A DNA stretch of 33,342 bases. Source: a bacterium (GTDB taxonomy: Bacteria; Patescibacteriota; Microgenomatia; Curtissbacterales; GWA2-41-24). Under the pieces are notes generated by a model, which saw nothing but the letters and a program-made list of their open reading frames with translations, had not been told where the DNA came from and ran no database searches. Below are positions 1 to 33,342 of this stretch, piece by piece. How positions within the stretch are numbered: the first letter of the stretch is position 1; each line of letters opens with the position of its first letter. The stretch is from contig JAKAJD010000002.1 of NCBI GenBank assembly GCA_021813945.1, forward strand, positions 1 to 33,342, given 5' to 3'. Made by a program: the position numbers and the translations under genes.

Positions 1-16
1 CCTTGAGCGTCCTATT

Positions 17-91
17 TGGCTCCCCGGGTAGGATTCGAACCTACAGCCTTCGAGTTAACAGCTCGCCGCGCTACCGTTGCGCCACCGGGGA
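17..91 (-). tRNA. tRNA-Asn (GTT)
   Basis: Read on the minus strand this folds as a complete tRNA. The acceptor stem is TCCCCGG paired with CCGGGGA, followed by discriminator G and an encoded CCA at 17-19. The anticodon loop is CTGTTAA, giving anticodon GTT at 57-59, and the T loop is TTCGAAT. Two other tRNAs in the window also encode CCA and three do not. Confidence 0.97.
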
Positions 92-108
92 ATATAAATT
101 CAAGTGTG

Positions 109-117
109 ATTTTATCA
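109..117 (-). promoter_or_regulatory. Extended -10 promoter for tRNA-Asn
   Basis: The minus strand reads TGATAAAAT, an extended -10 box ending 17 nt before the mature tRNA 5' end. The identical 9-mer precedes tRNA-Ser(GCT) at 12330-12338. I see no convincing -35 box. Confidence 0.5.
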
Positions 118-142
118 TTCCAAACAGTTGTCTTCAATGATC

Positions 143-151
143 TGCTAAAAT
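143..151 (+). promoter_or_regulatory. Extended -10 promoter for the SIMPL-domain gene
   Basis: TGCTAAAAT ends 6 nt before the GTG start at 158, so transcription should begin at or next to the start codon. There is no Shine-Dalgarno sequence. This predicts a leaderless mRNA. Confidence 0.55.
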
Positions 152-157
152 AAATTC

Positions 158-889
158 GTGAAGTTTCCCAAATTAACCGCTTCCCTTCTTTGGCCAATTG
201 TCGTTTTAATAATTGCCTTAGTTGTTATTTGGGTTAAACCCTGGCAAACAAAAACCGTCCAAACAATTTCCGTTACCGCCCAAGGCAAAGCAGAAACTGT
301 TCCTTCTATCGCCAAAATTACAGCCAGTATCGAATCCACTAATCAGAACTTAGACCAAGCACGAGCCGAAAACCAGCAAAAAGTAGATGCGATAGTCTCA
401 GCACTTAAAAGCTTGGGGATTTCCGAAAAGGATATCAAAACCCAAAACATCTCAGCCGGTCAAAGTTACGCTGTGCCTATAATGTATCCTGCTCCGCCAA
501 GGCCAAATACCAACGCTTTCACAACATCCCTTGAGATCACAATCAGAAATTTAAAAACCGCAGATACTATTCTTTCCACCCTAACTCAAAACGGCGCAAC
601 TAACCTTTACGGGCCCCAACTTACAGTTGATGATACTAAACTGGAAGCCGCCAAATCTCAAGCCCGACAAAATGCCGTAGACAGTGCTAAAACCAAAGCC
701 AAAGAACTGGCGCAGGCCTCCGGAAGGTCTATTGGAAAGGTCGTCTCCATCAAAGAACAGGGCGATTACGCCTATCCCGTCCCTGTCATGGCACAGGGAG
801 CAGCCGATTTAATGCAAAAAGAAAGCCAAATCCAGCCCGGCCAAAACGACGTTACCATCAATCTTCAAGTAGATTTTGAGCTCAAGTAG
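158..889 (+). CDS. SIMPL-domain (DUF541) protein, membrane-anchored, exported
   Basis: This 243-residue protein has one N-terminal membrane segment (about residues 9-27) that should act as a signal anchor, leaving the rest outside the membrane. The body matches the SIMPL/DUF541 family: the opening beta strand VQTISVTAQGKAE, a helix with a regular Q/D/A pattern (about 60-90), the IKTQNISAGQSY segment and a C-terminal VTINLQVDFEL strand. SIMPL proteins are periplasmic or surface proteins (for example BP26 and YggE) with no established enzymatic activity. The start is GTG, placed right behind an extended -10 box and with no ribosome binding site. The family assignment is firm; the biological role is unknown. 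Confidence 0.88.
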   Translation: MKFPKLTASLLWPIVVLIIALVVIWVKPWQTKTVQTISVTAQGKAETVPSIAKITASIESTNQNLDQARAENQQKVDAIVSALKSLGISEKDIKTQNISAGQSYAVPIMYPAPPRPNTNAFTTSLEITIRNLKTADTILSTLTQNGATNLYGPQLTVDDTKLEAAKSQARQNAVDSAKTKAKELAQASGRSIGKVVSIKEQGDYAYPVPVMAQGAADLMQKESQIQPGQNDVTINLQVDFELK

Positions 890-914
890 CTATTATAATT
901 CTAAGCGGTTACCC

Positions 915-2141
915 ATGCCGTTATCCAAAATCAAACTAAACCCAATAATCTTTCCTCTTTTACTCTTAGTATTTTCAATATTCGCAAGCATCATCATCCA
1001 CCGGGCAACTTGGTTTGTGCAAGACAAGCACTTCTCGAGCCTGGCAGAAAGCTTTATTCACGGCGATCTTTACCTAAGCCCGTTCAATTTGCCGCCTGGC
1101 GACTACGCCGACTTCAGGGGCAAACAATATCTTTTTTTCGGCCCCGTTCCATCGATAATTTTGATGCCCGCTGTTGCCCTATTCGGCAAAAACTTCCCGC
1201 AAATTAACCTCTCTTTTGCCTCAATGCTGATAATCTTTGCAAGCGTTTACCTGATATGCAAAAAGCTTCGCTTTGACAAAATTGATAGCCTTTGGCTCGC
1301 GCTTTTTTTCGTTTTTGGAACCAATTTATCTTTTGTCGGCTTAATAGATATATCTGCCTACATCCCACAAGTAGTCGGCACTATGTTTGTTGTCCTTGCA
1401 ATTCTTGAATATTTCACTAAGAAAAGATGGCTTTTAATTGGAATTTTGGTCGCTTCAGCAGGTGCAACCAGAATTACTCTCTATGCACTTTCGGTCTTTT
1501 TCATACTGGAAATATACCAGCACACCAGAAAAGATCTTGCCAAAAATCTGGCACTTTTGCTTTTGCCGATAATGGTTTCTTTAATTTTTCTTGGAGCATA
1601 CAACTATCGCCGGTTCCGCTCCCCTTTTGACACCGGTTACACCAGAAATGTCTCGGTTTTAGACAAAGATTATACAAACAACCACTTGGGTTGGTTCAGC
1701 CCAATACATATCCCAGCAAACTTATACACCATTCTTCTTCGCGGCCCTGAACCGGTTCTTCGAGGCGGCATAGAGATGGTTTTACAATTCCCATATGTCA
1801 AAGCCAACGGCATGGGAATGGCAATTTGGTATACGTCTCCGCTTTTCATTTATCTTCTGTTGGCCAGAAAAAAAGCATACACAACCTCTGCGATAATTGG
1901 AGTTGTTGCCTTGGCAATACCTTCTCTTATCTATATGGGGATTGGCGCCTCTCAGTACGGCTACCGCTATGGTTTAGATTTTATGCCTATGCTTTTTTTG
2001 ATTCTAATAACTGCTTTTCGGGAAAAACTTTCTACCTTTCCCAAAATTTTAATAGCATCCGGAGTAATAATTAACTGTTTTTACATGTTAAGCATCTGGA
2101 ACTCTTATCCTCTACTTAACTTTTGGGTATACTTTCGCTAA
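915..2141 (+). CDS. Polytopic membrane protein, GT-C glycosyltransferase-like
   Basis: I choose the ATG at 915 (408 residues); an in-frame TTG at 876 would overlap the previous gene and lies upstream of a perfect TATAAT (894-899). The protein has about nine or ten hydrophobic segments. After the first segment comes a charged extracytoplasmic stretch with HGDLYLSPFN and DFRGKQYLFFGPVPS, and a later YNYRRFRSPFDTGY and QYGYRYGLDFMPMLF. These patterns recur in lipid-linked-sugar (GT-C, ArnT/PMT-like) transferases, but the catalytic acidic pair cannot be assigned from sequence alone. It converges with the YfhO-like gene, overlapping it by 30 bp. Substrate unknown; a role in surface glycan assembly is inference. 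Confidence 0.6.
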   Translation: MPLSKIKLNPIIFPLLLLVFSIFASIIIHRATWFVQDKHFSSLAESFIHGDLYLSPFNLPPGDYADFRGKQYLFFGPVPSIILMPAVALFGKNFPQINLSFASMLIIFASVYLICKKLRFDKIDSLWLALFFVFGTNLSFVGLIDISAYIPQVVGTMFVVLAILEYFTKKRWLLIGILVASAGATRITLYALSVFFILEIYQHTRKDLAKNLALLLLPIMVSLIFLGAYNYRRFRSPFDTGYTRNVSVLDKDYTNNHLGWFSPIHIPANLYTILLRGPEPVLRGGIEMVLQFPYVKANGMGMAIWYTSPLFIYLLLARKKAYTTSAIIGVVALAIPSLIYMGIGASQYGYRYGLDFMPMLFLILITAFREKLSTFPKILIASGVIINCFYMLSIWNSYPLLNFWVYFR

Positions 2142-4577
2142 AACACTCCCTCCACCCCAAAACAAAAAACCCAAAGTTATGATTAAACTGCCCAAGGAAA
2201 TCAGTAGACCCAATTTAAAACTCAAACTGTCAAAATAAAAGCGCACAATATGCTGTCCTGGTACCAAAGGTACTGCCCTGAACGTATAATCCGCCCTCAA
2301 AATTTCCACCTCATTACCATCAACAGTTGCCCTCCATCCCGGGTAATAATTGTCCGAGAGAAACAATAGCTTCGGTTGACTCGACTCTGTTTTGACAATA
2401 ACCTCCTGAGGTTTGTAACTGACAATCTCCGCCGTCCCGTCACCGTATTGCGCAGATACTGGCGACGGCTTTTCCAAAATCAAAACATTGCGATAGTCAA
2501 AATCCGAAGACAGCAGTTTTTGGGGAATCAACCTTCGCCTTTCAAAATTTATTTGATCTGTAGTTTTGTTGGTCGAATCAATTTCCGGCGGCCCTTCATA
2601 ATTTGAAGCCAAAAAGACTCTTGGAACAACTTCCTTATTTTCAAAAACTCCCAAATTACCATCCTCAAAAACCTTTTTAAAATTATTCTTAGAAATCACA
2701 TCAAAATCCTTTCTTTGCACAAAAACATACTTAACCCCGACTAAATCTATAAGTTTTCTGCGATTGGTATTTGCCAATAATTTATCCGTATCTCCTCTAC
2801 CTACGCCTGCATCTGCGCGAAAACTGACGTCACCAAAAATCCCGTTTTGCATTGCCTGAGTAAACTGGGCGTAAGAAAGTATATTCAAAGAATCGTAGCC
2901 TTCAGGGAAAAATATGCGGTATTTCGTTGCAAAATTATTCTCAAGATAAGCGGATCCGACACCCCAAGAGCGAAAATATCCCTGGTTTTTTTGAATATAA
3001 GATAAAACTGCGTTATCCGGAAAAACATTCGAAGAATCCGAAAAATTAAAGTATTTAGAAGCAAAAACAAACAATTGAAAATATAAAACTGCCACCAAAA
3101 CCAAAGCTGCCACCGTCTTCAGATTCTCCTTTCTGGTAAAAAAGTTTATTGACAACAAAATCGTGCTTGCCCAAAAGGCAAATATAGGTAAAACCAAATT
3201 TCGCAGGCTAATTTTATAAGTTACTTCCTGTCCCATCGCACCAGAAATAAAATAGGGAAACCCAAAATATCTGACTCCTAAAAGGTAGGCAAAAACAGCA
3301 AGATAAAAAACCAGAATTGCAAAGATGTATTTGAATATCTTCTGATCTTTAGCTCTAATCCACCTCTCCATACCCATTGCAGCCAAAACTGCCAGACAAA
3401 ATGTTGTAATAAAAAGGAGTCTATTGGCAATTGACGTTGAAAGCACTGGAACTGGCAAAAGCAAAAAAATCCTAGCGATTGGGCTATCTAGTGTTAAAAC
3501 CAGCGCGAAAAATCCCAAAACAAAATAGAACTTAGAAAGCCGCTCCCGTCTACCCTCCCAAATTTCGTAAAGCGCAAATATTAACGCAGGCGTGCCCACA
3601 AACATCATGCTCTCGTAATAAGTCGCACTGCCAAAAAAATTCCAACTTGCTGGGTTACCAAAAAAATCAGGAGCCAAATATGTGAGTATTGACCGGGGTG
3701 GCAGCAAAAACCCGTACATAATGCCTCGAGACGCCGCGACAGATCTAGCTGATGAAAAATAAAGCTCTGCGGTTGGAATAAGCTGAATTGCACAAATTAA
3801 AATGCCGACAGCGAAAGCTCCTAAAATAACCGCCAAATCTTTAACTTTTCGCTCACCTGACCAAAATCTAAAAATAGCATAAAAAAGGCCAATCGCCAAA
3901 ACGTAAATTGTAGTTTGCACAAAACCGGCAAAAACTGAAAATGCTACAGATAAGCTAATTGTCAAAAGAGCTAATTTTCTCAAACGAGGGTTTTTTGTTA
4001 AATTAAAGCCTCCCACCTTATCGATGCACAGCAAAATTAAGGGTAGCCAAATAACCGAATGAGGTGTAATAATTTGTTCCTCTCCCCAGCTCAAAATGAA
4101 TGGGCTAAAGCCAAATGCTAAAGCCCCAAAAAAAGAAGGTATCTTCGAAAGCTTTAAATTAGAAAGGTACAAAAACATAAAAAAGGCGCCCAAAATCATT
4201 GGCGTTATTCTCATCAAATGCCAAAACTGAACAAGTGGAACAAATAAGCCAAAAACGTTTAGTGGATAAAAAACAGCACTCTGTAAGCTGGCCACGTTCA
4301 AATTTCCGGCAAAAATGTAAGGGTTCCACAAAGGGACTTCAAAATGCCTCAACTGATCAAAAACCAAAGAGTAATTAGGAAAGTAAAGCCTCAACTGATC
4401 AAGTCCGATGATGTTTTTGTAAGGAAGGTTTTGGCCAAAAAATGGATAAAACGAAACCAGTAAACTAGCATTTAAATTAACTTTTCCCAAAAATATCGGC
4501 CAAAACAAAAGTAGGGATAGTAAAGTGAATAGACCGAAAATTAAAAGATAGAGTTTACCCTCTTTCCCAAATCTCAT
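2112..4577 (-). CDS. YfhO-family polytopic membrane protein
   Basis: About 821 residues with some twelve membrane segments followed by a soluble part and a final membrane helix near the C-terminus. The end is diagnostic of the YfhO family: a beta-rich domain with YYPGWRATVDGNEVEILRAD and VPLVPGQHIVRFYF, then the last helix. YfhO in Bacillus is linked to glycosylation of lipoteichoic acid, and the family belongs with GT-C-like proteins. Here a role in decorating a surface polymer is inferred. Adjacent GTG (4580) and ATG (4577) codons both follow the extended -10 box TGGTTTAAT; I prefer the ATG, which leaves a 7-nt gap. The stop TAG lies inside the convergent upstream gene. Confidence 0.8.
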   Translation of the reverse strand: MRFGKEGKLYLLIFGLFTLLSLLLFWPIFLGKVNLNASLLVSFYPFFGQNLPYKNIIGLDQLRLYFPNYSLVFDQLRHFEVPLWNPYIFAGNLNVASLQSAVFYPLNVFGLFVPLVQFWHLMRITPMILGAFFMFLYLSNLKLSKIPSFFGALAFGFSPFILSWGEEQIITPHSVIWLPLILLCIDKVGGFNLTKNPRLRKLALLTISLSVAFSVFAGFVQTTIYVLAIGLFYAIFRFWSGERKVKDLAVILGAFAVGILICAIQLIPTAELYFSSARSVAASRGIMYGFLLPPRSILTYLAPDFFGNPASWNFFGSATYYESMMFVGTPALIFALYEIWEGRRERLSKFYFVLGFFALVLTLDSPIARIFLLLPVPVLSTSIANRLLFITTFCLAVLAAMGMERWIRAKDQKIFKYIFAILVFYLAVFAYLLGVRYFGFPYFISGAMGQEVTYKISLRNLVLPIFAFWASTILLSINFFTRKENLKTVAALVLVAVLYFQLFVFASKYFNFSDSSNVFPDNAVLSYIQKNQGYFRSWGVGSAYLENNFATKYRIFFPEGYDSLNILSYAQFTQAMQNGIFGDVSFRADAGVGRGDTDKLLANTNRRKLIDLVGVKYVFVQRKDFDVISKNNFKKVFEDGNLGVFENKEVVPRVFLASNYEGPPEIDSTNKTTDQINFERRRLIPQKLLSSDFDYRNVLILEKPSPVSAQYGDGTAEIVSYKPQEVIVKTESSQPKLLFLSDNYYPGWRATVDGNEVEILRADYTFRAVPLVPGQHIVRFYFDSLSFKLGLLISLGSLIITLGFLFWGGGSVLAKVYPKVK

Positions 4578-4584
4578 CACGGTA

Positions 4585-4593
4585 ATTAAACCA
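4585..4593 (-). promoter_or_regulatory. Extended -10 promoter for the YfhO-like gene
   Basis: On the minus strand TGGTTTAAT lies 4 nt before GTG 4580 and 7 nt before ATG 4577. A TTCAAT at 4608-4613 sits 17 nt upstream of TTTAAT as a possible -35 box. This predicts a leaderless transcript separate from rpoD. Confidence 0.45.
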
Positions 4594-4647
4594 CCAGAAC
4601 GATAAAAATTGAAACTTGTGATTTATTACTTATCTTTTGGGTTAATT

Positions 4648-5775
4648 TTATAGGTAATCGCGGAGCTTCTTTGCCCGTGTAGGGTGACGAAGTTTTCGGA
4701 TTGCTTTTGCCTCAATTTGCCTAATTCTCTCACGGGTAACACCAAATTCCTTGCCAACTTCCTCAAGTGTCCTTTGCTTTCCGTCCTCAAGACCAAACCG
4801 GTATTCCAGAACCTTGGCTTCTCGTGGTGAAAGGGTTGCCAGCATTTCGCGGATATCGTCCTTTAAAAGCGCTTGAGTGGCCTGATCCGTAGGGCCTGCG
4901 GAGGCATCCTGAATAAAATCTCCAAGCCTGGAATCTTCCTCTTCTCCAACCGGCGCTTCCAAAGATGCTGGCTCTTGTGAAACCTTGATAATCTCCCGCA
5001 CCTTTTCCGGCGGCACTTCCATTTCCATTGCCACTTCCTCTGGTGTCGGTTCTCTTCCCAACTCTTGCATCAGCTTTCGCGAAACCCGGTTAAACTTGTT
5101 AATTGTCTCGACCATATGAACCGGAATTCGAATCGTTCTTGCCTGGTCTGCAATCGCTCTGGTTATTGCCTGCCTAATCCACCAAGTGGCATATGTTGAA
5201 AATTTGTAGCCGCGTCTCCAATCGTATTTTGCAACAGCCCGCATCAAACCAATATTACCCTCTTCTATGAGATCCAAAAGTGTCAAACCTCGGTTTACAT
5301 ATTTTTTGGCAATGGAAACAACCAGTCTTAAATTGGCATTAATTAGCTTCTCCCTAGCTCTTCTGTCTGATTTTTCAACTCGCTTTGCCAAAGATACCTC
5401 TTCATCGTATGTTAAAAGCGAAACCCGACCGATTTCCCTAAGATACATTCTCACCGGATCCGAAAGATAACCCTCCTCCAAAGAAGCCAGGCTTTCCAGC
5501 TCCTTCTCCAACTCCGTTACCGATTTTGAAGCATCTGTTACGTCAATTTCTGTGGTATCAAAAACATCAATTCCCTCTTCCAAACACCTATGGAAAAGGT
5601 CATCTATCTCGGCAATTGAATTTTCCGGTGCAGGAAAAATTGCCAAAACGTCTTCTTGGGCAATAAACCCTTGCTCGCGACCGCGCTTTAAAAGTTTTCT
5701 AATCTCGGCCTTAATGTCAATTGTTTTTCCGGCTTTTTCTTCTTTTGTTTTTTGGACTGCTGCCGTCTTAGGCAT
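4648..5775 (-). CDS. rpoD: Primary RNA polymerase sigma factor (sigma-70)
   Basis: This 375-residue protein has the full layout of a primary sigma factor. A short region 1.1-like domain lies at about 20-75. Region 1.2 ([17 protein letters not shown]) is followed by region 2 with the promoter-melting and -10 recognition segment [18 protein letters not shown]. Regions 3 ([18 protein letters not shown]) and 4.2, with the helix-turn-helix [20 protein letters not shown], complete it. It lacks the large non-conserved insert of E. coli RpoD. Its ATG lies inside the 3' end of dnaG with an 8-nt overlap, and an AGGAG motif in dnaG serves as ribosome binding site, so the two are translationally coupled. 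It directs RNA polymerase to housekeeping promoters, including the extended -10 sites seen here. Confidence 0.97.
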
Positions 5776-7603
5776 TACTTATTTCTCCTTTTAAACTTTT
5801 TGAAAGTTCGCTAAACTTCTTTGTTAAAATTGCAGTTTCTTTGGCGTCTGATTTTGCCTCTGCAAGTTTTATATCGTGAGACAGTTTACTGAGCTTTCTT
5901 TTTATTGATATACGTTTTATCCTATCAGAAACACCCTTCAACTCTAAAGACCATAATGCTGGATCCAAAAGTGCAGGGCTTATATTTAAAAGAAACAAAT
6001 CATCTACAAAACTTGTCAAATCAGAAGGAAGTTTGCGAAGCGCAATCGCCAGTTCCTTTTGGCTTAAAGATCTCTTTTTAGATGATTGATTTCTTTTCCC
6101 CTTCTTGGGAGCAGCTATTATAACATGTAACCAGGCAAAAAACGCTCTTGCTTGTTCGTTGGAAAAATCATCTGCTTCAACTAAATCCAAAACACCCAAA
6201 TCTAAACTATCAGCTGAAACTAAAAGCGCCAAAAAGTATTTTTCTAAACTCGCTCCATCTTTACTTTCGCTGCTCTTAAAAAATTGTCGCTGATCGGAAT
6301 CAACCTTGTCGGGCGACAAACGTTTTTCCACAGCTTGTGCAACAAGCGTCACGTTCAAATCCAAAACACGAGAAAGTTTTTCAATGTAGTGAGCTCTCAC
6401 CATATCGTCAGTGATTTTGGCAAAAAGGGGCAAAACTTCAGCTCCAATCTTTTTCTTTCCTTCCGCTTTAGAGCCATCAAACCGATTCATTGCCGATTCG
6501 ATAAAAAAGTCGTAAATGTTCTGGGCAGTTTCAATTGATTTTTTAAACCCAGAAGCATCGCCTCTAACATACTCGTCCGGGTCTTTAAATTTGCCAAGTT
6601 TTACAACTTTGACAATTACCCCAGCAATATCCAGAAGTTCTATCCCGCGCCTGGCTGCAGCATCACCCGCTATATCTCCGTCAAAGCAAAGTGCCACGTT
6701 CTCACACATTCTAGAAACTAAAGCCACCTGCTTCTCGGTTAAAGCAGTGCCTTTTGAGGCAACCACATTCTCAATCCCCACCTGATGAGCAGAAATGGCA
6801 TCAAATTCCCCTTCCACCAAAAGAACTTCATTTTTACTTCTAATTGAGTTTTTGGCAACATCTAGACCAAAAAGTATAGATCCCTTGTTAAAAATAGACG
6901 TCTCTGGAGTATTTACATATTTAGGTTCATCTTTTGCCGCCAGGTCTAAAACTCTAGCTGAAAAACCGAGAATTGTACCCTTGGAATCTTTAAGCGGGAA
7001 AACCAAACGGTCTCTGAATCTGTCATAAAATGATCTTCCCTGTTGGCTATAGCCTTGCTTTGCAATAACCAAACCCGATGCCGCAATATCAGCTCCGGCA
7101 AATCCTCGTTTAACTAAAAAATCCAGCGCGTTTTGCCAGCCAGCGGGCGCAAAACCCAAACCGTAATCAGTCCAGGCCTTTGGTTTCACTCCCCTGCCCT
7201 CAAGGTATTTTCTGGCCCGCTCACCCAGTTGATGCTTATTCAAAATATGACTGTAAAATTTTCCTGCCAGTTCATTTATCGCCAGAATTTTCTCTTTTTC
7301 CTTAGACTGAGCACTTGGAGCAAAAGACTTAAGCTTAACACCAACTCTTCCTGCCAATTCCTCTAATGCCTCTCGGAATTCCCAGCCTTCTAGTTTTTCC
7401 AAAAATGTAAAAACATCCCCAGACTCAGAACACCCAAAACATTTAAAAACCTGCCGTTCGGGAGAAACCATAAAAGAGGGTGTTTTTTCGCTATGAAAGG
7501 GGCATAAACCCGAATAATTGCGCCCAGCCTTTTTCAGTGGAACATAACCGGAGATAACCTCGACTATATCAACCTTACTTTTAACTTCGTCCTTCTGATC
7601 CAT
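5768..7603 (-). CDS. dnaG: DNA primase
   Basis: This 611-residue primase synthesises RNA primers for replication. The N-terminus carries the CHC2 zinc-binding domain ([11 protein letters not shown] ... CFGC, residues about 37-63). It is followed by the RNA polymerase domain with the TOPRIM core: [11 protein letters not shown] with the catalytic Glu, then [12 protein letters not shown] with the metal-binding D-x-D. The last roughly 170 residues form the helical helicase-interaction region and are weakly conserved, as is usual. It directly precedes and overlaps rpoD, the core of the classical macromolecular-synthesis operon; rpsU is not next to it. A perfect palindrome lies 17 bp upstream of its ATG. 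Confidence 0.97.
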
Positions 7604-7620
7604 CTAAACACGCTTAAATC

Positions 7621-7640
7621 TCAAAATGCTTGCATTTTGA
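7621..7640. repeat. Perfect palindrome upstream of dnaG
   Basis: TCAAAATGC, two central bases, then GCATTTTGA: a perfect 9-bp inverted repeat centred about 27 bp before the dnaG start codon. It may be an operator for dnaG-rpoD or a small hairpin in the leader. No protein partner can be named. Confidence 0.5.
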
Positions 7641-7679
7641 AAAGGAGGAATCGATTAAAGTCGACCATTTTGGCAAACC

Positions 7680-7695
7680 AAAAAGGAGACTTTTT
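7680..7695 (-). terminator. Possible weak terminator after tRNA-Ser(GGA)
   Basis: AAAAAG-GAGA-CTTTTT is a 6-bp A/T-rich hairpin ending in T5, about 16 nt downstream of the tRNA 3' end on the minus strand. Its low GC content makes it a weak candidate. Confidence 0.3.
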
Positions 7696-7711
7696 ATCGA
7701 ATTCCGACGTG

Positions 7712-7798
7712 CGGAGAGGGAGGGATTCGAACCCTCGATACCCTTGCGGGTATACAGTCTTTCCAGGACTGCGCACTAGTCCACTATGCGACCTCTCC
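7712..7798 (-). tRNA. tRNA-Ser (GGA)
   Basis: This is a class II tRNA of 87 nt. The acceptor GGAGAGG pairs with CCTCTCC and the discriminator is G. The anticodon loop CTGGAAA gives anticodon GGA. A long variable arm (TACCCGCAAGGGTA) identifies it as serine. CCA is not encoded. It reads UCC and UCU. Its first 27 bases match tRNA-Ser(TGA) at 12569. Confidence 0.97.
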
Positions 7799-7810
7799 AA
7801 GGACCACAAA

Positions 7811-7816
7811 ATTATA
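7811..7816 (-). promoter_or_regulatory. -10 box for tRNA-Ser(GGA)
   Basis: The minus strand reads TATAAT, 12 nt before the tRNA 5' end. No clear -35 box is visible. The promoter would lie between the preceding membrane-protein gene and the tRNA. Confidence 0.45.
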
Positions 7817-7829
7817 CAGCCTAAAGAGT

Positions 7830-9050
7830 TTATCTGCTAGAAGGTACCCTCGCACCGCGAAACCTGTGTTTAGCAAATATTAAATAACCAAGCCATAACA
7901 TTGCCACCAAAATCATAATGGCCATTACCGGCTTAAGGAAAATGTATTTCGAAACCAAGCTGGGATTATACTTAGAAAGTAACGCCAGAGAGCTGAAGTA
8001 AACAGGGATCATAAATCCCCATTTCAGCCGTTCTTTTGAACCCAACCAAAAAATAGTTCCAAAAACATAAGCTTCCAAAAAATAGTATGGCCAAACTTCG
8101 CTCTTGATCAAAAGAGGAAACAGTAAACTCGAAATTGTCAGTACTGCAAAAATATCAGCAATCCTTAGATTTTTGATCTTGGAAAAAATAATAAGTGGAA
8201 ACAGAAATGAAAGAGCACTAGGCCCCACACCATCTATAAAATCCACAAAAACCGGCCATTTTTCAAAAAAAGACCATACCGACGAGGAATCTATGGGTAA
8301 TATATGGCGGTAAAAAGCAATCGAATATACAAAATTTACGGGGTCAAAAAGCAAAAAAGGTGCAGAAACTACTAAAATTACAGCCGCACAAATTAAGGCA
8401 ATCTTAAAAGCTCTCAAAATCCCAAATTTTACCCACACAAAAGCGGCAACAGTCAAAAAAATAAACAAAGCTGATGACCTAGAAAGGATTGCAAGCGCAA
8501 AAAAAACTGCACCCGACTCGAACTTCCCTTCAAAAATCCTTCTCATAGCCAAAACCACAAGCCAAGCCATAAGAGCAAGTTCTATATGGCCATATACGAC
8601 TACTCCCAACCATAAGACTGGAGAAAAGAGGAAAATCGACCAGGCCAAAATCTGCTCACCGAATTTCAAGTCCCTTTTTAATAGATGAGCGACCATATCA
8701 ACAGCAGCCTTTGACATAAAAAACGAAAAAGGAACAAAAGCCGCAAGAATAAATATTCTCCTCAAAAGAGTATTTTCTAAAATGTTAAATTTTGATTCTA
8801 TTCCTGCAGCAACAGACAAAGGCACCAAAGATAATGGCCCGTGCGCGCTTGGACACAAACAATCTTTTTTCTGATGCCGGTAAGAATAAATAGGAGTGAT
8901 CTTTCCAGAAATCACCATTTTTGCTTGGGGCAAAAAGTAAACGTCGATGTCGTTTTCGTTAACAAAAAGGGCCGAAAATTCCCAAAGCAAGATGTAAAGT
9001 AAAAAGAGGCCTGCAAAAATTTCGAATTTTACAAAACGGGAGATTGTCAA
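7830..9050 (-). CDS. Polytopic membrane protein, GT-C-like, unknown substrate
   Basis: About 406 residues with roughly ten hydrophobic segments. The first extracytoplasmic loop holds ENDIDVYFLPQAKMVISG, followed by the short cysteine-containing KKDCLCPSAHGPLSLVPLS. A D-x-Y-ish motif after the first helix and a G-P-L motif are common in GT-C mannosyltransferase-like proteins, so I place it there tentatively. The start codon is TTG, overlapping the stop of the upstream Nudix gene, so it is the last gene of a three-gene operon (small membrane protein, Nudix hydrolase, this gene). The true start could be slightly different because no ribosome binding site is visible. Confidence 0.55.
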   Translation of the reverse strand: MTISRFVKFEIFAGLFLLYILLWEFSALFVNENDIDVYFLPQAKMVISGKITPIYSYRHQKKDCLCPSAHGPLSLVPLSVAAGIESKFNILENTLLRRIFILAAFVPFSFFMSKAAVDMVAHLLKRDLKFGEQILAWSIFLFSPVLWLGVVVYGHIELALMAWLVVLAMRRIFEGKFESGAVFFALAILSRSSALFIFLTVAAFVWVKFGILRAFKIALICAAVILVVSAPFLLFDPVNFVYSIAFYRHILPIDSSSVWSFFEKWPVFVDFIDGVGPSALSFLFPLIIFSKIKNLRIADIFAVLTISSLLFPLLIKSEVWPYYFLEAYVFGTIFWLGSKERLKWGFMIPVYFSSLALLSKYNPSLVSKYIFLKPVMAIMILVAMLWLGYLIFAKHRFRGARVPSSR

Positions 9051-9472
9051 ATTAGCTTATCAATCTTTAATTTTGCTTCTTCCCAAAGCTTTTTTGTATC
9101 TTTAAAGGTTAATTTTTCCTCAACCTCATCAACCGACAGCCAAGCCATGTCAGAAACTTCAAACGCCGTGGTTGCTTCACCCTCACCGACATACTTCATT
9201 AAAAAGAAAATGACAGTTTTAAAAACTCTCTCTCCGTCCTCAAAATAAAAATATTTTGTCTCGCCGACCCGCTCAATTATCTCTGCTCTTACGCCAGTTT
9301 CCTCCTCAACCTCCCTTAAAGCCGCTTGTTCTGATGATTCCCCGCTTTCGATATGGCCTTTTGGAAAATCCCAGCCAAGATGCTTGGAGTGCTGGGAAAT
9401 CAGAACTTTTATGTTACCGTCATCCTTTTTAATAACTATTCCCCCAGCTGAAAAAATCCGCTTTAAAGCCAT
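9047..9472 (-). CDS. Nudix hydrolase (Ap4A-hydrolase-like)
   Basis: This 141-residue protein has a complete Nudix box at about residues 39-61: GHIESGE then seven residues, then REVEEETGV. The box fits the family signature, including the metal-binding glutamates. The preceding AGGIVI and HLGWDFPKGHIE resemble diadenosine tetraphosphate hydrolases, but Nudix substrates are hard to predict, so nucleotide-pool cleaning is an equal possibility. It ends in TGA overlapping the next gene and starts 5 nt after the small membrane protein gene, so the three are probably co-transcribed. Confidence 0.92.
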   Translation of the reverse strand: MALKRIFSAGGIVIKKDDGNIKVLISQHSKHLGWDFPKGHIESGESSEQAALREVEEETGVRAEIIERVGETKYFYFEDGERVFKTVIFFLMKYVGEGEATTAFEVSDMAWLSVDEVEEKLTFKDTKKLWEEAKLKIDKLI

Positions 9473-9477
9473 TTTTA

Positions 9478-9774
9478 CTATGCGCTTATCTTATAAGTTA
9501 TCTGCCTAATAAACCAGATTGCCCAGCTTGCAAGAAACCAAGTCATAATTGCTGACAAAAACAAAAGAAGCACATTCAGTGCTAAAAAGAAAAAACTGAA
9601 ATGTGAATTAACTTGTCCAGGAAAATTGTACTCCGGCTTCATAACCCATTTATAAACAAACGGAAGACCCCACGCCTGCTGTGTGATACTGTTTCTTGGC
9701 CATTGTGCACCTACAAAAAAAGAGGCGGCAAAAATCATAACCACGTTAGCGAGCTTGTTTCGGAAATACTCCAC
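9478..9774 (-). CDS. Small two-helix membrane protein, unknown
   Basis: This 98-residue protein has a hydrophobic segment at about 10-23 and a longer one at about 60-90, separated by a polar, aromatic loop (GLPFVYKWVMKPEYNFPGQ). I do not recognise the family. It begins with GTG 6 nt after the extended -10 box TGATACAAT and has no Shine-Dalgarno sequence, so it should be the leaderless first gene of the operon with the Nudix hydrolase. The tight spacing and a good promoter support it as a real gene. Confidence 0.7.
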   Translation of the reverse strand: MEYFRNKLANVVMIFAASFFVGAQWPRNSITQQAWGLPFVYKWVMKPEYNFPGQVNSHFSFFFLALNVLLLFLSAIMTWFLASWAIWFIRQITYKISA

Positions 9775-9780
9775 AAGGAA

Positions 9781-9789
9781 ATTGTATCA
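9781..9789 (-). promoter_or_regulatory. Extended -10 promoter of the Nudix operon
   Basis: The minus strand reads TGATACAAT and ends 6 nt before a GTG start, so the first transcribed base should fall on or near the start codon. Confidence 0.55.
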
Positions 9790-9859
9790 GAAGCGGAGGC
9801 GAGAGGATTTAAAACTTCGTTTTAGTATATCTTCGCTATAAACGAACCTCAGCTTTGTG

Positions 9860-9946
9860 CGGAGGAGGTGAGATTCGAACTCACGATTACCTTACGGCAA
9901 TACTCGTTTTCGAAACGAGCCCATTCGTCCACTCTGGCACTCCTCC
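9860..9946 (-). tRNA. tRNA-Ser (CGA)
   Basis: This is a class II tRNA of 87 nt. The acceptor GGAGGAG pairs with CTCCTCC and the discriminator is G. The anticodon stem CTCGT/ACGAG encloses loop TTCGAAA, giving anticodon CGA, which reads UCG. The long variable arm is ATTGCCGTAAGGTAAT. CCA is not encoded. It lies downstream of tRNA-Arg(GCG) on the same strand and is probably co-transcribed with it. Confidence 0.96.
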
Positions 9947-9971
9947 AAACTAGTCCACATTAGGCCCGCAG

Positions 9972-9987
9972 TCCCGATTTATCGGGA
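9972..9987. repeat. Palindrome between tRNA-Arg and tRNA-Ser(CGA)
   Basis: TCCCGAT-TT-ATCGGGA is a perfect 7-bp inverted repeat with a 2-nt centre, in the roughly 80-nt spacer between two tRNA genes. It is much more GC-rich than its surroundings. It could be a processing hairpin or a dispersed palindromic repeat. I find no second copy in the window. Confidence 0.55.
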
Positions 9988-10025
9988 TGAGGACCGCATG
10001 GCTTTGTATATGCGACGCCTCCTAG

Positions 10026-10102
10026 TGGCGCGCCCAAAGGGACTCGAACCCCCAACCGCAACCTCCGCAAGGTTGTGCTCTATCCAATTGAGCTATGGGC
10101 GC
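10026..10102 (-). tRNA. tRNA-Arg (GCG)
   Basis: This is a complete tRNA. The acceptor GCGCCCA pairs with TGGGCGC, followed by discriminator G and an encoded CCA at 10026-10028. The anticodon stem CAACC/GGTTG encloses loop TTGCGGA, giving anticodon GCG for CGC and CGU codons. Most bacteria use ACG, edited to ICG, for this box. Confidence 0.95.
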
Positions 10103-10114
10103 AAATGCGTGCTC

Positions 10115-10120
10115 ATTATA
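10115..10120 (-). promoter_or_regulatory. -10 box for tRNA-Arg/tRNA-Ser(CGA)
   Basis: The minus strand reads TATAAT, 12 nt before the mature tRNA-Arg 5' end. A weak TTTCCA lies 17 nt further upstream. It probably drives both tRNAs. Confidence 0.5.
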
Positions 10121-10165
10121 ACCCAGACCAAACTGATTGGAAATTAGAATTTGGAAGAATATAAA

Positions 10166-10741
10166 TTATTCCAGGTTGACCCTCTCCTGCAAAAATAATG
10201 CCCACTTATCAAATAAAGTGTGCACAGGCCCTCTTTGGTAATGCAGATGCTTTTCTAAAATATCCAAAAGCGCCCGTTCGGAAACTGTGGTCAAAAGTAT
10301 AATCAGTCTGGATGGGAAACGTAATTTTGTTTCTACAACTAAAAGTCTGTCTTCTCCGCGGCTATCAAACCAAAAGGAATCCAAATCCTCCCACAGAAAA
10401 GATTTTTCCCCTGAAACGATCCCCATGCTGGTAATTCGATGCTCAATGGTCTCCGGTGCAACTGACGCCAAAACGTAGACCAAAAATATTACAGCCAAAA
10501 TAACGCCAACCAGTAAAAACTCTCCGAACGCAACAGCCAAAAGCATAAAAACCAAACCGTAAAGACCCACTTTTATAAAATATTGGCGCGACCTGGCCTT
10601 AAAAACTCTGACCGGTGACTTCCAGGAAATAATGTTTTTTGCCTCAAGTGCAACGAGGTGCTTTGTATCGAGTTCTTCCTTTGAAAGAACCCTCTCCGGC
10701 TTATTATTAGGTTCGGGGTTGCTTCTTATAAACTTCGCCAC
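10166..10741 (-). CDS. Two-helix membrane protein with PH-like C-terminal domain
   Basis: This 191-residue protein has a soluble N-terminal part (about 1-45), two adjacent membrane helices (about 48-92) and a C-terminal soluble domain. The C-terminal domain follows the strand pattern of bacterial PH-like membrane proteins: ITSMGIVSGEKSFLWEDLDSF followed by RLLVVETKLRFPSRLIILL. Such proteins are usually of unknown function. It starts with GTG. It is distinct from the canonical PH-domain protein at 16429-17037 but may share the fold. The fold assignment is tentative. Confidence 0.6.
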   Translation of the reverse strand: MAKFIRSNPEPNNKPERVLSKEELDTKHLVALEAKNIISWKSPVRVFKARSRQYFIKVGLYGLVFMLLAVAFGEFLLVGVILAVIFLVYVLASVAPETIEHRITSMGIVSGEKSFLWEDLDSFWFDSRGEDRLLVVETKLRFPSRLIILLTTVSERALLDILEKHLHYQRGPVHTLFDKWALFLQERVNLE

Positions 10742-10756
10742 GGCAGTATCAAACTA

Positions 10757-10765
10757 AGTTTAGCA
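10757..10765 (-). promoter_or_regulatory. Extended -10 promoter for the PH-like membrane protein
   Basis: The minus strand reads TGCTAAACT, 15 nt before the GTG start at 10741, leaving a leader of about 8 nt. The box resembles those of the pilin-like genes (TGCTACACT, TGCTAGACT). Confidence 0.45.
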
Positions 10766-10776
10766 CAAGAAATAAA

Positions 10777-12261
10777 TTACTTACACCAGCTTGTTTTATA
10801 TATATCTACTTTACTGTTTGAAAAAATCCTTTGCATATAATCTGCCTCAATCTGCCCCCTTAATTTCTTTTCCATTGGACCATTGTAGATGTAGCAAATA
10901 TTTTCATACAATAATTTCTCCTGCCATAAACTTGCATCTTTTGCGGAGTAAAATTCACGGGCAAACGTTGATTTCCTCGTATATTCATTCGTGTCAAGAG
11001 GATGCCCAACAAACAAATTTGCACTAACTTCGCTCGCCAGATAATTTCCTGATCCAGCCATCGTTAAAATTTCCTGATGCCTAGAAGCGGTTGTGTCCAA
11101 AAAACCACTTGCCTCTTTTTCAGCTAAACTCTTATAAACATAAGGATTAGGAATCCACAAAAAAGACCAGAAAAAAGTTACAATCGTCCCAAGACTTAGA
11201 TAACAAAAAGCCGGTAAATAATATGAAAATATATGCTTGCCTTTCGTTAATCTTTCGACAATATCGCTAAATCCCAAAAAACTAAAGACGGCAATAGGAA
11301 AATAAATTCCCTCCAAAAATCTTCTCGCAAAAGGAATGGGTAAAAATACGAAAAACAACTGGACAGCAAACCAGATGGCAAAAAAGGGGTATTTCCTGAA
11401 ACGGTTTAAAAATCCATAAATAAAAAAGGGTACCTCAGGCGCAAACATCAAAAGAAGCTGTCCCACTCCAAAGGGGAGCACATAACCTGCCCACGGGATC
11501 CTTTGACTACCGCCATAGTAAAGCAAAAAAGGGACGCTGACAGCCAACCCTGTAAAAAATACCAACGCGACCCTCGCCCAATACCCCTTAATTAAAAACA
11601 GATAAAAAATCCACAGAGCGGTAAATGCTAGAAGAAAAACCATAAGCCAGGGATGCGTAATCGAAATTAAAAGAGAAGATACTAATATAAGAATAATATG
11701 CAATGGAAAACTGCCTTCATGAAGAAGATATAAATTGTAAAGAAAAAGAAAAAGCGAAAAAACAGAAACAATAAAATGCGGAAACTGCAAAGTAAAAATT
11801 CCCGAAACTTCCGGGTATGTTGCCCCAATAAAGCCTCCAAAAATAACCAGTCCAAATGCAAATAATTCTTTTTTAAAATTCCCAAAAATTTTATCCAAAA
11901 AAGCAAAAACTAGAAACACAAATGGGATTGTCAAAACAAAAATAGCCCCAACATAAACTACCCAAACAGGAAAGTTTGAAATTGCCACAATTTTCCCAAG
12001 CACTAAATATACCGCATGAAGGAAAATGGGCTTCATACCAGGATTAAATTGGTTTCTAAAAAGCCAATCTCCAGCTGCAAAATTCCTCATAGCTGGAAAA
12101 TATACACCTTGAACATCAACTAAGTTCGTAAGAATATTAAATCCGCCAAAATAATATCCCTGTGGTGCTTTAAAATAAGCAAAAACATGTGGTGAGATTG
12201 CAACTGCGCTAGTCAGCAGCACCAGAAGGAATTTAAATTTTGTTCCTTTTTTTTGAAACAC
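10777..12261 (-). CDS. Polytopic membrane protein, GT-C-like
   Basis: This 494-residue protein starts with GTG and has about eleven membrane segments, then a soluble C-terminal domain of about 120 residues. The first loop has NLVDVQGVYFPAMRNFAAGDW. The C-terminal domain contains NLFVGHPLDTNEYTRKSTFA, which resembles the GHxxET...K element near the end of several large GT-C-like proteins. A surface-glycan transferase role is plausible but inferred, and the acceptor and donor are unknown. No SD or clear extended -10 box is visible in front of the GTG, so the start is less certain than for its neighbours. Confidence 0.55.
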   Translation of the reverse strand: MFQKKGTKFKFLLVLLTSAVAISPHVFAYFKAPQGYYFGGFNILTNLVDVQGVYFPAMRNFAAGDWLFRNQFNPGMKPIFLHAVYLVLGKIVAISNFPVWVVYVGAIFVLTIPFVFLVFAFLDKIFGNFKKELFAFGLVIFGGFIGATYPEVSGIFTLQFPHFIVSVFSLFLFLYNLYLLHEGSFPLHIILILVSSLLISITHPWLMVFLLAFTALWIFYLFLIKGYWARVALVFFTGLAVSVPFLLYYGGSQRIPWAGYVLPFGVGQLLLMFAPEVPFFIYGFLNRFRKYPFFAIWFAVQLFFVFLPIPFARRFLEGIYFPIAVFSFLGFSDIVERLTKGKHIFSYYLPAFCYLSLGTIVTFFWSFLWIPNPYVYKSLAEKEASGFLDTTASRHQEILTMAGSGNYLASEVSANLFVGHPLDTNEYTRKSTFAREFYSAKDASLWQEKLLYENICYIYNGPMEKKLRGQIEADYMQRIFSNSKVDIYKTSWCK

Positions 12262-12329
12262 GCTAATCTTTTGATATTGTTGCAGGTAAATCTAAGTTTG
12301 TCACTCAATTAGGTATCGACTGAAACTTC

Positions 12330-12338
12330 TGATAAAAT
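12330..12338 (+). promoter_or_regulatory. Extended -10 promoter for the tRNA-Ser(GCT)/(TGA) pair
   Basis: TGATAAAAT ends 10 nt before the tRNA-Ser(GCT) 5' end. It is the same 9-mer as at tRNA-Asn. Confidence 0.55.
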
Positions 12339-12348
12339 ACCTGTACTC

Positions 12349-12439
12349 GGTGGGTTGGCCGAGTGGCTTAAGGCAACGGTTTGCTAAACCGTGGCGGTTA
12401 ATAACCGCCTCACAGGTTCGAATCCTGTACCCACCGCCA
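12349..12439 (+). tRNA. tRNA-Ser (GCT)
   Basis: This is a class II tRNA. The acceptor GGTGGGT pairs with ACCCACC, followed by discriminator G and an encoded CCA at 12437-12439. The anticodon arm CGGTTTGCTAAACCG gives anticodon GCT for AGC and AGU. The variable arm is GGCGGTTAATAACCGCC, a strong stem. Confidence 0.97.
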
Positions 12440-12476
12440 ATATTTGGAATTAGGTTAAACTAATTTTCAAATATTG
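12438..12476 (+). repeat. Hairpin abutting the tRNA-Ser(GCT) 3' end
   Basis: CAATATTTG (12438-12446) pairs perfectly with CAAATATTG (12468-12476). Inside it AATTAG (12448-12453) pairs with CTAATT (12460-12465) around a 6-nt loop. The outer stem begins within the encoded CCA. This suggests a structure that guides 3' processing, or a degenerate terminator without a U-tract. Confidence 0.55.
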
Positions 12477-12483
12477 TGGTTAC

Positions 12484-12556
12484 AAGGATGCGAATCTCCA
12501 GGTTCGTAAATAGTGCAAACGCAGTGCACTATTCTACAGCGTAGCTGTATATCCTT
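12484..12556 (+). ncRNA. Candidate structured RNA, multi-hairpin spacer between two tRNA-Ser genes
   Basis: Several inverted repeats nest here. AAGGAT (12484-12489) can close with ATCCTT (12551-12556). Inside are CGAATC/GGTTCG (12491-12506, one G-U pair), a perfect 9-bp stem AATAGTGCA/TGCACTATT (12509-12533, 7-nt loop) and TACAGC/GCTGTA (12535-12549, 3-nt loop). Together they form a four-way junction resembling a cloverleaf but without tRNA consensus elements. It is probably co-transcribed with the flanking tRNAs. The function is unknown; a processing element or decayed tRNA are options. Confidence 0.4.
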
Positions 12557-12568
12557 TTAAACTCTTTT

Positions 12569-12653
12569 GGAGAGGTCGCATAGTGGACTAGTGCGGTCGT
12601 CTTGAAAACGACTGTAGCGCAAGCTACCGTGGGTTCGAATCCCACCCTCTCCG
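12569..12653 (+). tRNA. tRNA-Ser (TGA)
   Basis: This is a class II tRNA of 85 nt. The acceptor GGAGAGG pairs with CCTCTCC and the discriminator is G. The anticodon loop CTTGAAA gives anticodon TGA for UCA. The variable arm is TAGCGCAAGCTA. CCA is not encoded. The gene ends 2 nt before the stop codon of the convergent ComF gene. Confidence 0.97.
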
Positions 12654-12655
12654 CA

Positions 12656-13327
12656 TCAGTCCAGCGCAACAGCTAATGCCCAAACACTCTTCGCCCCTGC
12701 ATGTTTTAAAACTTTTGCTGCCTCTTTCATTGTGGCACCAGTTGTAAAAACATCATCAACCAAAATAAAATTTTGACCCTTAACTTTTGAATTTTGACTC
12801 AAATTAAATGCCCCTCTTATGTTGGCCTTTCGCTTTTCCCTAGATAGACCAACCTGCGTTTTTGTATCTGCAGTTCGAATTAAAAGCCGACTTTGGTATT
12901 TTTCCCCAAATCGCCTCGCCAAATCCTTTGCCAAAATTTCTGCCTGATTAAATCCCCGCCAGTTTTCTCTACGCGCATGAAGAGGGATTGCCAGCAAAAT
13001 TACATCCTTTGGAAAATCGAATCTCCACAAAGAATCAGCAATTAAATCTAAAAGAATTTTATGCAGGTCCCATGCAAATCGATACTTAATTTTCTGAATT
13101 GCTGCCTTAACTGGACCTTTGTATTTTGTAGCAACAATTAGCCCATCCAAACCGTACCTTTTCTGACACCCAGAATGTGTTTTTCCTCCAATCGCCTGCC
13201 TTTGGCACTCAGGGCAAACCGGATTTTCAACAAACTCTATTTTGGAAAAACAACTCTTGCAAATATAAGCACCAATCCTGCCACAACTAACACAAGTTTT
13301 GGGGAAAATAAAATCCAAAAAATCCAT
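12656..13327 (-). CDS. ComF family phosphoribosyltransferase-like protein
   Basis: This 223-residue protein has the usual ComF layout. An N-terminal zinc-binding region carries CVSCGRIGAYICKSCF (about residues 11-26) and CPECQ (about 38-42). A C-terminal type I phosphoribosyltransferase fold carries the PRPP-binding motif ILVDDVFTTGATMKEAA (about 187-203). ComF is required for DNA uptake in naturally competent bacteria, probably at the single-stranded DNA import step. Many CPR bacteria keep competence genes, so a role in DNA acquisition is reasonable here. It ends in TGA. It starts 9 nt after its own extended -10 box, just past the tmRNA terminator. Confidence 0.93.
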   Translation of the reverse strand: MDFLDFIFPKTCVSCGRIGAYICKSCFSKIEFVENPVCPECQRQAIGGKTHSGCQKRYGLDGLIVATKYKGPVKAAIQKIKYRFAWDLHKILLDLIADSLWRFDFPKDVILLAIPLHARRENWRGFNQAEILAKDLARRFGEKYQSRLLIRTADTKTQVGLSREKRKANIRGAFNLSQNSKVKGQNFILVDDVFTTGATMKEAAKVLKHAGAKSVWALAVALD

Positions 13328-13336
13328 TCACTTTCG

Positions 13337-13345
13337 ACTATAACA
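13337..13345 (-). promoter_or_regulatory. Extended -10 promoter for ComF
   Basis: The minus strand reads TGTTATAGT and ends 9 nt before the ATG. It follows immediately after the tmRNA terminator, so ComF is transcribed independently of tmRNA. Confidence 0.5.
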
Positions 13346-13348
13346 CCA

Positions 13349-13375
13349 AAAATCCTTCCAAAAAGGAAGGATTTT
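13349..13375 (-). terminator. Intrinsic terminator of tmRNA
   Basis: AAAATCCTTCC (13349-13359) pairs perfectly with GGAAGGATTTT (13365-13375) around a 5-nt loop: 11 bp ending in a T-run on the minus strand. It starts 5 nt beyond the tmRNA 3' end. Confidence 0.85.
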
Positions 13376-13379
13376 AATG

Positions 13380-13797
13380 TGGAGATGCCGGGTATTGGGC
13401 CCGGGTCCAAGATAACAATTTGAAAACATCTACAAGCTTAGTTTATCTATTAAATCTTGCCAAAATTTAAAACCGATAAACAGGATAAATTCCGGCAAAG
13501 ATCAAAATTTCACTTTATTGCCTGATCAGTTCAATAAAATTATTCCGGCTAAGTTGTTGCCTTAAAAACCCCACCGGAAAAAGGTTTAGAAGACAAGCCC
13601 AAAGGCTTCTGTCTAAAAATTGTTAGGCAAAAGCGAGAGCTGTAGCTGGGCTGGGAACAAAAAGTTCCTTAAAAGCAGCAGCTACTTGTGCAATTTTAGA
13701 TTTTGCACGTAATTTTGAACCAAAGCCTAACGCGCTTTAGATTCATATTCGGCTTGCAGCTTGTCAAAGTGCGATCCTGTCGAAACGATACATCCCC
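13380..13797 (-). ncRNA. ssrA: Transfer-messenger RNA (tmRNA)
   Basis: On the minus strand the RNA begins GGGGATGTATCGTTTCGACA, a typical tmRNA 5' end. It closes with a T arm CCGGG-CCCAATA-CCCGG and the acceptor CATCTCC, which pairs with GGGGATG (one G-U pair), followed by discriminator A. CCA is not encoded. The resume codon is best placed at GCA (13704-13706), after TTACGT. From there a 27-codon reading frame begins AKSKIAQV, ends ATALAFA and stops at TAA (13623-13625). The hydrophobic C-terminus is as expected for a degradation tag. tmRNA with SmpB rescues ribosomes stalled on broken mRNAs. The gene lies directly downstream of smpB. Ends are assigned by pairing and may be off by a base. 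Confidence 0.93.
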
Positions 13798-13807
13798 AGG
13801 AAGCTAA

Positions 13808-13836
13808 ATTCTAACAAAATTAGCCTTGAAAATCAA
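13808..13836 (-). promoter_or_regulatory. tmRNA promoter
   Basis: On the minus strand there is TTGATT (13831-13836), a 17-nt spacer and TAGAAT (13808-13813) preceded by TGT, so an extended -10 with a fair -35. It ends 10 nt before the tmRNA and overlaps the last codons of smpB. Confidence 0.65.
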
Positions 13837-14273
13837 ATCTTTGAGCCTCTTATTTCCCGTTCAATATCACGCTTAATACTCTTTTTTCTCAAAGCCGCCC
13901 TTTTGTCGAATTTAGCCTTGGATTTGGAAAGCGCTAACTCCACTTTTGCCAAATTTCCTTTTAAATAAATCGAGACCGGCACAAGCGCCAAATTGCCTCC
14001 GGACATTTTACCCTGCCAATTCAAAATCTGTTTTCTGTGAAGTAAAAGCTTTCTGTCACGTCTTGGATCACCAAATTTCTGCGAGCCCATCCATGGCAGA
14101 ATATTTGCGTTCACCAAAAAAACTTCTCCATCGCGGATTCTGGCAAAAGACTCCGACAAATCAACTCGCCCTGCCCTAATCGATTTGATATCAGCGCCTG
14201 TCAAGACAATTCCTACCTCAACTTTTTCCAAAAATTGATACTTAAAACGGGCTTTACGGTTAAAAATTTTCAT
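13833..14273 (-). CDS. smpB: SsrA-binding protein SmpB
   Basis: This 146-residue protein is the size and form of SmpB. It opens with NRKARFKYQFLEKVEVGIVL and GADIKSIRAGRVDLSESF, the conserved OB-fold core that binds the tRNA-like part of tmRNA. It ends with the basic tail typical of the family, which occupies the empty mRNA channel during trans-translation. It lies 23 nt behind the phosphatase-like/propeller gene and directly upstream of ssrA, its RNA partner, whose promoter overlaps its 3' end. Confidence 0.98.
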   Translation of the reverse strand: MKIFNRKARFKYQFLEKVEVGIVLTGADIKSIRAGRVDLSESFARIRDGEVFLVNANILPWMGSQKFGDPRRDRKLLLHRKQILNWQGKMSGGNLALVPVSIYLKGNLAKVELALSKSKAKFDKRAALRKKSIKRDIEREIRGSKI

Positions 14274-14296
14274 AACTTACAAAGCCGGGCGAAGGC

Positions 14297-16192
14297 TTAG
14301 AGGCTTGCTTGCAAAACTTTGCTGCCATCGGAAATATACATCTTTCCGCCTGCCTCATCAACCAAAATTGAAGATGCTTTGGAAAATTCCGGAGATTGAT
14401 ATGCCTTTTGATAAACTCCATCCTTTTTAATCACCAAGAGGGCTGAGTTGGAAATATCCAAAACATACAAATTTTCACTCTGGGCATTGGTAAATATTTC
14501 TCCAAACTGTCCGTTTTCGTCGGAAAGTCCAGTAATTGAAAAATCTTCTTTGGCGCCTCTCAAATACTTATTTATCGATTTACCACTAGTAACCCATACT
14601 GATCCATCAATTGCAAAACGGGAACTAGCAGAAAATTGTTCAGGATTATTAAGATAATCAACACTTTTTGCATAACCTCCCTCAATCGGAACGTATTTGG
14701 CAATTTGGCTAGATCCTAAAAGGTAGACGTTACCCAGAAATACGGATATGTCAAAAGCTCCACCGCTGTCTGCAACCTCCTTTGGTTTGGTATCAGAAAA
14801 TCCTCGCTTGAAAACTTTTGCTCCGCTTATGAAATACCCGCTATCACCTGTAAAATAACCGCTCGTAACATTGCTTTCCAAATCAATCTTGTCCTTTTCC
14901 TTCCCGTCATTATCAAGCTGATACATTTTGCTGCTAGAAAAAAGTACTAGATTTTTTCCAGAGCCTGAAAGCCCAAAAACCGGCTCTCCTAAATCAGCGA
15001 AGGTTTGAAAATTAACACCCGTCTTACTGTCGCTATCCTTAAGTTTTTGGGCTATTTTTGCTTCCAGATCTTTTGCATCACTACTTTTGGGCTCGATTGC
15101 CAAAGCCGCCTTGACTTCGTTTTCCGCCTGAGAAAATGCGGTTCTTGCTCTATCTCGATTCAAATCAATTATCGCTTCGCCTTCGTTAAGCTTTGAGGAT
15201 GCCGTTTTCATATGGTCATTAAATTCTGCTAACTTTTTCTTGTTTCCTTCCGAGCGAATTGTAAACAATGCAGAAATTCCCAGTATCAAAAGTATTAAAA
15301 AAGCAACCACAACCATGTTGCGCCTCAATCTCAAAATGGCTGTGCCGTCACCTTTCTTGAGCTTTCCAGTTTCTGAAAAAACAGCTTTTACTATCCCAAT
15401 TCCAAATGCGCCTAAATGAAGAACTATACCTCTAACAATTCCCAAGAGATTTGCCCTAGACTTGGCAGGGGCCGGAGTTAAATCTTCTTGTTTTTCTTGT
15501 TCTGTATCGATACCATCCACCGCTTTAGGAGAAGCAACTTCAGATTCTTGAAACTTGTCCTGTTTATCTTCTTTTAACTCCTCCTCCAACATTTGGTCCT
15601 TAACGTAAACTATGGAAACCCCAATCTCGCTCTGGGCTACGTTAGCCGAAATTTCTGTCGCCAAACCGTCTATTATGCCCTCTAAATCCAAAGGTGCACC
15701 ATCAGAAAGAACGGCAGTATCAAAAGTTGAAAAAAACTTTTCCGTTCCAATCAGAAAAATTTGTGCAGGCATCAAAAGACCCGATCCATATTCGAACTTA
15801 AGCTCCGAAGAATTACTTCCCTCAAAAACCCAAATATGCACATTTTCTTTATAACGACCACAATAGAAGGCATTTTTGTAAATAAGCGCGTTAACAAAAC
15901 TAACTTCAAGGCTCCGCTGTTCAATATAGGCCTTGCAAGACTCACAAGCTTCTTTTAAGACCGTAAGCGGTTTACCGTCCCCGTTTTCCAGCTTTTGTGC
16001 TGAAATCTCAAAAATGTCCCGAAGATATGTTTGCTTGTCGTCCCCATCACCGCCTGAAACTAAAATCGTGCTGACAATTGTACCGACGACTCCGTTTTCA
16101 AATGTTATCCGCTTTGTAAAAACACCACATGCAGCGTTCGAATCGGCCTGGCCGCAAATTTTTTCAATACCCACAGAAATTTCGTTATCCAT
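14297..16192 (-). CDS. Membrane protein: phosphatase-like N-domain, TM helix, propeller-like C-domain
   Basis: This 631-residue protein has three parts. The N-terminal soluble domain (about 1-205) has strand and loop patterns reminiscent of PP2C-type phosphatases: SGGDGDDKQTYLRDIFEIS and FLIGTEKFFSTFD. It lacks the usual DG-x-GG metal motif, so it may be inactive or a different fold. An acidic linker (about 205-245) leads to a single membrane helix (about 291-313). Next come a coiled-coil region (about 315-390) and about five repeats of a YxLxxx/beta-strand type (390-631) suggesting a beta-propeller. It looks like a transmembrane sensor or scaffold linking inside and outside. It is preceded head-to-tail by the DUF5657-like and PH genes. 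Function unknown. Confidence 0.6.
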   Translation of the reverse strand: MDNEISVGIEKICGQADSNAACGVFTKRITFENGVVGTIVSTILVSGGDGDDKQTYLRDIFEISAQKLENGDGKPLTVLKEACESCKAYIEQRSLEVSFVNALIYKNAFYCGRYKENVHIWVFEGSNSSELKFEYGSGLLMPAQIFLIGTEKFFSTFDTAVLSDGAPLDLEGIIDGLATEISANVAQSEIGVSIVYVKDQMLEEELKEDKQDKFQESEVASPKAVDGIDTEQEKQEDLTPAPAKSRANLLGIVRGIVLHLGAFGIGIVKAVFSETGKLKKGDGTAILRLRRNMVVVAFLILLILGISALFTIRSEGNKKKLAEFNDHMKTASSKLNEGEAIIDLNRDRARTAFSQAENEVKAALAIEPKSSDAKDLEAKIAQKLKDSDSKTGVNFQTFADLGEPVFGLSGSGKNLVLFSSSKMYQLDNDGKEKDKIDLESNVTSGYFTGDSGYFISGAKVFKRGFSDTKPKEVADSGGAFDISVFLGNVYLLGSSQIAKYVPIEGGYAKSVDYLNNPEQFSASSRFAIDGSVWVTSGKSINKYLRGAKEDFSITGLSDENGQFGEIFTNAQSENLYVLDISNSALLVIKKDGVYQKAYQSPEFSKASSILVDEAGGKMYISDGSKVLQASL

Positions 16193-16429
16193 CTAAAAAA
16201 CTCCTACAACAAGAAGTAGGACTGCAGCTGCCACTCCAACATAGATTGTTGAAATAAACCGTAAAAGTGGTCCCAAAGGCGTTGGTAACTTTTTACCCAT
16301 TATTTGTATTTGCCTAAAAACTAAAAATGAAAAAACCAAATTGAACACCAAAAGCAATACCAAAATAGCCTTAACACCAATCGTCATATTTATGTTTCCA
16401 AAAAATTGAGTTGTTTTCTCAAGTGGCAT
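16193..16429 (-). CDS. Small two-helix membrane protein, DUF5657-like
   Basis: This 78-residue protein has two membrane helices (about 18-40 and 57-77) joined by a conserved-looking loop QIQIMGKKLPTPLGPLLRF. It resembles the DUF5657 family of CPR bacteria; the assignment is from memory of the pattern. Its ATG overlaps the stop of the upstream PH gene (TAATG), and its own stop abuts the ATG of the next gene. The three are therefore translationally coupled and probably form one complex. Confidence 0.7.
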   Translation of the reverse strand: MPLEKTTQFFGNINMTIGVKAILVLLLVFNLVFSFLVFRQIQIMGKKLPTPLGPLLRFISTIYVGVAAAVLLLVVGVF

Positions 16430-17037
16430 TAAAGTGAATCTCCGCTAGGGCCCTCGGGTTCAACACGTTTTCGCTGATCCAATATTTCCCGGGCCACATC
16501 ATCAGGCCTTGCAACAGAAAAGAAATCAAATTCGGGTCGCTCTCCAGCTGTCTCGATAATCACATCACCAAAATGAAAAAATGTCGCAAAAAAGCCGACA
16601 ATACTTGGGGCTACGTCCTGAACCTGTCTCAAATACGCATAGGAAGTTTTTTGCTGAACTATTCCTTGGAAATCGAAATCAACTACTCTTTCATTTGTCA
16701 AAAGATAAACGTTGAAATACCAATATATAAAGCTGTATAAAATAAAACCAACCAAAAACAGGTACCAGCATACGAGCATAATCAAAATTTGAGTTCCTGA
16801 AAATATATTTTCTAAATGAAACCCGATGAAGGTCCCAATTGGCAGCGCCACAAAAGGTATAGCAAACATAACAATTGCCTCCAAAACAGCTGGAACTAAT
16901 GTCACAATGTGAGCTCTTAAAAGGAGTACTATTTCTTCTCCCTCATCTTGTTCGTCAAAAGAGACCCCAACCGGCTGAGGCGCAAACATAGCAAAAGGGT
17001 TATAACTTCGCTTTGGAGTATCTGTAGGATTGTCCAC
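16429..17037 (-). CDS. PH-domain (bPH2/DUF304) membrane protein
   Basis: This 202-residue protein has a soluble start, two membrane helices (about 45-70 and 85-112), and then the bacterial PH domain. The hallmark NVYLLTNERVVDFDFQGIV is followed by SYAYLRQVQDVAP and a strand with FGDVIIETAGE. Bacterial PH2 proteins sit in the membrane and are usually of unknown function. The start is GTG, 8 nt after a TATAAT box with no ribosome binding site. It is the first gene of the operon leading through the DUF5657-like and propeller genes to smpB. Confidence 0.85.
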   Translation of the reverse strand: MDNPTDTPKRSYNPFAMFAPQPVGVSFDEQDEGEEIVLLLRAHIVTLVPAVLEAIVMFAIPFVALPIGTFIGFHLENIFSGTQILIMLVCWYLFLVGFILYSFIYWYFNVYLLTNERVVDFDFQGIVQQKTSYAYLRQVQDVAPSIVGFFATFFHFGDVIIETAGERPEFDFFSVARPDDVAREILDQRKRVEPEGPSGDSL

Positions 17038-17045
17038 TTTATTTA

Positions 17046-17051
17046 ATTATA
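17046..17051 (-). promoter_or_regulatory. -10 promoter of the PH/DUF5657/propeller/smpB operon
   Basis: The minus strand reads TATAAT, 8 nt before the GTG start. No SD sequence lies between, which predicts a nearly leaderless first gene. Confidence 0.5.
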
Positions 17052-17108
17052 ACCGCAAGATATAGCAAGATCGCATCATCACGACCTTTCGGAGCCTAAC
17101 CTGAGTAG

Positions 17109-18512
17109 CTACTCAGCCCTAACAAATACCTTTGCAACATCATCACTGTAAACCTTCCTAAAACCTAAAAAGCATTTTTCGCTGAACTTCTTGCTCACGA
17201 GCACATTCCGCACACCGTATTTGGACATTGACTGGCATCTTCCTTTGGAAATTTGGTCATAATCAGAAAGTAGATAACTTCCACCGCTTCGCCAACCAGC
17301 CATTCTTCCGTCGATAAAAACTTTAATTCCAGGCTCATACCAATCTATAAAACCTCCCCATGAATAGTCGTTAAAAACCCGCTCGGTCATTTGGTTTTTA
17401 GCCATAAACTGCAAAGCTCTAATTGGATATCCGTCAATTTTGAGTCCATTTTCTAAACTCCTCCAAGCTAAAACCTCAAGGATAAACGCCAAAGGCACCA
17501 AAAAAATAACGATAGTTGAAAATACGTAAATAAAAACCTTATGCCAAGCATAAAGTCTTAATTCCCATTTCGGTGCAAAAATTAGATTTCGCGAGCAAAA
17601 ATATATAAAGAAGAGGGCCCAAAAGAAAGCAGCATTAACAACCAAAAAAGACCAGGCAAAAATAAATGCTCCCAGAAGCACCATACGGGCATCTATCTTT
17701 TTAAATCTGGTGTAAACGCAAAAAACGAAAATTCCTCCGCTTGTAGCAAAAATTACATTCATTGGAAAATAAAAAAATACCGACTGCCACTCAGCTATCC
17801 CCACCCAGGTCTTATTTCCGAAAATATCAAGAATTAGAGCCTTCCAGGCAATAAATCCAAAAGGAGAAATAAAAGTTCCCAAAAAGGCTCCAGCCGCAAG
17901 GCAGAAATTTTCAAATAAGCTAACTTTGTCACCTCTTGCCGATTTCCAAAGATAATTAATTCCCAAATAACCGCCAAAAATTACAAGACCGGCCAGAAAA
18001 CCTGTGTGCAAATTTGCCCAAATGGCAAAAAAAATAACCCAAAACCAGATATTTTTAAATCTTAGAAATTCTCGGGAAACAGCAAGCAAAAAAACTGAAA
18101 ATATTAAAAAAGAAATATTGCTGGGCCTAACTCCCGCATTAGCAACTAAAAGTAAAATGCCTGGAAAAACCGATGTAAGCTGCAAAATACTAATCTTTCT
18201 CGGCAGAACCAAAACTACCGAGATCGCAGAAACAATACCAAATAAAATCGCTGTAGCAAAAAAACCGATCTTCGTAAATACAAAAGAAACCATAACATCG
18301 TATAAAAAATAATTCCCCCAGCGGTATCCCGGAAGAGTCCAAGAAAAAATATCTCGTCCTAAAATATGGCCAGTTTTCAGAAAATATCCACCAATCGCCA
18401 AATGCCAACCCAAATCAGGATCAAATTTAAATCTAGTGACTATAAAAAAGGTAAGGAGAAAAATTAAAAGATGATATTTGTATGTTTCAAAAAAGTATCT
18501 AATCTTTCTCAC
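17109..18512 (-). CDS. Polytopic membrane protein, paralogue A of a tandem pair
   Basis: This 467-residue protein has about eleven membrane segments. After the first lies DPDLGWHLAIGGYFLKTGHI and DIFSWTLPGYRWGN. The soluble C-terminal domain has FNDYSWGGFIDWYEPGIKVF and FIDGRMAGWRSGG. The same motifs occur in the next gene upstream, so the two are paralogues from a tandem duplication. The D-x-D-x-GWH element after the first helix resembles the acidic site of GT-C enzymes. A lipid-linked sugar transferase role is inference. GTG start, 6 nt after an extended -10 box. Confidence 0.6.
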   Translation of the reverse strand: MRKIRYFFETYKYHLLIFLLTFFIVTRFKFDPDLGWHLAIGGYFLKTGHILGRDIFSWTLPGYRWGNYFLYDVMVSFVFTKIGFFATAILFGIVSAISVVLVLPRKISILQLTSVFPGILLLVANAGVRPSNISFLIFSVFLLAVSREFLRFKNIWFWVIFFAIWANLHTGFLAGLVIFGGYLGINYLWKSARGDKVSLFENFCLAAGAFLGTFISPFGFIAWKALILDIFGNKTWVGIAEWQSVFFYFPMNVIFATSGGIFVFCVYTRFKKIDARMVLLGAFIFAWSFLVVNAAFFWALFFIYFCSRNLIFAPKWELRLYAWHKVFIYVFSTIVIFLVPLAFILEVLAWRSLENGLKIDGYPIRALQFMAKNQMTERVFNDYSWGGFIDWYEPGIKVFIDGRMAGWRSGGSYLLSDYDQISKGRCQSMSKYGVRNVLVSKKFSEKCFLGFRKVYSDDVAKVFVRAE

Positions 18513-18518
18513 CCATTT

Positions 18519-18527
18519 ATCGTATCA
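18519..18527 (-). promoter_or_regulatory. Extended -10 promoter for membrane paralogue A
   Basis: The minus strand reads TGATACGAT, 6 nt before GTG, with no SD. Confidence 0.5.
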
Positions 18528-18561
18528 TCGTTATTCCCCAAGTCCAATTTTTGACAGGAAA

Positions 18562-19935
18562 TTAATGAAGATAATCGGGGCTAACTAAAACTTTGGAAGT
18601 CTTATCAGAATATACCTTGCTCCAACCGCTAAAACATTTTTCAGAAGAGCCAGGTGTCAACAATGCAACTCTTGGCTGATATCTCGAAAAAGAATCGCAA
18701 TTCCCCCGCACAATTTGTATAAAATCGTCAAAAATATAATGGCCTCCCAGTTGTCTCCAACCATTCATCCGGCCATCAATAAAAACGGCCACATTAGGAT
18801 ACTCCCAATCAATATAGCCACCCCAATTGAAATGATTAAAAAGCCTCTCAGTATATCCGTGAGAAACAATGAAATTCATGGCCCCAGAAGGATAACCGTC
18901 AACTACAAATCTTTTGTTAAGGCTCCCTGATCGCCATATTTCTTTGCCAAAATTAAAAGTAACTTGCAAAATGACAACAACCGCTATCAGCAAAACCAAA
19001 ACCTTCAAAAAATAGTTTTTTAACACGAAATAGCGGGTGCCAACATATATAAAATAGGCTGACCAGAAAATTAAATAAAAGCTTCCCAAAAAAGGAAGCA
19101 TAAAAAGGACTGCCCCAAAAAGCAGCCATTCCGGCTCAATTTTTTGCACATTTTTTCTAAAGATTTGAATAAAAACTAAAGCGCTTAAAACAAAAAGCAG
19201 CATCAACTTGAGCGAAAAGATGATGGGCTGCCATTCGTAAACGTATAAAACCCCAGAAGAACTTGTGGAATCAAAAAAAATCGCTTTATAGATGTTCAAT
19301 CCAAAAGGTGTTAAAAGAGTTCCGAAAAACGTAGAAAGAAGCAGTAAAAAACTGCCAGCCTTCGGTAACTTTTTCGATTTAATGATATCCACAATTGAAA
19401 ATGCCCAAAAAGTCAAAAGGCCAATTAAAAAACCTAGATGAAAATTTGCCCAAATGGCAAAAAACAAAAACCACAAAGGTGCAAGCTTGGGCCGCAGATG
19501 ATACCCTCCTTCCAGTAAAATTAGTAAAATCGCAAACATAAAAAAATCAATTATATGCGGCCTTAGTCCTAAATTGGCAGAAGCCATCAACACCCCCAAA
19601 ACGGCAACGGCAAATGACCAAACGTTCAACCTTTTCGGCAAAAGTAATACGGTCGAAATCGAAGCTAGAAGCCCAAAAATAAAAACCGTTATTAAATATC
19701 CCGCATGCTCAAAAAGCCATGCAACAACAATTTGGTACGCAAAATAGGAATTCGCCCAAAAATGTCCATGCATAGACCAGGAAAAGGGATCGCTGGCAAT
19801 AATTGCACCTGATTTCAAAAATTCTTTGCCGTAAGCTATATGCCACCCCAGGTCAGCATCTACAGAAAAACGAGTGAGAGTAAAAAAACCAACTAAAAAA
19901 GCCAGAAAGTGAAATTTATAATTCTTAAGCCGCAT
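18562..19935 (-). CDS. Polytopic membrane protein, paralogue B of a tandem pair
   Basis: This 457-residue protein shares the layout of paralogue A: DADLGWHIAYGKEFLKSG after helix one, DPFSWSMHGHFWANSYF, and in the C-terminal domain FNHFNWGGYIDWEYPNVAVF and FIDGRMNGWRQLGG. The repeated D-x-D-x-GWH is a candidate metal/donor site. About ten or eleven membrane helices. It has its own leaderless-type promoter, so the paralogues can be expressed separately. Substrate unknown. Confidence 0.6.
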   Translation of the reverse strand: MRLKNYKFHFLAFLVGFFTLTRFSVDADLGWHIAYGKEFLKSGAIIASDPFSWSMHGHFWANSYFAYQIVVAWLFEHAGYLITVFIFGLLASISTVLLLPKRLNVWSFAVAVLGVLMASANLGLRPHIIDFFMFAILLILLEGGYHLRPKLAPLWFLFFAIWANFHLGFLIGLLTFWAFSIVDIIKSKKLPKAGSFLLLLSTFFGTLLTPFGLNIYKAIFFDSTSSSGVLYVYEWQPIIFSLKLMLLFVLSALVFIQIFRKNVQKIEPEWLLFGAVLFMLPFLGSFYLIFWSAYFIYVGTRYFVLKNYFLKVLVLLIAVVVILQVTFNFGKEIWRSGSLNKRFVVDGYPSGAMNFIVSHGYTERLFNHFNWGGYIDWEYPNVAVFIDGRMNGWRQLGGHYIFDDFIQIVRGNCDSFSRYQPRVALLTPGSSEKCFSGWSKVYSDKTSKVLVSPDYLH

Positions 19936-19940
19936 GCCTT

Positions 19941-19949
19941 ACTATAGCA
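19941..19949 (-). promoter_or_regulatory. Extended -10 promoter for membrane paralogue B
   Basis: The minus strand reads TGCTATAGT, 5 nt before the ATG. The start codon would be at or next to the first transcribed base. Confidence 0.55.
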
Positions 19950-19971
19950 ACACGAAGCTAGCCAATCCAAA

Positions 19972-21609
19972 TTACTTTTGTTCTATGTTGTAAAGTGGGC
20001 TTCTTATTGAAATATATCCTGGAGCACGCAAATTAAATATTGTCTTAAAATCGCTACCAGAAAGTGAGACGGTTCCGCGGTTTGTTCCAAATGAAACATT
20101 TGCTGTGGATCCGTCATTTGTGTAGCTTACGGAAACAGAAGACACTGAAGTTACCGCTCCCCCAGCTTTTGAATTCGCAAGATTTCTCAGATCCCCCATT
20201 GAATAAGGGTTCCCTCCCCAACACGAAGTAGTAACTGGTGTGATCCTTCCACCATCAACTCCGTCCTTTCCTTGGACAAGCCATGCATTTAAAATATCCG
20301 CCATTTCTTCCTGGTTCAACCATGGGCTGCTCCTACCGCACTTATCGGAAGATATCGAATAACCCGAAGTGTACCAACCTTTGTAAAACCATGGTGAATT
20401 GGCAATTTTCTCCCATGAGTCAGCCGTCCAGCAATCTTTCGAGCGGCATTTCGTATCCCAAAACCCGCCATTTGTATTAATCCAACCGCCTGTTGTCGAC
20501 GAATATTGAGCAGAAACATCACCATCAATTACCTCCTTGTTTGTGTCATCGACTGCCGCCTTCCAAGCATCAGGAGGATTGTCCGACTTGCTTTTGGAAA
20601 AGACCTGGCATGCTTCTGTCGTACAAATTGGCTTCCCAGCCCGGTTGGCGTAAGTTCTTGCTGCAACTGCTTGTGCCTTAAGTGCATCTGAAGGCCAAGT
20701 CGAAGGCATTTCCGCAATCCCGTAAAGGTATTTTTGGAAATCCATCTCTCCGTAACCGGAAACGTTTATAGTCGAAGGCATTCCATCATCTTTTTTAACC
20801 CCATGCCCGTAATACCAGTTAATAATGTCTTTGTAGCTCTTTTCCGAAGCCATGGCTTTAGCTCCATATTGGCTCATTCCATTTCGATGTGAATAAGCGC
20901 CAAATGAAAACCCTGCAAATGCCGGTGAAAATCCGGGGTTATAAGAAGGTGAAGCATTCGGGTCGTCAGCCAGGGGCACATCTCCAACGGATGTTGTAAA
21001 AGTTCCGCTCTTTGCAGACAAAATCTCCTGCTGTCTGGCAGTAAGTGTAGCGATTTGGCCTTCCAACTGGCTCTGATAAGATTTTGCAGAAGCGATTTCT
21101 CCTTTTAAAAATTGTGATTGCTTATCTATTTGTGCTTTAGCCGAAGCCAGCCTCTTTTTATCATCAGCAAGTTTAGCAACCCGCTCGGAAATTGTGGAAA
21201 TAATTTCCCTGTCGCTTTTTGAAGAAATTTGCTGGAAAGCAATATATCTTAATGTGTCAGTTGCGTCATTTGTGGCAAAAAGTGTCAAAAGAGGAATATC
21301 AACAAAACTTTGCATGTAATAGTTTCTGACAGTTCCCGCCAGAACCTTTTTTTGCGCTTCTATATCGCGTTCGCTCTGATTCAAATCAGCTGAAATCGCG
21401 TTTAGCCTTACTCCAATTGCCGTGAGTTGTCCATCCAAGTCCTTAACCTGCGACTCAAGCGGTGTTGTCGCATTTTGCGAAAGCTCCAGTTTATGTTGCA
21501 GATCGTTAATTTGATTTTGCAAATCTGAAATCTCGTCTGCCCTTGCAAAACGCACCCAAAAAATAAGAGGCAAAATTAAAATTAAAAGAAAGATTAGGAT
21601 TCTTTTCAT
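19972..21609 (-). CDS. SpoIID/LytB-domain peptidoglycan enzyme with coiled-coil N-terminus
   Basis: I choose the ATG at 21609 (545 residues), because a consensus extended -10 box lies between it and a longer in-frame start at 21675. A signal peptide (MKRILIFLLILIL...ARA) is followed by a long coiled coil (about residues 25-225), with an insert like the CwlO/EnvC N-domain. The C-terminal SpoIID domain has GMSQYGAKAMA, YLYGIAEMPSTWPSDALKAQ and AVAARTYA; the Glu in A-E-M-P is the residue regarded as catalytic in SpoIID. SpoIID enzymes are lytic transglycosylases acting on denuded glycan. Several cysteines (GKPICTTEACQV, KCRSKDCW) suggest disulfides. It likely remodels the wall and is divergent from the pilin-like locus. 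Confidence 0.9.
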   Translation of the reverse strand: MKRILIFLLILILPLIFWVRFARADEISDLQNQINDLQHKLELSQNATTPLESQVKDLDGQLTAIGVRLNAISADLNQSERDIEAQKKVLAGTVRNYYMQSFVDIPLLTLFATNDATDTLRYIAFQQISSKSDREIISTISERVAKLADDKKRLASAKAQIDKQSQFLKGEIASAKSYQSQLEGQIATLTARQQEILSAKSGTFTTSVGDVPLADDPNASPSYNPGFSPAFAGFSFGAYSHRNGMSQYGAKAMASEKSYKDIINWYYGHGVKKDDGMPSTINVSGYGEMDFQKYLYGIAEMPSTWPSDALKAQAVAARTYANRAGKPICTTEACQVFSKSKSDNPPDAWKAAVDDTNKEVIDGDVSAQYSSTTGGWINTNGGFWDTKCRSKDCWTADSWEKIANSPWFYKGWYTSGYSISSDKCGRSSPWLNQEEMADILNAWLVQGKDGVDGGRITPVTTSCWGGNPYSMGDLRNLANSKAGGAVTSVSSVSVSYTNDGSTANVSFGTNRGTVSLSGSDFKTIFNLRAPGYISIRSPLYNIEQK

Positions 21610-21631
21610 TGGGGCAAAAATTATCCCAATC

Positions 21632-21640
21632 ATTATATCA
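21632..21640 (-). promoter_or_regulatory. Consensus extended -10 promoter for the SpoIID gene
   Basis: The minus strand reads TGATATAAT, a perfect extended -10. It ends 22 nt before the ATG at 21609, leaving a leader of about 15 nt. Confidence 0.6.
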
Positions 21641-21674
21641 AGTTTACAGTTAGGAACTATAACCACCCGCAGCA

Positions 21675-21718
21675 TCAGTCTTTAGTCCTTAGACCTTAGT
21701 CGTTTTAGTCATTAGATA
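21675..21718. repeat. Degenerate TTAGnC short repeats
   Basis: Four TTAG-type units (TTAGTCC, TTAGACC, TTAGTCG, TTAGTCA) are spaced 7-9 nt apart in the divergent intergenic region. Related units occur at 27901-27925. Origin and function unknown. Confidence 0.5.
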
Positions 21719-21769
21719 CAACCAATTTGACATCCCAAAAATAAATGTTTACATCGAACGAATCTGAAG

Positions 21770-21778
21770 TGCTACACT
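21770..21778 (+). promoter_or_regulatory. Extended -10 promoter for the first pilin-like gene
   Basis: TGCTACACT ends 11 nt before the ATG, with no SD between, so the leader should be about 5 nt. The same design precedes the next two genes. Confidence 0.55.
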
Positions 21779-21789
21779 GAAATTAACTT

Positions 21790-22914
21790 ATGAAAGCACT
21801 GCTAAAACTGGCAATTATTAATATTGTAGCTCCAGTTTTATTTTTTGCAGTTTTAGTTTCCCAAAACCCAAAACTATCTCTTGCAGCGACTTGTACATTC
21901 TCGTCTACTCCAAGATCATATCCAGCAAATCCAACAAGCCCCCCCCTTGAGATATGGATGGTATCCTATACTAACGGCCATAGCTATAATGTTGACATCA
22001 CCGACCCAACTGGAACTGATATGGTTGCGCAGCTGAACAGCAGCAATTCATACGACATTAAAATTCCACTCTCCGACTTACAAACCGCTAAATTTAACCT
22101 TAGTGCCGATACATTAACAATTGCTATCAATGACGCATCCGATCCATCCCTACCAATATGCAGTCCAATTACCTCAAATGCAAACACAATAATATTCGGT
22201 GGCTCCGACCCGGGGGGCACTTCTGTTCCAGGACCACCCACAGTTACACTAGACCCAAAAATAGTCACAACAGAAACAAAATCTGTCAAGCTAATCTTTT
22301 CCAATCTAACCACTGGAACTTATTATTCAATCCATACGTTGGTCAACGAAGATATAAACTACACTAAAGAACTTGCTAATTTCACAGCCAGTGGAGACTC
22401 ATATACAATAACTGTTTGCGCAACCGTAGCACATTCTCTAGATAATTATCTAACGACAGATTTAGCGAATTGTGATCCATTCAAAAACGATAGCTATTAT
22501 AGTTTTACGATAAATATATTAAACAGTAATAAAACTAAATGGCAAACAATAGGCGGGGGTACTATCTATGTTGGAAAAGGCTCTGGAAAACCTGGTGCCC
22601 CTGGACAAAATCCCTGTTCAGCTTCTAGTTGCGATACCGCTATTGGCAGTATTCCTACCAATCTAGGGGATTTTGCCTCAGCCATTCTACGTATTGCCTT
22701 AGGTATCTCAGGTGGCATAATTTTGATTTTGATGGTTATCGGTTCAATACGAGTAATGACTTCATCAGGCGATCCTCAGAGGACGGGAGCAGGCCGCGAT
22801 ATGATTATTGCCGCCGTTGCAGGCGCGCTTTTCATCGCTTTTTCGGTAATGATTCTTGAATTCTTAGGCGTAGCCGTAGTGCCTATACCAGGATTGAAGT
22901 ATTTCAGCGGCTAA
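21790..22914 (+). CDS. VirB2/T4SS_pilin-like protein with large ectodomain (A1)
   Basis: This 374-residue protein opens with a signal peptide cut near SLAAT (about residue 34). A beta-rich, low-charge ectodomain follows (about 35-270). The last 100 residues are a pilin-like module. It starts with the cysteine pair NPCSASSCDTAIGSIP, then NLGDFASAILRIALG, a first helix, the loop VMTSSGDPQRTGAGRDM and a second helix. This is the layout of the T4SS_pilin family, related to VirB2. By analogy the ectodomain and both ends lie outside and the loop inside. The C-terminal part is nearly identical to that of the next gene while the ectodomain differs. Assembly into a filament is inference. Confidence 0.75.
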   Translation: MKALLKLAIINIVAPVLFFAVLVSQNPKLSLAATCTFSSTPRSYPANPTSPPLEIWMVSYTNGHSYNVDITDPTGTDMVAQLNSSNSYDIKIPLSDLQTAKFNLSADTLTIAINDASDPSLPICSPITSNANTIIFGGSDPGGTSVPGPPTVTLDPKIVTTETKSVKLIFSNLTTGTYYSIHTLVNEDINYTKELANFTASGDSYTITVCATVAHSLDNYLTTDLANCDPFKNDSYYSFTINILNSNKTKWQTIGGGTIYVGKGSGKPGAPGQNPCSASSCDTAIGSIPTNLGDFASAILRIALGISGGIILILMVIGSIRVMTSSGDPQRTGAGRDMIIAAVAGALFIAFSVMILEFLGVAVVPIPGLKYFSG

Positions 22915-22947
22915 AACGCCAATAATAGATATCACATCTCTCATGAA

Positions 22948-22956
22948 TGCTAGACT
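22948..22956 (+). promoter_or_regulatory. Extended -10 promoter for the second pilin-like gene
   Basis: TGCTAGACT ends 13 nt before the chosen ATG at 22970. It overlaps the codons of a longer in-frame start (22943), which argues for the shorter form. Confidence 0.5.
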
Positions 22957-22969
22957 AAAACTAGATGAA

Positions 22970-24112
22970 ATGAAGATTATTATAAGAACCTTTCTGGTAT
23001 TGTTTTTTACACTATCAACTCTTGCCTTTAAATTTGTCCTACCAGATCTCGCCCAAGCCACCACCCTTTGCACTACTGTTCCCCTTTTTGGTAGCTCAAG
23101 TACAGTTATCACGCTGCAAGTCGACACAGATCAACCAATTGTGATTTGGAGCGGCGGGGCACAAGTTATAACTACAGACAACCCGCCCAAACTCATGACA
23201 ACGCGTTTGTTTAAGGCAAATGAATCCGCAACAACCCACTATCTTGAACTGGGAGCTTTCCCTGAAGGGTTATATATCGTCAACGTTGAAGTTAACACAT
23301 ACTACGGAAATGACTTAGCCCACATATGGCCTGTCAATTCTTCCGACATCCTTACCTGCTCGTATCCCCTTAAGATTTCCAACGCTGAAGGCCAATATTC
23401 TGTTACAATAGATCCCCCTAACCCGATAACCCAAAAAATAACTACCATTAACTCCTTAACCATCACCGGCCTTACTCCCGGCTATTCCTACAAATTTCCA
23501 CTCTCTGGAGCATTTGGGACAGACCACTGGTTGTCATATACGCTAAATAATGATGAAAGTAGCAGAACACAGATCTTTACAGCCGACGCCAATAAAAAAA
23601 TCTCTCTCCAGAATATGTGTAGTAATGGGGAAGGAAATAGAACAGGTGATAACGCATGTGGAGACGTCTTCCTTGATGGAACATATTCAATACAAATCAC
23701 AGATCCTAATACCGGCCATCTCTATGGCACAATAGGATTTACGGTTAACACATTTACAACCAAATTACTTACTGGTGGTGCTGGAAACAGCGGTACTTCC
23801 AGCAAAAATCCTTGTAACGAATCCGGTTGTGAAACGGCCGTAGGTACTATTCCTATCAATCTTGGTGATTTCGCTTCTGCGATTTTGCGTATTGCCCTTG
23901 GTCTTTCCGGCGGAATTGTTTTGATTTTGATGGTCATCGGCTCAGTCCGCGTAATGACTTCTTCTGGTGATCCACAAAAAATGGGTGCTGGCCGTGACAT
24001 GATCGTAGCTGCCGTAGCCGGGGCACTTTTTATAGCCTTTTCCGTTATGATCATGACCTTTTTAGGTGTTGCCATTGTTCCTCTGCCAGGTCTAGTTTAT
24101 TTCACCGGATAA
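22970..24112 (+). CDS. VirB2/T4SS_pilin-like protein with large ectodomain (A2)
   Basis: I choose ATG 22970 (380 residues): the signal peptide then begins MKIIIRTFLVLFF, and the promoter lies just upstream. Cleavage is likely near LAQAT. The ectodomain (about 35-280) is beta-rich and unrelated by eye to that of A1 except for scattered patterns. The C-terminal module again has NPCNESGCETAVGTIP, NLGDFASAILRIALG and a VMTSSGDPQKMGAGRDM loop between two helices. Protein identity with A1 over this 100-residue part is high while third codon positions differ, so the module is under purifying selection. It probably arose by duplication with ectodomain exchange or fast divergence. Confidence 0.75.
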   Translation: MKIIIRTFLVLFFTLSTLAFKFVLPDLAQATTLCTTVPLFGSSSTVITLQVDTDQPIVIWSGGAQVITTDNPPKLMTTRLFKANESATTHYLELGAFPEGLYIVNVEVNTYYGNDLAHIWPVNSSDILTCSYPLKISNAEGQYSVTIDPPNPITQKITTINSLTITGLTPGYSYKFPLSGAFGTDHWLSYTLNNDESSRTQIFTADANKKISLQNMCSNGEGNRTGDNACGDVFLDGTYSIQITDPNTGHLYGTIGFTVNTFTTKLLTGGAGNSGTSSKNPCNESGCETAVGTIPINLGDFASAILRIALGLSGGIVLILMVIGSVRVMTSSGDPQKMGAGRDMIVAAVAGALFIAFSVMIMTFLGVAIVPLPGLVYFTG

Positions 24113-24138
24113 AAAACCAAGACCTTTTTCGAAAAAAA

Positions 24139-24147
24139 TGCTACATT
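24139..24147 (+). promoter_or_regulatory. Extended -10 promoter for the third pilin-like gene
   Basis: TGCTACATT ends 12 nt before the ATG at 24160, with no SD. Confidence 0.55.
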
Positions 24148-24159
24148 TAAGTTAAGCGG

Positions 24160-26499
24160 ATGAAACTGTTCCTGAAGTTAGCTGGCGTTTTGTTTACCTT
24201 TTTTCTTCTCCTTCTGTCATTTACTGCACCTAAACCGGTCCAGGCAGCAACAGCTTGCCAACTAATTGTCTCCACTACAGAAGTAGTCGCACATGGATCT
24301 TTCAATGTCACAATCCAAAACGGAGTAGATGGAACTGAGTATGCCATTAACTACGACGCCGCATTTTTTCGGACAGTATTTACAATGACAGCGTCAGGGT
24401 CTTTCACAACTACTGTAAACTTGGATGAAATATTTGGAGCCGCATCCCCACAGGCTTCAAGCGGATCGTTCTTAGTAACTGCGGGCACAACAGCCCCGTT
24501 AGGCCTAGGTGGTGGACCTTGCGACCCGGCAGGCGGCATTCTAATTACTGTTATCGCCCCTCCGACACCTACAATTACCAGCTTTACAGCAGACAAAAAT
24601 CCTGTGGACTACAACACTTCCACAAATCTGAATTGGGTCTCTACCAATGCCGATACCTGCACAATAAACGGCACAACTGTTGCAACAAGCGGCACTCAAC
24701 CAACCGGGAACCTAACTACGCCTACAACTTTCACTCTCGTCTGCACTAACGTAAGTGGTTCTGCAACGGCCACAATAACAGTCAATGTTAATTCCCCTCC
24801 TCCCGTCGTCTGCTCTCCTGCAACTCAAACAGTCTTAGTCGGACAAGTAGCTAAATTGTCAGCGTCAGGCGGTGACGGGACTTTTGCATGGACGGCATCC
24901 GGCGGCTCGCCTGCGACTGGATCTGGAACCCCGTTTTCGACTACTTACTCATCAACTGGCACCAAAACTGTAACAGTCACAAGCGCTGGCTTAAATGCAA
25001 ATTGTTCAGTAACAGTCAACGCCCCACCCCCAACTCCAACACCAACTCCCCCACCACCCCCAACTCCAACACCAACTCCCCCACCAACACCCTGCAGTTA
25101 CGACTTCTCACCTACGACCGTAGATGAGGGTGGTTTAATTACTGTAACCATCCGCTCCGGCAATCCAACCCACCAATTCTTCGCATCAATAGATTCGCTA
25201 ACGCCACCAGACCCTGGAGCAGGAACTAGGATCGGCCTGGGAGACATTGTCCTAAAAGCCCCAAATGTGCCAGTAGATACTACCTACCTAGTCGGAGCAA
25301 GAGATGACGTTTCAAAAAACCTCTGTGCCCTCACCCCTGGTTACACAAACACTCTCACAGTTAAAGCAATTGCCACCTGGCATCTCGACCTGCCTAATGT
25401 CACTGCCGATCGCCTTCATGTCCTTTTCTCCTTCACTCCCGCTTCAAACGGCTACATAGGCCTGGTAGTTGCGCCCCGAAGTGGGGATGTCTGTAACTGG
25501 GTCGTCCTTCCTAGACCGTTTGACAGCGGCCCGATTGCCTCGGGCACAAACCAAGTAACCTGGAACTTTCCCCCTCCTGGAGACTACTGCGCGCAATTGG
25601 TTTTCGGGGCGGCTTCCGTCTCCAACACACAGCCCTTTTCTGTCCTTCCGCCCGCTGGCGACGCCTGGACCTTATCAGTTCGCAACTGCTATAAATACAA
25701 AGTCATTTTCGGAATATCCCCAAACGCCGGAAGCGGCAGTGTCATACACATCAATAAAGCAGACGGGACAACACTAACCGAGATCAACATTGATACAGGG
25801 GCCTCAAGTGTTGTATGGGATGCACCTCAAACACCTGCTAATTACAAAGCTGTCATTATCTATTTCACAAAACAAGTCTCCAACCCCATCACTTTCGACG
25901 TTCCCTGTGCTGGAGACGCGACTATCTGGACCATGTATGTAGCCAGTGTCTTAAACGGAAACGACGTTATATTCAATGTCCAATGTCCAACAAAAGACTG
26001 TCCAGGTATAAACGGGGAAGCGACAGTTGCCATCAAAGACCTTGATGGTCTAAGTCAGCCAGTTCCCAAAGGTGGTGGTATTGTACGCTTTAACGCTCTT
26101 CCCAATGGTAGTCACCAAGCGGTCGTTGTGGTATTTCTATCCGAAATGTCCGGTGTCGTTGACTTTACCCTTCCTCAAAATAACACATGTGGCTGGCTCG
26201 CTTTCCCTGGCGGTGCTGGCGTGGTTCAAGGACCCATTAAAAACTGTGCAATTGCTACCCCTGGGAAAATCATTTCCGCAATCCTGCCTTACATCTTCGG
26301 CATTGCAGGATTTTTGTCAGTTATCGTAATTGTCATTTCCGGAATTCAGTTTATAACCTCATCAGGTAATCCAGAAGCCGCCGCCGGTGCCAGAAACCGC
26401 CTAATCTTTGCCTTAATTGGCTTGGCAATCATCATTCTCGCCTTTGCATTCCTACAAATCATCGATAAACTATTCTTAGGAGGCACCGGTGTTTCTTAA
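24160..26499 (+). CDS. Giant VirB2/T4SS_pilin-like surface protein with modular ectodomain
   Basis: This 779-residue protein has a signal peptide (MKLFLKLAGVLF...VQAAT), then about 100 residues of beta-rich sequence. An Ig-like module follows (ITSFTADKNPVDYNTSTNLN). A PKD-like module (about 218-287, SASGGDGTFAWTASGGSPAT) precedes a Pro/Thr stalk of two 10-residue units. Beyond the stalk lie one more domain and three tandem copies of an about 90-residue module that begins W-x-[LM]. The C-terminal 85 residues form the two-helix pilin-like domain with FITSSGNPEAAAGARNRL between the helices. It looks like an adhesin whose membrane anchor is a pilin-type subunit. It overlaps the next gene by 11 nt. 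Confidence 0.75.
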   Translation: MKLFLKLAGVLFTFFLLLLSFTAPKPVQAATACQLIVSTTEVVAHGSFNVTIQNGVDGTEYAINYDAAFFRTVFTMTASGSFTTTVNLDEIFGAASPQASSGSFLVTAGTTAPLGLGGGPCDPAGGILITVIAPPTPTITSFTADKNPVDYNTSTNLNWVSTNADTCTINGTTVATSGTQPTGNLTTPTTFTLVCTNVSGSATATITVNVNSPPPVVCSPATQTVLVGQVAKLSASGGDGTFAWTASGGSPATGSGTPFSTTYSSTGTKTVTVTSAGLNANCSVTVNAPPPTPTPTPPPPPTPTPTPPPTPCSYDFSPTTVDEGGLITVTIRSGNPTHQFFASIDSLTPPDPGAGTRIGLGDIVLKAPNVPVDTTYLVGARDDVSKNLCALTPGYTNTLTVKAIATWHLDLPNVTADRLHVLFSFTPASNGYIGLVVAPRSGDVCNWVVLPRPFDSGPIASGTNQVTWNFPPPGDYCAQLVFGAASVSNTQPFSVLPPAGDAWTLSVRNCYKYKVIFGISPNAGSGSVIHINKADGTTLTEINIDTGASSVVWDAPQTPANYKAVIIYFTKQVSNPITFDVPCAGDATIWTMYVASVLNGNDVIFNVQCPTKDCPGINGEATVAIKDLDGLSQPVPKGGGIVRFNALPNGSHQAVVVVFLSEMSGVVDFTLPQNNTCGWLAFPGGAGVVQGPIKNCAIATPGKIISAILPYIFGIAGFLSVIVIVISGIQFITSSGNPEAAAGARNRLIFALIGLAIIILAFAFLQIIDKLFLGGTGVS
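25022..25092 (+). repeat. 30-bp tandem repeat encoding a Pro/Thr stalk
   Basis: A 30-bp C/A-rich unit is present twice (CAACTCCAACACCAACTCCC at 25031-25050 and again at 25061-25080) plus a partial third. It encodes (PPPTPTPTPP)2, a stiff linker in the giant pilin-like protein. Copy number could vary between strains. Confidence 0.85.
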
Positions 26500-27523
26500 A
26501 ACCTGTTTCTTGTTCCTTGTTTCTTGTTTCATATTCCTTTGGATCACCCCACGCCTCGCAAAACCCGTTTTTGCAGCACTTGGTGCCCAAGACTTGCACA
26601 TTGTTTCACAAACATGTACAGCAGATAACCGAGTAAACGTAGGATTTGCATGGATCGCACAAGCTCAGGGAGATTGGTTTAAAACAGACGCCCAATATCT
26701 GGATATTTCAACCATCGATAACACCTTCAGCGATCCAAGCAAATATCTAGGCGCCGTCAATCCTCCATACCCCCTCAGCAATTTGTACGATACGTCATCA
26801 GGCGGCAGTATAGGCCCCCTCGACCCTGGAAAACTCCACTATTGGCGAATTAACACACACAATCAATACCAAACAAATCCTGCAGGCTGGTACCCAACCC
26901 TTGGCCCAGCCTTTACCACCATAACCTGTAGCGGCAGCCCAACCCTATGGAAATTGGGGACACCCACAATGAGCGGTTGTACTGCCACATTTTCCATTAC
27001 GGCCCCGGACGGCACCACCGGCGCCGGACACGATAGCACCCTTGGTGTATCAGCCACACCGTACTACATTTCCCCAGTAATTCCTGACACCTCACCCACC
27101 GTCAGCTATACCGCAACACAGTCAGGGTCTTTAACGGCAGTGCTCCTTCTCTACACGGCTGAAATATCCAATAAGGTCACCTTTACCGCACCCCCCAATT
27201 GCGTTAGCTGGAACAATCCTGGTGCACCAGCCCCTCCTTTTAACATCATGTCCGTTTTCCAACCCGCCAAGCGTTTTGGGTCTTTCGGCCAGCTTGCTTC
27301 TGATTTCCTCTTGATTTTGGTCAGCCTGGCCGCAGGCTTGGCTCTATTTTTTATCGTTCTCTCTGGCATCAAGCTTGCAACATCCTCCGGAGACGAAAAA
27401 AAGCTTGCAAGCGCAAAAGGTACCCTAACCTATGCTATTATTGGAATTGCAGTAATAATTTTGGCTTTTGTAGTAGTTAGAATTTTGCAGTACTTTTTAC
27501 AATCCAGTGTACCGATAACGTAA
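26489..27523 (+). CDS. VirB2/T4SS_pilin-like protein with FnIII-like ectodomain
   Basis: This 344-residue protein starts with GTG inside the end of the previous gene. AGGAGG at 26478-26483 acts as ribosome binding site with a 5-nt spacer, so the two are translationally coupled. A signal peptide (MFLKTCFLFLVSCFIF...VFAAL) is followed by a fibronectin III-like module (about 33-148) and one copy of the W-x-[LM] module (about 154-239) found three times in the giant neighbour. The C-terminal pilin-like domain (about 258-344) has the loop LATSSGDEKKLASAKGTL between two helices. It ends in TAATG shared with the next gene. Confidence 0.75.
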   Translation: MFLKTCFLFLVSCFIFLWITPRLAKPVFAALGAQDLHIVSQTCTADNRVNVGFAWIAQAQGDWFKTDAQYLDISTIDNTFSDPSKYLGAVNPPYPLSNLYDTSSGGSIGPLDPGKLHYWRINTHNQYQTNPAGWYPTLGPAFTTITCSGSPTLWKLGTPTMSGCTATFSITAPDGTTGAGHDSTLGVSATPYYISPVIPDTSPTVSYTATQSGSLTAVLLLYTAEISNKVTFTAPPNCVSWNNPGAPAPPFNIMSVFQPAKRFGSFGQLASDFLLILVSLAAGLALFFIVLSGIKLATSSGDEKKLASAKGTLTYAIIGIAVIILAFVVVRILQYFLQSSVPIT

Positions 27524-27861
27524 TGACTCAGCTTGCCCAACTCGGAACCATAAACCCTCCAGCCAGCATTCCCACTGTAGGCGGCAACCCCTCCACTTTT
27601 GTCGCCGGCCTAATCCGCGGTTCAATTTCAGCTCTTTTGATAGGCGGCTTCATCATGACCTTTATTTGGATCATGCTTGCCGGTTTTCGTTTTATTACAT
27701 CCGGCAGCGACCCTAAATCCGTTTCTTCCGCTTGGGCTCAAATTTACTGGGGATTAATTGGAATGGTTGTAGTCCTGGGTGCCTTTGCTATAATCAAATT
27801 AGTTGAGACTTTTTTCGGCGTTACTGTTCTTTCCGGCGGCTTCCAGCTGCCCACAAGATAA
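27523..27861 (+). CDS. Small VirB2/T4SS_pilin-like protein without signal peptide
   Basis: This 112-residue protein starts in a TAATG overlap. Its N-terminus (MTQLAQLGTINPPASIP) is polar, with no signal peptide, unlike its neighbours. Two helices (about 35-60 and 75-98) flank the loop FITSGSDPKSVSSAW. The tail FAIIKLVETFFGVTVLSGG is nearly identical to that of the next gene (FAIIKLVETFFGVTIISGN). Its insertion mechanism must differ from the rest, unless its first helix acts as the signal. Small size and absence of an ectodomain make it a candidate core subunit. Confidence 0.75.
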   Translation: MTQLAQLGTINPPASIPTVGGNPSTFVAGLIRGSISALLIGGFIMTFIWIMLAGFRFITSGSDPKSVSSAWAQIYWGLIGMVVVLGAFAIIKLVETFFGVTVLSGGFQLPTR

Positions 27862-27881
27862 TCTATGACTAAAGAAAAAAA

Positions 27882-27919
27882 ACTAACAGCTAATGAAAGA
27901 TTTAGACATTAGTCGTTAG
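27882..27919 (+). repeat. Stem-loop with TTAG units in the pilin locus
   Basis: CTAACAGCTAATG (27882-27894) pairs with CATTAGTCGTTAG (27907-27919), 11 Watson-Crick pairs plus one G-U and one mismatch, around a 12-nt loop. There is no U-tract. It separates the upstream coupled genes from the small SD-led pilin gene and could act as a processing or stability element. Confidence 0.5.
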
Positions 27920-27940
27920 GCGTTAGACAACTTATTTGGA

Positions 27941-27948
27941 AGGAGGTG
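27941..27948 (+). promoter_or_regulatory. Strong Shine-Dalgarno for the small pilin gene
   Basis: AGGAGGTG lies 5 nt before ATG 27954, the best ribosome binding site in the window. It sets the start there instead of at an in-frame TTG at 27936, and suggests this is the most highly translated subunit. Confidence 0.8.
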
Positions 27949-27953
27949 AAAAT

Positions 27954-28343
27954 ATGTCAAAAGCTAAAAAATTGATTGGTTTCGCTGCATTGCAAGCCGC
28001 TGCAATGACTCTGCCAATGGCAGTCTTTGCTCAAAACATCGTACCAGGCGAGCTTCAAAACAACACCGACATTATCACGATAGTCAGAGCAATTATCAGG
28101 TTCATCCTCTTGATTGCATTCGTTTTGGCTTTCATCTTCCTTTTGATCGGTGGTCTAAGGTGGATAACAGCAGGAGGAGACGAAAAATCTGTTGCAGGAG
28201 CACGGGGAATGATAACTGCTGCCTTAATTGGTTTAGTGATCGTTTTGCTGGCATTTGCAATTATCAAACTTGTTGAAACATTCTTTGGTGTCACGATTAT
28301 ATCTGGAAACTTAACCATTCCAAACGTCGCAACATCAACATAA
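27954..28343 (+). CDS. Small VirB2/T4SS_pilin-like protein, candidate major pilin
   Basis: This 129-residue protein has a signal peptide (MSKAKKLIGFAALQAAAMTLPMAVFAQ is its region; cut near VFA-QN), then about 20 polar residues and two membrane helices flanking the loop WITAGGDEKSVAGARGMI. It ends FFGVTIISGNLTIPNV. Size, signal peptide and two-helix layout closely match VirB2 propilins. With its outstanding ribosome binding site it is the best candidate for a major subunit. It ends in TAATG shared with the lipoprotein-type pilin gene. Confidence 0.8.
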   Translation: MSKAKKLIGFAALQAAAMTLPMAVFAQNIVPGELQNNTDIITIVRAIIRFILLIAFVLAFIFLLIGGLRWITAGGDEKSVAGARGMITAALIGLVIVLLAFAIIKLVETFFGVTIISGNLTIPNVATST

Positions 28344-28708
28344 TGGTTCATAAAAAGTTGAGGCATTTTATTGCCTTTTCGGCCTTGGCATTTATTTTGT
28401 CGGGCTGTACAGTTCCGGGCGATCCCAACACGCCTGCCCAATTGGCAGATATTGTAAATGTTATTAAAAACATAATTGGCCTTTTGGCTCCGGCTGCTGG
28501 GATTGCCTTTTTCTTTATGCTTTTAGTTGGTGGTTTCCAATTTTTGATGTCTGGAGGAGACCCGAAAGCAACTGCCGGAGCCCGAAACACAATGACTTAT
28601 GCCCTAATTGGCATAGTTTTGGTAGTAGTTTCGTGGATTGTTATCCTAATTCTCCAAAATCTATTAGGGTTTGATTTCACAAACGTCAGGCTTCCAGCAA
28701 GCAGTTAA
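28343..28708 (+). CDS. Small VirB2/T4SS_pilin-like putative lipoprotein
   Basis: This 121-residue protein starts in a TAATG overlap. The signal region MVHKKLRHFIAFSALAFILSGC ends in a lipobox L-S-G-C (about 19-22), predicting lipid attachment at Cys22. After a short polar stretch come two helices flanking the loop LMSGGDPKATAGARNTM, then LGFDFTNVRLPASS. The lipobox is unusual for a VirB2-like subunit and suggests a base or anchor role, if it is processed by Lgt and LspA. Confidence 0.75.
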   Translation: MVHKKLRHFIAFSALAFILSGCTVPGDPNTPAQLADIVNVIKNIIGLLAPAAGIAFFFMLLVGGFQFLMSGGDPKATAGARNTMTYALIGIVLVVVSWIVILILQNLLGFDFTNVRLPASS

Positions 28709-28753
28709 CGCATTTTTCCCGTTCATAAGTTGTCACTTTTTACTTATCACTTG

Positions 28754-28759
28754 TACACT
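28754..28759 (+). promoter_or_regulatory. -10 promoter for the 1048-residue secreted protein
   Basis: TACACT, preceded by TTG, ends 6 nt before the ATG at 28766. It lies downstream of a longer in-frame start at 28730, supporting the later ATG and a leaderless mRNA. Confidence 0.45.
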
Positions 28760-28765
28760 ATAGAT

Positions 28766-31700
28766 ATGGCCCTACCTTTCAGCCTGGATAAAGGGTTCCT
28801 CACAATAATAAATCGTGCGAGCTCCTCTTTTGTGTTTCTTCTTTTCTTCTTTTTGTTTTTCTTTGCAACACCTAATTTCACGAGTCAAGCTCTAGCAGTT
28901 ATTCCTATAGAACCAGGCGGATCAGGTGCTACAAACCTGGCTGCTATAACAGGTTGCTATGGTACTGCCGGTTATGTGAAGTTCACTTGGAGCAGTTCCT
29001 CCACATTAAACGGTGACTATTGGCTCGATGTCCGAGAAGTTGGTGGCAGTTGGCCGGATGCCGCCCACCCCGGACAAAACGTCGGCACTAATTTGCAATA
29101 CACCTGGGGCGGGTTCTCCGGAATAAATAACATTGGTATGGCAAGCGGCGGCTACACAAGCGGTGGATTTAAGCTAGGCCAGGCATATGAATGGCGGATA
29201 TGGGATGGTACAGCCCAAGCTTATCCCACTCCTTCAAGCTTTACCACCCCCTCTTCGTGTACGGGGGGTGGTGGGAGCGCTCCGGCCCCGGCACCTTGCC
29301 AAAATGCTGTCGCCACGGATTATCTAACCGACCACTACATCACCGATTCAAACGGAAACCCGTTTGGAATCACAAGCTCCAGCGGTTCATCTTCATCATT
29401 CACAATCACAGGCTCCGGCACTCCGGGCTCAACAGTTACAGCAACAGCCAATAGCAATCCAACCTTCAGCTACACCCTAGATATGTCCAAGCTTCAGGCA
29501 ATTTTCGCCGATACCAATTCCAATTACAACGAAGGTCAATACCAAAATCCGGAACACCAGCAAGCGCCTCTGCTCAAGCAAACTACAGAAACCCGCGACA
29601 ACTTTTTTGGACCTAGCCAAAAAGCGGCACCAAACGTTATGACTAACCAGCTCCGTGTCCAATATGTGAATTACGTTTTTAATAAACCGACTCTATCTGA
29701 ATCCCAAAGTGCTATAACCGACGTCAATGGCCAGAACCCAATGACAATATATGATATGGTCAAAAAATGGGGTTATCCAGATCCTGGTTCATCATCTTTT
29801 CAATCAACTTGGGGACCTTACTGGGCTAAAATTCCTATTTCATATAACGAGTACTATCAAGGCAAACTGGAATTTAGAGCTGCCATCGGAACTGCCGCTA
29901 TAAACGCAGTCAAAGATGGTGCTGATTGCCCCAAACCTTTCGACTCAAGGCCTCCGATTACCTTTATCCTACCAAACACCTTTCGGGCAGCTGCAGTAAC
30001 AGGACAGGTAAATATGTTGATGGCCCCCAAAGTAGCCCAATCCTCAACAAATAACGTCCTTTATGCCTCAACCCAATTTAAAGAGAATGTTCTTGCACAA
30101 ATTATTAAAAAATGTGTATTTCTGGCATCCCAAAACTCTCTAACAAAAGCCCTTAAAAAGGTCGTAAGTCAAATCAACAGTGTAAAACTCAATCCTGTTA
30201 AAAATGCCTACGCGGCAAACGACAACACCGGTTGTGTCAAAGTTTTAGGTGACGGCCGCTCAGGTACTGCGCCTTATTGCGCACTTCCACCCGGCCAACT
30301 GCCTGCAAGCGCCTGCAGCCAACCTAACGCTAACGACCCAAACCAGCTTGATCCTCAAAACCCGAACGTTGTCTGTACAGTCACCTTTAGCTTTTCAAAA
30401 CAAATGGTCCTGCCGACCACTGGTAATGGCGATTGGGACAGTTGCACCATTTCCGGCGCAACGGAAACCTGTACCGCAACAGCCAGCATCTGGGCTGATT
30501 TTCGAATTCCCTGGATTGGCGAAATCTGGAATCATACCTTGGCTTCTGACAATTCCGAAAGCCTAGATATGCAATCACCGCAGCAAACCGGCCGGCCCGG
30601 CGTTTATGCATTTTTCACACCGAATCTGGTTTTAAAAAGCGCCAATCAAGGGCAGCAAGACCCAAAAATTGCCCTTTTGCAAAATATGCTCAATCAATGT
30701 TTGGCAGATCCACCTCTGCCATCAGACCCTTTAAACTTTAGAGGTTGTGCGCCGCTAGTTAACTGGGCAAACACTGCTGCGGCTGATGCATACCCTCAAC
30801 TTAAACAATGTGTTGTGGATAATCTTCTTCACGGAGCAGGACCCATTTCTAATTGCGTGGCCCTCTTGACACAATCAATTATCTCCAGCTCCATCCAAAA
30901 AATGCCAGGGCAAGTCGGCGGCACACTAGGGGTATCGACTTCCAACGTTCTGGGCGACACGACTGGTGAAGGCCAACAACCGGTAATTGGCTCAACGGAT
31001 TGCCTTAAAATGTTTGTTCGTGATATGGCTCTTAAGCCCCTCGTATTGCAAAAATATCTCAACATCGACACAAGCTGCATACCTAAAACAATTGCAAATC
31101 CGACTTCCGCATCCAGCTCAACGCCCACATCCACAGCCCCAACGCCAATTCCAGCTGCAACCCCAATCCCAGCGCCAACTGCAGGACCAATACCCACACC
31201 GGCAGCAACACCAGTATCGGCAACGCCTATACCAAGTCCGTCAGTATTTTGCAACACAGCCTCCAGCACAATTCCAACAAATACCAATGCAACATTCACT
31301 GCTAGCGGTGGAACCGGTACGTATTTCTGGAACGCATCTGGAGGCAATCCTTCAACTGGCTCAGGCCCAAGTTTCACGACCCAGTTCGCAAACCCAGGAA
31401 ACTACACAGTTAAAGTCACAAGCGGCAGTAGCCAAGGAGGCTGCAGTGTAACTGTCCAAGCCCCCAACACTTCACTTAATTTCAGCTGGAGCAGACCTTG
31501 GGGCTACGCCGCCTTTATAGACGTTAATTTAAAAACTTCAAATTGCCGCAGTGGCAATCTCTCTTGTTCGACGCCAACATTTATATTTTGGCCAGGATCA
31601 TCGTTAATTTTTGCAGTTCACGTCACAGATGCTGGCGGACCAACTATTAAATCCGGAGGGACAACAGCCAATACCAATGGTAGTGCATCAATGAATTGGG

Positions 31701-31912
31701 ACTGGACCTATGTTGCTCTTGTCTACCCTACATCTTTCGCAAGCTGCACGGCCGCAGGCTCCCAATGTAAAACTCAAACAATAAACGACAACGGCACCAA
31801 CCCGTCTGTTACCTTCACCGGACTCCAACCAGCAACAACCTATCAGGAAACAGTCTGCACCCCGAACTGCGGAACTGGTCTTGTCATACTTTCCAAACAA
31901 ACTTCAACTTAA
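28766..31912 (+). CDS. Large secreted multi-domain protein without anchor
   Basis: Choosing ATG 28766 gives 1048 residues. A signal peptide with a long hydrophobic core is cut near QALA. An FnIII-like module (about 55-150) resembles that of the 344-residue pilin-like neighbour. The middle (about 175-770) is polar with spaced cysteines and no recognised domain; it includes NPVKNAYAANDNTGC, which looks like a linker or cleavage region. A Pro/Thr/Ala stalk (about 785-828) leads to a PKD-like module (TASGGTGTYFWNASGGNPST) shared with the giant pilin-like protein. A C-terminal beta-rich domain ends without a membrane helix. It is probably exported and held by the pilin-like proteins or released. 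Unrecognised as a whole. Confidence 0.7.
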   Translation: MALPFSLDKGFLTIINRASSSFVFLLFFFLFFFATPNFTSQALAVIPIEPGGSGATNLAAITGCYGTAGYVKFTWSSSSTLNGDYWLDVREVGGSWPDAAHPGQNVGTNLQYTWGGFSGINNIGMASGGYTSGGFKLGQAYEWRIWDGTAQAYPTPSSFTTPSSCTGGGGSAPAPAPCQNAVATDYLTDHYITDSNGNPFGITSSSGSSSSFTITGSGTPGSTVTATANSNPTFSYTLDMSKLQAIFADTNSNYNEGQYQNPEHQQAPLLKQTTETRDNFFGPSQKAAPNVMTNQLRVQYVNYVFNKPTLSESQSAITDVNGQNPMTIYDMVKKWGYPDPGSSSFQSTWGPYWAKIPISYNEYYQGKLEFRAAIGTAAINAVKDGADCPKPFDSRPPITFILPNTFRAAAVTGQVNMLMAPKVAQSSTNNVLYASTQFKENVLAQIIKKCVFLASQNSLTKALKKVVSQINSVKLNPVKNAYAANDNTGCVKVLGDGRSGTAPYCALPPGQLPASACSQPNANDPNQLDPQNPNVVCTVTFSFSKQMVLPTTGNGDWDSCTISGATETCTATASIWADFRIPWIGEIWNHTLASDNSESLDMQSPQQTGRPGVYAFFTPNLVLKSANQGQQDPKIALLQNMLNQCLADPPLPSDPLNFRGCAPLVNWANTAAADAYPQLKQCVVDNLLHGAGPISNCVALLTQSIISSSIQKMPGQVGGTLGVSTSNVLGDTTGEGQQPVIGSTDCLKMFVRDMALKPLVLQKYLNIDTSCIPKTIANPTSASSSTPTSTAPTPIPAATPIPAPTAGPIPTPAATPVSATPIPSPSVFCNTASSTIPTNTNATFTASGGTGTYFWNASGGNPSTGSGPSFTTQFANPGNYTVKVTSGSSQGGCSVTVQAPNTSLNFSWSRPWGYAAFIDVNLKTSNCRSGNLSCSTPTFIFWPGSSLIFAVHVTDAGGPTIKSGGTTANTNGSASMNWDWTYVALVYPTSFASCTAAGSQCKTQTINDNGTNPSVTFTGLQPATTYQETVCTPNCGTGLVILSKQTST

Positions 31913-31933
31913 GCTGATCTAAAGCAAAACTGA

Positions 31934-31961
31934 TTGACAAATCTTTGCTGCATGTTAAGCT
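31934..31961 (+). promoter_or_regulatory. Promoter of the riboswitch transcript
   Basis: TTGACA (31934-31939) is a perfect -35 box. A 16-nt spacer ends in TGT, and TAAGCT (31956-31961) is the -10 element. Transcription should begin about 31968. This is the only near-complete -35/-10 promoter in the window apart from that of tmRNA. Confidence 0.65.
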
Positions 31962-32092
31962 TAACAAAGGCCCAAAGCGGGGAAGTGCGGTGAGTCCTGA
32001 GTTTAGCGAAGGATCGAATCCGCCACTGTGCCGCAACGGTGAAAGTCCGAAGACCGCTTGGGTAATATTATCCCGAGCAGGAAACACGTTTA
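31962..32092 (+). promoter_or_regulatory. Cobalamin riboswitch (compact)
   Basis: The core matches the cobalamin aptamer in order: GGGGAAGTGCGGTGAGTCC, then AATCCGCCACTGTGCCGCAA, CGGTGAAAGTCCGAAGACC and CCGCTTGGG. CCCAAAGCGG (31971-31980) pairs with CCGCTTGGG (around 32053-32062, one bulge), closing the receptor core. The B12-box-like GCCACTG and the AGTCCGAAGACC element are the strongest evidence. Side arms are short, so it may be a compact subtype. A 67-codon reading frame through it is not real. Confidence 0.88.
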
Positions 32093-32103
32093 AAAAACGG
32101 ACT

Positions 32104-32132
32104 AACCTTCTTGGGATCAAGAAGGTTTTTTT
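32104..32132 (+). terminator. Riboswitch expression platform: intrinsic terminator
   Basis: AACCTTCTTG pairs perfectly with CAAGAAGGTT around GGAT, and the 3' arm runs into T7. The last T touches the ATG. The AGAAGG in the 3' arm is also the only possible Shine-Dalgarno sequence, so the hairpin can block both transcription and translation. Confidence 0.9.
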
Positions 32133-33342
32133 ATGCCTGAACGATTAATTACTGCAGTTGAAGCAACTCCAGATGTTCACTGGCAGGTTCCTGAAGATTT
32201 CCAGGGAATCATTGCCTACAATCCTCGCCATGATATTCAAGATTACTTAAATCTCAAAAGACTAAACGGTAAAATCGACCCAGTCCTTTTCGCCCAAGGA
32301 CAAATTAGAATTGACAATCGCACTCGCCGCCAGCTGGAAAAAGCACTCGGTGAACGTTTTGGAGTCGAAAAAAGCCTAGTTTCATACTACATCCAGGATG
32401 GTACCCTAAAAAGCCCTGACTACAATGAGCCTGTTCTCAAACGCTACAAAAAAGGCCAACTGTTCCTTTTAGAAAACGGCAGCCTTGAAACCGAAAGGGA
32501 AGCTGCAGAAGTTCGCGGGATTGCCGCTGTCGAAAGAATCTTCGCCAATAAGCCGCCAGAAAGCAACCAGTCCGTTGTCATTATTTCGCCAAGAGGAAGA
32601 GGGGAAGGCACACTCTATAACGACAACTACTTCGACGTTTACAAGAAAAAAGAAGACGGCGCAATCGAGATGACCAGATACCATTCAACCCATACCTACG
32701 TTGGTTTTTTCCAAGCAGCCAAAGAGGCAAACCCTCATTTTCCTCACCCCACAGATGAAACTGGCCTAAACGCAGCTTATTTTCTCGATAAACCGATTGT
32801 CACCGCCCTTCCGGAAGAAAAAATTTTGGAGGTTTTTGCCCTAGATCATGAGGCCCAATTACAAAGAGAGAATCAGCAAATAATCGATACATGCACACCT
32901 TTTATCACAGCGTACATCAACACTCTTTCCGAAAATCCGCTGGAGATTGAGCAAATCAAAATGAACATAAACACCATATTTAACGTCGCCGATCTCGAAA
33001 AAAAGCGGCAAGATCAGGCAAAAAGATTTGGATCAACTAACACCACCAAAAAGTTGCATCCAGTAGTTCCCAAGGATCCAAACCCGGCAGCAATCATGCA
33101 AACAATCGAAATATATGGCAGGCAACCGGCTCGATCTTCTGCACACGGATGTCCAGGTGGCCAAAGAGGTTTTTCCGTCAACCAGCCTACAGAGCTTAGA
33201 GCTTTTGCAAGATCCATTGGCGCAACATCTGTAATTGATTTCGCCCGCTTCGCACAACTCACAGAAGACGAAGACCATAGTGATTTCAACTGCCCAGACT
33301 GCGGGCATCTGATTAAATATGGCGCCGGCATCAAAGAATGCC
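32133..33342 (+). CDS. Riboswitch-controlled protein, unknown, zinc-binding motif (partial, runs off the end)
   Basis: An open frame of 403 codons starts at ATG 32133 and runs off the window. There is no signal peptide or membrane segment, so it is probably cytoplasmic. The N-terminal third is polar and helical with many charged residues (LNLKRLNGKIDPVLFAQG). A beta-rich middle part carries VVIISPRGRGEGTLYNDNY and IEMTRYHSTHTYVGFF. Near the end are HGCPGGQRGF and CPDCGHLIKYGAGIKEC, half of a zinc ribbon whose second pair of cysteines would follow. I do not recognise the family; it is not a ribonucleotide reductase, the usual B12-controlled enzyme of these bacteria, nor a B12 transporter. Absence of a stop makes its full length unknown. 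Confidence 0.75.
   Translation, partial: MPERLITAVEATPDVHWQVPEDFQGIIAYNPRHDIQDYLNLKRLNGKIDPVLFAQGQIRIDNRTRRQLEKALGERFGVEKSLVSYYIQDGTLKSPDYNEPVLKRYKKGQLFLLENGSLETEREAAEVRGIAAVERIFANKPPESNQSVVIISPRGRGEGTLYNDNYFDVYKKKEDGAIEMTRYHSTHTYVGFFQAAKEANPHFPHPTDETGLNAAYFLDKPIVTALPEEKILEVFALDHEAQLQRENQQIIDTCTPFITAYINTLSENPLEIEQIKMNINTIFNVADLEKKRQDQAKRFGSTNTTKKLHPVVPKDPNPAAIMQTIEIYGRQPARSSAHGCPGGQRGFSVNQPTELRAFARSIGATSVIDFARFAQLTEDEDHSDFNCPDCGHLIKYGAGIKEC

Follow-up and report, generated by a model that had tools for sequence, protein, structure and literature searches.

Why does an ultra-small bacterium encode seven pilin-like proteins side by side? The genome in question (1.13 Mb, 94% complete) belongs to a Microgenomatia bacterium of the Curtissbacteria type. 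Between positions 21790 and 28708 of the window, i.e. the whole stretch of 33,342 nucleotides that was analysed, seven consecutive plus-strand genes (g1 to g7) each encode a C-terminal T4SS_pilin hairpin (PF18895; Table 1). A first-pass annotation had implied that several pilins in a row are an oddity. The literature does not support this. A total of 441 VirB2-like pilin arrays have been reported from 383 Patescibacteria assemblies (Quinonero-Coronel et al., 2025, PMC12102498). Southlakia epibionticum ML1, a Saccharibacterium, has six sequence-divergent VirB2-like pilins within a T4SS cluster, which are essential for epibiotic growth (Wang et al., 2023, PMC10633639; review PMC12857230). Since such arrays are published, the multi-pilin array itself is already known. 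In the present array, the subunits are position-specific and anciently conserved, the leading ones with fast-changing outer domains. These outer domains could touch a host cell.

Table 1. Features of the array and its flanks (window coordinates; C1, the contig)
Feature	Position	Strand	Description
Coiled-coil and SpoIID/LytB-domain protein	19972..21675	-	divergent from the array; PF08486, E 1.5e-16
g1, slot A copy 1	21790..22914	+	374 aa; variable ectodomain after a signal peptide, NPC-x-C motif next to the membrane, hairpin (T4SS_pilin) at aa 292-361; slot A clade
g2, slot A copy 2	22943..24112	+	389 aa; PF18895 match; slot A clade
g3, slot B	24160..26499	+	779 aa; predicted beta modules (PKD-like and others) followed by hairpin aa 702-772; PF18895, E 2.4e-7
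g4, slot C	26489..27523	+	344 aa; ectodomain, then hairpin aa 266-338; PF18895, E 4e-9
g5, slot D	27523..27861	+	112 aa, pilin-sized, without signal peptide; PF18895, E 2.3e-4, below cut-off; slot D clade
g6, slot E	27954..28343	+	about 129 aa; signal peptide and hairpin; PF18895, E 4.6e-7
g7, slot F	28343..28708	+	121 aa; PF18895, E 1.4e-8; slot F clade
g8	28730..31912	+	1060 aa; secreted, PKD domain PF00801, E 2.6e-6, without pilin module
AdoCbl-II cobalamin riboswitch aptamer	31962..32064	+	upstream of g9; RF01689, 40.5 bits (gathering score 36.5)
Terminator-like hairpin	32104-32127		abuts the ATG of g9
g9	32133..33342	+	415 aa, continues past the window to C1:33380; neither signal peptide nor TM; cysteines resembling a zinc ribbon at the C-terminus

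Gene array and pilin family

All seven reading frames are found where the first-pass annotation had placed them. Three encode pilin-sized proteins (g5, g6 and g7, with 26, 44 and 35 residues N-terminal to the module) and four carry a predicted exported ectodomain (g1 to g4, with 291, 306, 701 and 265 residues). After subtraction of the signal peptides, these ectodomains comprise about 235-670 aa, close to the earlier estimate of 240-690. The reading frames of g3 and g4 overlap by 11 nt. Translation of g6 probably starts at ATG 27954, located 3' of AGGAGGTG, instead of TTG 27936.

Using hmmscan, PF18895 was matched by the C-terminal part of all seven proteins with E-values from 4e-9 to 2.3e-4, four of them above the Pfam gathering score. 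A whole-genome search yielded exactly these seven matches and none elsewhere, six above the cut-off; here, g1 improved from E 1.1e-5 to 2.2e-7. G5 remained below the cut-off with 22-23 bits and is placed with the others by tree and position. As had been supposed, the modules also match one another (e.g. g1/g2 77%, g5/g6 48%, g4/g7 44% identity). The second family suggested at first pass, TrbC/VirB2 (PF04956), was matched by none of the seven proteins at E<=1. The label 'VirB2-like' is therefore based on PF18895 together with topology and context.

Conjugative pilins of the VirB2/TraA/CedA1 type usually consist of one small subunit type. The present proteins share with them the combination of signal peptide and two-helix hairpin with a short loop, as found by hydropathy and, for slot E, by AlphaFold2, but lack a significant structural match. 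The g6 model comprises helices 40-73 and 78-112 (pLDDT about 90). A fold search with it returned nothing significant; the top probability (0.72, E = 2.2) was obtained for the archaeal conjugation pilus 8dfu. Profiles of slots E and F found only chance or designed-protein matches among PDB sequences and no solved pilin. For g4, strands 160-234 and helices 266-298 and 303-338 were predicted, but a mean pLDDT of 50 makes this model unfit for a fold search. A two-helix hairpin is a simple architecture, which counts against the pilin reading. Hydropathy and charge, rather than a dedicated topology predictor, suggest that signal peptide and ectodomain are outside and the hairpin loop is cytoplasmic, the orientation on which the first-pass proposal depended.

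Six orthologous slots in fixed order

The seven genes fall into six slots of orthologues (A to F) whose order is fixed; slot A is duplicated in this genus. When 74 modules of 12 same-family genomes were placed in a tree, they grouped exactly by array position: five changes, the minimum for six groups, vs 48 after shuffling. Identity amounts to 62.5% within the same slot vs 29.1% between slots of one genome; slot E is the most conserved. At the array ends, the order is kept across the class. Among 26 arrays from other families of the class, slot A is first in 17 of the 18 that have it, slot F last in all 21 that have it, and E-F is terminal in 21, a pattern reached by none of 10,000 shuffles. 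Ordered slots were also found in one family outside the class. Slot D has no signal peptide in the present genome and a signal-peptide-like N-terminus in three relatives (L043, L050, L051). The lipobox-like LSGC of the g7 signal is limited to this genus, with A-x-A type signals in slot F of relatives.

A description of A to F as fixed-order orthologues was not found in the literature. The published Patescibacteria arrays resemble the present one in their tandem PF18895 genes (2-11), an oriC-linked MPF-FATA-derived T4SS, abundance in Microgenomatia and low within-array identity; in contrast, the main text of that report includes neither ectodomain-bearing pilins nor slot orthology nor fixed order, and offers antigenic variation as explanation (PMC12102498). 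By analogy with Bartonella Trw, the array might have arisen by tandem amplification as a pool of pilin variants that can replace one another and serve antigenic or host-range variation, which PMC12102498 names as a possibility for Patescibacteria. Local duplications of slot A here and of slot 3 in two other genomes (L170, L173) as well as hypervariable slot A ectodomains would agree with such a pool. Yet, slots are orthologous, keep their order and do not mix, and variation is located in the ectodomains of particular slots and not in the pilin module. This makes a variant pool quite unlikely. Why the T4SS of Patescibacteria should require more than one pilin is a question that fixed-slot orthology addresses: the pilins would be different parts, not spare copies. 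Such a reading predicts that every slot is essential and that the stoichiometry is defined.

Linkage to an oriC-linked T4SS

The array adjoins an oriC-linked T4SS on the same contig. Genes for PrgI (41.6 kb on C1; PF12666 above cut-off), a TrsD-like protein (TrsD match below cut-off, E 2.9e-9), VirB4 (44 kb; equivalog NF045971, 384 bits, cut-off 325), an M23 peptidase and dnaA (about 52 kb; named from its sequence) are located at most 30 kb downstream. VirB4, PrgI/VirB3 and TrsD near pilins, often near dnaA, characterize the MPF-FATA-derived T4SS of Patescibacteria, and this constellation is found here. A polytopic protein, conserved in the family, occupies the place expected for VirB6; its assignment is based on position and topology, with no HMM match. 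Outside the region, gene content was assessed by family searches. Those for two families, relaxase PF03432 and coupling protein VirD4 (PF02534), gave no match in this 94% complete genome.

Mollicutes ICEs offer a further comparison: g3, g4, g5 and g7 match their pilin-like protein NF045849 (Mbov_0395) at E<=7.4e-4 (best 1.2e-7; g5 7e-7), and the present T4SS ATPase matches the Mbov_0397 model, all below cut-off. Judged from the NCBIfam names, these are conjugative elements with a small pilin-like protein, whereas the present array is chromosomal and has no PF03432 relaxase match. A prophage or ICE was considered as the nature of the array and rejected. Its position near dnaA, conserved flanks (SpoIID-type gene, g8, g9, VirB6-position gene) and same-family synteny indicate a resident chromosomal locus.

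Ectodomains

In other families of the class, ectodomains of at least 150 aa occur in 13 of 21 slot A proteins and in only one of 150 proteins from other slots. Ectodomains diverge faster than the membrane module. Between sister species, ectodomain vs module identity is 33-41 vs 80% for slot A, 72 vs 91% for B and 45 vs 85% for C; slots D-F, which lack ectodomains, show 81-94% identity throughout. Likewise, g1 and g2 are 77% identical in juxtamembrane region and module but just 28% in their ectodomains. This divergence is compatible with a contact role.

In this genus, large ectodomains are also present in slots B and C and in the VirB6-position protein. They share modules with one another, as exemplified by g3 and g4, and with the secreted neighbour g8. 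Ectodomain homology links g3 to the VirB6-position protein (E 3e-7), slot C of the sister species to g8 (E 4e-35), and the sister g8 to g3 (E 7e-11), with 0-1 hits for shuffled sequences. As only a single lineage with two genomes is concerned, the correlated ectodomain growth in B, C and VirB6 carries no statistical weight. Neither the concentration of ectodomains in slot A nor module sharing with the VirB6-position protein or neighbour was found described in the literature, and the accessible text on ML1 does not mention large ectodomains (PMC10633639).

Four of seven proteins are mostly ectodomain. They might therefore be independent membrane-anchored adhesins, with the pilin-type hairpin as mere two-helix anchor outside any polymer or complex. 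A domain of nearly 700 aa would be hard to pack on each subunit of a helical filament, and saccharibacterial cryo-ET attributed no T4SS-type pilus (PMC12206443). Against this, conservation is highest in the hairpin and exceeds what an anchor requires, slots D-F have no ectodomain, array order and T4SS linkage are conserved, and the ML1 array is essential within its T4SS cluster (PMC10633639). Independent adhesins are unlikely, albeit less so than the other two alternatives. For an uncultured lineage, the leading slot with its ectodomain offers a concrete candidate for the protein that makes partner-specific contact, and the membrane module could serve as a probe for such proteins in other genomes.

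Proposed assembly and role

With moderate confidence, we favour a heteromeric VirB2-like pilin set of an oriC-linked chromosomal T4SS that displays variable contact domains. The seven genes would encode six distinct, non-interchangeable subunits, one of them duplicated. Each subunit is predicted to span the membrane as a two-helix hairpin with cytoplasmic loop and outside N- and C-termini. Together with the VirB4-energised channel, they may assemble into a heteromeric surface structure, either a short pilus or a channel extension. On its exterior, variable beta-domain ectodomains of slot A, joined in this genus by those of B and C, would contact another cell. Points against this reading are the absence of PF04956, solved-pilin and significant fold matches, and saccharibacterial cryo-ET, which attributed no T4SS-type pilus (PMC12206443). 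From the first-pass idea of a heteropolymeric appendage or pilin-anchored adhesins, the occurrence of unlike subunits together is upheld by six ordered orthologous slots and their linkage to VirB4, PrgI and TrsD-like genes; polymerisation, surface exposure and host binding are predictions.

In N. lyticus, no pilus has been assigned to the T4SS (PMC12206443). Distinct subunits in fixed order and ectodomain modules in common with the VirB6-position protein would also suit a hetero-oligomeric membrane ring or pore around the latter, i.e. a short translocation conduit without pilus, with the ectodomains as collar. However, VirB2-type hairpins in other systems form filaments, and the proposal overlaps with the heteromeric pilin set, itself either pilus or channel. 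We regard the ring as the least probable alternative. More generally, and rather doubtfully, the Patescibacteria T4SS could be a heteromeric surface organelle with five or six obligate, positioned VirB2-like subunits, the leading one a dedicated, fast-evolving contact protein. In some lineages, this protein would trade beta-modules with both the channel protein and neighbouring secreted proteins and thereby form a composite host-binding crown.

Flanking genes

G9 is located between g8 and the VirB6-position gene. A conserved ribbon at the C-terminus and a variable N-terminus might suggest an effector, but this reading of g9 was set aside, as only one other weak ribbon match exists genome-wide. 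Gene maps revealed a protein similar in size and N-terminus to the SpoIID-type one, divergently encoded beside the array in most relatives whose flank was covered. On the other side, a g8 homologue follows slot F in relatives.

Pilin-like genes and their T4SS neighbourhood

Seven consecutive ORFs (g1-g7) end in a two-helix hairpin matching PF18895 (T4SS_pilin; E 4e-9 to 2.3e-4). A whole-genome search yielded no further match in this genome (1.13 Mb, 94% complete), where the window forms the start (33,342 bases) of a contig of 306 kb. Three products have 112-135 aa. The other four start with a signal peptide and carry 265-701 residues ahead of the hairpin module. This bears out the first-pass annotation, which had claimed seven consecutive pilin-like genes, four with large ectodomains. 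The genes are tightly packed and overlap by 11 nt at g3/g4 and by one base at g4/g5 and g6/g7.

The T4SS is the oriC-linked Patescibacteria system of PMC12102498, where 441 VirB2-like arrays of 2-11 genes are reported across 383 assemblies. PMC10633639 shows that a pilin cluster of this type is essential in a Saccharibacterium. Thus, the existence of the array was already known. Neither a relaxase (PF03432) nor a VirD4-type coupling protein (PF02534) was matched in the 94% complete genome. The ten best matches of the slot E alignment among GTDB genomes lie in Candidatus Curtissbacteria records or a Patescibacteria group record; weaker ones belong to Gottesmanbacteria, Woesebacteria, Daviesbacteria and other Patescibacteria. 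Between the VirB6-position gene and PrgI/VirB4, the opposite strand encodes a 1308-aa protein. Large ORFs occupy the corresponding place in several relatives from the family.

Features of the locus and of relatives (C1, contig numbering continued past the window; G000 and L008, this genome; L042, sister species; other L numbers, relatives' loci)
Feature	Location	Remarks
g1-g7	21790-28708 (+)	pilin-like
g7 (slot F)	28343-28708
g8	downstream of array, same contig	1060-aa secreted PKD protein
g9	downstream of array, same contig	415 aa
VirB6-position protein	C1:33484-36015	843 aa, polytopic; named by position
1308-aa protein	G000:C1:36018-39944 (L008:8019-11945, minus strand)	no Pfam match
PrgI	C1:41595	downstream of array, same contig
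TrsD-like protein		downstream of array, same contig
VirB4	C1:44046-45920	NF045971, 384 bits, over cut-off
M23 peptidase		downstream of array, same contig
dnaN, dnaA		downstream of array, same contig; read by eye
Sister g8 homologue	L042:5377-10182	1601 aa
Cobalamin-type riboswitch (AdoCbl-II)	31962-32133 region	just upstream of g9; 40.5 bits, over threshold
Cobalamin-type riboswitch	L042:3849-3930	upstream of g9; over threshold
Cobalamin-type riboswitch	L052:8282-8365	upstream of g9; over threshold
Cobalamin-type riboswitch	L049:415-595	upstream of g9; just over threshold
Candidate cobalamin-type riboswitch	L050:7516-7677	upstream of g9; below threshold
Candidate cobalamin-type riboswitch	L051:3492-3680	upstream of g9; below threshold

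Orthologous slots

The same layout is found in 11 other genomes of the family. Slot letters follow gene position counted from the 3' end, beginning with F and finishing with A; g1 and g2 both occupy A, g3-g7 B to F. A tree of 74 hairpin modules agrees perfectly with these labels: the 6 groups need 5 changes, as few as possible, compared with 48 when labels are shuffled. Branch support is partly weak (11% for slot C, 74% for slot E), as expected from an 80-column alignment. Module identity is 62.5% for the same slot across genera versus 29.1% for different slots within one genome. Slot HMMs were run on 26 arrays from other families of the class. Of the 18 arrays with an A, 17 begin with it; all 21 containing F end with it, and E-F is terminal in 21. 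Within-array shuffling, repeated 10,000 times, never approached the observed order. Middle slots are less sharply separated there. Family f47, which lies outside the class, also shows groups for five positions, some weakly supported and one locally duplicated; grouping is looser in f40. Judged from these sequences, slot orthology and order across families make the array a long-standing set of distinct subunits. An antigenic variant pool is weakened by the slot orthology. Tandem amplification of equivalent pilins does not fit distinct, ordered slots. Local duplication does occur, slot A of this genome included: g1 and g2 share 77% identity in their C-terminal 111 residues and 28% in the part preceding these.

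Ectodomains and shared domains

In the class, at least 150 residues precede the module in 13 of 21 slot A proteins and in 1 of 150 from other slots. A juxtamembrane N-P-C...C-x-T motif is invariant in slot A. Between this genome and L042, ectodomain identity is 33-41% (A), 72% (B) and 45% (C), module identity of these slots 80-91%, and ectodomain-free slots are 81-94% identical over full length. Simple anchored adhesins are a weakened explanation: both the hairpin and the ectodomain-free slots are conserved. Elsewhere in the phylum, large proteins carry the module C-terminally (L119, L121) or N-terminally (L118, L120, L122). A second PF18895 architecture, a gene of ~110-130 aa followed by one of ~430 aa with an N-terminal module, adjoins another VirB4 homologue in other Microgenomatia (L053, L055, L057, L059). 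A lipobox-like LSGC signal marks slot F in the window's genus only, whereas relatives have A-x-A signals; this suggests that the slot F protein of the genus has become a lipidated pilin-like protein.

Large ectodomains on B, C and the VirB6-position protein are confined to the window's genus (701/756 residues before the module in B, 265/269 in C; channel helices of the VirB6-position protein start after ~residue 470, compared with ~150-190 in relatives). g3 matches the VirB6-position protein (E 3e-7), and the sister g8 matches g3 (E 7e-11) and the sister VirB6-position protein (E 2e-6). With block-shuffled sequences as controls, each trial gave 0-1 hits. The first domain of sister slot C shares 56% identity with the N-terminal domain of the window's g8 (E 4e-35) and does not match the sister's own g8. 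The pattern has the appearance of a domain swap between a pilin-like subunit and a neighbouring secreted protein. Module sharing suggests, from one lineage and short of proof, structural coupling. The sister g8 contains the metzincin-type motif HEIGHQLGADH and matches reprolysin weakly, below cut-off; the window's g8 shows neither.

Structure and proposed assembly

For slot E, AlphaFold2 confidently predicts two antiparallel helices (40-73 and 78-112) that form a hairpin. A PDB fold search gave no significant match; the most probable was the Aeropyrum pernix conjugation pilus 8dfu (probability 0.72, E 2.2, TM by target 0.65). Outside its predicted strands at 160-234, the model of g4 is poor. 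A cytoplasmic hairpin loop, as in VirB2-type pilins, is inferred from the signal peptide, the ectodomain on the outside and the weakly positive charge of the loop. In the favoured reading, the array products would assemble into a heteromeric VirB2-like structure powered by the ATPase of the T4SS. Slots D-F would be its core subunits, and slot A, plus B and C in the window's genus, would display contact domains. A membrane ring is a rival. For the heteromeric assembly, neither a pilus nor a short channel is preferred. Filaments seen in Saccharibacteria were attributed to type IV pili (PMC12206443).

Cobalamin riboswitch upstream of g9

In up to six genomes of the family a riboswitch lies directly 5' of g9 inside the T4SS locus; none was found in L044, L046, L047 and L048. 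A terminator-like hairpin directly adjoins the start codon of g9 in the window. Riboswitch and g9 are inverted together in L042, which makes it safer to read the element as a putative control of g9 alone. Among the papers searched, none joined Patescibacteria, cobalamin and riboswitch. The pair is treated as a lead separate from the pilin array. Elsewhere in the class, cobalamin-type riboswitches also precede g9-like genes. In L130 and L157, the riboswitch is followed by an ORF resembling, by eye, PduO-type cob(I)alamin adenosyltransferase and then by a g9-like gene, a gene order that hints at a place for g9 in B12 biology.
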